Below, piece after piece: positions 1-64,000 of a DNA stretch of 64,000 nucleotides. The translations under genes and the position numbers were made by a program. The stretch is from Chitinophaga pollutisoli. GTDB lineage: Bacteria > Bacteroidota > Bacteroidia > Chitinophagales > Chitinophagaceae. Each line of letters opens with the position of its first letter. Positions within the stretch are counted from its first letter, which is position 1. The notes below the pieces were generated by a model, which saw only the letters and a list, made by a program, of their open reading frames with translations, searched no databases and was not told the DNA's origin. The stretch covers positions 5,362,001 to 5,426,000 of the forward strand of contig NZ_CP149822.1 in NCBI RefSeq assembly GCF_038396755.1. Reading direction: 5' to 3'.

Positions 1-2768
1 GCCGACCGAAGGCCAACTTCACCGGCGCGGCTTCTTCGTTTACGAGAGAAGATCTCAACAAGGTGACCAACAACAACGTCCTGACCGCGCTCAGCGCGCT
101 GGATCCCTCGTTCCAGATGCCCGACAATCTCAATTTCGGCTCCAACCCGAACGCGCTGCCCGAAGTAACGCTGCGCGGCGGCAACAGCCTGGTAGACCTC
201 AGCGCGGGTAACAACGCCAATACTTTCAACTACGCCAATTCACCGAACGTGCCCCTGTTCATCCTCGATGGTTTCGAGGTGAACCTGCAGCGCATCAACG
301 ACCTCGACCTGAACCGCATCGCGAAAGTGGATATCCTCAAGGATGCTGCGGCTACGTCGATCTACGGTTCGCGCGCGGCCAACGGGGTGATCGTGATCGA
401 GACCGTCCGCCCGCAAAGCGGCCGCCTCAACATCACCTACAGCGGCAACGTGAACGTGGAAGCACCGGACCTGCGCGGGTACGACCTGCTGGACGCCCGC
501 GAGAAATTGAATTTTGAGCGCAGCATCGGCACGTATGATAATACCTGGAACTGGCAGGATGAGAATTATAAACTGTACTACAACCACCGCCTCGGGGAAG
601 TGGAGCGCGGCGTGAATACCGACTGGATGGCGTTGCCGCTGCGGGCAGCCGTTGGCCAGAAACATAACATTTACGTGGAAGGCGGCGGGAACGAGGCGCT
701 GTATGGCGTCAACCTCAGCTACGATCAGCGGGAAGGCGTGATGAAAGGCTCGGACCGCCGGAATATCATGGCGGGTACGTACCTGAGCTACCGGTACAAG
801 AACCTGCAATTCCGCAATGAACTTTCCCTTGGTTTCAACAAGGCCAACAATTCGCCCTACGGGCATTTCCGTCAATACACACAGCTCAATCCGTACTGGA
901 CGCCTTACGACGAGCATGGCAATATGAAAATGTTCCTGGAGGAAGTATACGGCCCCAGCGGCAACCGGCTTTCCCAGTTCGACCTGTACGACAACCTGGA
1001 CGGGCAGAACCCCGGCAGAGCGCTCAACCCGTTGTACAACACGACGCTGAATACAGTGGACAACCGCAGCTATTACAACCTCACCAACAATTTCGTGCTG
1101 ATCTGGCAGGCGAAGCCCTGGCTCCGCGTGAACGCCAGGCTGGCGTATATGCGCCAGAACGACGAAGCGAACGTGTTCCGGCCTGCGCAGCATACGGCAT
1201 TCGTACAAACGCCGACCTTCGAGAAAGGCAGCTACACCCGTTCGACGGGGATCAATACTTCGCTGGACGGCTTCCTGGGCGCGGACATAAACAAGTCTTT
1301 TGGCAAGCATAGCATTTACAGCACATTGGCGACCAACCTTCAGGAGCAAGCTTACAGCACGGCTACGGTGAAAGTGGTTGGGTTCCCCAACCCACGTATG
1401 GACCAGTTCATCCTCGGCGGCAAGTACGCGGAAGGTGACCGGCCTTTCGGAATGGAGAGCACCGCGCGCCTGGCCGGCTTCATCGGCAACCTGAGTTATT
1501 CTTACGATAGCCGTTACCTGGTCGACGTATCGTACCGGGTGGATGGCTCGTCGCGCTTTGGGTCCGAACGCCGCTTCGCGCCTTTCTGGTCGGTGGGCCT
1601 CGGTTATAACCTGCACCGCGAATCCTTCATCCGGGATATTTCTTGGATCAACCGCCTGAAATTGCGCTATACCTTCGGCTATACCGGTTCCCAGAATTTC
1701 GACAGTTACCTGGGCGTTACCACCAGCCAGTACTTCCCGATGTCCGACTACCGCGGCATCGTGGGCTCGGGCCTGATGGGCTACGGCAACACGGCGCTGG
1801 GCTGGCAGCAAACGCGCAAGTCTAACTTCGGTGCAGACATTACCCTGTTCAACAAGCTGGACGTGACGGCCAACTACTTCGTAGACCGCACCCAGGGCAG
1901 CATCGCCCGGATCTCCACGGCGCCGTCTACCGGTTTCCCTTTCTATTATGAGAACATGGGCGATGTGCTGAACAAAGGATGGGAAGTGAGCGCCCGTTAC
2001 AATATCATCAACAGCGTGAATAGCCGCGACAACTGGTCGGTGTTCGTGAATGCGTTCCAGGTGAAGAATTCCATCGAAAGGGTTTCCAATACCATCGCGC
2101 AGATGAACAAGCGCGCGGATACGACTTTATCGTCCACGCCGCTGCCGCGCTATGCCGCGGGGCAATCCACCACGGCCATTTGGGTGGTGCCCAGCCTGGG
2201 CATCGATCCTTCCACGGGCGAGGAGATCTTCCTTACCCGCGACGGCAGGCTTACCAACACCTACAGCCCGCTCGACCAGATCATCGTTGGCGACAGGCAG
2301 CCGAAAGTACAAGGCACCTTCGGTACCAACGCCGAGATCCGTGGCGTGGGGCTGAACGTATTTTTCCGGTTCCGCTATGGCGGGCAGGCGTATAACCAGA
2401 CGCTGATCGACCGGGTGGAGAACGTGAACGCCTCCATGTATAACGTAGACCGCCGGGTGGCGGAAGAGCGCTGGATGAAGCCGGGCGACGTGGTGTTCTT
2501 TAAAGGCATCAGGAATGCTTCCGGCGGCAACAATGGCCTCACGCGCGCATCTTCCCGCTTCGTGCAGGATGATAATGAGCTGAGCTGCGAGAGCCTGTCG
2601 GTGTATTACCGTTTCCCGGACGGGATGATGGACAAGTATCGCATGAGAAACACCCGCATCACGTTCTTCACGGGTGATCTGTTCCGGTTCTCCAGCATCC
2701 GGCGCGAGCGCGGGCTGGATTATCCTTTCTCGAAAACTTATACGCTCCAAATTCAAACTACTTTCTGA
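1..2768 (+). CDS. SusC/RagA-type TonB-dependent outer-membrane transporter (5' end outside window)
   Basis: Outer-membrane TonB-dependent transporter that pairs with the SusD lipoprotein just downstream to import oligomeric nutrients. The reading frame is open from base 3, before any start codon, with plug-domain sequence (FTGA...REDLNKVTNNNVLTAL), so the signal peptide and carboxypeptidase-like domain lie outside the window. The plug motifs GGNSLVDL, PLFILDGFEV and LKDAAATSIYGSRAANGVIVIET are typical of SusC. The rest is a beta-barrel ending in an aromatic residue (QIQTTF). The stop lies one base before the susD start, so the two genes are tightly coupled. About 920 residues are visible. The substrate cannot be told from the sequence. 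Confidence 0.93.
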   Translation, partial: RPKANFTGAASSFTREDLNKVTNNNVLTALSALDPSFQMPDNLNFGSNPNALPEVTLRGGNSLVDLSAGNNANTFNYANSPNVPLFILDGFEVNLQRINDLDLNRIAKVDILKDAAATSIYGSRAANGVIVIETVRPQSGRLNITYSGNVNVEAPDLRGYDLLDAREKLNFERSIGTYDNTWNWQDENYKLYYNHRLGEVERGVNTDWMALPLRAAVGQKHNIYVEGGGNEALYGVNLSYDQREGVMKGSDRRNIMAGTYLSYRYKNLQFRNELSLGFNKANNSPYGHFRQYTQLNPYWTPYDEHGNMKMFLEEVYGPSGNRLSQFDLYDNLDGQNPGRALNPLYNTTLNTVDNRSYYNLTNNFVLIWQAKPWLRVNARLAYMRQNDEANVFRPAQHTAFVQTPTFEKGSYTRSTGINTSLDGFLGADINKSFGKHSIYSTLATNLQEQAYSTATVKVVGFPNPRMDQFILGGKYAEGDRPFGMESTARLAGFIGNLSYSYDSRYLVDVSYRVDGSSRFGSERRFAPFWSVGLGYNLHRESFIRDISWINRLKLRYTFGYTGSQNFDSYLGVTTSQYFPMSDYRGIVGSGLMGYGNTALGWQQTRKSNFGADITLFNKLDVTANYFVDRTQGSIARISTAPSTGFPFYYENMGDVLNKGWEVSARYNIINSVNSRDNWSVFVNAFQVKNSIERVSNTIAQMNKRADTTLSSTPLPRYAAGQSTTAIWVVPSLGIDPSTGEEIFLTRDGRLTNTYSPLDQIIVGDRQPKVQGTFGTNAEIRGVGLNVFFRFRYGGQAYNQTLIDRVENVNASMYNVDRRVAEERWMKPGDVVFFKGIRNASGGNNGLTRASSRFVQDDNELSCESLSVYYRFPDGMMDKYRMRNTRITFFTGDLFRFSSIRRERGLDYPFSKTYTLQIQTTF

Positions 2769-2769
2769 T

Positions 2770-4248
2770 ATGAAACAATACCGCATACTGATATTGGGGG
2801 GAATGATGGCAGCAGCTTCCATGCTGGGCGCCTGTTCCAAGTGGCTGGATGTGACGCCGAAAACGCAGATGAAGGAAGACGAGCAGTTTTCTTCCCGCCA
2901 GGGTTATATCGATGCCTTGTTCGGTATCTACCAGCGTTCGGCAGCGGATTCGCTGTACGGCAACAACCTTTCGTTCGGACTGGTGGAATTACTGGCTGGC
3001 CGCTACGAAAACAAGGCGGGCACGGGTAACTGGTATGGCCAGCTCGCGCGTTACAATTATACTTACAACGCCACCGGGCTGAATGTGGAAAACGAGATAG
3101 CGGAGATCTGGGCCACTTCTTACGCCTGCATCGCCCAGGCGAACTATATCCTGCGGAATGTCGACAACGGGAAATCGCTCCTCGGCGAACAGGCCTACCG
3201 GATCATCAAAGGTGAGTCTCTGGCATTGCGGGCTTTCCTGCACTTCGACCTGCTGCGGCTGTACGCACCCGTTCCCGGCCCGGCTAACGATGCCCAACCA
3301 GCCATTCCGTACATGGACGCATTTACGATTATGCCGAAAGAACGGCAATCCGTAGCACAGATACTTACCCGTATCGAAGCGGAGCTGCTGGAAGCGGAGG
3401 AATTGCTGTCTGTCCACACCGATATCGACCAGATTGCCAATAACCAGAATTCCACCAGCGGCGACCTTTTCCTCATGTTCCGGCAAAACCACCTGAATTA
3501 CTGGGCCGTAAAGGCATTGCTTGCCCGTATGTACCTGTATAAAGGCGATAAGCCGAATGCGCTCAAATACGCACAGGAAGTGATTGCCAGCAATAAATTC
3601 CGCCTGATGACCGCCGCCGACGTGGTTAGCACCGATCCTGCGGCCATCGATTCCGACCTTACCCTGACCCGCGAGCACATCTTCTCGATTTATGTGTCGC
3701 ACCTCAAGCGTGTATCTGACAACATTTTCAAAGCGGCGGTATCGTTCAACGACGACGGGCGCGACCTGTACAACACGCAAACGAAGATCAACACCATGTT
3801 CGAAGCGAGCATGCCGGGTTATGGAACGGATATTCGCCTGCCGGTGCAGGCGCGCTCGTTCTGGACAGTGGCAACGACCCAGGGCAACATCTACACGAGG
3901 AAGTTCCATGCGGATAATGAGCGGAACGTAAGGCAGCGCCTGGTGCCTGTGATCCGCGTGCCGGAAATGTATTACATCGCAGCCGAAGCTTCCGCCAATC
4001 CCGACGACGGACTGGGATTCCTCAATGCCGTCCGCTCCGCGCGTGGCCTCCCCGAGCTCGCCTCTTCCACCAACCTGGAAGCGGAAATCATGAAGGAGTA
4101 CCGGAAGGAATTTTACGGCGAAGGGCAACTCTGGTATTACTTCAAGCGGAAAAATACCGCCACGATCCCCGACGGCGTGGGTGGCACGATGACAGAAACG
4201 AAATACATTTTTCCCCTGCCGCTGGATGAGATCCAGTTCGGTAAATAA
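2770..4248 (+). CDS. SusD/RagB-family surface lipoprotein
   Basis: Surface nutrient-binding lipoprotein that caps the preceding SusC. The ATG at 2770 sits one base after the SusC stop and gives MKQYRILILGGMMAAASMLG followed by AC, a lipoprotein signal with lipid-modified Cys22. An in-frame extension further upstream would run inside susC and lacks a signal. The SusD pattern is clear: SKWLDVTPKTQ after the lipobox, a helical TPR-like first half (AYRIIKGESLALRAFLHFDLLRLY), and a C-terminal RagB region (YYIAAEASANPDDGLGFLNAVRSARGL, then KEFYGEGQLWYYFKR). Length is 492 residues, normal for the family. It is the second gene of a five-gene operon. Ligand unknown. Confidence 0.93.
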   Translation: MKQYRILILGGMMAAASMLGACSKWLDVTPKTQMKEDEQFSSRQGYIDALFGIYQRSAADSLYGNNLSFGLVELLAGRYENKAGTGNWYGQLARYNYTYNATGLNVENEIAEIWATSYACIAQANYILRNVDNGKSLLGEQAYRIIKGESLALRAFLHFDLLRLYAPVPGPANDAQPAIPYMDAFTIMPKERQSVAQILTRIEAELLEAEELLSVHTDIDQIANNQNSTSGDLFLMFRQNHLNYWAVKALLARMYLYKGDKPNALKYAQEVIASNKFRLMTAADVVSTDPAAIDSDLTLTREHIFSIYVSHLKRVSDNIFKAAVSFNDDGRDLYNTQTKINTMFEASMPGYGTDIRLPVQARSFWTVATTQGNIYTRKFHADNERNVRQRLVPVIRVPEMYYIAAEASANPDDGLGFLNAVRSARGLPELASSTNLEAEIMKEYRKEFYGEGQLWYYFKRKNTATIPDGVGGTMTETKYIFPLPLDEIQFGK

Positions 4249-4259
4249 ATTCGAGCAAC

Positions 4260-4973
4260 ATGAAACTCAGATATATTGCCATATTGTCTGCCTTCGCATC
4301 TCTTGCGGCCTGCAGACAGGACGACCGGCTGATGTACCAGCAGGATTCGCGGATCTATTTCACCAAGAACGTCGTGAACGCCGACAGCCTCGTGTATTCC
4401 TTCGCCGTGAAGGATGCATCGCTGATGAAAGACACGGCATGGATCACGCTGCGCATTATGGGCTTGCCTGCTGATAAAGACCGCGCCATCAACATCGCCG
4501 TTTCGGACACTTCCACGGCGAAACTGGGATACCACTTTGAGATGGGGCCGCTGGTCATGCCGGCGGATTCTTTCCAGAAGCGTATTCCCGTCATCCTGTA
4601 CCGCAAACCTGGAATGAAAGATAGCATCCTGACCATAGACTTGTCTGTTCAGGAATCCGCAGATTTCAAGCCGGGGTACAACGACAAGCCCGCATCTTCG
4701 CCGATCGACCGTTTGCATTACAAGATCAGCGTGACCGACCAGTTGCTGAAACCCGCGCGCTGGGATGTGAGCCTGGCCGGCAGCTTCGGAGCGTATTCGG
4801 AGACGAAATTCCGGTTCATGATCCAGTCTACCGGCAAAACGGATTGGAACAGCACCATTTTCCCGGCTGATCAGCAATTCCTCATCCAGACGGTGAAATA
4901 TGCCTTGTATAAATACGAGGAGCAATTTGGGCCGATGATAGACGAAAACGGAGATCGTGTAGAATTCCCTTAA
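4260..4973 (+). CDS. DUF4843-type lipoprotein
   Basis: Small lipoprotein of a type often found behind SusCD pairs in Bacteroidota. It has a signal peptide with Cys18 (LSAFASLAAC) followed by RQDDRLMYQQDSRIYF, which resembles the start of DUF4843 proteins. The body is predicted beta-rich. Length is 237 residues. It begins 11 bases after susD and ends 18 bases before the PKD-like gene, so it is co-transcribed. It probably sits at the cell surface with the SusCD complex as an accessory binding or structural subunit; that role is inferred from position only. Confidence 0.75.
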   Translation: MKLRYIAILSAFASLAACRQDDRLMYQQDSRIYFTKNVVNADSLVYSFAVKDASLMKDTAWITLRIMGLPADKDRAINIAVSDTSTAKLGYHFEMGPLVMPADSFQKRIPVILYRKPGMKDSILTIDLSVQESADFKPGYNDKPASSPIDRLHYKISVTDQLLKPARWDVSLAGSFGAYSETKFRFMIQSTGKTDWNSTIFPADQQFLIQTVKYALYKYEEQFGPMIDENGDRVEFP

Positions 4974-4991
4974 CCGATTAATCGCATTGCA

Positions 4992-6491
4992 ATGAGAATT
5001 CAAATACTGACCCTGCTTTCGGCGGTAAGCCTGGCAGGATGTTATAAAGACAATGGAAATTACGATTACAAGCCTGTTAACAAAATCGTGATCGAAGGCG
5101 GCAGTGCGCCGGAAGCGTTGAGCGTGGTGTTCAATGACAGCCTGAAAATTTCGCCGGATATCGAGCAGTCGATGCCTGCGGCGGAGGCAGACCTGATGTA
5201 TGAATGGACCGTTTACGACAACAGTCCGTCGTCCTCCTATGTTGTGCCAACCGACACTGTTTCGCGAGAGCGGAACCTGGCCATTAAAGTTGGGAGCCCT
5301 GTGTTTATCCTGGGGCAAAACTACCGGCTGGGGTATAAGGTGACGGATAAGCGCACCGGTCTTTCGGGTGTTCATTATTACAATCTCACCATCGGCAACA
5401 AATACGCCCGCGGCTGGATGTTCCTGGAGCAGATCGGCAACAATAGTGATTTTTCGATGATTCTGCCCGACGGTTCGGCAGAGCATCAAATCTATTCCAC
5501 GATCAATGCCGGCCTTACCATAGGCAAGCCGGTGAAATTGGAGCTGTCGGCGTGGTCGATTACGGACGATATATCGGCTTCCTCGCGCAGGATGTACCTG
5601 TTGTATGAAAACGGCGGGATGGAGTTGAATTACCAGACACTGCAGCATAAGTTCGATTTCGGATACCTGTTCTTCCTCGCACCGGAGGTGCAGAAGCCCG
5701 TGGTGCAGACCTGGATGAGCAATACCCCTCCGGGATGGACGCCTTCGGCTTCGATGGGGATTGCGATCAACGACGGGAAGGTGCATGCCAACCTGGTGGG
5801 TGGTTTTCCGGGTTCCAAGAAGTGGGGTGGTGTTTTGCTGACGCCGGAGGGAACGCCGAATTATACCGTATCGCCTTACGTGGTGGGCGGTTCCACTTAT
5901 ACGGCCATTGTGCACGACAATGTGGGCAAGCGCTTCCTGTCGGTGGCCACCAGCGGGTTGCAGCGCTTTCCGACGCAGGTGAGCACGGAATTCGATATGA
6001 ACAATACCGGAATGGACCTGGTGTTCATGGATTCGGCTAACGTAACAAGGTATTACAATGCCGTAATGAAAGATGCGGCCGGGGTGCCTTGGCTGCTGCA
6101 ATTCAAGGCGATCGTGAATACGGGAGAATCGCCGGTGATCACGCTGGCCAAACAGCAGATGAACGCACCGGGTGCCGCGCAACTGACGGCGGCGGCGGGT
6201 TCTACTATCACCCCGCATATATTTTATGCTACCGGCAACAAAATCATGCGTTACGAAACCACTTCGAATACTGCGGCTGAGGAACATGTGTTTCCTGCAA
6301 CTGAGCAGGTGACAAGTATGAAATTCCGGCGCGAGCCGGGCGGCGTTTCGAAACTGGTAGCGGCCACCTGGAACGGTACGGCGGGACGCGTGTACATTTT
6401 CGATGTGTCCAACATCGGGGATATCAGCCTGTCGGGTAACGCCTACGGCGGCTTCGGAAGAATCGTGGATATCGGTTATAAAGTACCATAA
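4992..6491 (+). CDS. PKD-like family lipoprotein
   Basis: Surface lipoprotein with Cys17 (LSAVSLAGC) followed by YKDNGNYDYKPVNKIVIEG, a start typical of the PKD-like family found in SusCD operons. The N-terminal third (about residues 30-135) carries Ig/PKD-like repeats (PDIEQSMPAAEADLMYEWTV and KVGSPVFILGQNYRLGYKVT). The C-terminal part looks like a beta-propeller or beta-sandwich. It is 499 residues long and lies 15 bases upstream of the TlpA-like gene. It probably helps bind the substrate of the adjacent SusCD system. No catalytic motif was seen. Confidence 0.7.
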   Translation: MRIQILTLLSAVSLAGCYKDNGNYDYKPVNKIVIEGGSAPEALSVVFNDSLKISPDIEQSMPAAEADLMYEWTVYDNSPSSSYVVPTDTVSRERNLAIKVGSPVFILGQNYRLGYKVTDKRTGLSGVHYYNLTIGNKYARGWMFLEQIGNNSDFSMILPDGSAEHQIYSTINAGLTIGKPVKLELSAWSITDDISASSRRMYLLYENGGMELNYQTLQHKFDFGYLFFLAPEVQKPVVQTWMSNTPPGWTPSASMGIAINDGKVHANLVGGFPGSKKWGGVLLTPEGTPNYTVSPYVVGGSTYTAIVHDNVGKRFLSVATSGLQRFPTQVSTEFDMNNTGMDLVFMDSANVTRYYNAVMKDAAGVPWLLQFKAIVNTGESPVITLAKQQMNAPGAAQLTAAAGSTITPHIFYATGNKIMRYETTSNTAAEEHVFPATEQVTSMKFRREPGGVSKLVAATWNGTAGRVYIFDVSNIGDISLSGNAYGGFGRIVDIGYKVP

Positions 6492-6505
6492 ATCGAATAT
6501 AGCAG

Positions 6506-7591
6506 ATGAAAAAAATTAGCATATTGATCGGATGCCTCGCCGCAGGCATGCCCTTGTTCGCTCAGCAGGGCTTCAAATTGAAGGGCCGCGTGGCGGGCAT
6601 CGAAGGAAAGAAAGTGTACCTGCGCTGGCAGGAAGGGAAGTCAAACAAGTCGGATTCTGTTGTGAGCAAAGACGGCTCCTTCTCTTTCTCCGGCAAGCTG
6701 AAGGGCGCTACGCTGCAGTTTCTGAGCGTGGAAGGCGCCCGCGGCGGATATAGCTTCATCGGGGAAAACAAACCGATGACCTTTACGGCCGACAGTAACC
6801 TGGCGAACGCCGCACTGAAGGGCTCGGCTTCACAGGCGCAGTGGCTGGAGTGGGGGAGCACCTGGAGCGGGATCACGAAGAAAGCCGGCGGATTATACCA
6901 GCGCATCGATTCCGCGACCAAAGCGAAGGACTCCGTAGGCCTGGCGCAGGCACGCCAGGGATTCGCGGACCTCGACAATGAACTGGATTCCGCGGTTACC
7001 CAGTTTGTGCGCCGCTACCCGGCATCACCCGTGTCGCCCCTGATTATCATCCACCGCTTCATCGATTACCCGAACCCGCCGAAAGTGGAGCGCCTGTTTG
7101 CCATGCTGGCCCCCGCAGCGAAAAACTCCGTTTACGGCCAGCAAATTACCGAACACCAGCGCATCGCTTCCAAAACGGGCATCGGCGCCAAGCCAGACTT
7201 CGCCCTGGCGGATACCAGCGGTAACATCGTGAAACTCTCATCGTTCAAGGGTAAATACGTGCTGGTGGATTTCTGGGCCAGCTGGTGCGGTCCCTGCCGG
7301 AAGGAGAACCCCAACGTAGTGGCGGCTTACCAGAAGTACCAAGATAAAGGCTTCACCGTGCTCGGCGTTACCCTCGACACGAAGAAGGACGCCTGGCTCG
7401 CGGCCATCGCCAAAGACGGCCTCACATGGACGCACGTGGGCGACCTCGAAGGCTGGAAGAGCCCCATCGTGGAAGAATACGGCATTCGCGCCGTGCCTAC
7501 CAACTTCCTGCTGGACCCCAGCGGCAAAGTGATCGCCAAAGACCTCCGCGAACAAGCGCTGCAAGACAAACTCGAAGCCATCTTCAAGTAG
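6506..7591 (+). CDS. TlpA-type thioredoxin with N-terminal DUF4369
   Basis: Periplasmic thiol-disulfide oxidoreductase. A signal peptide (cleavage near LFAQQ) is followed by a beta-rich DUF4369-like domain at about residues 20-120, a helical linker, and a thioredoxin fold from about residue 225. The active site is W260-C261-G-P-C264, and the downstream cis-Pro region reads GIRAVPTNFLLDPSG. Proteins of this build are common last genes of SusCD operons in Bacteroidota, where they are thought to reduce extracytoplasmic thiols. A strong bidirectional terminator follows 20 bases after the stop, closing the operon. The physiological partner is unknown. Confidence 0.88.
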   Translation: MKKISILIGCLAAGMPLFAQQGFKLKGRVAGIEGKKVYLRWQEGKSNKSDSVVSKDGSFSFSGKLKGATLQFLSVEGARGGYSFIGENKPMTFTADSNLANAALKGSASQAQWLEWGSTWSGITKKAGGLYQRIDSATKAKDSVGLAQARQGFADLDNELDSAVTQFVRRYPASPVSPLIIIHRFIDYPNPPKVERLFAMLAPAAKNSVYGQQITEHQRIASKTGIGAKPDFALADTSGNIVKLSSFKGKYVLVDFWASWCGPCRKENPNVVAAYQKYQDKGFTVLGVTLDTKKDAWLAAIAKDGLTWTHVGDLEGWKSPIVEEYGIRAVPTNFLLDPSGKVIAKDLREQALQDKLEAIFK

Positions 7592-7611
7592 CCTGCAGTC
7601 AACGCATAAAG

Positions 7612-7641
7612 AAAGCCCCGTACAGCGATGTACGGGGCTTT
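7612..7641. terminator. Bidirectional intrinsic terminator
   Basis: Perfect 12-bp inverted repeat (AAAGCCCCGTAC / GTACGGGGCTTT) with a 6-nt loop, in the 67-base gap between the convergent TlpA and cytochrome genes. The A and T flanks allow it to act in both directions. Confidence 0.85.
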
Positions 7642-7658
7642 GCTATTGTCGGATTCGT

Positions 7659-9824
7659 TTAATTGAACATCACTTCATCCACGAACGCCCAGCCGCGGTT
7701 CCCCTTGCCAGGGTGCCACTGCGGCAGCTTCGCGATGGGTTTTACCACGATCTTCAGGCAGGAAACCTGTGTTTCAGGGAAACTGCAATCATACGTGATA
7801 GTGCTGTTGGGCTCGCCTTTCTGCCCCGGCGGCGGCGAGAGTTTCTTCAGCAGGCGGAGGTGCTTCGCGTCGGTTCCGCCCCAGACTTCAATCTGTTCCG
7901 GCGGGAAGATGTACGCATCCAGGTGCCGGAATGTACTGAAAGAAACCTGTTTCAAAGGTACCGCTTCAGCAAAGAGCACCACCGCATCCATGGGACGGCT
8001 GTTGAAACCGAGCCATTTCCCGTTGCCGTAGTTGAAATCTCCCTTCTTTTCGTCCATCAGCGTTTTGGCGCCTTCGCCAACATACTGTCCTTCCGGGAAA
8101 CTGGTCAGCGCCATGCTATCTGGCCGGTAAGTGGATTGGCTGAAGGAATATTGCACCGGATCGCTGGCGTACCAGCCTTTCTTGCAGGCGATGGCGCGGA
8201 CGACGGTGCTTTGAGTGAGCAGGAGGCTATCTCCAAACACGGGTGATTGCAGGGAATCCGGCGCGGAACCATCCGTTGTATAGCGGATCTCAACGCCTTT
8301 CACCGGGTGTTTCAGCACCAGTTGCATGTTTTTCCCGAAAACTGAATTGGTATTGACGAGCGTGGGCTGGTTGAGTTTGAGCCGCTCGCTGTTTTCGTTG
8401 TCGAAACCTTTCACGACCGCCACCTGCGGGAACGCGGCCTGCGCCTTTTGCATGTCTTCGGCGGTGAGCGCGGTGTTCCAGACGTAGAGCTTTTTCAGTG
8501 CGGGCGCTTTTTTGAGGGCTAGCAGGTGCTCCAGGGTAACGGGCGCGCCGGAAACGGAAAGGCTTTCCAGGTGCGGGAGTTTTGCCAGTGCGCCGAGCGT
8601 TTTGCCGGTTACCTGGGTGAAGCTCAGGTTGAGGACGCGGAGCTCTTTGAATTGCGCCAGCACTTCCAGGTCCGCATCGGTGACGGGCATTTTCTGCAGG
8701 TGTATTTCCGTGAGCTGGGCCTTTACCGGCAGCAGTTCTTTCACGGAGGCGATATCGAATTTGTCTTTATTGTACCAGTTGGCCACGAGCGGCGCGGCGT
8801 TGAGCGCCACGGGGTACAGCACGCGGTAATTGTTGTTGAGTTTGGCGATGAGGGATTCGTCTGCATGTGGCAACTGCGCGAGGCTGTTATCCGTTCCTGC
8901 GGGTTGCAGGCGGGCGGCGGCGAGGAGGCGGAGGGTATCCTGCGCGGGGAGGGCTTTCACCATTCCTTTGAAATCCGCGCCTTGTTGGATCCAGTGATGG
9001 AGGATGGCGATCTCGTCGTCCGTCAGCTGGGGTTTGCCGGCCGGCGGCATGTGTTTTTTGTCTGCTTCCGGAAGATGCAGACGCAGCATTAGCAGGCTCG
9101 CCGCGGGATCGCCGGGGATGAACAGCTTGCCGTTCTTTCCACCTGAAAGCATTTTATCTTCCGCTTTCATATCCAGCCCCCCTTTTGCTTTGGAAGGGTT
9201 GTGGCAGCTCATGCATTTTTCTTCCAGGATCGGCCTAACCACATGCGCGAACAGTTCCGCCTGTTCCAGCGGCACCTGCGGGGCCTGGTAGGCCGGTGTT
9301 ACGGGCGCCAGTACGAAATTTTCCCCGTGGGTGACCACTGCACCGAAGTGCCCCGTTATCATCAATAGCGCCACCATGGCGACGGATAGCGTTTTTGGCA
9401 CCCAGATCTTTATCGAATCGCGGAGCCAGTAGCAGGCCGAAGCGGTCCACAGCAACAACGCTCCGCCCCATTTATGCCAGAACAGCGCGCCATCGGCCGG
9501 GTATCCTTCTTCGCGCGACAGGAACAAACCCATCATCACGGTCACAGCCGTGCTGAGCGCGCCCAGTAAAAGGAGCCCCGCCGTCAGCTGGTCTTTCCAC
9601 CGCGCCGCCTCAGGTTCGCGCAGCCGGATGAACGGGAGCACCGCCCCCAGCATCAGCAACACGATCGGGAAATGCAGCACCAGCGGGTGCATGCGCCCCG
9701 CCACCTGGAGCCAGGAAGGAACGGCGAGGCGGTCGCCGGCGAGCAGTAAAACCAGCACGAATATATTACAGGCGAAAAGCAATCTTCCGCCCAGGTATTG
9801 CCATTTAATTTGCGGTTGTTTCAT
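7659..9824 (-). CDS. Membrane-anchored c-type cytochrome with leucine-rich repeats and Fn3-associated domain
   Basis: 721-residue multidomain protein. Residues 12-175 hold about five hydrophobic segments, including HPLVLHFPIVLLMLG, similar to DUF2231-type membrane regions. A PSCyt1-like heme site follows: C204-M-S-C207-H208, with a likely distal Met259 in KKHMPPAGKP. Residues about 380-480 are leucine-rich repeats (LTEIHLQKMPVTDADLEVL, LRVLNLSFTQVTGKTLG). At about 510-580 is a chitobiase C-terminal/Fn3-associated segment (VEIRYTTDGSAPDS), and the end resembles a discoidin-like sandwich. It is the last gene of a four-gene operon, and its ATG overlaps the upstream stop by one base (TGATG). Likely an electron-transfer protein in the inner membrane facing the periplasm; the partner is unknown. 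Confidence 0.8.
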   Translation of the reverse strand: MKQPQIKWQYLGGRLLFACNIFVLVLLLAGDRLAVPSWLQVAGRMHPLVLHFPIVLLMLGAVLPFIRLREPEAARWKDQLTAGLLLLGALSTAVTVMMGLFLSREEGYPADGALFWHKWGGALLLWTASACYWLRDSIKIWVPKTLSVAMVALLMITGHFGAVVTHGENFVLAPVTPAYQAPQVPLEQAELFAHVVRPILEEKCMSCHNPSKAKGGLDMKAEDKMLSGGKNGKLFIPGDPAASLLMLRLHLPEADKKHMPPAGKPQLTDDEIAILHHWIQQGADFKGMVKALPAQDTLRLLAAARLQPAGTDNSLAQLPHADESLIAKLNNNYRVLYPVALNAAPLVANWYNKDKFDIASVKELLPVKAQLTEIHLQKMPVTDADLEVLAQFKELRVLNLSFTQVTGKTLGALAKLPHLESLSVSGAPVTLEHLLALKKAPALKKLYVWNTALTAEDMQKAQAAFPQVAVVKGFDNENSERLKLNQPTLVNTNSVFGKNMQLVLKHPVKGVEIRYTTDGSAPDSLQSPVFGDSLLLTQSTVVRAIACKKGWYASDPVQYSFSQSTYRPDSMALTSFPEGQYVGEGAKTLMDEKKGDFNYGNGKWLGFNSRPMDAVVLFAEAVPLKQVSFSTFRHLDAYIFPPEQIEVWGGTDAKHLRLLKKLSPPPGQKGEPNSTITYDCSFPETQVSCLKIVVKPIAKLPQWHPGKGNRGWAFVDEVMFN

Positions 9825-10849
9825 CAGACCCTGCCGAGTTTATAGGGATACGCCTTGCCCGAAGCCCATTGCGCTACGTAAATGTTTTCATCGTCGTCTA
9901 CACACACGTCATGCGGATGTATGAAGATCTTCTCCGCCTGCTGCATCCGCTGCAAACGGCCATCGGCATACTTCGGTTCCGTTCCGCCGATATTCGATAC
10001 CACTTTGTTGTCTTTATCCAGGATCGTCACGAAGCCGCTGCCTTCCAGGTTCATATCGGGCGAGCGGAGCACCGCCGCATAAAGGTTTTGCCCGCGGATC
10101 ACCGGCCGGCAAACACATGCCCCTGGCAACTCGATCACTTCCAGCAATTCCCCGGCCATGCTGTACCGCTTGAAGCAGTTCCGCGTGCGGTCGGTAACGA
10201 GCAGTGTGGGCGTGCCTTTCCGGCGGTCTACCGTGATGCCGTGGGCGTTGTCCAGGTACGCAGTGCCTTCGCCGCGCCCGCCAAACACCGCCAGCAGCTT
10301 GCCGTTGCGGTCGAACCGGGAAATGAATTGCGCGCCATAGCCGTCTGCGATGTAAATGTCGCCGTTATCGGCCACCGTCGTTTCCGTGGGCACGAAAGCT
10401 TCTTTCTTCGTATACTTCCCGCTGTCCATCGGGCAATCGATCGTCAGTAATATCTTACCGTCGAGCGTGGTTTTGTAGACCTGGTGCTTGTCGGTGTCGG
10501 TAATGAGGAGAAATTCTTCCCCGCCTTCGCTGGCCAGCGACAGCCCATGCGCGCCGGGGAATTCGGTGCCCCAGCTTTTCAGCAGCTTACCGGACTTGTT
10601 GTATATAAGGACGTTGTTTTTCGTTTCGTTGGTCAGTAAAAAGATGCGGCCTTTTTTGTCCTGCACCATTTCGTGGCAATCTTTAACGGGAAAACGCGTT
10701 GCGTCCGCCGTGCTCCATTTCGTGTCGAGCGTGTACCGCATGCCGTTATGCCCGTAAACCGGGCCTTTCGTTTTAGCCAACAGATCGTGCGAGATGTAAA
10801 ATCCTGCGGTGGCGAGCGCTGCTGCGCGAATAAATTTTCTTCTTTCCAT
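9824..10849 (-). CDS. Six-bladed beta-propeller (NHL-like) protein with a Tat-like signal
   Basis: 341-residue exported protein. The N-terminus MERRKFIRAAALATAGFYI carries an RRKF motif like a twin-arginine signal. The body is a series of NHL/6-bladed propeller repeats: CHEMVQDKKGRIFLL, GAHGLSLASEGGEEFLLITD, ETTVADNGDIYIADGYG, NAHGITVDRRKGTPTLLVTD and PHDVCVDDDENIYVAQWASG. Such propellers bind ligands or act as lyases or hydrolases; the family alone does not give a reaction. It lies 10 bases after the DUF1501 gene and overlaps the cytochrome gene by one base, so it shares their transcript. Confidence 0.78.
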   Translation of the reverse strand: MERRKFIRAAALATAGFYISHDLLAKTKGPVYGHNGMRYTLDTKWSTADATRFPVKDCHEMVQDKKGRIFLLTNETKNNVLIYNKSGKLLKSWGTEFPGAHGLSLASEGGEEFLLITDTDKHQVYKTTLDGKILLTIDCPMDSGKYTKKEAFVPTETTVADNGDIYIADGYGAQFISRFDRNGKLLAVFGGRGEGTAYLDNAHGITVDRRKGTPTLLVTDRTRNCFKRYSMAGELLEVIELPGACVCRPVIRGQNLYAAVLRSPDMNLEGSGFVTILDKDNKVVSNIGGTEPKYADGRLQRMQQAEKIFIHPHDVCVDDDENIYVAQWASGKAYPYKLGRV

Positions 10850-10859
10850 ATATTGATAT

Positions 10860-12314
10860 TTAGGCCATCAGTCCGGGGAGTACTTGTCCCGCAACATCTG
10901 TAAGCCGGTAGCGGCGGCCCTGGTGTTTGAAGATGAGTTTTTCGTGATCGAGCCCCATGAGGTGCAATACGGTGGCATGGAAGTCGTGTACATGCACGGG
11001 ATCTTTGACGATGTTGTACCCGAATTCGTCGGTTTCGCCGTATACGATGCCGGGTTTTACGCCGCCACCGGCCATCCAGATGGAAAAGCAGCGGGGGTGA
11101 TGATCGCGCCCGTAGTTGTCGGCGGTCATCTTGCCCTGGCAGTAATTGGTGCGACCGAATTCACCGCCCCAGATCACCAGCGTTTCATCGAGCAGGCCGC
11201 GCTGCTTGAGGTCGGTGATGAGTGCCGCGGAAGCGCGGTCCACGTCTTTGGCCTGACCGGCCATTTCATTCGGCAGGTTACCGTGCTGGTCCCATCCCTG
11301 GTGGTACAGCTGGATGAAGCGGACCCCGCTTTCGGAGAGCTTCCGGGCCAGCAGGCAATTGGCGGCGAAAGTGCCGGGAACGAGGCACTCCGGGCCGTAA
11401 AGCTTGATGATGTCGTCCGGTTCCTTCGACAAATCGGTCAGTTCCGGCACCGCCGTTTGCATCCGGTACGCCATTTCATATTGCTGGATCTTGGTGCTGA
11501 TTTCCGGGTCGCCGAACTCCTGGTACGACTGGTCGTTCAATGCCGCCAGCTGGTCAAGCATCTGCCGCCGGTTGGTGGAATCGATGCCGTTGGGGTTGTT
11601 GAGGTACAGCACGGGGTTGTCGCCGCTGCTGAACTGCACGCCCTGGTGGATGCTGTCGAGGAAGCCGTTGGTCCAGAGCTTGGAGTACACGCCTTGCCCG
11701 TTGCCTTTCCCGCGGGAAAGCAATACGCAAAAGGCCGGCAGGTTCTTGTTTTCGCTTCCCAGCCCATAACTCGCCCACGACCCGAAGCTCGCACGGTTGC
11801 CCTGCTGCGCGCCGGTCTGGAAGAACGTCAGCGCCGGATCGTGGTTGATGGCTTCCGTGAACATCGACCGCACGATGCAGATGTCGTCCACGATTTTAGC
11901 CGTGTGCGGGAAGAGGTCGCTCACCCAGGCGCGGGCCTCGCCGTATTGCTGGAAGTCGTAATAGGAGCCGACGAGGGGGAACGACGATTGTCCGGCCGTC
12001 ATCCCCGTCAGCCGTTGCCCCATGCGGATGGAGGCGGGGAGTTCCTGGCCCATCATTTCGCGGAGCTTCGGTTTGTAGTCGAAGCTCTCGAGCTGCGAGG
12101 GCGCGCCATTTTGAAAGAGGTAGATCACCCGTTTGGCCTTCGGAGCGAAGTGCGGCACACCTGGCATGAACGCGGCCTCGCTTTCGCTGCTGCTACCGAA
12201 GAGGTCGGGGATGAGCAAAGATCCCAGCGCCACGCTTCCTACACCCAGGCTCAGGTTCGAGAGGAATTTGCGGCGGTTCATGTTGAGGTGGCGCTCTATG
12301 AATTCGTTTTTCAT
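10860..12314 (-). CDS. DUF1501 family protein (Tat-exported, sulfatase-like fold)
   Basis: 484-residue member of DUF1501, a family common in Planctomycetes and always found near cytochrome-type DUF1549/DUF1553 proteins. The ATG at 12314 is chosen because it gives MKNEFIERHLNMNRRKFLSN, with an NRRKFL twin-arginine motif and a hydrophobic stretch. Family features seen: APKAKRVIYLFQNGAPSQLESFDYKP near the start, LFPHTAKIVDDICIVRSMFT, GVRFIQLYHQGWDQHGNLPN, VIWGGEFGRT, GRDHHPRCFSIWMAGGGVKPG and HVHDFHATVLHLMGLDH. These conserved D/H/G blocks recall alkaline-phosphatase-superfamily metal sites, but no activity is established. It is the second gene of the operon, 29 bases after the DUF1553 gene. Confidence 0.9.
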   Translation of the reverse strand: MKNEFIERHLNMNRRKFLSNLSLGVGSVALGSLLIPDLFGSSSESEAAFMPGVPHFAPKAKRVIYLFQNGAPSQLESFDYKPKLREMMGQELPASIRMGQRLTGMTAGQSSFPLVGSYYDFQQYGEARAWVSDLFPHTAKIVDDICIVRSMFTEAINHDPALTFFQTGAQQGNRASFGSWASYGLGSENKNLPAFCVLLSRGKGNGQGVYSKLWTNGFLDSIHQGVQFSSGDNPVLYLNNPNGIDSTNRRQMLDQLAALNDQSYQEFGDPEISTKIQQYEMAYRMQTAVPELTDLSKEPDDIIKLYGPECLVPGTFAANCLLARKLSESGVRFIQLYHQGWDQHGNLPNEMAGQAKDVDRASAALITDLKQRGLLDETLVIWGGEFGRTNYCQGKMTADNYGRDHHPRCFSIWMAGGGVKPGIVYGETDEFGYNIVKDPVHVHDFHATVLHLMGLDHEKLIFKHQGRRYRLTDVAGQVLPGLMA

Positions 12315-12343
12315 GATGCGATTATTTAGGCTGAACGGAGGAT

Positions 12344-14656
12344 TCAGGTTTTGGATAACGTTTCTTCGAGGTTGTAGATGGTGGTAATGACCTGCATCAT
12401 CGCCGCCCACGACGGTTTGTCAAGCCCCTCTGCCTGGGGGTACTCCCCATGTTGCAGGAGCTTCGCGGCTTCGGCGGGGCGCGACTTGAACCATGACTGC
12501 TGCTGCGCATAGTATTTGGCGAGCACATCCATTTCCTTCAGCGATGGCGTTCTGCAAACGATACTGCGGAAGGCCTGGCGGATATTTTTTTCCGCATCGC
12601 CGCCCTGTTGCAGTAATTTCCCCGCATACACGCGCGAGGCTTCCAGCACTGTGGGGTCGTTGAGCATGATGAGCGCCTGCAATGGCGTATTCGTAGCCGA
12701 GCGCTTTACTTCGCACTGGTCGCGGTTGCTGGCGTCGAACAGCATCATGGATGGCGGCGGCACCGTTCTTTTGATGAAGGTGTACAACCCGCGGCGGTAC
12801 AAACTTTCGCCGTGATCCTGCCGGTAAGTGGCGAGCTGCCCCCTGCCGGAAGTAGCGAGTTCCCACAATCCTTCGGGCTGGTAAGGTTTCACGCTGGGCC
12901 CGCCGATGGTGTGCACGAGCAATCCGCTCGATTCCAGCACAAGGTCGCGCACCATTTCGGCCGGCAGCCGGAAACGCGGGCCGCGCGCCAGGTAGATATT
13001 ATCCGGATCGGCTTCCAGCTTGTCTTTGGAGATGGTGGCAGATTGCCGGTAGGTTTGTGACATAACCATCTGTTTCATCAGTCTTTTCATATCCCAGCCA
13101 TGATTCATGAAATCCACGGCGAGCCAGTCGAGCAACTGCGGGTGGCTGGGCAGGTCGCCCTGCATCCCGAAATCGCCCGTGCTTTTGACGATACCTTTGC
13201 CAAACACCTGCTGCCACATCTGGTTAACGAACACGCGGGCCGTCAGCGGGTTTTTAGGATCGAAGAGCCAGGAAGCCAGCCCCAGCCTGTTGGAAGGATA
13301 GGTGGCGTTGAACGGCATCACGGAAGCGGGTGTGCCGGGCTGCACTTCGATGGTGGGATTGTCGTACACGCCGCGCCCCAGCACAAAGGTTTTCCGGACT
13401 TCTTCCTGGTCGCCCATAACAGACACGATGAGCCGGTTGGTATCCTGCTGGTTAATGAATCGGAGCGTTCCGGCCAGGTCTTCTTTCGTGATTTCCATGT
13501 AGGGCTTCTTGGCGTACGTTTCCGGCCCGCCCACGGTGGATTCAAGCCCTACTTCCTTCACGTTGTTGAAGAAAGCGTACAGCTCGAAATATTCTTTCTG
13601 GGAGAAGGGGTCGTATTTATGATCGTGGCACTGGGCGCACTCCATGGTGATGCCGATGAGGCTTTTACTGAAGGTATTGGCGCGGTCGAGCACATACGAC
13701 ACGCGGTATTCCTCGTCGATAACGCCGCCTTCTTCGGTGATTTTATGATTCCGGTTGAAGCCCGAAGCCAGCAGCTGTTCGCGCCCGCCGTCCGGCATCA
13801 TGTCGCCGGCGAGTTGCCAGGTAACGAAATCTTTGTAGGAGAGATTTTTATTGAAGGCGTAGATGACCCAGTCGCGCCAGGGCCACATGGTGCGGATGTT
13901 GTCGTCCTGGTACCCGTGGGAATCGGCGTAACGGGCAACGTCCATCCAGTGGATGGCCATTTTTTCGCCGTAGGCGCTGTCGGCCAGGAGCTCGTCTACC
14001 ATTCGCTCATATCCTTTTTCGGTGGTGTCTTTGGCGAAGCGTTCCATGCGCGCGGCGGAGGGCGGGAGGCCGGTGAGATCGATGCTGAGGCGTTTGAGGA
14101 GCCGTTCGCGGTCGGCCTGCGGGTTGGGGGCGAGGCCTTTTTCTTCCATGCGGGCGAGCACGAAGCGGTCGATTTCATTGCGGGGCCATGATTCGTCGTC
14201 AACCGCGGGGAGGGCGGGGGAGGCGGGAGGAACGAACGCCCAGTGGGGTTTATATTTCGCGCCCTGTTTGATCCATTTTTCGATCATTTTGATTTCATGG
14301 GCGTTGAGCGCCATGTTGGATGTGGGCGGGGGCATGCGCAGGGAGCTGTCTTCGGTGGTGATGCGCAGGTACACGGCCGATGCCCTGGGGTTCCCGGGCA
14401 CGAGGGCGTGCAGATCGGGCGATTCCTGCAGGGCTTTGTAGGCGCTGTCCGCAATGTCGAGCCGCAGTCCGGCTTCGCGCTTGTTGGCGTCGGGGCCGTG
14501 GCAGGCGAAACATTTGTCGGATAATATCGGGCGGATATGGAAGTTATAATCGACGGAATCCGGCATCACTTCGGCGGTATGTTGCTGCGAGTGGGTGTTG
14601 CAGGAAGAAAATGCGGCGGTGAGGCCGATGGCAAAAATTACATAACGATGGAACAT
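12344..14656 (-). CDS. PSCyt1-DUF1549-DUF1553 planctomycete-type cytochrome protein
   Basis: 770-residue exported lipoprotein (FSSC, Cys19) and first gene of the operon. Domain order: PSCyt1 with heme motif C49-F-A-C52-H53, in DKCFACHGPDANKREAG, and a likely distal Met in RMPPPTSNMAL; DUF1549 (PSCyt2) at about residues 155-370 (WPRNEIDRFVLARMEEKGL, RLSIDLTGLPPS, CAQCHDHKYDPFSQKEYF); and DUF1553 (PSD1) at about 435-700 (NRLGLASWLFDPKNPLTARV, SHPQLLDWLAVDFMNHGWDMK, RGLYTFIKRTVPPPSMMLFD). The second CxxCH (CAQCH) suggests a second heme. This family is most abundant in Planctomycetes and Verrucomicrobia. The exact reaction is unknown. Confidence 0.93.
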   Translation of the reverse strand: MFHRYVIFAIGLTAAFSSCNTHSQQHTAEVMPDSVDYNFHIRPILSDKCFACHGPDANKREAGLRLDIADSAYKALQESPDLHALVPGNPRASAVYLRITTEDSSLRMPPPTSNMALNAHEIKMIEKWIKQGAKYKPHWAFVPPASPALPAVDDESWPRNEIDRFVLARMEEKGLAPNPQADRERLLKRLSIDLTGLPPSAARMERFAKDTTEKGYERMVDELLADSAYGEKMAIHWMDVARYADSHGYQDDNIRTMWPWRDWVIYAFNKNLSYKDFVTWQLAGDMMPDGGREQLLASGFNRNHKITEEGGVIDEEYRVSYVLDRANTFSKSLIGITMECAQCHDHKYDPFSQKEYFELYAFFNNVKEVGLESTVGGPETYAKKPYMEITKEDLAGTLRFINQQDTNRLIVSVMGDQEEVRKTFVLGRGVYDNPTIEVQPGTPASVMPFNATYPSNRLGLASWLFDPKNPLTARVFVNQMWQQVFGKGIVKSTGDFGMQGDLPSHPQLLDWLAVDFMNHGWDMKRLMKQMVMSQTYRQSATISKDKLEADPDNIYLARGPRFRLPAEMVRDLVLESSGLLVHTIGGPSVKPYQPEGLWELATSGRGQLATYRQDHGESLYRRGLYTFIKRTVPPPSMMLFDASNRDQCEVKRSATNTPLQALIMLNDPTVLEASRVYAGKLLQQGGDAEKNIRQAFRSIVCRTPSLKEMDVLAKYYAQQQSWFKSRPAEAAKLLQHGEYPQAEGLDKPSWAAMMQVITTIYNLEETLSKT

Positions 14657-14901
14657 GGTACAGTCGGACGATTTCAGTGTTCACGAATACGGATCTTACT
14701 CCCTGTGGCTTCTCTGGTTAAATGTTGAATGTCGCCCCCGGGGCGCTTGCTTATCTCTGACGCTATATTGACGGGATGTGAGCGAATATTTGCATTGTTT
14801 TTTATCGCTCCTTTTCCTTTTGATTGATCTGTATAGTGAATATACTATTTATTTCGCAATGTCCCATGAAAATATGATCAACGGTTATGTATCGCCGCGC
14901 T

Positions 14902-15333
14902 TCATTTGTTATGCGTACACTTCAGCGCCCAATATACGAGCGGCGGCTGGAACAGCAGGCGGGCGAAGCGTTTCCGGTCGGTATCCAGGCCGAAAGCATT
15001 TCGTTTGTTGACATACTGCGAAATATTCCCGGGGAACACGGCGGTGAAGAAAGCCGCGGCGATTTTGCCGGTGGGTTTGCGCTGGCGTTTGTTGCAGAGG
15101 ATAAGCGCGCTGCCGAGTGTGATTTCCGCGATCCCGGAATAGACGACGGTATCGTCTTTTCTGAGGGATACCCAATCCGGAACCTGCGCCTGGAATTCCC
15201 GGCGCTTGAAAGAAAGGTGCGCGATGCCCGTGAAAACAAGCCCCGCGCCGAGGGCGATCCGGGCGGCATTGGCGATGGTGGCGTCTCTCACAACCGTAGT
15301 GAAAACAACTTGCGGAAAGTGACAGTAAACCAT
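14902..15333 (-). CDS. DoxX-like small membrane protein
   Basis: 143-residue inner-membrane protein with three to four hydrophobic segments (IALGAGLVFTGIAHLSF, VVYSGIAEITLGSALILC, KIAAAFFTAVFPGNISQY, and a C-terminal LLFQPPLVYWAL). The order and the pattern GIAEI.LG fit DoxX-like proteins of unknown function. The first residues may be over-called, because the likely promoter of the divergent CNNM gene overlaps this start; a shorter start is possible. The 245 bases between it and the cytochrome operon hold no gene that I could support. Confidence 0.7.
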   Translation of the reverse strand: MVYCHFPQVVFTTVVRDATIANAARIALGAGLVFTGIAHLSFKRREFQAQVPDWVSLRKDDTVVYSGIAEITLGSALILCNKRQRKPTGKIAAAFFTAVFPGNISQYVNKRNAFGLDTDRKRFARLLFQPPLVYWALKCTHNK

Positions 15334-15340
15334 ATCTTTA
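15310..15340 (+). promoter_or_regulatory. Bacteroidota-type promoter for the CNNM/HlyC-like gene
   Basis: TTG at 15310-15312, a 20-nt spacer, then TATCTTTA at 15333-15340 (7 of 8 to TAnnTTTG). It would start transcription about 15 bases before the ATG at 15362. Confidence 0.5.
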
Positions 15341-15361
15341 TGGTTTAACTTTTAAGACAAA

Positions 15362-16663
15362 ATGACTTTCGATATCCTGCTTACTTTATTCCTCGTTTTG
15401 CTGAACGGCTTCTTCGTAGCTGCTGAATTCGCCATTGTGAAAGTGCGTTCTTCACAAATCGAAGTAAGCGCCGGCCGCAGCGCCGCCGTGTCCAACGTGG
15501 CGCGGAGCATCGTCAACAACCTCGACGGTTACCTGGCCGCTACACAGCTGGGGATCACCCTGGCTTCGCTGGGGCTTGGCTGGGTGGGTGAGGACGTAAT
15601 GACGACCCTTATCTTATCCCTTTTTGGTGCAATGGGCCTTACGATCGATCCGGCGACGGCGCACAAGATCGCCCTGCCGGTGGCGTTTTTCTGTATTACC
15701 GTGCTGCATATTGTTTTCGGCGAGCTGGCGCCCAAATCGCTCGCGATCCGCAAACCGGTGCCCACCACTTTCGCGGTGGCGCTGCCACTGAAGGTATTCT
15801 ATGTGATCTTCCGCCCGTTTATCTGGATGCTGAATGGTTTCGCCAACGCGATCCTGAAGCTCGTTGGAATCACACCCGTACACGAGCACGGTGACATCCA
15901 TTCGGAAGAGGAATTGAAAGTCATCATCGCCGAAAGCCACCAGGGCGGCGTGATCGAAGAAACGGAGAAAGCGCTCATCCAGAACGTGTTCAACCTCGGC
16001 GACCGCCAGGCTTCCACGCTCATGACGCCCCGCAATGAACTGGTGTGGCTCAATGTGAACGATCCCGCGGACGTCAACCGGAAAAAAATCCTTTCCAATA
16101 AACACACGTTGTACCCGCTCACCAACGGCGACCTCGATTCGGTTTATGGCTTCGTATACTCCAAAGACCTGCTGAACGACAACCTCACCGAATCCCTCCG
16201 GCAGCTGGAATCCTACAAAAAGAAATTGCTCCTCGTTACCACGCATAACCGCACTTACCAGATCCTCGACCTCTTTCGCAAGGAGAGGATTTACCAGGGC
16301 ATGGTGGTCGACGAGTTCGGCGCGGTGAAAGGGATGATCACCATCAATGATATCGTGGATGCGTTGGTGGGGGATATTTCAGAAACGAATGAATTTGAAT
16401 ATGAAATGAAACGGCAGGACGATGGCGCCATGCTCGTGGACGCACAGATTCCTTTCGTGGAATTCCTCGAACGGATGCACATCCCGGCTGACCAGAAGAA
16501 AATCAACCTCGTGAACTTCGCCACCCTGGGCGGCTTCATCCTCGACCGGCTGGGGCGCATCCCCGCCCCGGGCGACAGCATTAATTGGCGCGGGCTTCGC
16601 TTTGAAGTGAAGCAGATGGACCAGCACCGCATCGCCAAGGTGGAGGTACGCGACGAGGCGTAA
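15362..16663 (+). CDS. Hemolysin-family CNNM/CBS/CorC_HlyC membrane protein
   Basis: 433-residue integral membrane protein. The DUF21/CNNM domain (residues about 1-190) has four hydrophobic segments: ILLTLFLVLLNGFFVAAEFA, LAATQLGITLASLGLGWVGE, VAFFCITVLHIVFGELAPKS and VFYVIFRPFIWMLNGFA. A CBS pair follows at about 210-335 (LMTPRNELVWL, GMVVDEFGAVKGMITINDIVD), and a CorC_HlyC domain from about 350 to the end (INLVNFATLGGFILDRLGRIP). Relatives are linked to magnesium/cobalt or sodium handling; the older label hemolysin does not imply toxicity. Length is normal, the gene has its own promoter, and a bidirectional terminator follows directly. Confidence 0.92.
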   Translation: MTFDILLTLFLVLLNGFFVAAEFAIVKVRSSQIEVSAGRSAAVSNVARSIVNNLDGYLAATQLGITLASLGLGWVGEDVMTTLILSLFGAMGLTIDPATAHKIALPVAFFCITVLHIVFGELAPKSLAIRKPVPTTFAVALPLKVFYVIFRPFIWMLNGFANAILKLVGITPVHEHGDIHSEEELKVIIAESHQGGVIEETEKALIQNVFNLGDRQASTLMTPRNELVWLNVNDPADVNRKKILSNKHTLYPLTNGDLDSVYGFVYSKDLLNDNLTESLRQLESYKKKLLLVTTHNRTYQILDLFRKERIYQGMVVDEFGAVKGMITINDIVDALVGDISETNEFEYEMKRQDDGAMLVDAQIPFVEFLERMHIPADQKKINLVNFATLGGFILDRLGRIPAPGDSINWRGLRFEVKQMDQHRIAKVEVRDEA

Positions 16664-16680
16664 CAAGACTGATTGCAAAT

Positions 16681-16711
16681 AAAAAGGCCCGCCATTCCGG
16701 CGGGCCTTTTT
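16681..16711. terminator. Bidirectional intrinsic terminator
   Basis: Perfect 13-bp inverted repeat (AAAAAGGCCCGCC / GGCGGGCCTTTTT) with a 5-nt loop between the convergent CNNM and sigma-factor genes. Its last base is the first base of the sigma gene's stop codon on the other strand. Confidence 0.9.
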
Positions 16712-17295
16712 CATATCGTAAGGGGATCAATCTTCTTCATGACCTGCATACCCAGCCGGAAAGTCACAGCGGTGGAGAGCTTCTTCAGCGCGATGGCCAG
16801 CTGGTTTTCCACTGTTTTGGCGGAGAGGTCCAGGATGGCCGCGGCTTCTTTATAGCGCAGGCCGTATTGTTTCACGAGAATAAACACTTCGCGGCATTTG
16901 GGCGGGAGCTCGCGGATGGCTTCTTCTATCTTTCCCATCATTTCGGAAGTAATAAGCAATTGTTCCGGATCGGGGGAGAACTGCAGCTGCCCTTCGTCGC
17001 TCTCATGCAGGGGAATGTTGCGCTGCGCGGATTGCCGGCGGGTATGATCCACCACCTTGTTGCGTGCCGCCACGAACAGATACACCTGCGGATTGCGAAC
17101 ATCGCCCAGCATATGGCGCTTCTGCCAGCACTGCACGAATACGTCATGCGTGATTTCTTCCGCAGCTTCCCGGTCTTTCAGTAAAGAACAGGTGAACCGG
17201 AAAAGCGTCACGAAGAAGTGGTCATAAAATTGCCGGAAAGCCTGTTGGTCGTTTTCCTCCGTCATTTTCCTGAATAAGGCTGCAGTGTCAATCAT
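16711..17295 (-). CDS. ECF sigma factor (RNA polymerase sigma-70 family)
   Basis: 194-residue extracytoplasmic-function sigma factor. Region 2 is at about residues 15-85 (QFYDHFFVTLFRFTCSLLKD, EAAEEITHDVFVQCWQKR), with YLFVAARNKVVDHTRRQ closing the region. Region 4 is at about 120-175 (LPPKCREVFILVKQYGLRYK, EAAAILDLSAKTVENQL), a clear helix-turn-helix. Its likely control partner is the FecR-type anti-sigma gene beginning 245 bases away on the opposite strand, which leads into an STN-bearing SusC. The usual Bacteroidota order is sigma-FecR-SusC in one direction; here the sigma gene points away. A TAACTTTA box at 17335-17328 on this strand may be its -7 element, but no good -33 was found. Confidence 0.92.
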   Translation of the reverse strand: MIDTAALFRKMTEENDQQAFRQFYDHFFVTLFRFTCSLLKDREAAEEITHDVFVQCWQKRHMLGDVRNPQVYLFVAARNKVVDHTRRQSAQRNIPLHESDEGQLQFSPDPEQLLITSEMMGKIEEAIRELPPKCREVFILVKQYGLRYKEAAAILDLSAKTVENQLAIALKKLSTAVTFRLGMQVMKKIDPLTI

Positions 17296-17539
17296 ACCAG
17301 CTGCAATTTATCATACGTAGATTATGCTAAAGTTAACAAATCGGGCGATGAAAAAAAGAATGTCTCACTGTCGTGTTGTAAAATAGGCAAATTAAATGGG
17401 AAATAATACATACCCTTTTATTCCGATGCTTGCTGCAAACGTTTGTCCGGCGCGCTCCGCGGAAGAAATATTTTTTTGGATCGTTTTGGGGGTTTTTGAA
17501 ATAAGTGCTCGTCCTTCAGATGTAAAAGGATCCAAATAG

Positions 17540-18601
17540 ATGCACGATTCACACGAGAGACTATTCATATTGATGTCCAGGAGGATGGCCGGAGAGGCGA
17601 CGGACGCGGAGCTCGAAGAGCTGGCGGCGCTGCTGGCGGCTGAGCCGGGGCTCCAGTATACCCTGAACATGGTGGAGAAGCTGACGCCGCTTCCCAAGCC
17701 CGGCGACGCCGCTACGGAAGAGGAGCTGGCGCGCAAAAGGCGCGGGCTTCGCCAGATCGACGAGCTGCTGGCGCAAACCCCGGCTCCGGCGGTCCGCAGG
17801 CGGCTGCCTGTGCGCTGGATGGCAGCGGCAGGCTTGCTGCTGCTGGCAGGTGCAGGCGGAGTATTATATTTTATGGCGGGAGAGCCGGCGCGCCCGTCTG
17901 TCGCCGAAACGGCTTTTGGCGTCACGAAGAAGGAAGTGCAGCTGCCCGACGGATCGCGCGTGATACTCAATGCCGGCAGCAAGCTGACCTATGACTCCGC
18001 GGCCCTGGCACGCGGCGAAAGGGTGGTGCGTCTTACGGGAGAGGGGTTCTTCGACGTGAAGGCCAGTGCGGAACATCCTTTTATCATTCAAACGGGCAAA
18101 GTGGATGTGCGCGTGCTGGGTACGACCTTCAACCTGAAAGCCTATCCCAATGACCGCCGCGTGGAAACTTACCTGATTTCCGGGAAGGTGGAAGTAGCCT
18201 ATAAAACGAAAGGAGAAGAAGCGCAGATCCGGTTACAACCACTGGAAAGGGTGGTGATCGACCTGCCGGTCCTGGACGACGCGCCAGCGCCTGCCCTCAG
18301 GCCCGTGCCGGTAGCTGTAATACAGCCCGACCCGGCAGACGGATCGATAGCGGCCGCCAGCAAAGAGCCCGCCTGGATGCAGGGCCGCCTGGAATTTGAA
18401 AACGTGACGTTCGAGCAATTGGTTAATGAACTGGAAAGATGGTATGATGTAAAGATTACGCTACAAAATGATAAGCTCAAAGGCGAGGTATTCTCCGGCG
18501 CCTTTAATAACAAACCGCTATCCGAAGTGCTGCAGGCCTTGCAACTCACCTTGCAGTTCCGGTACCGTATGCAGGAAGGAAATCAAATTGAAATCTGGTA
18601 A
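17540..18601 (+). CDS. FecR-family anti-sigma factor
   Basis: 353-residue anti-sigma/signal-transfer protein. A cytoplasmic N-terminal segment (residues 1-90) begins HDSHERLFILMSRRMAGEAT. One membrane helix lies near 94-113 (MAAAGLLLLAGAGGVLYFMA). The periplasmic FecR domain follows at about 125-230 (VQLPDGSRVILNAGSKLTYD, VRLTGEGFFDVKASAEHPFI, VRVLGTTFNLKAYPND), and a C-terminal DUF4974 domain at about 280-350 (LEFENVTFEQLVNELERWYD). It would sense the state of the downstream STN-SusC through its periplasmic part and release the ECF sigma factor. It is followed by a 173-base gap with a strong hairpin. Confidence 0.92.
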   Translation: MHDSHERLFILMSRRMAGEATDAELEELAALLAAEPGLQYTLNMVEKLTPLPKPGDAATEEELARKRRGLRQIDELLAQTPAPAVRRRLPVRWMAAAGLLLLAGAGGVLYFMAGEPARPSVAETAFGVTKKEVQLPDGSRVILNAGSKLTYDSAALARGERVVRLTGEGFFDVKASAEHPFIIQTGKVDVRVLGTTFNLKAYPNDRRVETYLISGKVEVAYKTKGEEAQIRLQPLERVVIDLPVLDDAPAPALRPVPVAVIQPDPADGSIAAASKEPAWMQGRLEFENVTFEQLVNELERWYDVKITLQNDKLKGEVFSGAFNNKPLSEVLQALQLTLQFRYRMQEGNQIEIW

Positions 18602-18660
18602 ACCATTTAAGTACAAAAAAGCTGCGCCTATGATATAGCATTTCAACTCCGCTACTGATG

Positions 18661-18708
18661 GCCAACAAAAAAAGGAAGTGCGGCTACACCTCCTTTTTGT
18701 CTGTTGGC
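18661..18708 (+). promoter_or_regulatory. Long hairpin between fecR and susC
   Basis: Near-perfect stem: GCCAACA...AAAAAGGA.GTG pairs with CAC.TCCTTTTT...TGTTGGC around the loop CGGCTA. The stem is about 18-20 bp with one small internal bulge and one mismatch. No T-run follows it, so it is not a standard intrinsic terminator. It could lower read-through from fecR, protect the susC mRNA 5' end, or act as an attenuator. Confidence 0.6.
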
Positions 18709-18774
18709 TGATAACTGCCGCCTTGTCTTGAGAACATGGGGACGGCCCTTTTATTCAACCGACAATTCAAAAGT

Positions 18775-21700
18775 ATGAAAAAAATCCGTACATGCATTTT
18801 ACCTGTACCTGAAGAGCGATTAAAAAAAATATTACTGCGTATGAAATTGACTTCCGTACTGCTGCTGGCTGCGTTTCTGCAGGTAAGCGCAAATGGATAT
18901 TCGCAGGAAAAGCTCAGTCTGGATTACGCGAACATCAACATCAGGAAGCTGTTGACGCTGGTAAGCAAAAAAAGCGATTATACTTTCCTTTACCGCAACG
19001 TAACCATCCCTGACAAAACAGTGAACATCCGCGTAAAAGATGCGTACGTCATGGATATCCTGCGGGAGACCCTGGCAGGAACCAACCTATCTTTTCGCCT
19101 TCTGTCGGGCAAGCTGATCGTGATCACGCCCGCCGGCGAAACCATACAGGCGCGCCCTGTAAAAGGGATCGTACTGTCAGAAGATGGTACCCCGCTCATC
19201 GGCGTGACTATTATGGTCAAAGGTACCACCAGAGGTACGCAGACCGATGCCGAAGGGCGCTTCAGCCTGGAAATCCCCGACAACGCCACGCTCATCGTTT
19301 CCTATATCGGCCACGAATCCCAGGAATTGCCTGCCGGATCGGGTGAAGGCGACTTGCGCATCGTACTGAAAAACGGCTCCAGCGGGCTGACGGAAGTAGT
19401 AGTTGTGGGATATGGCGCACAGAAAAAGATCAACCTCAGCGGCGCGGTAGACATGGTTTCCGGGAAGGAGTTGCAGAACCGCCCCATCAATAATATCGCC
19501 AATGGCCTGCAGGGGCTGTTGCCGAACCTGAACATCACCGTGGGCAACGGCCGCGTGACCTCCAATCCCTCGTTCAATGTGCGTGGTTATACCTCGCTTT
19601 CGGGTGGCGGGCCTTTCATCCTGGTCGATAACATCCCGGCAACGGGCGATGAACTGAACCGCCTCAACCCGGCCGATATTGAGAATATCACCGTGCTGAA
19701 AGACGCATCCGCCGCCGCGATTTACGGCGCCCGCGCCGCCTTCGGCGTGGTGCTCATCACCACCAAATCGGGTACTTCGGATAAGTTGTCCGTATCCGTC
19801 AACACCAATTACGCCCTGCGTAACCTGGGTGCGGTACCCGAGATTGTGACAGACCCGTACCTTACCATGGATTATAAACACCGCGCCGCCACACCGCTGT
19901 ACAACCTGTACCCGGACGCCGTGCGCGAATACGCAAAGAAACGCTCCGCCGATCCCTCGCTCCCCGCGGTGATCGTGGATCCCACCGATGCTACCAAATA
20001 CGCATACTATGGTACTACCGACTGGCTGCATGAAGCTTACCGGAACGCCGCTCCTGCCTCCACCACCAACTTCAGCGTTTCCAGGAAGAGCGACAAAGTG
20101 GCTTATTACCTTTCCGGCGAGTACTTCCGGTACGAAGGGCAGCTGAAGTATGGCAACGATATCATGAACCGTTACAACCTCCGCGCGAAAGTGAACTACC
20201 AGCTGAGCGACCGCATCAAGCTGGGGGCCAATACCACTTTTACAAGCCGGGATTACAACTCGCCCGTGTTCCTCGACGGCAACTTTTTCCATGAGTTGAA
20301 TCGCACGGCGGCGCTCTCCGTTCCCCGGAACCCTGACGGCAGCTGGACCAAGGACGGTGCATACCTTCTCGGCAGGCTGGAGGAAGGCGGCCGCACGAAG
20401 AGCTATATCAATGAGTATACCGCTACGCTGAACGGCGAGCTGAACATCATCAAAGACATGTGGGACCTGAAGGGCGACGCTACCATCCGCCGCACCAACA
20501 ATACCATCCATTCTTTCGATATATCGGTTCCCTACTATGACGGCCCCGGCCAGCCCGTGAAGTACTCGGGCGCCAATCCTTCCTACGCCACTACGGGCGC
20601 GGATGCCGCGCGATACAACGTATTCAACGTTTATACCGATTTCCATAAAACGATCGCGAAGAAGCATTATGTGCAGGCGCTTGCCGGCTACAACCAGGAA
20701 TACCGTTACGACGAGTCTGCCCGCGCTACGCGGCAGGGCCTCATCAGCACATCGCTGCCTACGCCGCAGCTGGCTACCGGAACCGTTACGCAGTCGCAGT
20801 CCATCGCCGATTGGGCGGTGCAGGGGCTGTTTTATCGCCTGAACTATATCTATGACGACAAGTACATCCTGGAACTGAATGGACGTTACGACGGTACATC
20901 GCGCTTCCCTTCCAAAGACCGCTGGGGCTTTTTTCCCTCCGTATCTGCGGGATGGGTGGTTACGGGAGAGCAGTTCTTCAAACCCATTGCACAACGCATC
21001 CGCCTTGATTACCTGAAATTCCGCGGGTCCTACGGTTCGCTGGGCAACCAGGCGATTTCGCAGCCGTACGCTTACATTCCCACGATGGCATCGGGCCAGA
21101 TCGGCCAGATCCTGGACGGCTCGCGCCCCATGATGGTGAACCAGCCCGGCGCCGTTTCCGCTTCGCTGACCTGGGAAAAGATCAAGACGCGCAACTTCGG
21201 CTTCAACATGGCCTGGCTGAACAACCGCCTGACCATCGACGCGGATATCTATACCCGCGAAACGGAAGGCATGCTCGTGAAATCCAAAACGCTGCCTTCC
21301 GTTTTCGGTACGGCAGAACCGAACCAGAACGGCGCTTCGCTGAAGACGAACGGTTGGGAGCTGAGCTTTAAATGGAGCGACCATGTGACCGTAAGCGGTT
21401 CCCCGCTGAACTATTCGGCCCGCTTCATCCTGGCCGACAGCCGCGCGTACATCACCAAATTCGACAACCCGACCCGCCTGATCGGCGACCGTTATGTAGG
21501 AGAGGAGCTGGGTGAGATCTGGGGCTTCACTTCGGCAGGGTTCTTCCAGTCGGAACAAGAGCTGCAGAAATGGGCCGACCAGACCGCGGTTGGCTCCGAT
21601 GACCAGAAACTCAAGTTCTATGTGGGCGACCTGAAGTTCGCTGATCGGAACGGCGACGGAAAAGTGGATTATGGCAAAAATACCGTAACCGACCCCGGCG

Positions 21701-22215
21701 ACCGCCACATTATCGGCAACAACCGCATGCGCCTGCCGTATAGCGTGGACCTGAGTGGCGACTGGAAAGGCTTCGATCTGCGGGTGTTCTTCCAGGGCAT
21801 CGGCAAGCGCGACTGGTACCCCAATCCCAGCAACCACTATTTCTGGGGCGTGTACGCACAACCCTGGACCAACGTGCAGGTGCACAACCTCGACGCCTGG
21901 ACGCCTGAAAACCCAAACGGCTACTTCCCCCGCCTGAAATCCTATATCGCCGAAGATGCGTCCGAATTGGGTGCCGCGCAAACCGGTTACCTCCAAAACG
22001 CGGCCTACCTGCGCCTGAAGAACATTACCGTAGGTTATACACTGCCCGGCAACTTCACCCGCAAAGCCCGGATCGAAAGACTGCGCTTTTACTTTAGCGC
22101 GGAAAATATCTGGACCAGATCGCACCTGAAAGCGAAAATCGATCCGGAAGGACTGGACGGTTCCGTGTATCCTTTCCAGCAAACCTATTCCGGCGGCCTG
22201 AACCTGAATTTTTAA
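18775..22215 (+). CDS. SusC-type TonB-dependent transporter with STN signalling domain
   Basis: 1146-residue outer-membrane transporter and signal transducer. The ATG at 18775 is preferred over one 39 bases upstream because it gives MKKIRTCILPVPEERLKKIL followed by the hydrophobic signal LTSVLLLAAFLQVSANGYSQ, the usual long leader of this group. After the signal come an STN (secretin/TonB short N-terminal) domain at about residues 47-120, a carboxypeptidase-like regulatory domain at about 132-205 (SEDGTPLIGVTIMVKGTTRG), the plug (LKDASAAAIYGARAAFGVVL) and a beta-barrel. The STN domain contacts FecR in the periplasm and so couples substrate binding to the ECF sigma factor. SusD follows 18 bases later. 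Confidence 0.94.
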   Translation: MKKIRTCILPVPEERLKKILLRMKLTSVLLLAAFLQVSANGYSQEKLSLDYANINIRKLLTLVSKKSDYTFLYRNVTIPDKTVNIRVKDAYVMDILRETLAGTNLSFRLLSGKLIVITPAGETIQARPVKGIVLSEDGTPLIGVTIMVKGTTRGTQTDAEGRFSLEIPDNATLIVSYIGHESQELPAGSGEGDLRIVLKNGSSGLTEVVVVGYGAQKKINLSGAVDMVSGKELQNRPINNIANGLQGLLPNLNITVGNGRVTSNPSFNVRGYTSLSGGGPFILVDNIPATGDELNRLNPADIENITVLKDASAAAIYGARAAFGVVLITTKSGTSDKLSVSVNTNYALRNLGAVPEIVTDPYLTMDYKHRAATPLYNLYPDAVREYAKKRSADPSLPAVIVDPTDATKYAYYGTTDWLHEAYRNAAPASTTNFSVSRKSDKVAYYLSGEYFRYEGQLKYGNDIMNRYNLRAKVNYQLSDRIKLGANTTFTSRDYNSPVFLDGNFFHELNRTAALSVPRNPDGSWTKDGAYLLGRLEEGGRTKSYINEYTATLNGELNIIKDMWDLKGDATIRRTNNTIHSFDISVPYYDGPGQPVKYSGANPSYATTGADAARYNVFNVYTDFHKTIAKKHYVQALAGYNQEYRYDESARATRQGLISTSLPTPQLATGTVTQSQSIADWAVQGLFYRLNYIYDDKYILELNGRYDGTSRFPSKDRWGFFPSVSAGWVVTGEQFFKPIAQRIRLDYLKFRGSYGSLGNQAISQPYAYIPTMASGQIGQILDGSRPMMVNQPGAVSASLTWEKIKTRNFGFNMAWLNNRLTIDADIYTRETEGMLVKSKTLPSVFGTAEPNQNGASLKTNGWELSFKWSDHVTVSGSPLNYSARFILADSRAYITKFDNPTRLIGDRYVGEELGEIWGFTSAGFFQSEQELQKWADQTAVGSDDQKLKFYVGDLKFADRNGDGKVDYGKNTVTDPGDRHIIGNNRMRLPYSVDLSGDWKGFDLRVFFQGIGKRDWYPNPSNHYFWGVYAQPWTNVQVHNLDAWTPENPNGYFPRLKSYIAEDASELGAAQTGYLQNAAYLRLKNITVGYTLPGNFTRKARIERLRFYFSAENIWTRSHLKAKIDPEGLDGSVYPFQQTYSGGLNLNF

Positions 22216-22233
22216 CGGATAAGCAAACAACAC

Positions 22234-24015
22234 ATGAAAAAGATCAAGCTGTATATATGTTTCGGATTGGTGACTGCGGCGGCGGTATCGTGCAAGAAGA
22301 ACTTCCTGGACCGCTTTCCGAAAACCGAAGTAACCAAAGAAGTGTTCTTCAATTCCCCGCAGGACCTCGAAACCTACACCAACGGGCTTTATGGCCAACT
22401 TGGCCCTTCGTACGACGATATCCAGTCCGACAATACGAGCAACTACCAGGCATCCATTTACGTGGATAATCTCGTGCGCGGCACGATAACCCCGGTAACG
22501 GTAGGTGGCTGGAACGATTGGGACCGCCTGCGCCGCATTAACTTCATGCTCGAAAATTCCGGAAAGGCACAGGGCGACGGTGCGGCCATCCGGCATTTTG
22601 TCGGTATCGGTAAATTTTTCAGGGCACTATTTTATTTCAACAAGCTGCGCGACTATTCCGACGTGCCCTGGTACGGCAAGACCCTGTCGAACGACGATCC
22701 GGACCTGTACAAAGGCCGCGATACCCGCGCCCTTATAGCAGACTCCATTCTGGCCGACCTGAACTATGCGGCAGCGCATATTAAGCCCGACGAGGGTAAC
22801 CGCACCCGGGTGAGCAAATGGGTGGCGCTGACCTTGCTGAGCCGTTTCGGCCTGTATGAAGGCACCTACCGGAAGTACCATCCGGAGCTGAATCTGTCCG
22901 CCGACCACAAGCGCTTCCTGGAACGTTCCGTATGGGCGTCCGAACAGATCATGGGCAGCAACCGGTTTGCCATTCACAATACAGGGAAGATCGGGGAGGA
23001 TTACCGTGCCCTGTTTTGCAGCGCCACGCTGAGTGGCGTGAAGGAAGTGATCATGTGGGAGGATAACCAGCAGACACTGGGCGCTTCCAACAATACGCAT
23101 ACCGTGTTGGGTTATCTCTGGGCGCTAAGCAACAGCCTGGCCGAAACATATCTTATGAAGGACGGTACGCCTTTCACCGCACAGCCCGGCTACGCCACCA
23201 AAACGTTGCTGGAGGTGCTGAAGGACCGTGATCCCCGTATGAATGAAACTTTCGCGTCGCCCGGGTTTTCACCGAACCTGGACGGGAAGCCGTACATCAC
23301 CAAGCCTACTATCGGCGGGTACGACCAGGTGAAATTCTATCCCCGTTTGCCATCGCAGCGCCAGGGATGGGATGCCAACTATACCGCCCTGCCGATCTTC
23401 CGCTACGCCGAAGTGTTGCTGAACCTCGCTGAGGCGAAGGCAGAGCTGGGAACGATCACGCTGGCCGATCTTAACAATACCGTGAACCTGCTGCGCGACC
23501 GCGTGGAAATGCCCGCCATGACTTTGGCGCCTGCGGCGGATCCCGTACTGGCGGCCCAATATCCGGGTGTGGCCAGCGGCCTGCTGCTGGAGCTGCGCCG
23601 GGAAAGAAGGGTAGAGCTGGCTTGTGAGGGCTTCCGCTATGCCGATCTGATGCGCTGGAAAGCTGGCGCCCGCCTCCAGGACGTACAGGGCGGCATGTAT
23701 GTGCCTGCGCTCGGTGCCATGGACGTAACGGGCGACGGTAACCCCGATATTGCCATCCTGGCCTCTCCGAACGACGAGTCCCCCATCGCAGGTCTGCCGG
23801 AAGATGTGAAGAAGAACCTCACGAAATTCCACCTCAAAGATGCCGCCGGGAAGGATAACAACTTCTTCCTCTCCGAGGGCACCAAAGGCCGCATCCTGTT
23901 CACTGTAGACCGCGACCAGCCGCGGACATTCACCGAGCCCAAATTTTACTATAAACCCGTTCCCCAGCAACAGACGGTGCTGAACCCTGCGCTGAAACAA
24001 ATATTCGGTTGGTAA
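22234..24015 (+). CDS. SusD/RagB-family surface lipoprotein
   Basis: 593-residue partner of the STN-SusC. The lipoprotein signal ends at Cys20 (LVTAAAVSC), followed by KKNFLDRFPKTEVTKEVFFN, the standard SusD opening. The helical TPR-like region (VGIGKFFRALFYFNKLRDYSDVPW written across residues about 125-150) and the C-terminal RagB region (FRYAEVLLNLAEAKAELG, LRRERRVELACEGFRYADLM) are intact. It is longer than average, with an insert near 490-540 (DVTGDGNPDIAILASPNDES). A terminator follows 21 bases after the stop, so the regulated operon is fecR-susC-susD. Confidence 0.93.
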   Translation: MKKIKLYICFGLVTAAAVSCKKNFLDRFPKTEVTKEVFFNSPQDLETYTNGLYGQLGPSYDDIQSDNTSNYQASIYVDNLVRGTITPVTVGGWNDWDRLRRINFMLENSGKAQGDGAAIRHFVGIGKFFRALFYFNKLRDYSDVPWYGKTLSNDDPDLYKGRDTRALIADSILADLNYAAAHIKPDEGNRTRVSKWVALTLLSRFGLYEGTYRKYHPELNLSADHKRFLERSVWASEQIMGSNRFAIHNTGKIGEDYRALFCSATLSGVKEVIMWEDNQQTLGASNNTHTVLGYLWALSNSLAETYLMKDGTPFTAQPGYATKTLLEVLKDRDPRMNETFASPGFSPNLDGKPYITKPTIGGYDQVKFYPRLPSQRQGWDANYTALPIFRYAEVLLNLAEAKAELGTITLADLNNTVNLLRDRVEMPAMTLAPAADPVLAAQYPGVASGLLLELRRERRVELACEGFRYADLMRWKAGARLQDVQGGMYVPALGAMDVTGDGNPDIAILASPNDESPIAGLPEDVKKNLTKFHLKDAAGKDNNFFLSEGTKGRILFTVDRDQPRTFTEPKFYYKPVPQQQTVLNPALKQIFGW

Positions 24016-24036
24016 AGGAAAGGAACCGATAACCCT

Positions 24037-24070
24037 AAGCTACCGGCCTCCGTGCCGGTAGCTTCCCTTT
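24037..24070 (+). terminator. Intrinsic terminator after the STN-SusC operon
   Basis: Perfect 10-bp stem (AAGCTACCGG / CCGGTAGCTT) around an 8-nt loop, followed by a short CCCTTT tract, 21 bases after the susD stop. Confidence 0.75.
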
Positions 24071-24154
24071 CCGTTGACCGGTGTTACACCTGGCTTTTCT
24101 GCTGCTTTGCGTGGGCTGTTCCTTCATTTTCTCACCTCGGGTAAATTAAAACCC

Positions 24155-24550
24155 ATGAAAAAGATCCTTCTTTTTACCCTGTTTGCGTCCATAGCATTAT
24201 TGCCCAATATAAATATCTCCCAGGCCCACGCCGCCGTATCGAAGGCCTTCTGTATGATTTCCGGCTTCAAAACCTGGGATGATTACCCGCATACACCTGC
24301 ACCGGCCAGCTATACCGTGAACCTCACCACCGGCGGTACCGCCACGATGGTAGTATACGGTGACCCGCTGGACCCGGATTACATCACGGTAGACGGGTAC
24401 GTGATGAGTGTGAGCCATACGAACCATTCCTTCGACGGGATGGAAACGATCGAAGAATGGACCGGCACTGTGAATGGTACGCCCATGCGCTACCGAGCGA
24501 GACAAATTTATTCCTACCTGACTCTCCAGGGCTGGTACGGTAACCTCTAA
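24155..24550 (+). CDS. Small secreted protein of unknown function
   Basis: 131-residue protein. The ATG at 24155 opens a clear signal peptide (KKILLFTLFASIALLPNIN, cleavage probably after the AHA at about residue 27). The mature part is about 100 residues and predicted mostly beta (YTVNLTTGGTATMVVYGDPL), with one Cys near its start. I do not recognise the family. The gene stands alone between two terminators, so it is a single-gene unit. Confidence 0.6.
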   Translation: MKKILLFTLFASIALLPNINISQAHAAVSKAFCMISGFKTWDDYPHTPAPASYTVNLTTGGTATMVVYGDPLDPDYITVDGYVMSVSHTNHSFDGMETIEEWTGTVNGTPMRYRARQIYSYLTLQGWYGNL

Positions 24551-24588
24551 AAAACATCACCTGCGCAAAGCAAATCCCCGACAATGCA

Positions 24589-24620
24589 ACGGGCGCCAGT
24601 TATACCGGTGCCCGTTTTTT
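24589..24620 (+). terminator. Intrinsic terminator
   Basis: Stem ACGGGCGCC / GGTGCCCGT (8 of 9 paired) with a 9-nt loop, followed by a run of Ts. It ends the small secreted-protein gene. The 224 bases from here to the next ATG hold no gene I can support. Confidence 0.8.
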
Positions 24621-24844
24621 ATTGTATGCCGGGATATGCTTATATGATGGGGTTGGTGTTAAATATAGGGTAGTAGCGAACAAGTTAAAATTATCGGTTG
24701 TAAAAAAATGGCGGCCTGACGGAAACCATTCGTTGACCGGATCCTGTATTCGGTTGCCGGAATTCGTGTTCAAGTTCCTGGAAAACAACGGGCTGCGTAG
24801 ATTGGACCGCAATAGAAATCTTTTTCACATTTAAATCGAATCCA

Positions 24845-25666
24845 ATGAGCAAGATCACTTTAAGAGACGGAACGAAAATGTTTTACAAGGATTGGGGAAC
24901 CGGCCAGCCGATCGTGTTCCACCACGGATGGCCGCTGTCGGCCGACGACTGGGACGTGCAGATGTTTTTCTTCCTGGAACAGGGATACCGGGTGATAGCG
25001 CACGACAGGCGCGGGCATGGGCGCTCCGGGCAGTCGGCCGGCGGCCACGACATGGACACTTACGCCGAAGACGTGCACGAACTGGCGAAGCACCTCGACC
25101 TGAAGGATGCGATCCATGTGGGGCATTCCACCGGCGGCGGAGAAGTGATCCGGTATGCGCATAAATTCGGGAAAGGCCGCGTGGCAAGGGCCGTACTCAT
25201 CAGCGCTGTGCCGCCCGTGATGGTAAAATCCGACAGCAACCCCGGCGGCGTGGATATCTCGGTGTTCGACGATATACGGAACAATACGGCCAAACACCGC
25301 GCACAATTCTACCAGGACATCACCTTTCCCTTCTATGGCTACAACCGCGAAGGCGCGAAAGTATCCAAAGGCATCCAGGACTACTGGTGGCGCCAGGGGA
25401 TGATGGGCTCCATCAAAGCGCACTACGATTGCATCAAGGCGTTCTCCGAAACGGATTTCACGGAAGACCTGAAAGGCGTGGACATCCCGGTGCTGATCAT
25501 GCACGGGGAAGACGACCAGATCGTGCCGTACGAAAACGCTGCGCCCAAATCCGCCAAACTCGCGAAAAAGGGCACGCTGATATCTTATCCGGGCTTCCCG
25601 CACGGGATGCCGACCACGGAACATGAGACAATCAATAAAGACCTGTTGAACTGGCTGAAATCATAA
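24845..25666 (+). CDS. Alpha/beta hydrolase, non-heme chloroperoxidase-like
   Basis: 273-residue cytoplasmic alpha/beta hydrolase with no signal peptide. The layout matches cofactor-free haloperoxidases and esterases: N-terminal TLRDGTKMFYKDWGTGQPIV, the oxyanion segment HHGWPLSADDWD, HDRRGHGRSGQ, the nucleophile elbow G93-H-S95-T-G-G, the acid D224 in HGEDDQIVPY, and H253 in YPGFPHGMPTTE. Such enzymes hydrolyse esters and can peroxidise halides in vitro; the natural substrate is unknown. Length is normal. It is a single gene, closed by its own terminator. Confidence 0.88.
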   Translation: MSKITLRDGTKMFYKDWGTGQPIVFHHGWPLSADDWDVQMFFFLEQGYRVIAHDRRGHGRSGQSAGGHDMDTYAEDVHELAKHLDLKDAIHVGHSTGGGEVIRYAHKFGKGRVARAVLISAVPPVMVKSDSNPGGVDISVFDDIRNNTAKHRAQFYQDITFPFYGYNREGAKVSKGIQDYWWRQGMMGSIKAHYDCIKAFSETDFTEDLKGVDIPVLIMHGEDDQIVPYENAAPKSAKLAKKGTLISYPGFPHGMPTTEHETINKDLLNWLKS

Positions 25667-25700
25667 ACTGGATATACATTTGAGTGTTTTAGAGAAAGGA

Positions 25701-25725
25701 AACCTGCAGCACTGCAGGTTTTTTT
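25701..25725 (+). terminator. Intrinsic terminator
   Basis: Perfect stem AACCTGCAG / CTGCAGGTT with a 2-base centre, followed by seven Ts, 35 bases after the hydrolase stop. A textbook Rho-independent site. Confidence 0.9.
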
Positions 25726-25863
25726 ATGCCAGGCCGGTATAGGTGAAGACCTAAATTATGCCATTGTTTCGTCAATTCGTTTCAATATTTCGCCGGATCG
25801 TTTCCGGGGGTGGAAATTGGCGGAGGGATGTCTATTTTAATATAAAATATTTCCACGTACGAT

Positions 25864-27546
25864 ATGAAAAACACGACCTGGTTAATGCTGGCGGGCCTTG
25901 CGCTGGCGTCCTGCGCCGGCAGCCGGAAAGGCAACAAAGGGGCGAAGAAAGACGAGCGGCCCAATATCGTCCTCATCCTTGCGGACGACCTCGGGTATTC
26001 CGACCTGGGCTGCTACGGCGGTGAAATCCATACCCCGAACCTCGATTTCCTCGCCAGTAACGGCCTGCGCTTTACCCGGTTTTACAACACTTCCCGCTGC
26101 TGCCCCACGCGCGCTTCCCTGCTGACGGGCCTCTATAACCAGCAGGCAGGCATAGGGGAAATGACGGCCGCCCGCAAGGAGCCCGGCTACCGCGGCGCCC
26201 TCGGCACCAATACCGTCACACTCGCGGAAGTGCTTCGCAGCGCGGGATACCGGACGGCTATGTCGGGCAAATGGCATGTGTCCAACACCATCGAACAACC
26301 TACGCGGGAAGCGCAGTTGCAATGGCTGAACCACCAGGCTTCGCATCCTTACTTTTCACCCGTTGAACAATACCCCGTAAACCGCGGGTTCGAAAAATAC
26401 TTCGGCAACATCTTTGGCGTGGTGGACTTCTTCGACCCCTTCAGCCTTGTGAACGGCACCGAGCCGGTGGAAACCGTTCCAGAGGGCTATTATCATACCG
26501 ACGCCATCAACGATTCCGCTGTGGCGTATATCCGGGAGTTCGGGCGGGAAGGGAAGCCTTTTTTCCTCTATGTAGCTCACACCGCGCCGCACTGGCCCCT
26601 GCAGGCGCCGCCGGAGGAAATCGCCAAATATGAAAATATCTACACGGCGGGGTGGGACGCCATCCGTGAAGCGCGGTACCAACGCATGGCCGAAAAGGGG
26701 ATCATCGATCCGAATACGACACCGCTTCCGCCGCGTACCGGCAACAAGCTAAACTGGGACAATAACCCCGACAAAGCCTGGGACGCCCGCGCCATGGCTG
26801 TTCATGCCGCGATGGTGGACCGGATGGACCAGGGCATCGGCCGCATCCTGCAGGCGCTGAAGGCATCCGGGGAACTGGAGAACACGCTCATCGTGTTCCT
26901 GAGCGACAACGGCGCCAGTCCAGAAAACTGCATGCGTTATGGCCCTGGGTTCGACCGTCCCGGCCAGACCCGCGACGGCCGCACCATCCATTACCCGGTC
27001 GGGAAGGATGTGATGCCCGGTGCGCAGACGAGTTTTGCGTCCATCGGAGAGCGCTGGGCGAATGTGGCGAATACGCCTTACCAGTTCGCCAAGGCGCAGT
27101 CGTACGAAGGCGGGGTGCGTACGCCGATGATCGCGTGGTGGCCGAAGGGCATCCGGCAGAAAGGTGGATTCTCCGGTCAGGTGGGCCATGTCATGGATTT
27201 TATGCCTACTTTTCTCGAACTGGCAGGGGCGGAGTATCCTTCATCCTACAAGGGCCATCCTATCCTCCCGTATACCGGCATCAGCCTCAAACCTGCTTTG
27301 GAAGGAAAAGGGGATGTAGACCGGACGCTGTTCAACGAACATTTCGGCGCCCGGTTTGCGCGCAACGGGGAATGGAAGCTGGTGTCGCTCTCGGGCGACA
27401 GCACCTGGCGGCTCTACCGCATCCGGGAAGATGAATCGGAGATGAACGACCTCGCCGCCCGGCACCCCGAAGTGGTGGCGCGGCTATCTGCCCAATGGCG
27501 CCAATGGGCGCAAACGCACCAGGTGTTCCCTATGCCGGGGAAGTGA
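25864..27546 (+). CDS. Formylglycine-type arylsulfatase (sulfatase family S1)
   Basis: 560-residue exported lipoprotein sulfatase (LALASC, Cys17). The N-terminal metal site is RPNIVLILADDLGYSDLGCY (D41, D42). The sulfatase signature C79-C80-P81-T82-R83-A-S-L-L-T-G has Cys79 in the position converted to formylglycine, so maturation would need an anaerobic-type sulfatase-maturating enzyme encoded elsewhere. Further motifs are SGKWHVS, FFLYVAHTAPHWPLQAP and IVFLSDNGASPENC. Length and order match arylsulfatases that act on sulfated glycans or aryl sulfates. The substrate is not clear, and no carbohydrate operon adjoins it directly. Confidence 0.92.
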   Translation: MKNTTWLMLAGLALASCAGSRKGNKGAKKDERPNIVLILADDLGYSDLGCYGGEIHTPNLDFLASNGLRFTRFYNTSRCCPTRASLLTGLYNQQAGIGEMTAARKEPGYRGALGTNTVTLAEVLRSAGYRTAMSGKWHVSNTIEQPTREAQLQWLNHQASHPYFSPVEQYPVNRGFEKYFGNIFGVVDFFDPFSLVNGTEPVETVPEGYYHTDAINDSAVAYIREFGREGKPFFLYVAHTAPHWPLQAPPEEIAKYENIYTAGWDAIREARYQRMAEKGIIDPNTTPLPPRTGNKLNWDNNPDKAWDARAMAVHAAMVDRMDQGIGRILQALKASGELENTLIVFLSDNGASPENCMRYGPGFDRPGQTRDGRTIHYPVGKDVMPGAQTSFASIGERWANVANTPYQFAKAQSYEGGVRTPMIAWWPKGIRQKGGFSGQVGHVMDFMPTFLELAGAEYPSSYKGHPILPYTGISLKPALEGKGDVDRTLFNEHFGARFARNGEWKLVSLSGDSTWRLYRIREDESEMNDLAARHPEVVARLSAQWRQWAQTHQVFPMPGK

Positions 27547-27686
27547 TATAACGTACATCTATCCTGCAACAATTCCCGCCTGATAATCAGCGTGTATGGA
27601 CGCCGGCGACTGACTTGACCTTCTTTTACTGCCGATTTATTTTTAGTTTGCTCGAAGGAAGGACGACACCGGCATTGCAATAAACC

Positions 27687-27800
27687 GTACAACATAATGA
27701 CCAACAATTGTTCCGGCTTTTGAGGGCCGGCGATGAAACCGCGGCGGTGGACCTTTACGGGAGATATTTGGAGCAAATCCGCGAAAAATCAAGTAAACAG
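27687..27800 (+). pseudogene. Possible remnant of an ECF sigma factor N-terminus
   Basis: In the 305-base gap between the sulfatase and the next gene, one frame reads HNDQQLFRLLRAGDETAAVD followed by LYGRYLEQIREK. This closely matches the first 30 residues of Bacteroidota ECF sigma factors (LLxxGDExAFxxLYxRY). The in-frame stop at 27681-27683 comes before any ATG, and the similarity ends after about 35 codons, where the sequence runs into the 3' end of the opposite-strand gene. It reads as a leftover piece rather than a working gene. Chance similarity cannot be excluded by eye. Confidence 0.4.
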
Positions 27801-27851
27801 GAAAAATACCATTGTGAATGGCCGTTTCCGGAAGGAGTCGGCCATTGCCGT

Positions 27852-28376
27852 TTACTGACGGATGCGCCGCGCATTGATCAGCGCACTGGTGATCCGCAGC
27901 CGGTTGTATTGCTGCAAAACGATCGCGGCGAAGTTGAAGATGCCATTGGAGATAGTAACGAGCAACCCCGCTATCCAGTATCCGTTTGCACAAGCGTGCA
28001 GGGCTGTCAGCAGGAAAAAGACCCCGCAAATCCAGTGGAATTTCTCGTACATCCGGATCGTGGAGAGGTATTTTTCCGCGCCCTCCAGGTTGCCGATGGT
28101 GCTGCCGGCGCTGTGTGTGGCTGCTTTGGCCCAATCGCCGTCCTGCGTGAGTTTACGGAAAGTTTTGGCGCCCAGGCGCTCGAAGCCTCTTCGGGTTTTG
28201 GCGAGCTGCATCCGGCGGAGCAGTGGGTCGGGGAAGAAGGCGGGGATGAGGGAAATTCCGAGGATAATCCATGACCAGGCTCCCCATCCGGCCGCATACC
28301 AATACCAGAGTACCGGCGTGAAACACACGATGGTCCAGAAGAAATTGATGAACTGGTTGATGGCGCGGGTTTTCAT
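27852..28376 (-). CDS. Four-helix membrane protein of unknown function
   Basis: 174 residues, taking the ATG at 28376 (MKTRAINQFINFFWTIVCFT). Two hydrophobic segments lie near the N-terminus (FINFFWTIVCFTPVLWYWYA, WSWIILGISLIPAFF) and two near the C-terminus (WICGVFFLLTALHACANGYW, LLVTISNGIFNFAAIVLQQY). The polar middle (FERLGAKTFRKLTQDGDW ... KYLSTIRMYEKFHW) recalls small membrane acyltransferase-like proteins of the CrtO (glycosyl-diaponeurosporenoate acyltransferase) group. That match is by eye and weak, so I leave the function open. It is a lone gene separated by a terminator from the SusCD operon upstream on its strand. Confidence 0.65.
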   Translation of the reverse strand: MKTRAINQFINFFWTIVCFTPVLWYWYAAGWGAWSWIILGISLIPAFFPDPLLRRMQLAKTRRGFERLGAKTFRKLTQDGDWAKAATHSAGSTIGNLEGAEKYLSTIRMYEKFHWICGVFFLLTALHACANGYWIAGLLVTISNGIFNFAAIVLQQYNRLRITSALINARRIRQ

Positions 28377-28420
28377 AACGGGGGAGGAATTCCTGGCAGG
28401 AAGATACATATTAAAATCAA

Positions 28421-28444
28421 ACGGCCGGTCTTCCGACCGGCCGT
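28421..28444 (-). terminator. Intrinsic terminator after SusC/SusD operon
   Basis: Perfect 10-bp stem ACGGCCGGTC / GACCGGCCGT with a 4-nt loop, followed on the minus strand by a T-rich tract. It lies 24 bases after the susD stop. Confidence 0.85.
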
Positions 28445-28468
28445 TCTTACCAATTCATACCTGACATA

Positions 28469-30073
28469 TTAATAACCCGGATTCTGTCTGAGGCCGGGGC
28501 TCACTTTCAGGCTGTTCTCATGGAACGGCCACACGTAGTTATTCGGACGGAAGGAGCGGTCCTCGATTTTCAAGGTTACTTTTTCGCCATCTACCATACG
28601 GGTATGGCCGAGTGCGGGCTTGTTAAGCACTTCTTCGGCGATGCGCCAGCGGATGATATCGTCGTAGCGGCGGCCTTCGCCTGCCATTTCAATGCGGCGC
28701 TCGTTGCGGATCAAATCGATCCATTGCTGCTGGGTGTAGTTAACATATTTGCCTTTGGTCACGTCGGCGTGCTCCATATCCAGGCCGGCGCGGCGGCGGA
28801 TATCGTTGATGCACTGCTTGGCGAGGTCGTCGATCTGGCCTTGCATGATCTTCGATTCGGCGTAAGTCAGCAATACTTCCGCATAACGGAGCCAGGGGAA
28901 GTGCATATTGCCGCCGGTGCGGAAGGCGTCCGCTTCGTCCACGAACTTGCGGTACCAGTAGCCGGAGCGGCTGGCGCGCGCTTTTTCGAAGTGCATCGGG
29001 CTGTTGGGATCATAAATATTGATCGCTTCGTTCTGGAACATGTCGCCGGGCATATAAATGCTGGCCGCCAGGCGAGGGTCGCGGTTGAGCTTGGGATTGA
29101 GCTCATACTCTTCCTTGGTGTGGAGTTCGCAATCTTCGATTTTTTCGCCCTGGAGGGTCCAGTACGTGTCTACCAGCGATTTCAACGGCACTACGAACGA
29201 CTGCCCGTTGCCGGTGCGGTATTGCGGGCCCAGGTGCTGGAAGGAGTTGGTGGCTGAGTTACCGTGGCTGGCCATGTCCATCGTATAGATGAACTCTCTG
29301 TTGTTTTTGTCGGCCTTGTAATTGAACAGGTCGCCGTATTTCGGATGCAGGGAGAACTTATTGGAATCCATGATCTCCTTGGCCAGGCGCGCCGCGTCTT
29401 CGTACCGTCCGAAGAACAGGTAGTACCGCATGATGATGCCTTTGAGGGAATAGCGGTTCAACATGTAGGCGTCGGAAGTATAAGCGTCCGGCGGCAGGTT
29501 GTTGGCGATTTCCTCGGCCATAGGGAATAATGTGGCGAGGATTTCGTCTTTCGGTTTCGAAGGCTGGGTCGCCTTTTCGAGATCGGCGGGCTCCAGGTAG
29601 AAGGGCACATCTCCCCAACGGGAAACCATCCAGAAATAGTGCCATACGCGCAACCCTTCCAGGATGCCTTTGTATTTGGTACGTACCGCTTCATCTTCCA
29701 CATACGGCAGGTCGATGCTGCCGATGAACACGTTCAAACGGCCCGTATGCTTCATGTGCAGATCGTAGTACCAGTTGAAGGCGGTCGTATTCGAGTTGAA
29801 GTTGCCGTTGGCGATCAGCTGGTGGTGATGGCTTTCCAAACGGCTGTAGGCATCGTCGGATTTGCCATCGTCCTGGTAAATCAGTTTGGCATTGAGCCCC
29901 ACGCCCGCGAAAACGTCGGTGTAAGAAGAATACACTACCCGGCGGAGATCGTCTTCAGTATTGAAGAACTCGTCGAACTTGGTAGCGGTCGGGTCTCTTT
30001 TATCGAGGAATTTCTCGCATCCGGACATCGCGACAGCGCCACAGATCAGGGATGCATAAAGAAGTCTTTTCAT
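28469..30073 (-). CDS. SusD/RagB-family surface lipoprotein
   Basis: 534 residues. The ATG at 30073 opens KRLLYASLICGAVAMSGC, a lipoprotein signal with Cys19, followed by EKFLDKRDPTATKFDEFFNT. A TTG two codons upstream is a less likely start. The SusD pattern continues with a helical N-terminal half (GILEGLRVWHYFWMVSRWGD, VPFYLEPADLEKATQPSKPK) and a RagB-like C-terminus (LRYAEVLLTYAESKIMQGQI, NERRIEMAGEGRRYDDIIRW). It lies 20 bases after its susC. The pair diverges from a ROK-type regulator, which hints at an amino-sugar or related carbohydrate. Confidence 0.92.
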   Translation of the reverse strand: MKRLLYASLICGAVAMSGCEKFLDKRDPTATKFDEFFNTEDDLRRVVYSSYTDVFAGVGLNAKLIYQDDGKSDDAYSRLESHHHQLIANGNFNSNTTAFNWYYDLHMKHTGRLNVFIGSIDLPYVEDEAVRTKYKGILEGLRVWHYFWMVSRWGDVPFYLEPADLEKATQPSKPKDEILATLFPMAEEIANNLPPDAYTSDAYMLNRYSLKGIIMRYYLFFGRYEDAARLAKEIMDSNKFSLHPKYGDLFNYKADKNNREFIYTMDMASHGNSATNSFQHLGPQYRTGNGQSFVVPLKSLVDTYWTLQGEKIEDCELHTKEEYELNPKLNRDPRLAASIYMPGDMFQNEAINIYDPNSPMHFEKARASRSGYWYRKFVDEADAFRTGGNMHFPWLRYAEVLLTYAESKIMQGQIDDLAKQCINDIRRRAGLDMEHADVTKGKYVNYTQQQWIDLIRNERRIEMAGEGRRYDDIIRWRIAEEVLNKPALGHTRMVDGEKVTLKIEDRSFRPNNYVWPFHENSLKVSPGLRQNPGY

Positions 30074-30093
30074 GATCAATTTGAATAAGTTGA

Positions 30094-33009
30094 TTAGAAC
30101 ATAGTAGCTTTCAATCCAATGCTGTACACGGCCATACGGGGGTATCTGCCGCCGCCGCCGTTTCTTTCAGGCTCAAGTCCTTCCCATTTGGTAAAGGTGA
30201 TCGCATCCTGTGCGTTCACGTACACCCTTACGTTGCGGATGCTGCCGCCGATTTTCGGGAAAGTATAACCCAGCTGCAGCATTTTGATACGGAAGAAAGA
30301 AGCGTCACCCAGCCATACGTCGCTCAGGTTGGTGTTGGTGCTGGCGCCATTCCATACGCGGGGGAAACGGCTGTTCGGGTTCTCAGGCGTCCACCGGTTG
30401 TCAGCATAATACTGGCGGGGAGCGCCAAGGGCGTTGGTGCCACCGTCAACATGTACAGGATAACCCTCCAGGCCAGACAGGTAACCTAAACGTTTGCCGA
30501 CACCCTGGCCGATCACCGAGAAGTCCCAGCGCTTGTAGGAGAGGTCTACGTTGATCGCGTAGTTCATGTGCGGGAACGGATCACCCAGGTTCACACGGTC
30601 GAGGTTGTTGATCACACCGTCGCCGTTCTGGTCGATGTACTTGATGTCGCCCGGCAGCGCGTTCGGCAGTTTGCCAGGAGTTTTGTTTACATCGTCCGCA
30701 TCACGGAAAAATCCGTCGGACTGGTAACCGTAATAGTTGTCGATGGCCACGCCACGATACCAAACCTTGTCGGCATTATCCTTGAAGATGAGGGTATCGT
30801 TGCTGCGGTAACCCGCTTTCAGCACTTTGTTCTTGTTGTCGAACAGCATACCGCCCACGCTGTAGGTAAAGTTTTCACCGATCTTGTCATTCCATTTCAG
30901 TGACAGCTCGAAGCCTTTGTTTTCTACCTCGCCGATATTCACGGCGGATTCCAGGGTGTGGGAGCCGGTCAGCGGCGGTACGGAGAATTTGTCGTAGATC
31001 AGGTCGAAGGAGTGCTTGCTATAGATTTCGCCGACAAAGGTCAGGCGTTTGTTGAGGGTGGTTAGTTCCATCCCCACGTTCCACTGTTTCTGTTTTTCCC
31101 AGGAGAAGTTGGGGTTGGGCATACGCATCGTCCAGCCGTAGGTGTTCACGATCTCTTCCCAGAGATATGGCGCTACATCTTCGTTACCGATCTGGCCGTA
31201 GGACACGCGGAAGCGCAGGTTGTCCACCGCACCGCTGTTCACGAGCGATTTCATGAACTTTTCATTAGTTACGTTCCAGGCCAGCGCCGCGGAGGGGAAG
31301 AAGCCCCAGCGGTTGCCCGGCGCGAATTTGGAGCTACCGTCGCCGCGGGCTGTTACTTCCAGGATGTAACGGCTGTCGAACGAGTAGTTCAGTTTACCGA
31401 AGAACGAAGCTTTGGAGATCTCATTGAAGTTGGAGAAGATCCAGCTCATGGATTCCGCACCGGCAGTGAGGTAGATTTTATCTTTCCTGCCGCGGAGATT
31501 AGCCGTATAGTTGATGAGCGCGCGGGTGGTCAGCTGGCTTTCCGATACGTTCTGTGTGGCGCCTACAGTATTTGCCCAGGTGGTAACGGGTTTGCCGTTG
31601 CCGTCATAGAACTTGAAGGTGGGGCGCTGCCATTTTTCCGCAGACTTTTTAATCACATAGGAAACGTTACCCTCGATGTTGAGGTTCTTGGTGATGTTGT
31701 ATTTGGGGCGGAGGTTGATGGTGCTCCAGTCGTGCATGTAGTTTTTGGTACCGCCGCGGTTGATGGATGCCACGGGGTTGATGTTGTTGTGCAACTGGTA
31801 ATGCTCGTTGATGCCCAGCCCGGTATTCGGATAGTACACTTGCTGGGAAGGGTTCATCCGCCAGGCGAGAGCGTAGAGGCCGTGCCCGTCGTCGTTGGCG
31901 TACAGGCGGTCCACCTGCAGGCGGTGCGCGTAGAAGTCGGCCAGCAGTACGAATTTATCGGCGATGTTGATGTTGGTGTTGAAACGAGCCGAGAACTTCT
32001 GGGTGCCTTCGATGTTGTTCTGGCCGCCTTCGTTCATATATCCCAGCATGAGGTTGAATGTACCCACGCCGCCACCGCCGGAAACGTTCAGTGCGGTGTT
32101 GGAAGAAGTGGCGTTGCGTTGGATCACCTCGTCGAGCCAGTTGATGCTCTTCAACTCGCCGGATTCCATTTTAGCGATGGAATCTGCGGAGAATGACGGG
32201 GTCTGGCCCTGCATGATACGCGCTTCGTTGTTGAGGCGCATGTAATCGGCGCCGTTCACGAATTTGGGCAGGTCGATGGGTTTGGATACGGCGTACCAGG
32301 TGTTGAGGTCCACTTTGAATTTGCCGGTGGTGCCGCGCTCGGTTTCGATCACGATTACACCGTTGGCGCCGCGGGAACCGTACATGGAGGCGGAAGCGGC
32401 GTCTTTCAGGATGGTGATGCTTTTTACCTGGTTAGGGTCGATGTCGGAGAGCGACATTTCCATCCCGTCAACGATCACCAGCGGGTCTGCGTTTTGCAGG
32501 GTGCTGATACCGCGGATGGAGATGGCGCCGGGCCGGCTGCCGGGAAGGTTGGAGCCCTGCATCATGGTTACGCCGGGGATCGTTCCGGAGAACGCTTCCT
32601 CGAGCTTGGCGATGGGGCGGCTTTTCGCCTGCTTCATGTCCATTTCCGCGACAGAAGAGGCCACGTGGCGCCGTTCTACCTTGGAATAACCCATCACCAC
32701 CACGCCGTCCAGGTCTTTACCGCCCTGGGACAACCGGATGTTGAGGTTGGTTTTGTCGCCTACCTGGTATTCCCGTTCCTGGAACCCGATAGAGCTGACG
32801 ATCAGCACGGCGGAGTTGCCCGGAACGCTGATTTCGAAGCGGCCGTCGGCCCCGGCGGCCGTACCGATGTTGGTCCCCTTCACGATAACCGTAGCGCCGG
32901 GGATAGGGGCGCCCGTAGTGTCCTGCACGCTGCCCCTGACGTTTTTCTGCTGGGCGCTGGCATGCAAAAGGCATAGCATTAGCGATGATAATAGGAAGAG
33001 ATACTTCAT
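30094..33009 (-). CDS. SusC/RagA-type TonB-dependent transporter
   Basis: 971-residue outer-membrane transporter without an STN domain. The ATG at 33009 is chosen because KYLFLLSSLMLCLLHASAQQ is a clean signal peptide; the frame stays open for 30 more codons upstream without one. A carboxypeptidase-like domain follows at about residues 24-100 (VQDTTGAPIPGATVIVKGTN), then the plug (SIRGISTLQNADPLVIVDGM, LKDAASASMYGSRGANGVIV) and the barrel, ending in aromatic SIGLKATMF. Because STN is absent, control is probably by the divergently encoded ROK regulator rather than by an ECF sigma factor. Confidence 0.93.
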   Translation of the reverse strand: MKYLFLLSSLMLCLLHASAQQKNVRGSVQDTTGAPIPGATVIVKGTNIGTAAGADGRFEISVPGNSAVLIVSSIGFQEREYQVGDKTNLNIRLSQGGKDLDGVVVMGYSKVERRHVASSVAEMDMKQAKSRPIAKLEEAFSGTIPGVTMMQGSNLPGSRPGAISIRGISTLQNADPLVIVDGMEMSLSDIDPNQVKSITILKDAASASMYGSRGANGVIVIETERGTTGKFKVDLNTWYAVSKPIDLPKFVNGADYMRLNNEARIMQGQTPSFSADSIAKMESGELKSINWLDEVIQRNATSSNTALNVSGGGGVGTFNLMLGYMNEGGQNNIEGTQKFSARFNTNINIADKFVLLADFYAHRLQVDRLYANDDGHGLYALAWRMNPSQQVYYPNTGLGINEHYQLHNNINPVASINRGGTKNYMHDWSTINLRPKYNITKNLNIEGNVSYVIKKSAEKWQRPTFKFYDGNGKPVTTWANTVGATQNVSESQLTTRALINYTANLRGRKDKIYLTAGAESMSWIFSNFNEISKASFFGKLNYSFDSRYILEVTARGDGSSKFAPGNRWGFFPSAALAWNVTNEKFMKSLVNSGAVDNLRFRVSYGQIGNEDVAPYLWEEIVNTYGWTMRMPNPNFSWEKQKQWNVGMELTTLNKRLTFVGEIYSKHSFDLIYDKFSVPPLTGSHTLESAVNIGEVENKGFELSLKWNDKIGENFTYSVGGMLFDNKNKVLKAGYRSNDTLIFKDNADKVWYRGVAIDNYYGYQSDGFFRDADDVNKTPGKLPNALPGDIKYIDQNGDGVINNLDRVNLGDPFPHMNYAINVDLSYKRWDFSVIGQGVGKRLGYLSGLEGYPVHVDGGTNALGAPRQYYADNRWTPENPNSRFPRVWNGASTNTNLSDVWLGDASFFRIKMLQLGYTFPKIGGSIRNVRVYVNAQDAITFTKWEGLEPERNGGGGRYPRMAVYSIGLKATMF

Positions 33010-33436
33010 AACAATTACGCGTGTTGGTGAAATTTCCGTTTTGTGAATAATTGGTTGATTGCAGCCATAGCATGCCCCGCCCGTGTTGCGCCTTCGCATC
33101 GCGGATGTACTGGTTGGACAAGAGAATGAGAGGGGCTTATAGCCCGGACGGATATACTATGTTACAAGGTCAGCAGGTACCTGGATGAATAAACTTAAGG
33201 CATAGGCCCCGGGGGGTAATGTAATGGATCACCCTGTGCGGAGGTTTGCCGGTTTGAAAACTTTAAGTATGTTTTAACAACACTTCCGTTTTGATTTCAG
33301 ATTATTTCATGTATGCATTTCAAATATCTGGTCTTATTTCACACTGTTTCAATCTTTTTTTATTTTTTAGTAAAAACAAATTACTTCATTAAAAAATTTT
33401 TCAAAGATTTGCAGTCTAATCGAAAATGCTGGAGTT
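33010..33436. other. 427-base intergenic region between divergent susC and ROK gene
   Basis: AT-rich between about 33260 and 33430. It holds the promoter listed separately for the ROK gene and must also contain the susC promoter. On the minus strand TAAGTTTA (33197-33190) is a candidate -7 box, but no matching -33 was found. No ORF with coding character was seen. No clear ROK operator palindrome was identified. Confidence 0.5.
33245..33275 (+). promoter_or_regulatory. Bacteroidota-type promoter upstream of the ROK regulator
   Basis: TTTG at 33245-33248, a 19-nt spacer, then TATGTTTT at 33268-33275 (7 of 8 to TAnnTTTG). This would leave an untranslated leader of about 155 bases before the ATG at 33437. 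Confidence 0.45.
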
Positions 33437-34696
33437 ATGAACCTTAAGTTAATTAATCGTGACCCGTTTTTGATGGATCCGGGGCTAAGTAAGAAGCAAA
33501 TTCAGTTGAGATACAAGATGTTGCAACACTTATACACCAAGGGGCCATCTTCTATTTCCGCGCTATGCGATACGATCGGCATCAGCGCGCCCACGGTATT
33601 CAAGATGCTGGGGGAGCTGACGCGTGAGAAAATCGTGGAAAAACGCGGTGTAGGGGAGTCGATCGGGGGCCGCAAACCAGACCTTTTCCGGTTGCAGAAG
33701 AACGTAATTTATGTGATTTGCATTGATATTGAACTGTTTAAGACCAGCATGGCGATCGTTGACAACAACAATCACTTCGTTACGCCGGTCAAAACCGTCT
33801 CCGTAACCTTGTCCCGCAACCGGAAAGCCTTTTTCGAAACCCTGCTCGAACATATCCGCGAGCTCATTGCCTCAGCCAATATCGACGAAACGAGGCTGGT
33901 AGGGTGCAGCGTGGGCATGCCCGGGCTCATCGATCCGGAAACAGGCGAAAACTACAGCTACCTGCTCGATGAAACAGACGGGCTCACCCTGCGCGAAGCC
34001 TTCGAACAGCAGATCGGGTTGCCGGTAGTCATTCAAAACGACGTGAAAGGCTCTGCACTGGCGGAGTTACGATATGGCCACGCCATTGGCCGGAAAAACG
34101 TGCTGGTGATCTTAATGGACTGGGGCATAGGGCTCGGCATCATTATGGACGGCAAAGTACAGCATGGCAGCTCCGGGTTTTCCGGGGAAATGGGACATAT
34201 GCCCTTCGTGGAAAATGGGGAATTATGCTATTGCGGCAAATACGGCTGCCTGGAAACGGTGGCTTCGGGTATGACGTTGTCGAAAATGGCGCGGGAAGGG
34301 ATTCTATCCGGACAAAACTCCATCATCAACGATCTTTCCAACAAAGAAATATACCGCATCGAAACGGAACTGATCATCCGTGCAGCCAACAAGGGCGACC
34401 AGTATTCCATACAGCTGCTCTCGAATATCGGGACCAACCTCGGGAAAGGGATCTCCATCCTCATCCAGCTGTTCAACCCTGAAATGGTGATTTTAAGCGG
34501 GAAGATCGCTGCGGCGCGCCAGTACATCACCCTGCCGATGCAGCAGGCGATCAACACCTATTGCATGACGCAGATCCGGGAAAAAACCCAGATCATCTCC
34601 TCCGAACTGGGCGACGAGTCGCGCCTCCTGGGCTACGCGGCGGCGGGGATCACCTGGTTCTTCGAAGCCATGATCGCGGATGTGAAAGACAGGTAG
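33437..34696 (+). CDS. ROK-family transcriptional regulator (NagC/XylR type)
   Basis: 419 residues. The N-terminal winged helix-turn-helix at about 18-80 (LSKKQIQLRYKMLQHLYTKG, SISALCDTIGISAPTVFKML) is followed by a ROK domain. The zinc motif is intact: GEMGHMPF with C264-Y-C266-G-K-Y-G-C271-L-E. The nucleotide-binding loop, normally DxGGT, reads CIDIELFKTSMAIVD and lacks the Gly-Gly-Thr, so it is probably a sugar-sensing repressor and not a kinase. The sugar-site Asp region (QNDVKGSALAELRYG) is kept. It diverges from the SusC/SusD pair it probably controls. A 14-base convergent gap separates it from the next gene. Confidence 0.9.
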   Translation: MNLKLINRDPFLMDPGLSKKQIQLRYKMLQHLYTKGPSSISALCDTIGISAPTVFKMLGELTREKIVEKRGVGESIGGRKPDLFRLQKNVIYVICIDIELFKTSMAIVDNNNHFVTPVKTVSVTLSRNRKAFFETLLEHIRELIASANIDETRLVGCSVGMPGLIDPETGENYSYLLDETDGLTLREAFEQQIGLPVVIQNDVKGSALAELRYGHAIGRKNVLVILMDWGIGLGIIMDGKVQHGSSGFSGEMGHMPFVENGELCYCGKYGCLETVASGMTLSKMAREGILSGQNSIINDLSNKEIYRIETELIIRAANKGDQYSIQLLSNIGTNLGKGISILIQLFNPEMVILSGKIAAARQYITLPMQQAINTYCMTQIREKTQIISSELGDESRLLGYAAAGITWFFEAMIADVKDR

Positions 34697-34710
34697 CAAC
34701 AGAACAGTCC

Positions 34711-36114
34711 CTAAATAAACTTATCCTTCACGCCGGACGACTTCGGCAAACCAGCGTCGATATTGGTATTCCACCAGTCCTGCGCTTTGGTTTTACGGCT
34801 ATGGTCAGTTTCGGCGTCATAGTTTTTCTGGTACGTGCCCAGGGTCTTTTTAACAGCCTTCATTTTGTCGGACAGCTGTTTGCGCTGGCCTGCCAGCGCT
34901 TTTTCCGCCGCAGCCATGGCATTTCCTTTTCCGCAGGCTTCCACTTCTTTGGTAGCGAACGAGGATGCGAGGGTTTGCATTTCCGAGGAAATTTTTTCCG
35001 CCACGGCATGCGTGATATCGAAATGGCGCTGTTCGTGATTGAGCAATGAGGTGCTGGAATCTTCCAGCCCGGTGCTGATGAGGGATTTTTTGAAGGAAGT
35101 TTTGCAGTCACCGAGTTTGCTGGCGTCTACCGTAACGCCGTTGTGGTTTTTCCATTGATATTTAATGCCGGTCATCCTGTCTTTAACACAGGGCGTTTTG
35201 ATGTTGCCGCAATCGGCGGCGCTGGTAACGTTTGTGTTGTAGATCTTGTAGGATGAGATTTTCTTCTTCTTGAATTCGTTTTCGCAATTCTTTACGTCGG
35301 TGTCGCAGGATTTGTCTGCCGATTTTTGTTTTGAGTTGAAGGAACTTTCGCAACCGGGCACGAACGTGTCTGCATGCGCTTCCCGTTCTTTGGGATCGTA
35401 CAGCCATTTCTTCGCCCAGGATTTATCCTGCCGCATGAAAGCTTTTGCTTTGAGTTTGCTGGTGTCGCCTTCGATATTGACTTTATAGGCTTTGTATTTC
35501 TCCGGGTGTTCGGCGGCTTTCTTGTCTTTGTCCTTGCCTTTTTCGCAATCCGTGGTTTTTTTGCCGGCGGTGAAAGTGGTGCCGTTTTCGGTTTCAGTGA
35601 GTTTTTTGAAAGGGTATTTCGAGGTGTCGAAATCTTCGATATCGGAGCTGGTAACGGCTTCGTAGCCGGAGGTTTTCTTGGGAACCTCGGCGGCGAAGTC
35701 GGCCCAGGTGAGCTTGCGGTGATGAATGTCTACCCGCTGGATGCGCGGGGCGATCTGCTGGTTTTGTTGCAGCACATGCGCCAGTTCGTGGGCGAGGAGG
35801 TGCTGCCCTTCCGGGGTGTGGGGCTGGAATTCGTGGTGGTTGAAATAGATGTCGGACCCGTAGGTGAATGCTTTGGCCTGGACGTCAGTGTTCATGGCGG
35901 CGGCTTTTTCGCCGGTGTGGATGTGGACGTTGGAGAAGTCGGCCTGGAAGGCGTTTTCCATGAATTGGCGGGTGCTCCGGGGCAGGGGGGCGCCTTTTTC
36001 TTTGCTGGCGGCGAGGTGTTCGGGCATGCCGGAGGCGTGCGGCGGTTTGAAGAAGGACGGCTGGGCGGAAGGCTTCCGCGAAGCTTCGCTGGTTTTGCGG
36101 CGGATGTTACGCAT
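34711..36114 (-). CDS. DUF4157 (eCIS-core) protein with a second, DUF922-like zinc-protease motif
   Basis: 467 residues. The DUF4157 segment at about 40-118 has the usual order: PLPRSTRQFMENAFQADFSN, VHIHTGEKAAAMNTDVQAKA, FTYGSDIYFN and LLAHELAHVLQQ, with HExxH at H109-E-L-A-H113. After a linker, a second domain begins VDIHHRKLTWADFAAEVPKK and ends with SLLNHEQRHFDITHAVAEKI, with a second HExxH at H360-E-Q-R-H364, resembling DUF922 putative zinc proteases. The middle is Lys- and Cys-rich (at least eight Cys between 190 and 340). There is no signal peptide. DUF4157 is typical of cargo and toxins of extracellular contractile injection systems, but no such system is in this window. It may be a stand-alone effector. 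Confidence 0.8.
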   Translation of the reverse strand: MRNIRRKTSEASRKPSAQPSFFKPPHASGMPEHLAASKEKGAPLPRSTRQFMENAFQADFSNVHIHTGEKAAAMNTDVQAKAFTYGSDIYFNHHEFQPHTPEGQHLLAHELAHVLQQNQQIAPRIQRVDIHHRKLTWADFAAEVPKKTSGYEAVTSSDIEDFDTSKYPFKKLTETENGTTFTAGKKTTDCEKGKDKDKKAAEHPEKYKAYKVNIEGDTSKLKAKAFMRQDKSWAKKWLYDPKEREAHADTFVPGCESSFNSKQKSADKSCDTDVKNCENEFKKKKISSYKIYNTNVTSAADCGNIKTPCVKDRMTGIKYQWKNHNGVTVDASKLGDCKTSFKKSLISTGLEDSSTSLLNHEQRHFDITHAVAEKISSEMQTLASSFATKEVEACGKGNAMAAAEKALAGQRKQLSDKMKAVKKTLGTYQKNYDAETDHSRKTKAQDWWNTNIDAGLPKSSGVKDKFI

Positions 36115-36285
36115 GGAAATACAGTTGCGCCCGCGCCTGGCGGGACGGTGATCGGTAATTTTTTTGACGGTGGAAGGGTAATGCCGGGGTTATGCGTATC
36201 TGGGGCTGATGTATCTGTTTGACCGGTCTGGCGGCTGTTCCGTGTTCAAATGTAAGCCAAATGGCGGGAATCCCATCCAAATGAT

Positions 36286-36309
36286 TATATTTGTTCACTT
36301 GTGGTACAA
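36286..36309 (+). promoter_or_regulatory. -7 box and candidate GntR operator upstream of gntR
   Basis: TATATTTG at 36286-36293 is a perfect TAnnTTTG -7 element, although no clear -33 was found. Six bases downstream, TTGTGGTACAA (36299-36309) is a palindrome that fits the FadR-subfamily GntR consensus TnGTnnnACnA exactly. It covers the expected start site, 12 bases before the ATG, which suits autorepression. Confidence 0.55.
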
Positions 36310-36321
36310 AACTAAAAATAT

Positions 36322-37002
36322 ATGCTGAACGGTATCAAGCCGATTGCCGCGAAATCCATGGCCGAGCGGGTGGAAGCCAGCCTCCGGGAATATTTTGCAA
36401 AAGGAAACTTCAAACCCGGAGATCCGCTGCCCACCGAACTAGAGCTGGCGGCGGCACTGGGCGTTAGCCGGAACGTGGTGCGCGAAGCGCTGAGCCGGTT
36501 CAAGATGCTGGGCATCATCGAAACGAAAAAGAAAACGGGCATGGTGATCAGCAACCCCGATATCGTGGGTACTTTCCAGAAGGTGCTAACCCCCGAAATC
36601 ATGGATGAAACCACCCTGCAGGACCTTTTTGAGCTACGGCTCGTGCTGGAGTTGGGTATCGCCGACCTGCTCTTCATCCACAAAACCCCTGAAGACATAG
36701 AGGAGCTGGAAGATATCGTAGCCCGTGAAGTAAAAGGCGACAACTTCCGCATCAACAACGAAATCGCCTTCCACGGCAAACTTTACGAAATGACTGGAAA
36801 CGAAACGATGAAACAGTTCCAGACGCTGTTGTTGCCTGTGTTTGGATATGTGATGAAATTGGAAGACAAGCAGTATGTTTCAGGAGAGATCACGCACAAA
36901 GACCTGGTCCGGATACTGAAAAAGGGCACTGTCCAGGCGTTTAAAGACGGCATGGCTTCACACCTGCAGCCGCACATCGACCGGCTACGCAAGAAAAAAT
37001 AA
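36322..37002 (+). CDS. GntR-family regulator, FadR subfamily (FCD domain)
   Basis: 226-residue regulator. The winged helix-turn-helix is at about residues 8-75 (LREYFAKGNFKPGDPLPTEL, ELAAALGVSRNVVREALSRF). The all-helical FCD ligand domain is at about 92-220 (LQDLFELRLVLELGIADLLF, RINNEIAFHGKLYEMTGNET). It is transcribed toward the sialic-acid genes and ends in its own terminator, so it forms a separate unit next to the operon it most likely controls. By analogy with NanR, the effector may be N-acetylneuraminate or an early breakdown product; that is inference. Confidence 0.9.
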   Translation: MLNGIKPIAAKSMAERVEASLREYFAKGNFKPGDPLPTELELAAALGVSRNVVREALSRFKMLGIIETKKKTGMVISNPDIVGTFQKVLTPEIMDETTLQDLFELRLVLELGIADLLFIHKTPEDIEELEDIVAREVKGDNFRINNEIAFHGKLYEMTGNETMKQFQTLLLPVFGYVMKLEDKQYVSGEITHKDLVRILKKGTVQAFKDGMASHLQPHIDRLRKKK

Positions 37003-37010
37003 CGCCTCAG

Positions 37011-37033
37011 GCCCGCCATGAGCGGGCTTTTTT
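37011..37033 (+). terminator. Intrinsic terminator after gntR
   Basis: Stem GCCCGC / GCGGGC with loop CATGA and six following Ts, nine bases after the gntR stop. It separates the regulator from the sialic-acid operon. Confidence 0.85.
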
Positions 37034-37085
37034 CATTTTTTTTACTGGGACAAAAATTTAATGCGAGGATTTTGTTAAAATTGCC

Positions 37086-37106
37086 TACTTTTAAAATGTA
37101 GAACAT
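37086..37106 (+). promoter_or_regulatory. Candidate GntR operator and -7-like box before the sialic-acid operon
   Basis: TACTTTTA at 37086-37093 is a 7-of-8 match to TAnnTTTG. It is followed by ATGTAGAACAT (37096-37106), a perfect inverted repeat of form ATGT-AGA-ACAT. It shares the core TGTnnnACA with the site before gntR and sits at nearly the same distance from its -7 box. The leader to the susC start is about 190 bases. Confidence 0.45.
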
Positions 37107-37293
37107 AACTACTAAATAAGACGAGCGTTATGATCGACGGTATTCCAACGTTAGAGGGGCTGTAACCATCCTCCTGCAATTTATTCATTCATATCCCGCG
37201 TCCTGCTGGCCGCTGCCTGTGATTTAGGCGGTACCGCAGGGCTATTGCCGCAGATGTGCGAACATCAGCGGTGCGGACTTTTCATTCAATCTT

Positions 37294-40200
37294 ATGTACA
37301 CAAAACTTCCACACATGACATTGCTAAGATTATGCTGCTGTTGCCTGCTGCTGCTTGTTGCGTTGCCTGGCTTCAGCCAATCCGGGGAAGGAGCGGTGAC
37401 CGGCATCGTGCGCGACTCCGCCACACGGGAGCCTATAATCGGCGTGAGCGTGTCCGTCAAGGGCACGTCGCGGGGCACCGTTACGGACGTGAACGGCCGG
37501 TACCGGTTGCAGGTGAGCGCCGCCACGGAAACGCTGGTGTTCAGAATGATCAACTATGCCTTGCAAGAAATTCCGGTAGGTAACCGCCGTGAGATCAACG
37601 TTGACCTTGCCGAAACTTCGTCACAACTTGGTGAAGTGCTGATTGTGGGGTATATGGAACAATCGACCCGCAAGAATACCGCTGCCATTGCCAAAATGGA
37701 TGTGGCGGAGTTGAAGAACAACCCTAACCCGAATCCGGTACAGGCGATGCAGGGTAAAATTGCCGGCGTATCCATCCCGATCACGCAGGGGCAGCCCGGT
37801 ATCGGGGCTACCAATATCCTTATTCGCGGCGGCACAAAACCCAACGTCTATGGGTCGGGTCTGGGAACAAATAATGGCGCGGCGGTAGGCGCAACCGGCA
37901 GTTCGCCGCTGGTGGTGGTCGATGGCGTGTTCCGCTCCCTTAACGATATCAATCCCGACGATATCGAATCGTTCCAGGTGATGAAGGACGCGGCATCCAC
38001 GGCGATATACGGCGCGCGCGGCGCCAATGGCGTTATCGTCATCAAAACGAAGAAGGGAAAACTCAATGCACGCTCATCCGTGACGCTTTCCCACCGCAGC
38101 ACCTGGGAAACCCAGGCCCGCGATTACAATTACCTTTCCGCGGAAGAATACCTCCGACTGGCGCGCATTACCGTCGCCAACACGTCGGACGCCATTCAAA
38201 AAGCGACGCTCCTCAACAATGGCGGCTTCTCGGCCGGAACACGGGTGTACACCCGCCCGGGGGATTACGGCAAGAATATTTACTACACCGCTTTGTACGA
38301 TAATATCGTGCAGGTGGAAGGCCAGGCTTACGTTGATAACCTGCTGAACCGCGGCTGGCGCGTGATGGATGATCCCATCAATCCCGGCACCAAACTTTTA
38401 TTCAAAGACAACAATTACCAGGACGAACTCTGGGAAACCGGTCTTTCCAACAACACAAACCTCACCCTCAATGGAGGCACGGAAAAGGCTGATTACAATT
38501 TCTCCATGGGATATACCGATCAGAAAGGCGTACTGGTGGGCACGCGTTACAAGCGCTACAGCGCGCTGGGTAACTTCGGCTACCAGGCGTCCGACAGGCT
38601 GCGGCTGGATTTCATGGTCAATTACCAGCACACAAAACCCAACTATGTGGACAACTACCAGAACGACCTGGTGCGCTCGATTCGTATCACGCCGCTCATC
38701 CGTACTTTCAAGGACGACGGGAATCCCATGCCGGGGGAGCTGTACACGGTCCGTAACCGCTTCCACATGCTGAAATACGACGATATACGCACTTCCACCG
38801 AGCGCCTCGTTTCGCGCGTGGCGGCGGACCTGACGATCGCAAAGGGATTGCATTGGAAACCGTCGATTTCCTACGTGATCGATGACTATAAAGAACTGAT
38901 CATGCGGAAGGCTACGCCCCCGACGAAATTCAGCCTTCCACGCAGCGTTTCAAAGATGACTATACGAACAATGCGCGCCAGCTGATGCTCGACCAGGTGC
39001 TGCAGTTCGATACGGATTTCAATAAGGACCACCGTTTGACAGTGCTCGCTGGGATGAACTTTACCCGTCACACCAACCACTCGAAAGACATGGGTTCGCA
39101 ACGCGCAACCAACGATTACATCTATACAATTGACGAAACACCCACTACAACCATAGACGGCCGGCTGGTGTCCAATGTAGGCGATTTTGCGACCAGGTTG
39201 GGCGAGACACGGTCTGCCAGTCTTTTCGGACAGTTTGCATACGACTACCAGGGTAAGTATATGTTTGGCGGCTCCTTACGGTACGATGGATTTTCCAATT
39301 TCGCGCCGGAGAGAAAGTATGCCTTGTTCCCATCGTTGTCTGCAGGCTGGAACATCGACCGCGAGAATTTCTGGGTGCGCAACCGCGCGGTAAGTTCCCT
39401 GAAGCTGCGTGCTTCATGGGGGGTAGCGGGGATGAATGATATTGGCATTACAGACACCTATGGGGAATACTCTGCAGTGGCATATGGAACGTATGCGGGC
39501 ATCGTTCGCACCGGACTGGCGAATCCGCGCCTTACATGGGAATCGACCGTAACAACGGACATCGCGCTGGAAGTTGGTTTGTTGGATAACAGGATTAATG
39601 TGGCGGTGGATGTGTACGACAAGCTGACGAAAGACCGGCTGACCACCATGCCGCTTCCTTCAGAATCACCTTTTACGTCCATCATGACCAATAACGGCGC
39701 CCTGCGCAACAGGGGCATCGAAGTGGCGATCGGCGCCAATATCATCAAGCGCAATGCTTTCAACTGGCATACGAATTTCACGTTTGCATTCAACCGTACC
39801 ACCATCACCGAATTACCCGGGAATGGCCGTGCGAGGAACCGCCAGGGTGGTGATTTGGTGTTCGACAAGGTTTCGGGCCAGATGGTGGAAGCCGGCGGGT
39901 TGGCGGAAGGGGAACGCCCTTTTGCCATCTATGCCTTCAATGTGCTGGGCGTTTTCGCGACCGACGAAGAAGCGGCAGCCTGGAATTCCCGCATCAAGGA
40001 CAACCTGGCATCCACGGAAGGCCAGCGCGTAGGCAAACGTGGCGGCGATTTCATTTTTGAAGATGTGAACAACGACGGTGTGATCGACATGAAAGACCAG
40101 GTCTTTATGGGATACCGCAACCCTGACAAGATCGGCGGCATACAGAATACATTTACTTACAAGGGTTTTTCGCTCCGGGTGAACGCTGATTACGCGCTCG

Positions 40201-40661
40201 GGCATATCATCAGCAACGGCGCGCTCGCCCGCTCGATGGGGCAGGGGAGAGCATTCAATGAAGGCGCTCCTACGCAGGCGCTGGCGGATAATGTGTGGAA
40301 GAACCAGGGCGATGCCGGGAAAAAATATGCGCGCTTCTCATTTGCAGACTATGATTTCGGGCAGCGGCAATACCTGCGCAACGGCAGCCTGGGCAACAAC
40401 AGCAGCTACAATTCCGATGTTTCGGTGATGTTCGAAAAAGGAGATTTCCTCGCGCTGCGGGAGATTACTTTGTCTTATGATTTTCCGTCGGCATGGGTGA
40501 AAAAAATCCGTTCGAACGGCGTGAACGTTTACGCCAGTGTGTACAATGTGGCTTACCTGACGGCTTACAAAGGGCTTAACCCTGAAATCTACAGCGGTTT
40601 CGATCCGGGCGGTTATCCCCGTCCACGCCAGTTTTCTGTCGGAGCCAATATGAGATTCTGA
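37294..40661 (+). pseudogene. SusC-type transporter of the sialic-acid locus, interrupted by one frameshift
   Basis: Outer-membrane TonB-dependent transporter expected to import sialic acid or sialoglycans with the SusD that follows. Frame one runs from 37294 (an ATG at 37315 is also possible and gives a cleaner signal, TLLRLCCCCLLLLVALPGFS) through the carboxypeptidase-like domain and plug (LKDAASAIYG-like LMKDAASTAIYGARGANGV region near 37980) to a stop at 38985. Frame two continues the barrel to 40661. The switch lies at the run of five C at 38917-38921: adding one C gives RKATPPDEIQPSTQRFKDDY and then NNARQLMLDQ, a smooth barrel. Restored length is about 1122 residues. Everything else looks intact, so this may be a sequence error or a very recent mutation. 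Confidence 0.85.
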
Positions 40662-40687
40662 TTTTTAAACGTATTAACAGTTGAGTT

Positions 40688-42163
40688 ATGAAAAAATGGA
40701 CGATACGCATATGGACCGTTTTCCTTGCCGCCGGCATCCTCACCGGATGTAAGGCTATCCTGGAAGTGGAGCCACAATCCAGCATCACGGACGAAGTGTT
40801 TTTCCGCAGCGAAGGTGATTTTGAACCCTATGTAGCAGGGATTTACACGGTGATCCGCAGTTTGGCCAACAACGTAACATACGGGACGGAGCGCGGTGAA
40901 GAACTGATTGCTGCCAATAATAACCGGTTTTCAGTGGCTTACATGCATACTTTGTCACCGGCTTCCGGAGCGTTGAACTATGCTGAATGGTACCGGGGCA
41001 TCGGACATGTGAACCTGTTGCTGGAGAAGATCCAGCCGTTCCCTTTCGCTTCGAACCCCGATGTGAAGAAGCGCATCCAGGCGGAGGCTTTTGCCCAACG
41101 CGCGTGGTTTTTCTTCCACCTTACCCGTGTAATCGGCGATGCGCCGCTCATGTTGCAGGCAGTAGTGAATGACGATGTGCCCCTGTTGCCGCGGTCTTCC
41201 GCGGCGGACGTTATGACCCAGATCCTGGCGGATGCGGACATGGCGCTCGAACTGTACAAATCGATGTCGGCTTTCTCCAAAACTTCTTATCCTTCCAAAT
41301 ACCGCTTTTCGTATGGCTCGGTGCTGGCGCTGAAGGCAGACGCTTTGTTATGGAAAGCCAAAGTGCTGGGTGGCGGACAGCCAGAATTCCAGGAAGCGGT
41401 GGAAACAATCACGGAGATTGAAGCCACCGGCGTAAGGCTCAATGAAAACTTCAAGGACGTGGCAACGGTTCGCGCGACGAATAACCCTGAAGTGCTGATG
41501 GCTGCTTATTTCCAGCGCGACGAAACGCCCGGCGGCAACTACGCCAAGAACGCGCTGCCTTTCGAATCCATTCTCGGCAGTGCCATCAATCTGAACGAAC
41601 TGCCTTGGGTGAAAAGCTCCGGCAACGGGCAAGGCGCTTACCAGATCAGTCCGCTGTCGCGGGCATTATTCACGAATTCCGCAGACAAGCGCATTCCCTA
41701 TACCTGGGTGGTGGAAATGACGAATACGGGGCCCTCTTTCGCGTGGATCAATAAATATCCCGGCAACGTATATTTCGACGACCGCATTTCCGATAACGAC
41801 GTGATCATTTACCGCCTCGCCGATATCCTGCTGCTGAAAGCCGAAGCCCACGCCGGCCTCAACCAGGGGAGCCTCGCCAAAGCCGCGCTCGACCAGGTGC
41901 GCCTGCGCGCCGGTACCGGCGAATACACGGGCGCGCTTGATAAATTATCGCTTGAAAGGGAAATCCTCAACGAGCGCGGGCGCGAGCTGTTCTTCGAGAA
42001 CAAGCGCTGGTGGGACCTTGTGCGTTTCCACAAAGGCGGAACACTCGATATTTACCAGTACATCCCGAATCTTGCCGGCAAGACCACACCGCTTTTCTGG
42101 CCGCTCAACACCACCGTGCTGGCCAACAACCCGAAAATCGATCAAACGGAAGGATATAAATAA
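40688..42163 (+). CDS. SusD/RagB-family lipoprotein of the sialic-acid locus
   Basis: 491-residue surface lipoprotein with Cys21 (VFLAAGILTGC) followed by KAILEVEPQSSITDEVFFRS. The SusD pattern is complete: AEAFAQRAWFFFHLTRVIGD for the helical half; YRLADILLLKAEAHAGLNQG and LNERGRELFFENKRWWDLVR for the C-terminal half. It begins 26 bases after the frameshifted susC and lies 11 bases before the first sialidase gene. It would bind the sialylated substrate or free sialic acid at the cell surface. Confidence 0.93.
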   Translation: MKKWTIRIWTVFLAAGILTGCKAILEVEPQSSITDEVFFRSEGDFEPYVAGIYTVIRSLANNVTYGTERGEELIAANNNRFSVAYMHTLSPASGALNYAEWYRGIGHVNLLLEKIQPFPFASNPDVKKRIQAEAFAQRAWFFFHLTRVIGDAPLMLQAVVNDDVPLLPRSSAADVMTQILADADMALELYKSMSAFSKTSYPSKYRFSYGSVLALKADALLWKAKVLGGGQPEFQEAVETITEIEATGVRLNENFKDVATVRATNNPEVLMAAYFQRDETPGGNYAKNALPFESILGSAINLNELPWVKSSGNGQGAYQISPLSRALFTNSADKRIPYTWVVEMTNTGPSFAWINKYPGNVYFDDRISDNDVIIYRLADILLLKAEAHAGLNQGSLAKAALDQVRLRAGTGEYTGALDKLSLEREILNERGRELFFENKRWWDLVRFHKGGTLDIYQYIPNLAGKTTPLFWPLNTTVLANNPKIDQTEGYK

Positions 42164-42174
42164 AAAGCATCAAG

Positions 42175-43332
42175 ATGAAATTCATACATAAACTCCTGGC
42201 TTTATCCCTCATCACGCCACTGGCCTGGGCCTGCAACGACGATCCGGAAAAGATCTTCCCGAAAATCGAACCGCCGTCTTCCGTGCTGCCTTATGTTTTC
42301 CAGCAAGGAGCGGAAGGATACAGCTGTTTCCGCATCCCTGCCATCATCATGACAAAATCCGGCGACCTGCTGGCTTTCGCGGAAGGCCGCAAGAACGATT
42401 GCAGCGATGAGGGCGATATCGATCTCGTCATGAAAAGATCCCTCGATTCCGGCAAAACCTGGAGCAAACTGCAGGTCATCTGGAGCGACGCAGACAATAC
42501 CTGCGGTAACCCGGCGCCCGTGGTGGACCAGCGCACCGGTACCATCCGCCTGCTCATGACCTGGAATTACGGGCACGACGATATCGGCATGATCAACGCC
42601 GGTACCAGCAAGGATACCCGCCGTGTATACCTCACTTCCTCCACCGACGAAGGCAAAACCTGGGACACGCCGAAGGAAATCACCAGCACGGTAAAAGCTC
42701 CCGGTTGGGGATGGTACGCCACCGGCCCCTGCCACGGAATCCAGATCACGAAAGGCGCTTTTAAAGACCGGATGGTCGTGCCGTGCGATTATATTGAAGT
42801 GGGCGCGGGGAGAAGAGGGAATTCCCATGTAATTTACTCCGACGACGCCGGCCTTACCTGGAAGCTGGGCGGAAAGGTGCCGCAACTCTCCGGGCTGAAT
42901 CCAAACGAAAGCACGGTGGCGGAACTGGCGGATGGCAGGCTGATGCTGAACATGCGCGTAGGGGGCAACGATTACCAACGCCTCGCCAGCGTGAGCGCCG
43001 ACGGGGGGATCACGTGGTCGGAAGCCTATGACGAAGCCACGCTGGTGGACCCCGTATGCCAGGGCTCCCTGTTGTCGGCCATGGTGAACGGCAGCCACCG
43101 GCTGTTTTTCTCCAATCCCGGCGCCACTACACGCACAAGCATGACCGTACGGATGAGCAGCAACGACGGCGGCGATTGGGATAAGAAGAACCTTGTTTTC
43201 GAAGGGCCGTCGGGCTACTCCGATTTGGTGCAGCTGTCCAACACCCACATCGGGCTGCTGTTCGAGGGCGGGCTTAGCCGTTACTTCAACGGTATCGCCT
43301 TCCGGCAGATTCCCATTGCGAACATTAAATAA
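42175..43332 (+). CDS. Exo-alpha-sialidase (GH33-like), lipoprotein
   Basis: 385-residue sialidase that removes terminal sialic acid from glycans. Lipoprotein Cys20 (LAWAC) places it at an outer membrane face. The FRIP motif F52-R-I-P55 is perfect (YSCFRIPAIIMT). Asp-box repeats are at 89-96 (SLDSGKTW), 156-163 (STDEGKTW), 222-229 (SDDAGLTW) and 274-281 (SADGGITW), with a weaker fifth at 328-335. Catalytic candidates are the Asp/Glu cluster NDCSDEGDIDL, a Glu in NPNESTVAEL, Arg53, Arg261 and Arg320 for the carboxylate triad, and Tyr348 in SGYSDL as nucleophile. It is the third gene of the operon and 13 bases upstream of a second sialidase. Confidence 0.93.
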   Translation: MKFIHKLLALSLITPLAWACNDDPEKIFPKIEPPSSVLPYVFQQGAEGYSCFRIPAIIMTKSGDLLAFAEGRKNDCSDEGDIDLVMKRSLDSGKTWSKLQVIWSDADNTCGNPAPVVDQRTGTIRLLMTWNYGHDDIGMINAGTSKDTRRVYLTSSTDEGKTWDTPKEITSTVKAPGWGWYATGPCHGIQITKGAFKDRMVVPCDYIEVGAGRRGNSHVIYSDDAGLTWKLGGKVPQLSGLNPNESTVAELADGRLMLNMRVGGNDYQRLASVSADGGITWSEAYDEATLVDPVCQGSLLSAMVNGSHRLFFSNPGATTRTSMTVRMSSNDGGDWDKKNLVFEGPSGYSDLVQLSNTHIGLLFEGGLSRYFNGIAFRQIPIANIK

Positions 43333-43345
43333 CTGAAACGGATAT

Positions 43346-44503
43346 ATGATCATGAACGGAAGAATGAAGATAGCGGCCGCCATCGCGGTGATGGCGGTAC
43401 TCGGCCTCGGCGCCTGCCATTCCTCGCGCCCCGCGGCATCCGCGCCCGCAGAGGAAACGCACGTGGTCTTTGAACCGGGCGGGATGTATGCTTCCATGCG
43501 CATTCCCGCGCTGGTAGTCACCAGGCGGAACACGTTGCTCGCTTTCTGCGAAGCCCGCATCGGCAATGCCAGCGACTGGGCCGACATGCACCTGGCGCTG
43601 CGGCGCAGCACCGACGAAGGCCGCACCTGGAGCGATATCCATGTGCTCGACAGCTTCAAACAGGGACCTGTAGGCAATCCTGTACCCATCGTCGACGACA
43701 AAGGCACCGTGCACCTGCTGTACCAGAAAGATTACAAAGACGCATTTTATATTTCTTCGGAAGACGACGGCAAAACCTGGTCCCAACCACGCGACATCAC
43801 TGCCGTGTACGACCGCTTCAAGCCCGAATACAACTGGAAAGTGCTGGCGCCCGGTCCGGGCCACGGCATCCAGCTAAAAAACGGACGGCTGCTTTCGGCC
43901 GTGTGGCTGGCGGATTCCCGCAAGCTCACCCCGCGGAGGAGCCACGCGCCTTCGTGCATGGCTACCATATACAGCGACGATTACGGGAAAACCTGGCAGC
44001 GCGGCGCGATTGTGGCCGACAGCTCCGCGGTCATCTCCAATCCGAACGAAAGCCAGCCGGTGCAACTGCCCGACGGAAAAGTACTGATGAGCATCCGTAA
44101 TGTTTCAAAGGTAAAACGCCGCGCATTCAGCGTGAGCGCAGACGGAATCTCCAACTGGAGCACGCCCCGCTATGCGGAAGCGCTTTTCGATCCCACCTGC
44201 ATGGCCTCCATCGCGGCGGTGAAATCCGCCGACGGCAAACCTGCTTTGGTGTTTGTGAATCCGGACAGCAGGAATATCGAAAAACATCCCCGGAAAAACC
44301 TCACCGCCAAAGCTTCTTTCGACAATGGCCAGACCTGGACGGTATCGAAAGTACTGAACCCCGGGGCATCCGGGTACAGCGACCTTGCGGCGGGCCCCGG
44401 CAACATCATTTACTGCCTTTACGAAACCAATACGAAGGACAATACTGGCTGGAATTACAGCCTCGTACTCAAAAAATTTTATACCAATTGGATAACCCGT
44501 TAA
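43346..44503 (+). CDS. Second exo-alpha-sialidase-like protein (BNR repeats)
   Basis: 385-residue lipoprotein (LGLGAC, Cys24; an ATG two codons in is also possible). The FRIP motif is relaxed to S-M-R-I-P near 51-54. Asp boxes lie at 88-95 (STDEGRTW), 138-145 (SEDDGKTW), 210-217 (SDDYGKTW) and 324-331 (SFDNGQTW). NPNESQPVQL and the nucleophile region ASGYSDL (Tyr344) match the first sialidase, as does overall length, so the two look like an old tandem duplication that has diverged. The altered FRIP and different insertions suggest another linkage or sialic-acid form. It could also be an inactive binding protein, but the key residues seem present. Confidence 0.87.
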   Translation: MIMNGRMKIAAAIAVMAVLGLGACHSSRPAASAPAEETHVVFEPGGMYASMRIPALVVTRRNTLLAFCEARIGNASDWADMHLALRRSTDEGRTWSDIHVLDSFKQGPVGNPVPIVDDKGTVHLLYQKDYKDAFYISSEDDGKTWSQPRDITAVYDRFKPEYNWKVLAPGPGHGIQLKNGRLLSAVWLADSRKLTPRRSHAPSCMATIYSDDYGKTWQRGAIVADSSAVISNPNESQPVQLPDGKVLMSIRNVSKVKRRAFSVSADGISNWSTPRYAEALFDPTCMASIAAVKSADGKPALVFVNPDSRNIEKHPRKNLTAKASFDNGQTWTVSKVLNPGASGYSDLAAGPGNIIYCLYETNTKDNTGWNYSLVLKKFYTNWITR

Positions 44504-44520
44504 AACCGACACACCACACC

Positions 44521-45483
44521 ATGAGAATTCAAGGATTGATCGCCGCCACATTCAGCTCTTTTCACGCAGACGGATCTCCCGACCTGACGCGCATCCCGTC
44601 GCTGGTAGACCAGCTGATCGCCGACGGCGTCAAGGGTGTATTCATCTGCGGCACCAATGGCGAAGGGCCTAACCTCACCATCGAAGAGCGGATGCAGATC
44701 GCGGAGGCGTATGTGAAAGCCGTTGATAAACGTTGCCTGGTGCTGGTGCATGTGGGCCACCCTGCTATCGCCGAGGCGCGCAAGCTCGCGGAACATGCGC
44801 AACGCATTGGTGCAGACGCCGTTTCCGCCGTGGCGGCGTTTTACTTCAAGCCGTCGTCGGCGCAAAACCTGACCGACTGCATGGCGCAGATCGCTTCCGC
44901 AGCGCCGGAGCTGCCTTTTTATTACTACCATATTCCCGCCATTACAGGCGTAGCCATGGATCTGCTGGAATTTCTCCAGCTGGCGGAAACAGCGATCCCC
45001 AACCTGGCGGGCATCAAATACACCGCGTCTACCCTGCACGAGTACCAGTCCTGCGTGCAATACGGCAACGGCAAATTCGATATCCTTTTCGGGTACGACG
45101 AGCTGCTGCTGCCCGCGCTGGCCGTGGGCGCAAAGGGCGCCATCGGCAGTACCTACACGTTTGCCGCTCCGTTATACCGCAAGGTGGTAGCGTGTTTCGA
45201 AGCGGGCGATATGCAGGCGGCGCAGCAATGGCAATACGAAGCGGTGCGGATGATCCGCTGCCTGGGACGGTATTCGCCGATCCCCACGCAGAAGGCTATC
45301 CTGAAAATACTGGGTACCGATCTCGGGCCGTGCCGGTTGCCGCTGGCGCAGCTGAGCCCGCAGCAGGCGGAAGATATCCGCCTTTATCTCGAAGAAATCC
45401 GGTTCGCGGAAACGCTGCATGCTGCAGGGGCTTCCCTGCAGGGGAGCGTCGCGTCCGGCCATCATTCCCCTCACAAAAGCTAA
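44521..45483 (+). CDS. nanA: N-acetylneuraminate lyase
   Basis: 320-residue cytoplasmic aldolase that splits N-acetylneuraminate into N-acetylmannosamine and pyruvate. The ATG at 44521 is chosen (MRIQGLIAATFSSFHADGSP); an earlier ATG overlaps the sialidase gene and adds an unlike extension. Family features: the pyruvate-carboxylate loop ICGTNGEG (44-49), the Tyr of YYYHIPAITG (Y136), Schiff-base Lys166 in LAGIKYTASTLHEYQ, and DILFGYDELLLPALAVGAKG, which in lyases holds sugar-contacting residues. The YHIP and IKYT context favours sialic-acid lyase over dihydrodipicolinate synthase, and the operon supports it. The PKD/LamG gene starts 3 bases after the stop. Confidence 0.9.
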   Translation: MRIQGLIAATFSSFHADGSPDLTRIPSLVDQLIADGVKGVFICGTNGEGPNLTIEERMQIAEAYVKAVDKRCLVLVHVGHPAIAEARKLAEHAQRIGADAVSAVAAFYFKPSSAQNLTDCMAQIASAAPELPFYYYHIPAITGVAMDLLEFLQLAETAIPNLAGIKYTASTLHEYQSCVQYGNGKFDILFGYDELLLPALAVGAKGAIGSTYTFAAPLYRKVVACFEAGDMQAAQQWQYEAVRMIRCLGRYSPIPTQKAILKILGTDLGPCRLPLAQLSPQQAEDIRLYLEEIRFAETLHAAGASLQGSVASGHHSPHKS

Positions 45484-45486
45484 CAA

Positions 45487-46998
45487 ATGAAAAATTCCCG
45501 TTACCTGTTTTTTTACCTCGCGGCGCTGCTATTCGCCGCCTGTAAGAAAGACGACGCGCCGGCGAACGGCGTTATCCGTGAAGTGATCTTCGAATCCGAC
45601 AAACAGGAGATCAGCGCGGGCGACAGCATCGTGTTCAAGGATTATTCCGATGGCTACGTTACGCACTGGAACTGGACGTTCGAAGGCGGCACGCCGGAAG
45701 CCTCCACACTGTCGGCCCCGAAAGTGATCTACGACGAGCCCGGCATTTACGAAGTAACGCTGGAAGTCAGGAATGCGGATATGGAGAAAGTGCTTACCAA
45801 AAAAGCGTATATCAAAGTGGATTACAACCGCGTGCGCGCCGATTTCACGTCGGCCGCGGCGGTGTATTTCCAGCAGGAAGACGTACCGTTCAGGGATACC
45901 AGCGCCGGCCGGCCGGAAACCTGGGCTTGGGAGTTTACACCCGTGCATGGCGGCGCCACGTTACGTTCCACAGTGCAACATCCCGTGATGCGGTTCTCCG
46001 ACACCGGGTTTTACCGCGTCACGCTCAGGGCTTCCAACCCGCAGTTTGCCGACGAAGTGGTGAAGGAAAATTTCATCCGGATACTGGATCCTTCTTCCAT
46101 CAGCGCCGATTTTACCAGTGATCAGCCCGCAACGTATGCGGGTGGGAAGATCCGGTTGAAAGATGCTTCGGTCGGGAAACCTTCGGCCTGGGAATGGAAA
46201 GTGGAAGGCGCGGAAACATTCACTTCCACCGAACAGGAGCCTGAATTCACGTTCACGCAGCCGGGCCGCTATAAAGTAACGTTGACCGTCCGGAATCCTT
46301 TCAATTCGAATACGAAAACCGCCGATAAATTCCTGCTGGTTGTTCCCGCGGATGATCTTTCCGCATTCGTTCCCTTCAACTATACGGCTGTCGACGCCGG
46401 TCCCAATGCCATCGCGACTTCCGCGGTAGGCGGCGGCGTAACCTTCGGGCAAAGCGACCGTTTGGGCAAACCGGGGCAGACGGCTACATTCAATGGCTCT
46501 TCCGGCATCCTGCTTGCCGATCATGCGGCGTTGAATTTCGGAACGGGAAATTACACGATTTCAGTTTGGGTGAAGACAACTTCCACGGCAAAGATGATGC
46601 TATGGCAGGAATCTGGCCGGAATGGCGCCAAAGACAACCAGACCTGGCTTCGCCTCAACGACAACGCCAACGACCGCCAGATGCGCTTCTGTCTCGAAGA
46701 CGGCTCGGGTTCCACTATCATGAACCTCGGCGGAACGGGTAAAGTGAACGACAACGCATGGCATCACGTGGTAGCGGTGCGCGACGGGTTAACGACGCTT
46801 GTGTACATCGACGGCATCCGCGTAGGCATGACCACCGCACCGGCTTTGCGCAACGTGTCGAACGGCCAGGATTTCAAAATCGGTTTCCAGGAAGGGGCTG
46901 CGGCGAATTCCTCGTATTTTGCCGGTGAGATCGACGACGTGATCATTTACCGCAAAGCCCTCACGGAAGCGGAAGTGCAGGCGTTGCACCAACTGTAG
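45487..46998 (+). CDS. Surface lipoprotein with three PKD domains and a LamG-like domain
   Basis: 503-residue lipoprotein (LLFAAC, Cys19). Three PKD-type domains follow one another: about 30-115 (VTHWNWTFEGGTPEAS), 117-200 (PETWAWEFTPVHGG) and 202-285 (PSAWEWKVEGAETFTS). A concanavalin/LamG-like domain fills about 300-503 (LNFGTGNYTISVWVKTTSTA, DNAWHHVVAVRDGLTTLVYI, AGEIDDVIIYRKALTEAEVQ). No catalytic motif was found. It takes the place of the SusE/SusF-type surface glycan-binding proteins of other loci and probably binds sialylated glycans. It sits 3 bases from nanA and 3 bases from the mutarotase gene, so it is firmly within the operon. Confidence 0.85.
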   Translation: MKNSRYLFFYLAALLFAACKKDDAPANGVIREVIFESDKQEISAGDSIVFKDYSDGYVTHWNWTFEGGTPEASTLSAPKVIYDEPGIYEVTLEVRNADMEKVLTKKAYIKVDYNRVRADFTSAAAVYFQQEDVPFRDTSAGRPETWAWEFTPVHGGATLRSTVQHPVMRFSDTGFYRVTLRASNPQFADEVVKENFIRILDPSSISADFTSDQPATYAGGKIRLKDASVGKPSAWEWKVEGAETFTSTEQEPEFTFTQPGRYKVTLTVRNPFNSNTKTADKFLLVVPADDLSAFVPFNYTAVDAGPNAIATSAVGGGVTFGQSDRLGKPGQTATFNGSSGILLADHAALNFGTGNYTISVWVKTTSTAKMMLWQESGRNGAKDNQTWLRLNDNANDRQMRFCLEDGSGSTIMNLGGTGKVNDNAWHHVVAVRDGLTTLVYIDGIRVGMTTAPALRNVSNGQDFKIGFQEGAAANSSYFAGEIDDVIIYRKALTEAEVQALHQL

Positions 46999-47001
46999 CG
47001 T

Positions 47002-48096
47002 ATGAAAAATTATTGTGTAATTATTTTGGTATTGATGTGTGGTATGACAACAAGTTGTTTACGTGATATGAGAACGGGAGTGGCGGCGTATCATTGGGAT
47101 ACGCTGCCGCCCATCCCTGACGAAACGGGGTTTGCGGGTTCATTTGCAGGCGTTTCGAATGGCGCGTTGCTGGTGGCGGGGGGAAGTAATTTTCCCGACG
47201 GCGGCACACCCTGGAACGGCGGTGTGAAAACCTGGTACGATAAAGTGTTTGTGCTGGAAAGCAAAAAAGGCGGCTGGAAGGAAGCAGGCAAGCTGCCGCG
47301 CCCCCTGGGCTACGGTGTTTCCGTAAGCACGGGCGAGGGGCTGCTTTGCATCGGCGGCAGCAACGCGGAGGCGCATTACGGGGATGTGTTCCTTTTAAAA
47401 TGGAAAAACGGTGCGTTGGAAACGGTGCCTTTTCCGTCGTTGCCCATGCCGTTGGCCAATACCTGCGGCGCGATGGCGGGAGATAAAATATATGTGGCCG
47501 GGGGACTGCATGCGCCCGCCAGCAAAGATGCAGCCGGCGATTTTTATATGCTGGATCTTTCGGCAGACAGTCTCGCCTGGCAGCAACTTCCATCCTGGCC
47601 GGGTCCCGCGCGCATGCTGGGCGTGGCCGGCGCCTCCGGCACATCGTTCTTCCTTTTCAGCGGCGCGGCTTTCGAAAATGGCACCCGCGGATACCTCCGC
47701 GACGCCTACCGGTACGACCCCGCCAGCGGCTGGCACACTTGCGCCGCGATGCCCGCGCCCGTTGTAGCGGCGCCTACGCCCGCGGCAACGGATGCCAACG
47801 GGCTGCTCAGCATCTTCGGCGGCGATTCCGGCGCGGATGCCGCCGCAGCCGCTACTTTGCGCGAAAACCATCCCGGGTTCCCGGATACGATTTACACCTA
47901 CGATCCGAAGCAGGACAGCTGGGCAATCAGCGGCCACATTCCCACGGAAAAACGGCCCGATGCCGCCGAAAACCCGAATGCGAGCCTCTGGGCGCCCGTG
48001 ACCACGCCGCTTGCCAGGTGGAATGGGATGTACGTTTTACCCGGCGGCGAAGCACGCCCCGGCACCCGGACGCCCCGTGTGCGCACGGCGGAGTGA
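47002..48096 (+). CDS. Kelch-type N-acetylneuraminate epimerase/mutarotase (NanM-like)
   Basis: 364-residue exported protein, probably a lipoprotein (GMTTSC, Cys19). It is built of kelch repeats: GVSNGALLVAGGSNFPDGGT, YGVSVSTGEGLLCIGGSNAE, CGAMAGDKIYVAGGLHAPAS, LGVAGASGTSFFLFSGAAFE and AAPTPAATDANGLLSIFGGD. The GGSNFP and PLARWNGMYVLPGGEARPGT motifs match the cyclically permuted mutarotase/NanM group, which converts alpha- to beta-N-acetylneuraminate in the periplasm. Sialidases release the alpha form, so it speeds supply to the transporter. It lies between the surface lipoprotein and the MFS transporter. Confidence 0.87.
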   Translation: MKNYCVIILVLMCGMTTSCLRDMRTGVAAYHWDTLPPIPDETGFAGSFAGVSNGALLVAGGSNFPDGGTPWNGGVKTWYDKVFVLESKKGGWKEAGKLPRPLGYGVSVSTGEGLLCIGGSNAEAHYGDVFLLKWKNGALETVPFPSLPMPLANTCGAMAGDKIYVAGGLHAPASKDAAGDFYMLDLSADSLAWQQLPSWPGPARMLGVAGASGTSFFLFSGAAFENGTRGYLRDAYRYDPASGWHTCAAMPAPVVAAPTPAATDANGLLSIFGGDSGADAAAAATLRENHPGFPDTIYTYDPKQDSWAISGHIPTEKRPDAAENPNASLWAPVTTPLARWNGMYVLPGGEARPGTRTPRVRTAE

Positions 48097-48140
48097 TATT
48101 ATTTGACTAGATTTAAACTTACCACGGAAGAAACGGAACG

Positions 48141-49391
48141 ATGAAAAACGCAAGATATTACCCTTGGCTCGTGGTGGCGCTCCTTTGGCTGGTGGCGCTG
48201 CTCAACTATCTCGACCGGCAGATGCTGTCGACCATGCGGCGCGCCATCCAGGCCGATATCCACGAACTGGAAAGCGCCACGAATTTCGGCCGGCTCATGG
48301 CGGTGTTTTTGTGGATTTATGGCCTGATGTCGCCACTGTCGGGGCTTGCGGCCGACCGTTTCAACCGTAAATGGCTTATTACGGGCAGTTTGTTCGTATG
48401 GTCCGCCGTGACGTTGCTCATGGGCTACGCCGATGATTTCTGGCAGCTGTACACCCTGCGGGCCATCATGGGCGTGAGCGAAGCGCTTTACATCCCGGCG
48501 GCCTTATCGCTCATCGCGGATTACCATACCGGCTCCACGCGCTCCCTCGCCGTGGGGATTCATATGACCGGGCTTTACATGGGCCAGGCGCTGGGCGGCT
48601 TCGGCGCCACCATCGCCGCGGCGGCATCCTGGCAGGCAACTTTTCATTGGTTCGGGCTGGTGGGGATCGTGTATGCGGCGGTGTTGATGCTGCTGCTGCA
48701 CGAAAAAAGGCCGGAATATCCGGCGGGACCTTTGCAGCAAACCCGGAAACCCCTGTCCGGAGGGCTCCGCGGATTGCTGAAGCTGCTGCCGTTCTGGGTG
48801 ATTTTCCTCTATTTCTCCATCCCCAGCATCCCCGGCTGGGCTATCAAAAATTGGTTGCCCACCTTGTTCGCCGGCAGCCTCGATGTGCCGATGAGCGAAG
48901 CCGGTCCGCTGGCTACAATCACCATCGCCGCTTCGTCGCTCATCGGCGTGGTGTCGGGCGGCTTGCTGTCGGACAGATGGGTGCAGCACAACGTTCGAGG
49001 GCGGGTGTACACCAGCGCCATCGGTTTGTCGCTCACGATTCCGGCGTTGTTGTTCCTGGGGCTGGGGGGCTCGGTGGCTTTCCTGGTGGCGGCGGCGTTC
49101 TTCTTCGGCGCGGGATTCGGGATGTTCGACGCCAATAACATGCCCATTCTTTGCCAGTTCGTATCGCCGCGCAACAGGGCAACGGCTTACGGGATCATGA
49201 ACATGGGCGGCGTGTTTTCCGGCGCGCTGATCACCGGCTGGCTGGGTAGATCCACCGACGCGGGGAACCTCGGGCGCGATTTCGCGCTGATGTCGGTTGT
49301 GATCCTGGCCGCGGTGGTAATGTTGCTGGTAATGCTCAAGCCCAAAGTGAAGGATTATCAGGATGAAAGCGCGGACGTCCGTTCTGTATAA
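48141..49391 (+). CDS. MFS transporter, probably for sialic acid
   Basis: 416-residue inner-membrane permease with about 12 hydrophobic segments. The N-terminus WLVVALLWLVALLNYLDRQM and the loop motif GLAADRFNRKWLITG mark the major facilitator superfamily, close to anion:cation or hexuronate symporters. The last helix is GRDFALMSVVILAAVVMLLV. As the last gene of the sialic-acid operon, 44 bases after the mutarotase, it most likely carries N-acetylneuraminate into the cytoplasm, as NanT does in Bacteroides. The substrate is inferred from context. Confidence 0.87.
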   Translation: MKNARYYPWLVVALLWLVALLNYLDRQMLSTMRRAIQADIHELESATNFGRLMAVFLWIYGLMSPLSGLAADRFNRKWLITGSLFVWSAVTLLMGYADDFWQLYTLRAIMGVSEALYIPAALSLIADYHTGSTRSLAVGIHMTGLYMGQALGGFGATIAAAASWQATFHWFGLVGIVYAAVLMLLLHEKRPEYPAGPLQQTRKPLSGGLRGLLKLLPFWVIFLYFSIPSIPGWAIKNWLPTLFAGSLDVPMSEAGPLATITIAASSLIGVVSGGLLSDRWVQHNVRGRVYTSAIGLSLTIPALLFLGLGGSVAFLVAAAFFFGAGFGMFDANNMPILCQFVSPRNRATAYGIMNMGGVFSGALITGWLGRSTDAGNLGRDFALMSVVILAAVVMLLVMLKPKVKDYQDESADVRSV

Positions 49392-49433
49392 AAATCCAGA
49401 TTTCGTAACTTCAGGTGAATAAACCTTTAGCGT

Positions 49434-49871
49434 ATGAAATCTTTGCTGCTGATTTTGGTTTTGTGTATTTCTGCAGGCGCATTCGCGCAGGACGTCCGGG
49501 TGACGCATGGCGTTCCGGCCGTTGTGGAGAAAAACTTCAAGAAGAAATTCCCCACCGCCAAGGAGGTAGATTGGGCGCGGAAGGGCGACAGGATGGAAGC
49601 GGATTTTGACGTGTCCCGCGTGGACCATAAAGCCCTTTACGATCAGAAAGGCAAACTCCTGGCCTGGAAGTGCGACGTCCGCACCGGGCAATTGCCTGCA
49701 CCGGTGCTCAAAACCATCCGCTCCCAATACAAAGGCTATAAAGTCGACGACGCCGAAAAAGTTACCCGCGACAAAATGGAATTATACCAGGTGGAGCTCG
49801 ACGGCAACCCGGATGTGAGCCTTGTGTTCGACAAAGACGGCAAGGTGGTGGAAGATGCCGATTGGTGGTAA
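49434..49871 (+). CDS. PepSY-like secreted protein
   Basis: 145 residues with a signal peptide (KSLLLILVLCISAGAFAQDV). The mature part contains two repeats typical of the PepSY-like/beta-lactamase-inhibitor-like family: VVEKNFKKKFPTAKEVDWAR with DRMEADFDVSR, then VLKTIRSQYKGYKVDDAEKV with ELYQVELDGNPDVSLVFDKD. These small periplasmic proteins have no known catalytic role. It begins 42 bases after the MFS gene, and TAACTTCA at 49406-49413 could be its own -7 box, so it may be a separate unit. Confidence 0.82.
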   Translation: MKSLLLILVLCISAGAFAQDVRVTHGVPAVVEKNFKKKFPTAKEVDWARKGDRMEADFDVSRVDHKALYDQKGKLLAWKCDVRTGQLPAPVLKTIRSQYKGYKVDDAEKVTRDKMELYQVELDGNPDVSLVFDKDGKVVEDADWW

Positions 49872-49908
49872 TACCGCTTTCCTGAGATAATTTTATATTT
49901 TAACGGGT

Positions 49909-50712
49909 ATGAAACAACTGTTCTCCTGCTTTTTCCTGCTGCTCGGCCTGGCTGTATCCGCGCAGGACACCCTCAATTATCAACGAAAAAACAACCTGGC
50001 TTACCGCACCGGCGAGCAGGATGCTTACATGCGCGAGCGCTGCGTGCTGGATGTGTATTATCCCGTTCGCAAGGCGAAGCTGCCGGTGGTCGTGTGGTTT
50101 CATGGCGGCGGTATTACGGGCGGGGAGAAGTTTGTGCCGAAGGAATTAATGCACCAGGGAGTAGTGGTGATGGCGGTGAATTACCGGCTCAGCCCGAAAG
50201 TGAGCTGCCCGGCTTATATCGAAGATGCCGCTGCGGCGGTAGCCTGGGCGTTCCGCCATGCGGCTGAATTTGGCGGTGATACCGGGAAGATTTATGTGGC
50301 GGGGCATTCCGCCGGCGGTTACCTCACGGCTATGGTAGGGCTCGACAAGCAATGGCTGGCCCGTCACCAGATCGACGCGAACCGTATCGCTGCCTTATTC
50401 CCCTTCAGCTCCCAGGCGATCACGCATTTTACCATCCGTAACGAAAGAAAGATCCCCGAGATCCAGCCCATCATAGACGCGTTTGCGCCCTTGTATCACG
50501 TTCGCGCCGACGCACCGCCGTTGTTCCTCTATACCGGCGACCGCGAAAAGGAAATGATGGGCCGGTATGAGGAAAACGCTTACTGGGCGCGTATGATGCG
50601 GCTCGCCGGCCATAAACACACCCTTCTCTACGAATTCGACGGCTACGACCACGGCAACATGCCCGGACCGGCCTATCCACTAATGCTCCAGGAAATCAGG
50701 AAACGGAAGTAA
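49909..50712 (+). CDS. Secreted alpha/beta hydrolase, esterase of the HSL/BD-FAE type
   Basis: 267-residue exported esterase (signal ending near VSAQDT). The oxyanion motif H65-G-G-G, the nucleophile elbow G132-H-S134-A-G-G, and later Asp (YTGDREKEM) and His249 (FDGYDHGNM) complete a triad typical of hormone-sensitive-lipase-like acetyl or feruloyl esterases. It lies downstream of the sialic-acid operon. A role in removing acetyl groups from sialic acid is possible but rests only on position. Its stop codon abuts that of the convergent permease gene with no gap. Confidence 0.87.
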   Translation: MKQLFSCFFLLLGLAVSAQDTLNYQRKNNLAYRTGEQDAYMRERCVLDVYYPVRKAKLPVVVWFHGGGITGGEKFVPKELMHQGVVVMAVNYRLSPKVSCPAYIEDAAAAVAWAFRHAAEFGGDTGKIYVAGHSAGGYLTAMVGLDKQWLARHQIDANRIAALFPFSSQAITHFTIRNERKIPEIQPIIDAFAPLYHVRADAPPLFLYTGDREKEMMGRYEENAYWARMMRLAGHKHTLLYEFDGYDHGNMPGPAYPLMLQEIRKRK

Positions 50713-53124
50713 TCACTCCGTCCGCAGGCTTTTCACCGGGTTGGCGTTCGCCGCCCGGAAAGTTTGCACGAATATCAGCACCGCCGTAACCGCCGCCAGC
50801 GTGATAAACGCTGCGATGAACGGATAGGGTGTGATGTTGACGCGGTATACATAATCGTTCAGCCAGAAGTTCATGATGCAGTAAGCCGCGGGGATGGCCA
50901 CGATCATGGCCACCACGATCACTTTCAAAAATTCCTTCACAAACAGGGTGATGATTCCGCCGACGGAAGCCCCCAGCACTTTGCGCACCCCGATCTCTTT
51001 TGTCCTTTTCTGGATACTGAAAGAAATGAGGCCCGTCACTCCGAGAAGCACAATCACCAATGCCAGTCCGGTAGCCGTGTATGCCGCATATTTCAGCCGG
51101 AGCTCCGTATTGTACATGCGTTCCAGCATTTCGTCGGTGAATTTGTATTCGAACGGCGTGCCGGGCATAAGTGTTTCCCACTTTCCGCGGATAGCCTGCA
51201 TTTGCTCACCGATTCCTGCTCCGGGAGCGAGTTTTAGCGACATGTACCGGTAAATGTTAGTGGCGGAAGGATGTATGAACACGATCGGTTGCACCGCCTG
51301 CTGCATCGTGGAGAAGTGAAAATCTTTCACGACCCCGGCTACCGTTAATGTTGCGCTGAAACCCGCCACGCGGATCTGTTGCCCAATGGCTGCCGTCGCA
51401 TTTTCCCATCCGAAGCGGCGTGATAAGGTTTCGTTGATCACAATGGCGCCGACGGGCGTTTGGTGCCCGGGCTCGTTGAAGAACCTGCCCGCCGCCATCT
51501 GCATGCCGTAAGTCTGGCCGTAATATTCATCGGCGTAAAGCTGGTACGTTGTGATGGCGTTGGCGGAATCCCTGCCGTTGCCGAACACATTGATGCTGCC
51601 GCCGTTGTTGCCGTCCGGAATTTCGAAAGATAGCGACGCGGATTGCACCTGCGGCAATTGCGACAGTTGGCCGCGGATGTTTTGCATCCGCTGGTAACCT
51701 TCAGGCGTCCAGTCGCGGGGGAGCGGAATGGAAACGAGCCGGGATTTTTCGTAGCCCAGCTGGTTACTGAAAAAGAGCTGTACCTGCCGGGTGATGATCA
51801 ACGCGGCCACCAGCACCACCGCCGCCGTGAGATATTGAAATCCGACGAGCGATTTGCGCAGGCCGGTTTTTTCGTGGGATGATTTTAGCTTGCCTTTCAG
51901 CGAATCCGTTACCCGCATCGACGACAGCACGAAAGCCGGGTATAACCCTGCCGCAAGCCCCGTCAGCAGCACGAGCGCGAAAGGGAATGCGATGAAATAG
52001 GCAGGGAAATCCGCCAGTCCAGGCAATTCCTTTCCCAGCAGCTGTCCGCATGGCCCTTTCACGGCGAAATACAAGCCGATCCCTACTGTCGCGGCCAGCA
52101 TCACCAGCATGCCCGATTCCAGCAGGAACTGCCAGATCAGCTGCTTCCTGCGCCCGCCCAGCGCTTTGCGCACCCCGATTTCCTTCATTCGGGACGAGGC
52201 CCTGCTCACCGAAAGGTTCACAAAATTGACGATCGCCATCAGCAGGATAAACAACGCAATGCCGGATAGCGTATACAGCATTCGCTTTACCAGGCCGTTG
52301 CCGCTGTTGAGGTAGAATTCCTGCAACGGCACGGCCACGACGTTTACCTGCGCCGCCGTTTCCGCCCCGGTATGCCGCCGCACCAGCGATGCAATAGGCT
52401 TTTCCAGGTCGGTGGCGGTTACGCCATCGCGGAGCTCCACCATATTTACAATGAAGGGATTGTTCCAGGTATTCATCTCACGGCCGAAGAAGGGAAGGGC
52501 TGCGGCGGAGAGGAAAATACCACTTTCGTTCCGGGCATCCAGGCTGTTTACGCTGTTTTTCGCCGGTTCTTCGATCACCGCGCCTATCGTGAACAACTGG
52601 CGTTTGCCGGCGAAGTTGGAGATGTCGAGCGTTCTTCCCGCCACATCTTTTTCCCCGAAAAACTTCTCCGCTATCGTGGCCGTGATCACTACCGACGCCG
52701 CATTGTCCAGCGCATGCGCGGCATCGCCCGACAACACTTCGAACCCATACATTTTCAGCAGGGTGCTATCACCCACCTGCATGCCTTCGCGGAAAGCTTT
52801 GCCGTCCACATTCACCTGGCCGGTAATACCGTCCCACCGGTAATATTGCTCCACCAGCGTGGGGTATTCCTCTTTCAGCGCCACGGCGAGGTTGCCGAAA
52901 GTGGCCAGTTCGAAGCCCATGTTGGGATCTTTCCACTTGCTGAGCAGGATATGCTGGCGGGAAGCATTCTTCAACCCACGGTTCACCTGCAGCTCGCTCC
53001 AGACGTACGCCAGCACAAGCATGGCGAACGCAATGCCGGTAGCCAGCCCGGTGATGTTCAGGATGGAATGGAAGCGGTGCTTCAGCAGGCTTCTTTTCGC
53101 CGTTTTGATGTAGTTGGTGAGCAT
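50713..53124 (-). CDS. FtsX/MacB-type ABC transporter permease
   Basis: 803-residue inner-membrane permease. The ATG at 53124 (MLTNYIKTAKRSLLKHRFHS) begins the standard MacB_PCD leader; the frame stays open upstream but only through the regulatory region. The layout is TM1 (ILNITGLATGIAFAMLVLAY), a periplasmic MacB domain at about 50-265, an FtsX domain with three TMs at about 275-400 (FILLMAIVNFVNLSVSRASS, RMKEIGVRKALGGRRKQLIW), a second periplasmic domain, and a second FtsX domain at about 675-800 (FSIQKRTKEIGVRKVLGASV). Such permeases pair with a separate ATPase in export or stress pathways. No ATPase gene lies in the window. A sigma-54-like promoter precedes it. Confidence 0.93.
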   Translation of the reverse strand: MLTNYIKTAKRSLLKHRFHSILNITGLATGIAFAMLVLAYVWSELQVNRGLKNASRQHILLSKWKDPNMGFELATFGNLAVALKEEYPTLVEQYYRWDGITGQVNVDGKAFREGMQVGDSTLLKMYGFEVLSGDAAHALDNAASVVITATIAEKFFGEKDVAGRTLDISNFAGKRQLFTIGAVIEEPAKNSVNSLDARNESGIFLSAAALPFFGREMNTWNNPFIVNMVELRDGVTATDLEKPIASLVRRHTGAETAAQVNVVAVPLQEFYLNSGNGLVKRMLYTLSGIALFILLMAIVNFVNLSVSRASSRMKEIGVRKALGGRRKQLIWQFLLESGMLVMLAATVGIGLYFAVKGPCGQLLGKELPGLADFPAYFIAFPFALVLLTGLAAGLYPAFVLSSMRVTDSLKGKLKSSHEKTGLRKSLVGFQYLTAAVVLVAALIITRQVQLFFSNQLGYEKSRLVSIPLPRDWTPEGYQRMQNIRGQLSQLPQVQSASLSFEIPDGNNGGSINVFGNGRDSANAITTYQLYADEYYGQTYGMQMAAGRFFNEPGHQTPVGAIVINETLSRRFGWENATAAIGQQIRVAGFSATLTVAGVVKDFHFSTMQQAVQPIVFIHPSATNIYRYMSLKLAPGAGIGEQMQAIRGKWETLMPGTPFEYKFTDEMLERMYNTELRLKYAAYTATGLALVIVLLGVTGLISFSIQKRTKEIGVRKVLGASVGGIITLFVKEFLKVIVVAMIVAIPAAYCIMNFWLNDYVYRVNITPYPFIAAFITLAAVTAVLIFVQTFRAANANPVKSLRTE

Positions 53125-53150
53125 GGTGACAAGTTGCGCCAGTGGTGGCG

Positions 53151-53165
53151 GCAAGCGGCATGCCA
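53151..53165 (-). promoter_or_regulatory. Sigma-54 (-24/-12) type promoter for the FtsX permease
   Basis: Read on the minus strand this is TGGCATG-CCGC-TTGC, matching TGGCACG-N4-TTGC at 10 of 11 positions, with GG and GC exactly 10 bases apart. Transcription would start near 53139, about 15 bases before the ATG at 53124. Confidence 0.6.
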
Positions 53166-53218
53166 GGAGCGCCGGTTCAGCAGGGGCGCACCTTCCGGGG
53201 AAGCGGCCCGGCCTGAAA

Positions 53219-53255
53219 TGTCCGGAATCGGACAGGCGCCGTGCAGGTGCGGACA
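53219..53255 (-). promoter_or_regulatory. Palindromic upstream activating site and half-site
   Basis: TGTCCGGAATCGGACA at 53219-53234 is a palindrome with 6-bp arms and a 4-bp centre, about 88 bases upstream of the predicted start. A further CGGACA half-site at 53250-53255 lies 21 bp (two helical turns) beyond the CGGACA arm. The spacing suits an NtrC-type activator acting on the sigma-54-like promoter. Confidence 0.5.
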
Positions 53256-53263
53256 CGCCCGGT

Positions 53264-53619
53264 TCACGGATGCGGCAGCGAAACGCCCCACTTCTCCGCG
53301 AAAAAACGCGCGATCACCATCGTATCGTTCGTGAAATGACGCCCGCCGGCGTAGGTGAACTGCCCGCTCAGCGGCCAGGGATCGTCTTCCGGACTGAACA
53401 CCAGCGCCGGGCAGTCCTGGTGCAGCGGCCCCAGTAGCGCCGCCAGCGGCCCCTGGGCCGGGGGAAGTCTACATGAATCACTTCCATCCGGTCGCGCAGG
53501 AACGGGTAGTAATGCAGGATGCCTTCGATCCAGGCGCAGGCGGGGCAATAGTACGTTTGCCCGGGAAGGGACAGCTTTTCGTCCGGGAAGTCCGGTTTCA
53601 GCAGGAATAATTGAATCAT
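53264..53619 (-). pseudogene. DUF3088-family protein, interrupted by one frameshift
   Basis: The N-terminal half from the ATG at 53619 reads IQLFLLKPDFPDEKLSLPGQ, TYYCPACAWIEGILHYYPFL and RDRMEVIHVDFP. The C-terminal half in another frame reads AQGPLAALLGPLHQDCPALV, FSPEDDPWPLSGQFTYAGGR and HFTNDTMVIARFFAEKWG. Together they make a complete DUF3088-like thioredoxin-fold protein of about 118 residues, with CPAC where a redox-type CxxC may sit. The break is at a run of five C (minus strand, 53464-53460); one more C restores VDFPPAQGP. This could be a sequencing error, slippage, or early decay. The 202 bases up to 53821 hold only the promoter listed next. Confidence 0.75.
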
Positions 53620-53752
53620 AATAACTATCGTAACCTCTTCCCGAAAAATAGCCGCGGGCGAACCGGTTTCCAACTAACATGCCCCGTAATGCCCTTCCGC
53701 TAGGCCGGAATGGCGGAATCATCCATTAAATCCAGCTTTCCCGGCCCGGAGA

Positions 53753-53783
53753 TTGACTATTTTACGCCAAACCCGTACCTTGG
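53753..53783 (+). promoter_or_regulatory. Bacteroidota-type promoter for the FAD/Fe-S oxidoreductase gene
   Basis: TTG at 53753-53755, a 20-nt spacer, then TACCTTGG at 53776-53783 (7 of 8 to TAnnTTTG). The expected start is near 53790, about 32 bases before the ATG. Confidence 0.55.
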
Positions 53784-53821
53784 AGTGTTTTTATCTCTAC
53801 AAGGAACAAATCTGACAGGAC

Positions 53822-56650
<2,829 letters not shown>

Positions 56651-56655
56651 TTTTT

Positions 56656-57027
56656 TTACTTTTTCTTGATGGGAATGATGCCTTTGCGGTAAAAGTCGAG
56701 GGCCTCAGTGAGCATGTCGTGCAAAATCGTCACCGGGAGATCAGCATCCGGATCGAAGGTCATTACTTTCATGCGGGCCCTGTCGCCTTGTTCGAGGCCG
56801 GGGTAATGCAGTCTTTTTCCTTCCACCATCCCGATGTAGGGCGTTTGCGTTTTCACATCTGTCCGGATGAAGCAAAACATTTTCCCTTTGTAGCAATAAA
56901 ACGGCATGGCGTATTTCCATTCAGCCGTGATGTGCGGGTCCTGCGCCAGGATGATGGCGTGGAGCGCAAGCAGGCAGCTCTTTTGCGGTTCGCGGAGGCT
57001 TTGGAAGTAGTTGTCGACTTTTTTCAT
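56656..57027 (-). CDS. DUF1801 family protein (YdhG-like)
   Basis: 123-residue cytoplasmic protein with the DUF1801 layout: KKVDNYFQSLREPQKSCLLA, LHAIILAQDPHITAEWKYAM, PFYCYKGKMFCFIRTDVKTQ, YIGMVEGKRLHYPGLEQGDR. Relatives have an iron-chaperone-like fold; function is not settled. Its stop lies 5 bases from the stop of the convergent oxidoreductase gene. Confidence 0.88.
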   Translation of the reverse strand: MKKVDNYFQSLREPQKSCLLALHAIILAQDPHITAEWKYAMPFYCYKGKMFCFIRTDVKTQTPYIGMVEGKRLHYPGLEQGDRARMKVMTFDPDADLPVTILHDMLTEALDFYRKGIIPIKKK

Positions 57028-57129
57028 GGGGTGGTGGCGAATGATCCGTGGTGAATGTACGGAATTAGGGATTCCCGTTTCTCCTGAACCTTTCCCGGAT
57101 GCTGCTGTTGTATAGTGAAAAGGAAAAAT

Positions 57130-58176
57130 ATGGTTTTGAATATGAGAACCCTGCTGCTGGGCGGATTGCTGGCGGTAAGCACACCGGCGGCTGAAAGCAG
57201 CGCCTGCACCCGTGTGGTGTACAAAGGACTGAACGGAACCCTGCTCACGGCCCGGTCGATGGACTGGAAAGAAGACATTCTTACAAATCTCTGGATGTTC
57301 CCTCGGGGGATGCAGCGCACCGGTGAAGTGGGGACTAATGCTGTGAAGTGGACGGCTAAATACGGCAGCGTGATTGCTTCGGGGTATGATATTTCAACGA
57401 CGGACGGGATGAATGAAAAAGGGCTCGTGGCCAACCTGCTTTTCCTGGCAGAGTCGGAATACCCGGCATTTACGGCGCAGAAACAGGGCATGTCGATTGC
57501 CGTATGGTGCCAGTATGTGCTGGATAATTTCTCCACAGTGAAAGAAGCGGTGGACGCTCTCCGGCAGGAAACGTTCGTCATCGTCACGGATAAGATTCCG
57601 GGAATGGACCGGCTGGCGAACCTGCACCTGTCCATCTCCGACCCCTCGGGCGACAATGCCATCTTCCAGTATGTGGGCGGCAAACTCAATATCCACCACA
57701 GCCCGGAATACAACGTGATGACCAATTCCCCCATCTTCGAAAAACAACTGGCATTGAACGAATACTGGCAGGAGATCGGCGGCACCACAATGCTGCCGGG
57801 CACCAACAGGGCGGCAGACCGCTTCGTGCGCGCTTCTTTCTACGCCCAGGCCATTCCAAAAACTGATGACACCCGGCAGGCGGTGGCCAGCGTTTTCAGC
57901 GTGATCCGCAATTGTTCGGTACCACTGGGCATTTCCACGCCGGATCAGCCCAATATTTCCTCTACCCGCTGGCGCTCCGTGTCTGACCAGAAAAATCTCG
58001 TGTATTATTTCGAGACGGCCCGTACACCCAATACTTTTTGGGTAGATCTGAAAAAAGTGAATTTCGCGCAGGGGCAGCCTGTACGCAAGTTGCCGCTGAC
58101 GAAAGACGAAACCTATGCCGGCGATGCAGGAAAACATTTCGTGAAATCGGAACCCTTCAAGTTCCTCGGCATGTAG
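57130..58176 (+). CDS. Choloylglycine-hydrolase/penicillin V acylase-family amidohydrolase (Ntn)
   Basis: 348 residues from the ATG at 57130, which has an AAAAGGA sequence just upstream and gives MVLNMRTLLLGGLLAVSTPA as signal peptide; a GTG five codons earlier is less likely. After cleavage Cys26 becomes the N-terminal nucleophile (ESSAC-TRVVYKG). Family residues follow: Arg and Asp in LLTARSMDWKED, Asn in NVMTNSPIFEKQ, and Arg in AADRFVRASFYAQ. Such enzymes cleave linear amides: bile-salt conjugates, penicillin V or acyl-homoserine lactones. An environmental Bacteroidota would more plausibly use it on lactones or penicillins, but the substrate is open. A short ORF follows 36 bases later in the same frame. 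Confidence 0.88.
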   Translation: MVLNMRTLLLGGLLAVSTPAAESSACTRVVYKGLNGTLLTARSMDWKEDILTNLWMFPRGMQRTGEVGTNAVKWTAKYGSVIASGYDISTTDGMNEKGLVANLLFLAESEYPAFTAQKQGMSIAVWCQYVLDNFSTVKEAVDALRQETFVIVTDKIPGMDRLANLHLSISDPSGDNAIFQYVGGKLNIHHSPEYNVMTNSPIFEKQLALNEYWQEIGGTTMLPGTNRAADRFVRASFYAQAIPKTDDTRQAVASVFSVIRNCSVPLGISTPDQPNISSTRWRSVSDQKNLVYYFETARTPNTFWVDLKKVNFAQGQPVRKLPLTKDETYAGDAGKHFVKSEPFKFLGM

Positions 58177-58212
58177 TCCGTTGGCGCTTGCCCCAGAAAA
58201 CCTGTTAAAATC

Positions 58213-58590
58213 ATGATCCGCATCGTGCTGCATGGAACCGTGGGCGCGCATATTATCCCGCTGGCCAAACCCGGCTGTGTTGGCGATATGTTCCTCATGC
58301 TGGGCGATACCACTTTTCATGCGGGGCACGCCGATCTATCGCGCATGGGCTGCGACGTCAGCCAATGGGTGAACCTCCGCTACGAAGTCAGGAACCGCAC
58401 GGCGAAAGTGTTCGTCAACGGCCGCGATGCGTTCCGGCATACTAATGCCAAAACCGCGGGCGCACTGGTAGGCGTCAGCTATCGATTTGAGGGCGCGGGC
58501 GCGGTGGATTCGGTGGCGTTCTCCCGGCCCGATGGCTCCGTAGTTTTTGCGGAACCTTTTAGCGAAATTATTCCGGGTTCCGGCCGCTGA
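58213..58590 (+). pseudogene. Short ORF, possible 5'-truncated C-terminal domain
   Basis: 125 codons with strong third-position GC bias, so it is or was coding. It starts at once with beta-sandwich-like sequence (IRIVLHGTVGAHIIPLAKPG, CVGDMFLMLGDTTFHAGHAD, LRYEVRNRTAKVFVNGRDAF, VGVSYRFEGAGAVDSVAFSR) and has no signal or membrane segment. The look is that of a concanavalin/LamG-like C-terminal domain whose N-terminal part is missing. The frame upstream runs straight into the TAG stop of the amidohydrolase, so no hidden 5' extension exists. It overlaps the 3' end of the convergent methyltransferase gene by 23 bases. It could instead be an intact small gene. Confidence 0.45.
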
Positions 58591-59377
58591 CGGCCAGGAG
58601 GTATAGCTGCATGGATTTCCCCGTGCCGGCGATCCATTGGTTATAATCGTCCATAACGGTGAGGCGTTCGGCTTCGGTCACATAGCCGTCGTTCACCAGC
58701 TGAACGCCGCGGGAAGCGGCAACTTTGGTCCAAATGCCGGCGGTGGCTTTAAATTCCGCTGATCCGGCGAGGGATAATTCGTGGCAGGATTGGGTGGTGA
58801 TATTTGTAAATCCGGCTTCGCGGAAGAGGTGCACGAGCCGGTCGGCGATGCCGTTATCGAAGCCGGCGTCTTTCCGCCATTGCAGGAAGGCGTCGTAGAA
58901 CCGGCGCATGGAGGCGGGAGGGGCGGGGTCCCAGTTGATTTTTTCGTGGTTGTAATCGAGGATGGAAACGATGCCGCCGGGGTGGAGGAGCGCTTTCATG
59001 CAGCAGAGCGTTTGCAGGGGATCGGGCAGCCACTGCAGGACGCGGGCGGAAGTAATGAGATCGAATTGTTCGGTGGGTGCGAAGGCATGGATGTCCGCCA
59101 CTTCGAAATGCAAACCCGCAATGCCCGCAAACTGCTGCTGCGCCTGCGCGATCAACGCTTCTCCGGTATCGATGCCGGTAACACTGCCGCCGGGCGTCAC
59201 GCGTTCCGCGATCCCCGCGGTAATGGCGCCGGTTCCGCATCCCGCGTCGAGCACGCGCAGGCCGGGGCGCAGCAGCGGAAGCAGGTTGCTGTTATCGGTT
59301 TCGACGGTCCTGCGGTCGAGGACGGTGTTGGTGCCTTCGGGCATGCGTGCCCTGCTGGCGGCAACGGAAGTGCTCAT
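58568..59377 (-). CDS. Class I SAM-dependent methyltransferase
   Basis: 269-residue cytoplasmic methyltransferase. Motif I is VLDAGCGTGAITAGIAER (about 43-60), with the acidic end of strand 2 in VTGIDTGEALIAQAQQQ, motif II in HFEVADIHAFAPTEQFDLIT and motif III in LHPGGIVSILDYN. It resembles UbiE/Methyltransf_11-type enzymes of varied small-molecule targets; the substrate is unknown. Its ATG overlaps the stop of a small upstream gene (ATGA), so the two are translated together. Confidence 0.88.
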   Translation of the reverse strand: MSTSVAASRARMPEGTNTVLDRRTVETDNSNLLPLLRPGLRVLDAGCGTGAITAGIAERVTPGGSVTGIDTGEALIAQAQQQFAGIAGLHFEVADIHAFAPTEQFDLITSARVLQWLPDPLQTLCCMKALLHPGGIVSILDYNHEKINWDPAPPASMRRFYDAFLQWRKDAGFDNGIADRLVHLFREAGFTNITTQSCHELSLAGSAEFKATAGIWTKVAASRGVQLVNDGYVTEAERLTVMDDYNQWIAGTGKSMQLYLLAVSGRNPE

Positions 59378-59619
59378 GGGTTTGGGTTTGCGTCAAAATA
59401 CATCGTTTTAACCGATTGTCCGTCGGTCTTTTTCCATGCCGGCAAGATCACCCGCACGTCGCGGGTGATTTCCCCCACTAGCCGGAAGATCTGCCGGGAA
59501 AACCATATGCTGATGGTAAATTCCAACGCTACAGCCAGCCCCCATCCCGTCATCGGCAGGAATCGCAGGTGCCCCAGCTCCTGGCTGCCATAGCGGTCGC
59601 TGGCGTAGGTGATGACCAT
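59374..59619 (-). CDS. Small membrane-associated protein coupled to the methyltransferase
   Basis: 81 residues from an ATG at 59619, and the stop of the frame further up (59646-59644) leaves no other ATG. Codon use is clearly coding (mostly G or C in third position). One hydrophobic stretch (WGLAVALEFTISIWFS) is followed by a polar tail. The TGA stop overlaps the methyltransferase ATG, so it is real and co-translated. I do not recognise the family. It could be a membrane anchor or partner of the methyltransferase. Confidence 0.6.
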   Translation of the reverse strand: MVITYASDRYGSQELGHLRFLPMTGWGLAVALEFTISIWFSRQIFRLVGEITRDVRVILPAWKKTDGQSVKTMYFDANPNP

Positions 59620-59698
59620 GAGATCTTCCGGGTGGGTGGTGTCTTAAAATTCTATCGCCATCGCAACCTGACATCTGTGTTCATGGAAACCCCACGGA

Positions 59699-59718
59699 GC
59701 GCGCCTTTACCGGCGCGC
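59699..59718 (-). terminator. GC-rich hairpin after the LytTR gene
   Basis: Stem GCGCGCC / GGCGCGC with a 6-nt loop, directly after the LytTR stop on the minus strand. It has no clear T-run on that strand, so termination strength is uncertain. The 80 bases to 59619 hold no gene. Confidence 0.4.
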
Positions 59719-59719
59719 C

Positions 59720-60424
59720 TCATTTTTTTAGCAGCCGGTCGCGCAGCAGGCGTTCCAGTACGGACTCCCGCAGGGTGCGTGACAAGGGCACCTGTAACTT
59801 TCCCAGTTCGATCACGTTGCCTTCGATCCCCGTGATTTTCGCGGAGTTGACGATGTAGGATTTGTGGATTTGCAGGAAAGGAGGATCGGGAAGATGTTCC
59901 AGCACGGATTTCAGCGTGGCATGGGTGATGAACATCCCGGCCGCGGTATGGATGCGCACGTAGTTTTCCATGCCTTCCACATAGAGGATATCCGCCCATT
60001 CGATCCGCACGAATTTATCATCGGTACGGATGAAAAGGTGATCGGCTGCAGGAGCGGAGGATTGCGGCGACAGGACGTCCCGCGCGCGGTTTACGGCTTT
60101 CAGGAAACGTTCGAAGGATATGGGTTTGAGGAGGTAATCCACCGCTTCCAGTTCGAAACCTTTCAGCGCGTATTGTTCGAACGCGGTGGTGAAGATAACT
60201 TTTGGCGGCCGCGCGAGGCTTTTGAGGAGATCGATGCCGCTGATGTAGGGCATTTCGATGTCGAGGAAGAGAAGATCGACTTCTTGGGTGCGCAGGAGCT
60301 CGTTGAGATCCATGGCGTTTTCGCAGACGCCGGCAAGTTCCAGGAAAGGGATCTGTTCCACATATCCCCGGAGGCCTTTGCGGGCCTGGGGCTCATCGTC
60401 TGTAATCGCGCAGCGTATCTTCAT
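59720..60424 (-). CDS. LytTR-family response regulator
   Basis: 234 residues. The receiver domain at 1-118 has the acidic pocket D9, D10, phospho-acceptor D55 (LLFLDIEMPYISGIDLL), T80 (IFTTAFEQYAL) and K100 (DYLLKPISFERF). The LytTR DNA-binding domain is at about 130-232 (DHLFIRTDDKFVRIEWADIL, YVEGMENYVRIHTAAGMFIT, FLQIHKSYIVNSAKITGIEG). It is the partner of the histidine kinase whose stop overlaps this start by four bases (ATGA). LytTR regulators bind paired direct repeats about two helical turns apart; a candidate pair lies before the operon. Confidence 0.94.
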   Translation of the reverse strand: MKIRCAITDDEPQARKGLRGYVEQIPFLELAGVCENAMDLNELLRTQEVDLLFLDIEMPYISGIDLLKSLARPPKVIFTTAFEQYALKGFELEAVDYLLKPISFERFLKAVNRARDVLSPQSSAPAADHLFIRTDDKFVRIEWADILYVEGMENYVRIHTAAGMFITHATLKSVLEHLPDPPFLQIHKSYIVNSAKITGIEGNVIELGKLQVPLSRTLRESVLERLLRDRLLKK

Positions 60425-61440
60425 AATTCGATTTTTAAAGTGGCGGAATAGGATCCGGGTTTGTCGTCGGTTTCGAGGGAATGGTGATCCGGATACAGCA
60501 GCGCCAGCCGCCGGCGGAGATTTTCAAGGCCGATGCCACCGTCTTTCACCGCAGCAGCGATGGGGGGCTTGGCATTGGCGGCCACAAAAAGGAGCGTATT
60601 CCCTTCCAGTCGCGCGGAAATGCGGATCCAATATTCCCCGCCGGCGTATTTAAAGGCGTTTTCGACGAGGGGGAGAAGCAGTAACGGGTAGATGTGTTGG
60701 TCGCCGAGGCGTTCGTCTGTATTCACTTCCAGCCGCAAGTGTTCGTTCATGCGTTGCCGTTGCAGGCCGATGTAGGCGTCGAGATGCTGCAGTTCGCGGC
60801 GCAGGGGCACGGTTTGCTGGCGGTCGTAGAGCTGGTATCGCAGGAGGTCGGAGAGGGCGGTGAGGGTATGCTTTGCCTGGGGAACATCATCGTCCATCTG
60901 GAAATAAACTGTATTCAGCGCATTGAAGAGGAAATGGGGATGATACTGGGCTTTGAGGAACCGGAGCTCTGTTTGCAACCTGTCGTTGGTGATCTGCTCG
61001 ATCAGCAGCTGTTGCTCATAGCTGCGGCGCACCCACGCGTTTCCCCGCGCGAAAGCGTAATAGAGCAGCCAGAAGAGCAACGGGATCAGGTAAATATTCA
61101 CCACGTCGTACCACTGGCAGCCATCGTCGGTCAGCGCCGCCATGGGGATCAGCGTGACAGAAGAGATCAATTCGATCAGCAGGGCGGCTTCCGCCAGTTC
61201 CCGCGCGGCGCCCGCTTTCCGGCCCGGGTGATCCGTCAGCCGCCGGCGCAGCTGCCAAACCATTGCCGCGTAATATATGTAGCTCGCAACAAAGCCCACG
61301 CCAAGCTCCCAGGCATTGATGCTCCAGTGCCGCTCCCAGGCGCGCGTGCCGGAAATGACGTCGTTCACCAGCCGGACGCTTGCATAAATGCAAAGCCCAT
61401 AGAGCGGCGGAAAGAACATATGCCATAGTCTGTCTTTCAT
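60421..61440 (-). CDS. LytS-type sensor histidine kinase
   Basis: 339 residues from the ATG at 61440; the frame is open six codons further up, but only to a TTG. Four hydrophobic segments fill residues 8-135 (MFFPPLYGLCIYASVRLVND, VGFVASYIYYAAMVWQL, ALLIELISSVTLIPMAAL, IYLIPLLFWLLYYAFARG). The His_kinase domain begins with LKAQYHPHFLFNALNTVYFQ, where His169 is the phosphorylation site. The ATPase part has VENAFKYAGG, the N box, and GGIGLENLRRRLALLYP, the G region. It forms a two-component pair with the LytTR protein and is the middle gene of a three-gene operon. The signal is unknown. Confidence 0.93.
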   Translation of the reverse strand: MKDRLWHMFFPPLYGLCIYASVRLVNDVISGTRAWERHWSINAWELGVGFVASYIYYAAMVWQLRRRLTDHPGRKAGAARELAEAALLIELISSVTLIPMAALTDDGCQWYDVVNIYLIPLLFWLLYYAFARGNAWVRRSYEQQLLIEQITNDRLQTELRFLKAQYHPHFLFNALNTVYFQMDDDVPQAKHTLTALSDLLRYQLYDRQQTVPLRRELQHLDAYIGLQRQRMNEHLRLEVNTDERLGDQHIYPLLLLPLVENAFKYAGGEYWIRISARLEGNTLLFVAANAKPPIAAAVKDGGIGLENLRRRLALLYPDHHSLETDDKPGSYSATLKIEL

Positions 61441-61461
61441 ATCTTTCAAGTTAACCAAATT

Positions 61462-62661
61462 TCAGGATACCTGCGGCTGCGGGCGCTCCGCCGCCACCGG
61501 CGTTTTTGCCTTCCCGCCGCGCAGCTTCATCCCCATCAGGAACCTCGCCCAGCCAAACGGGCGGATAAATAAATGAATGATGAAAACGGAGACCAACAGG
61601 GAAGTGATCGTAACGAATAGATATTTCATCCCGATGGTATCGCTGGTCTGCACCACGTAATATGCGACGATGACAATCACCGTCTGGTGCAGGATGTAAA
61701 ACGGGTATACCGACTGGATCACATAATCCGGCACGGGCTTCAGCCGCGACAGGTACCTTTTGCCGTAGCCGGTGAGTGCCATCACCCAGCACCACGACAA
61801 CAAAGGCCAGCGCGCGATCCAGAGGTAGGTAAACGGGTGGCTTTCCCAATCCGGGAGCCAGCTTTCCAGTTCGATATCATTCCAGCGGAAGTAGTTGACG
61901 AACACCAGCAGCAGGAACGCCGCGCCGAGCGACAACCGCCGGTTCCTTTCCAGGCTTTCCATGAGGGCGGGCTGCATCATGCAAAGGAATCCCGCCAATA
62001 CGAAGAGCAGCCAGTACAAGAAGAAGCAGTAATCATGGATGAGATCGTTAGTGGCCGGGTAGGGCAGCGCCATGACAGAGAACCATATCACCGAAGGCAG
62101 CATCAGCCAGTATACCCTTTTCCCTTCCGCCAGCCAGCGCAGCTTCTCCGCGAAAGCCTTACCCTTCGGCGATGCCGCCCAGGCGAAGAACGGGGCCAGC
62201 AGCAGGTCGTACAGGAACAGATAAACGATGAACCAGAGGTGGTGCCATGAAAAATCTCCTTCCGGGTAGGGCCGGAATTGCAATACCCTGGCATAGAAAT
62301 CCCCGAAATTCCCCGTGAAGCCGTTGGCTACGCGTTCCATGTACACCTGCGGCGGCACGATGAGGAACATCCCCGCCACGAGGGGAATGAACAAGCGGCG
62401 GAACCGCAGCCCCACGAAAGCGCCGCCGGTGCGTCGCCGCATCATGAACCAGGTTACGGCCCCGGATATGAAGAAAAGGAGGTGCATCCTGAATCGACTG
62501 AGCCAGAAAGCAAGCTCTGTCAGCACCTCGCTGCCCGTGGCGTTGTTGACATGCCAGGGATCGTCGACCATGAAAGGCCTGGCGGCGTGGTAGAACAGGA
62601 CCCCGGCGATGGCGGCTACGCGGAGCCAGTCGAGGTAACTTTGGCGGGTGGATGTTTCCAT
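61462..62661 (-). CDS. Acyltransferase-3 family membrane protein (MdoC/OpgC-like)
   Basis: 399 residues from the ATG at 62661 (METSTRQSYLDWLRVAAIAG); an open TTG eight codons earlier is rejected because it would overlap the -7 box. About ten to twelve membrane segments. The catalytic-type His25 lies in FYHAARPF, with the first-loop Arg in LSRFRMHLLFFISGAVTWFM and RFRRLFIPLVAGMF, as in acyltransferase-3 enzymes that move acyl or succinyl groups onto glucans or other surface glycans. It is the first gene of the operon with the LytS kinase (21 bases on) and the LytTR regulator. Confidence 0.88.
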   Translation of the reverse strand: METSTRQSYLDWLRVAAIAGVLFYHAARPFMVDDPWHVNNATGSEVLTELAFWLSRFRMHLLFFISGAVTWFMMRRRTGGAFVGLRFRRLFIPLVAGMFLIVPPQVYMERVANGFTGNFGDFYARVLQFRPYPEGDFSWHHLWFIVYLFLYDLLLAPFFAWAASPKGKAFAEKLRWLAEGKRVYWLMLPSVIWFSVMALPYPATNDLIHDYCFFLYWLLFVLAGFLCMMQPALMESLERNRRLSLGAAFLLLVFVNYFRWNDIELESWLPDWESHPFTYLWIARWPLLSWCWVMALTGYGKRYLSRLKPVPDYVIQSVYPFYILHQTVIVIVAYYVVQTSDTIGMKYLFVTITSLLVSVFIIHLFIRPFGWARFLMGMKLRGGKAKTPVAAERPQPQVS

Positions 62662-62682
62662 TTCCGGGAAGGTTTTAGAAAA

Positions 62683-62748
62683 CAAACATATTTGCTTTCC
62701 CGCTCCCGGACCCCGCCCGGTTGACCACCGGTACGCCTGGTTTGACCA
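62683..62748 (-). promoter_or_regulatory. -7 box and paired direct repeats before the acyltransferase-LytS-LytTR operon
   Basis: On the minus strand TATGTTTG (62690-62683) is a perfect TAnnTTTG box 21 bases before the ATG, with no good -33. Upstream, the plus strand carries CCGGTTGACCA (62717-62727) and CTGGTTTGACCA (62737-62748), near-identical direct repeats spaced 20-21 bp. This arrangement is typical of LytTR binding and would allow the operon to control itself. Confidence 0.4.
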
Positions 62749-62831
62749 ACCGTCAGGGCTAGCGGACGCATGTTTTTACAAATTATTGTTTATTAGTCAG
62801 TTGTGATTAAATTATCATGTAATGCAAATGT

Positions 62832-63007
62832 GGGGTTACTAAAGGGTAAAGCAGGGGTTACAGTATATCTAAAGTATATCTAAAGTATATCAAGGGTATA
62901 TAAACAGTGGGGCAACTCTTTGGTAGCCTCGCTTTTACTACATTTATACCCTTTACATACACTTCATTAGCTATTCCTTACCCCCGGGACAACCCCGGTG
63001 TTACCCC
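62832..63007. repeat. AT-rich spacer with an 11-bp tandem repeat and nested inverted repeats
   Basis: Within the 390-base gap before the acyltransferase gene, AGTATATCTAA occurs three times in tandem (62862-62893, last copy one base short). GGGGTTAC occurs at 62832-62839 and 62854-62861, with its inverse GTTACCCC at 63000-63007. TAAAGGGTA (62840-62848) has its inverse TACCCTTTA at 62947-62955. No coding ORF was found. Function unknown; it could be a protein-binding or structured leader region. Confidence 0.5.
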
Positions 63008-63018
63008 CTGTTTTGCAT

Positions 63019-63050
63019 AAAAAAAGCGGCCCCCATGCCCGGGAGCCGCC
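63019..63050 (-). terminator. Intrinsic terminator of the partial secreted-protein gene
   Basis: On the minus strand a GC-rich stem (GCGGC with GCCGC closing, more pairs of G and C inside) is followed by seven Ts, 25 bases after the gene's stop. Confidence 0.75.
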
Positions 63051-63075
63051 TTGGTTACAGTTGGAGGTAAATGTA

Positions 63076-64000
63076 TCAGGAACTTCTGAGGAAACGGAAA
63101 GTGACCCGGAATTCATACTCCTGGAAATTGCATTCTACCGCATTGAGCTGGCGGAACACATTCCCGGAGAAGCTGCCTTCGATCGGTTCGCCGGCATTGC
63201 CTACTTTGGTGATTTCCAGCCTGCCGCCGGTGTACCGCGTTACCTGGCGGCCGTCCACGTTCTGGCAGAATCTCGACAGGGCGAAGTTGACGGCGTCGAA
63301 ATGGAATTCTACCGATGCTTCCGTGGCGGTGCCATCCTGCGGGCCGCAGGGCCAGCTACCGGGTTGGGGATGCGTGAGCACCAGCTTGCAGCTCAGGCCC
63401 CCGTTTACACCCGCTTCAAACAGCGCGAATGCGGTGGGATCGTATTCCGCATACATCGGTTGCTCGGGCGCGATGAGGGTTTCTACGCCATTTACGACGA
63501 TTTTCATGAATGTATAGCCTTCGGAGGGTACCAGCCCTATCCGTTTCCGGAGCACCAGCTTGCCCGGTTTGCGGACGCCATCGGGGGCGGAAGGGTCTTT
63601 TACGCCGGGGAGCCCTTCCAGGGTTACTTCGACTTCAGCATGGGAGGGAACGGGCACGTTAGCAGGTGCTTTGTAGACCGCATTGGCTTCCAGGCCATGG
63701 GGGTTCCGGGCCGCGGTAACCGTTCCCGGCCCGTTCAGCACCTTCCACCCGGAAATGCTCCCGGCGTATTTGCCATGCAACATGGCGTACTGGCTCGTGG
63801 CGGGGCGGCCAAAACCGGCATCGTCGACCGGGTGCTGCAGGGGCGCCAGCAGGGAATCCTGGTTAGGGCTGATCTCCTGCACCCCGCAACGCAAGGACAC
63901 TTCCTGCCCGGCCGCAATTTCAGTTTTGGCCGCGAAAAGCTCATACACCTCGTAAAAGGCGATGTCGCAAAAGTGGGTCATGGTAGCGGTAACGGTATGA
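63076..64000 (-). CDS. Exported or surface protein of unknown function (5' end outside window)
   Basis: The frame is open to the end of the window with no stop, and the first ATG seen (63981) is internal-looking, so the gene almost certainly continues upstream. The 308 visible residues are predicted mostly beta. They include KYAGSISGWKVLNGPGTVTA, NAVYKAPANVPVPSHAEVEV (an Ig/bacterial-adhesin-like turn), GYTFMKIVVNGVETLIAPEQ and GGRLEITKVGNAGEPIEGSF. No catalytic motif or named family was recognised. A terminator follows the stop, so it is the last gene of its unit. Confidence 0.65.
   Translation of the reverse strand, partial: HTVTATMTHFCDIAFYEVYELFAAKTEIAAGQEVSLRCGVQEISPNQDSLLAPLQHPVDDAGFGRPATSQYAMLHGKYAGSISGWKVLNGPGTVTAARNPHGLEANAVYKAPANVPVPSHAEVEVTLEGLPGVKDPSAPDGVRKPGKLVLRKRIGLVPSEGYTFMKIVVNGVETLIAPEQPMYAEYDPTAFALFEAGVNGGLSCKLVLTHPQPGSWPCGPQDGTATEASVEFHFDAVNFALSRFCQNVDGRQVTRYTGGRLEITKVGNAGEPIEGSFSGNVFRQLNAVECNFQEYEFRVTFRFLRSS

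Follow-up and report, generated by a model that had tools for sequence, protein, structure and literature searches.

Background

In NtrC-type two-component systems the signal passes from the kinase to the regulator, DNA is bent and the promoter is opened at the expense of ATP, which is textbook behaviour. The C-terminal helix of such regulators reads DNA. The MacB/FtsX superfamily includes some proteins that act without transport or in mechanotransmission. Chitinophaga, the host of the region analyzed here, is a soil bacterium.

A link between sigma-54 and FtsX permeases is already in print. In a survey (PMC12316311, PLoS One 2025) sigma-54 promoters were predicted before COG0577 FtsX-type permeases, and their enrichment on these permeases in gamma-Proteobacteria, Opitutia and Bacteroidia was called first evidence. 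The terms "palindrom", "upstream activat" and "Chitinophag" are absent from the main text of this survey, and its passages on COG0577 genes name neither an activator nor a site. In the full-text literature searched, which was mostly outside subscription papers, we found neither the site and its tandem phasing nor the activator and the genus-wide target set that are described below.

To this we add the analysis of a permease gene in a stretch of 64,000 nucleotides of C. pollutisoli (here named the window). Based on sequence comparison, it is highly probable that the region 53124-53255 carries a sigma-54 promoter together with a tandem activator site, and that the regulator encoded at 3479509-3480852 activates this permease, an operon next to the regulator gene and a set of scattered permeases.

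Results and discussion

The permease gene of the window

The features of the window and the gene of the candidate activator are given in Table 1. Two stretches each of PF12704 (MacB periplasmic core) and PF02687 (FtsX) were found in the 803-aa protein by Pfam search, which gave no ABC_tran domain. The protein carries two coupling-helix-type motifs and no Walker A motif. Its sequence relatives in the PDB are 5xu1_M, 3is6, MacB 5gko, 5nik and 5lil. Three MacB-type ATPase queries (E 1e-5) found no MacB-type ATPase in the 64-kb window.

A mechanical ORF call started the gene at a GTG and gave 847 aa. This was rejected as too long, since the orthologs align from residue 1 at the ATG. Two other genes of the window may be mentioned. 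A 942-aa fusion of FAD-linked oxidase, 4Fe-4S and cysteine-rich domains at 53822-56650 is directed away from the permease, and the region 59720-60424 encodes a LytTR-type response regulator with Response_reg and LytTR domains.

Table 1. Features of the proposed switch and the genes connected with it. Positions refer to the window unless preceded by C1.
Feature	Position	Strand	Remarks
Double MacB/FtsX permease, 803 aa	50713..53124	minus	start is the ATG at 53124
Sigma-54 -24/-12 element TGGCATGCCGCTTGC	53151..53165	minus	read directly; conserved form before orthologs and paralogs
Site B, proximal candidate activator site, perfect palindrome TGTCCG-N4-CGGACA (TGTCCGGAATCGGACA)	53219..53234	strand-neutral	read directly
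Site A, distal candidate activator site, imperfect palindrome TGTCCGCACCTGCACG (minus-strand letters)	53240..53255	strand-neutral	from sequence
NtrC-type response regulator	C1:3479509-3480852	minus	PF00072 receiver, PF00158 Sigma54_activat, PF02954 HTH_8

Promoter and tandem palindromes

The original prediction had placed a sigma-54-like element on the minus strand 26 bases before the ATG. The element TGGCATG-CCGC-TTGC was read directly at 53165-53151; it contains GG-N10-GC, and its last C lies at exactly that distance from the ATG. From this we infer a transcript start near 53139, 12 bases after the TTGC. The 16-bp palindrome had been described as centred about 88 bases before the predicted start, and this distance was confirmed when taken from the inferred transcript start. 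Counted from the ATG, the centre of site B is 102 bases upstream. An extra half-site had been noted 21 bp away as well. It corresponds to the CGGACA at 53250-53255, which is the better half of the imperfect site A. Site A matches 9 of 12 consensus positions, and its spacing from site B is 21 bp. The distance between the start of site A and the base preceding the TGG is 89 bp.

The strict promoter form TGGCA-N6-TTGC, as proposed initially, is present in the window. As a general description, however, it is too narrow. The pattern that is conserved reads (T/C)GGCA(T/C)-N5-TTG, and its -12 base varies: in the promoters of the operon and the orthologs the -12 C is often replaced by A, G or T.

The regulator and its operon

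The gene of the candidate activator is followed by a histidine kinase gene. Divergent from it runs an operon of HlyD, ABC ATPase, FtsX, a second FtsX, a second ATPase and a TolC-type gene. In the C. pollutisoli locus (L062) the second FtsX is split over two frames (approximately 11774-14245; C1:3485.8k-3488.2k). The best-scoring solved relatives of the regulator are ZraR (1ojl) and the NtrC-family structure 4l4u. A single rpoN is present in the genome (one PF04552 match, E 3.1e-53), together with eight strong and six weaker matches to sigma-54 activators. Among the eight strong ones, the C-terminal helix motif LGL(S/T)R(A/S)ALYRR(M/L)EKYN was found only in the two that are linked to FtsX/HlyD genes; the other six differ in this helix.

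Orthologs of the regulator with at least 75% identity were present in all 40 genus genomes, one of them split over two contigs. A scan of named genomes with the regulator gave Chitinophaga species for the nearest matches. Out of 80 matches 38 regulator loci were inspected, of which 32, all from Chitinophaga, could be scored. The loci L224, L226, L228, L229, L230 and L232 were partial, distant or had no HlyD start. In all 32 loci the intergenic region that separates the regulator from the divergent HlyD keeps the tandem site and TTGGCA(C/T)-N5-TTG, with the tandem spacing fixed at 21 bp in the script and the sites taken as best matches; in L222 the second site is weak. Measured freely, the distance from site A to the promoter was 89-90 bp in 21 and 99-100 bp in 11 of the 32 regions. 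These two classes are one helical turn apart. Motifs, spacing, conservation, co-location with the regulator and the presence of rpoN are in this way direct results of computation.

The tandem site in the intergenic region of the C. pollutisoli locus (L062, 6854-7167) is common to the regulator's own gene, and autoregulation is therefore possible. In the direction of the regulator this region showed no good in-register sigma-54 promoter.

Exact palindromes across the genus

The exact palindrome was found 60 times in 22 of 25 genus genomes (C. pollutisoli included); the reversed control gave 32 in the same 25 genomes. These palindromes, like the loci counted elsewhere in this study, are not independent events, since the genomes share ancestry. 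No copy was present in 15 genomes from other families of the order.

All 60 were fetched with their flanks and compared by tblastn with 12 queries from the C. pollutisoli genome. In 51 cases the palindrome points at a double-FtsX permease relative (40) or at the HlyD gene of a transporter operon (11), with 60-182 bp between its centre and the extrapolated gene start. Five of the 11 HlyD genes are of the first operon type with the regulator on the other side, and six are of a second type.

The remaining nine palindromes were not located before FtsX/HlyD genes. Four of them (L130, L138, L144, L158) follow a stop codon at a distance of 4-19 bp and possibly represent terminator hairpins. In L130 and L138 (1501-1516), which come from two genomes, the same MFS-like gene ends 4-5 bp before the palindrome; in L144 and L158 the distances are 12 and 19 bp, from the stops of other genes. 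One sits inside a gene (L091) and another 136 bp before a gene (L137). One small gene (MSHIVIPIPPLPGKQEIEVEV...) follows the palindrome in both L086 and L147 (1501-1516), which come from two genomes, and may be a non-FtsX member of the regulon. The last one (L164) is located 47 bp before an ORF that also adjoins a one-mismatch site of the C. pollutisoli genome at 5760490 (L013). L013 with one mismatch and L164 with an exact copy (both 1501-1516) carry the palindrome before the same secreted-type gene in two genomes, which could be another non-FtsX target.

The second type of HlyD gene leads to the question which regulator uses the sites. At L063 (C1:237000-256000) there is another HlyD-TolC-ATPase-FtsX-FtsX system, accompanied by an NtrC-type regulator of its own that has a similar C-terminal helix. 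The palindromes might belong to this paralogous regulator (system at C1:243.9k-253.5k), or both regulators might share the sites. The C-terminal helices of the two are nearly identical, and six of the 60 exact palindromes precede the HlyD gene of the second type. Against this, the first regulator is present in 40 of 40 genus genomes, whereas second-type matches, which share 42-46% identity with the query, were found in 17 of the 40 with the E cut chosen. Furthermore, the tandem footprint is kept in the intergenic region of the first regulator at 32 loci, in a cross-genome comparison that covers the first regulator alone. We therefore regard use of the sites by the second regulator as rather unlikely, and favour the first regulator as the activator.

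Permeases not selected by motif

A sample independent of the motif consisted of 60 permeases (rows 15-74 of the similarity list), for which 350 bp upstream were fetched and the last 250 scored. The scoring model was built on the 32 regulator/HlyD intergenic regions. Since these are loci of other genomes, the window was excluded from the model. For these regions and for the window a tandem spacing of 20-22 bp was allowed, the spacing in the window being 21.

The 99th percentile of 600 shuffles was exceeded by 41 of the 60 upstream regions and the 95th by 47; 19 missed the former threshold and 13 the latter. By their coordinates, at least four of the failing regions (L314, L335, L340, L360) directly follow another operon gene. 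Within the 41 passing regions the spacing of 89/90 bp recurred in 27, with nine spacings allowed, and 35 had 89-90 or 99-100 bp to the promoter. The GG at -24 was present in the best register of 32 and absent in nine; the full GG-N10-GC was found in 10. Exact palindromes occurred in three of the 60 regions (L313, L325, L341).

Orthologs of the window permease with 40-90% identity were inspected by eye. Palindromes or half-sites of the CGGACA/CGAACA type together with a GGCA(T/C) promoter, 29-52 bases before the start, were seen in 10 of 13, and a palindrome with at least 10 of 12 positions in six of these 10. The switch was absent before the orthologs L106, L111 and L112. Loss of the motifs before orthologous permeases had been named as a point against the original prediction; most orthologs keep both.

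A scan for palindrome and promoter before FtsX permeases, suggested with the same prediction, was run here in modified form and supports a regulon. The genus-wide targets, the spacing and the unselected permeases are in agreement with the proposed sigma-54/NtrC-type regulon and with the palindrome as its putative activator site. The label "envelope-stress or antimicrobial-export" is only suggested, by the co-regulated HlyD-ATPase-FtsX-TolC-type operon.

Regulator loci outside the genus

Matches to the regulator at E <= 1e-125 were present in 24 of 198 genomes of the class (C. pollutisoli included). We analyzed 32 loci from outside the genus, 29 from this class-genome scan and three from a scan of named genomes. 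A kinase match was found in 27, and HlyD, ATPase or FtsX on the opposite strand in 20. Within 350 bp before the regulator a palindrome with at least 10 of 12 positions was present in 13 of the 32 loci (0.19 expected from shuffles) and absent in 19. In L276, L277 and L278 a TGGCAC-N5-TTGG promoter follows 88, 87 and 88 bp after the palindrome start, the corresponding measure in the window being 89, and L282 has two palindromes 22 bp apart. The C-terminal helix motif was seen in 11 of 12 relatives read from outside the genus, with L281 differing. Given these sites before the regulator in part of the loci, the circuit looks older than the genus, with a code that only some of the relatives show clearly.

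Permeases and ATPases

In nine chosen genus genomes there were 14-55 MacB_PCD matches per genome, single-FtsX proteins included. ATPases related to the first ATPase of the operon at E <= 1e-45 numbered 3-6 per genome in 16 genus genomes. In these 16 genomes 22 of 95 permeases among the matches listed had an ATPase of this class within 10 kb, and 73 had none; the count is confined to ATPases at E <= 1e-45. Coupling-helix-type motifs were present in both halves of 27 of 30 permeases read, a Walker A pattern in none of the 30. The first ATPase of the operon is 91-100% identical in 16 genomes. At regulator loci with full-length matches its identity is 92-99.6%, and that of HlyD 67-99%.

Since 73 of the 95 listed permeases have no such ATPase nearby, a shared ATPase is an interesting reading. 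One sigma-54 two-component system would switch on dozens of scattered orphan double-FtsX permeases, which would all share the one or two ATPases of the operon next to the regulator. The result would be a modular exporter whose substrate subunits can be exchanged, perhaps with a common adaptor and outer-membrane channel. The ATPase counts and the conservation fit many permeases sharing one ATPase and are no proof of it; we propose this only tentatively.

The same numbers can be read differently, with the window permease as a non-transporting or mechanotransmission protein instead of part of an efflux pump. The absence of a MacB-type ATPase from the window search and from the 10-kb surroundings of most listed permeases would agree with this. 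However, the coupling-helix-type motif in both halves of nearly all proteins read and the co-regulation with the HlyD-ATPase-TolC-type operon speak for transport, and a role outside transport seems doubtful to us. This alternative concerns the function of the permease, not the switch.

Tests against chance in the C. pollutisoli genome

In the 6.08 Mb genome, a single contig, TGGCAY-N5-TTGC had 18 matches and its reversed control 36. The exact palindrome was found three times (reversed control one), and with up to one mismatch 17 times (reversed control 14). Taken singly, neither the sigma-54 pattern nor the palindrome showed a convincing excess over the reversed controls in this genome, and single motifs were rejected as evidence. 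A palindrome with one mismatch, at 237628, is located within an ORF and was taken as chance. In this genome the motifs are convincing by their combination, their spacing and their conservation, whereas single motifs are not.

With tandem site and promoter in register, the region upstream of the window permease scored above 300 of 300 dinucleotide shuffles. It ranked second of 168 ORFs of the same genome, which were scored in 18 stretches. Six of the 168 had a score above 0, and all were permease, HlyD or regulator genes: HlyD, the window permease, the regulator, two other double-FtsX permeases and the HlyD of the second system. The regulator ORF owes its score to the site shared with HlyD; its best-register promoter is poor. 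Three single-FtsX genes (in L075, L076 and L077) scored -22 to -29, and no high switch score was obtained for the operon-internal genes at 4827k, 3483k and 247k.

The permease at 867k was scored apart, since its likely start is inside the ORF; its score was reached by none of 300 shuffles. Two seemingly broken permease genes with fragment matches only, at 6003k and 5722k, had high scores as well (0 of 300 shuffles). The scores at 4283k, 5722k and 243.9k derive from the tandem sites, and the in-register promoters are poor. With real ORFs the null distribution is wider than with shuffles, as five of 162 other ORFs of the genome pass the 99% cut. This background is still far below the 41 of 60 permease upstream regions.

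One of the broken genes deserves mention. In L065 (C1:6000000-6006500) the seemingly broken double-FtsX permease keeps an intact-looking switch near 6003653-6003689, consisting of two palindromes 21 bp apart and TGGCAAGGTGCTTGC, with the spacing as in the window. We read this switch as a regulatory fossil or a sign of recent loss.

As an alternative, an unrelated repressor or activator could have its operator in the palindrome, with the sigma-54-like element matching by chance. This would agree with the lack of a convincing excess of single motifs, but is very improbable given the two spacing classes one helical turn apart, the recurrence of 89/90 bp in 27 of the 41 high-scoring unselected regions, and the location of the sites beside the gene of a sigma-54 activator both within the genus and beyond it.

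The proposed circuit

We propose the following order of events for a sigma-54 switch under the first regulator. The histidine kinase would phosphorylate the NtrC-type response regulator, and an oligomer of the phosphorylated regulator would bind a pair of TGTCCG-N4-CGGACA-type palindromes whose spacing of 21-22 bp corresponds to two helical turns. Bending of the DNA would then allow the regulator to contact sigma-54 RNA polymerase at the -24/-12 element, where ATP hydrolysis would open the promoter for transcription of the permease. The same switch would turn on the HlyD-ATPase-FtsX-TolC-type operon and many scattered double-FtsX permeases together. Binding by the regulator at 3479509-3480852 and activation are what we infer here from sequence comparison.

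In this way a specific switch and a candidate activator can be named for a numerous and little-characterised family of Chitinophaga permeases, together with a DNA code that can be read, which makes the regulon predictable from sequence. The published statistical link between sigma-54 and COG0577 is turned into a concrete proposed circuit. It also raises the question of what powers permeases that lack their own ATPases.

Comparison with known systems

The proposed circuit resembles NtrC/ZraR-type systems in the receiver, Sigma54_activat and HTH_8 domains of the regulator, the adjacent kinase and the tandem palindromic site upstream of a -24/-12 element. It differs from them in its putative targets, which are many scattered permease genes and an efflux-type operon, in the site TGTCCG-N4-CGGACA and in the variable -12 base.

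The likeness to MacAB-TolC and other MacB/FtsX transporters lies in the PDB sequence relatives and in the operon with HlyD, ATPase, FtsX and an outer-membrane factor. Unlike MacAB-TolC, the window permease combines two permease copies in one chain without an ATPase domain, and the three queries (E 1e-5) found no MacB-type ATPase gene in the window. Compared with the passages on COG0577 genes in the survey (PMC12316311), the Chitinophaga analysis adds a site and a candidate activator to the sigma-54/COG0577 link.
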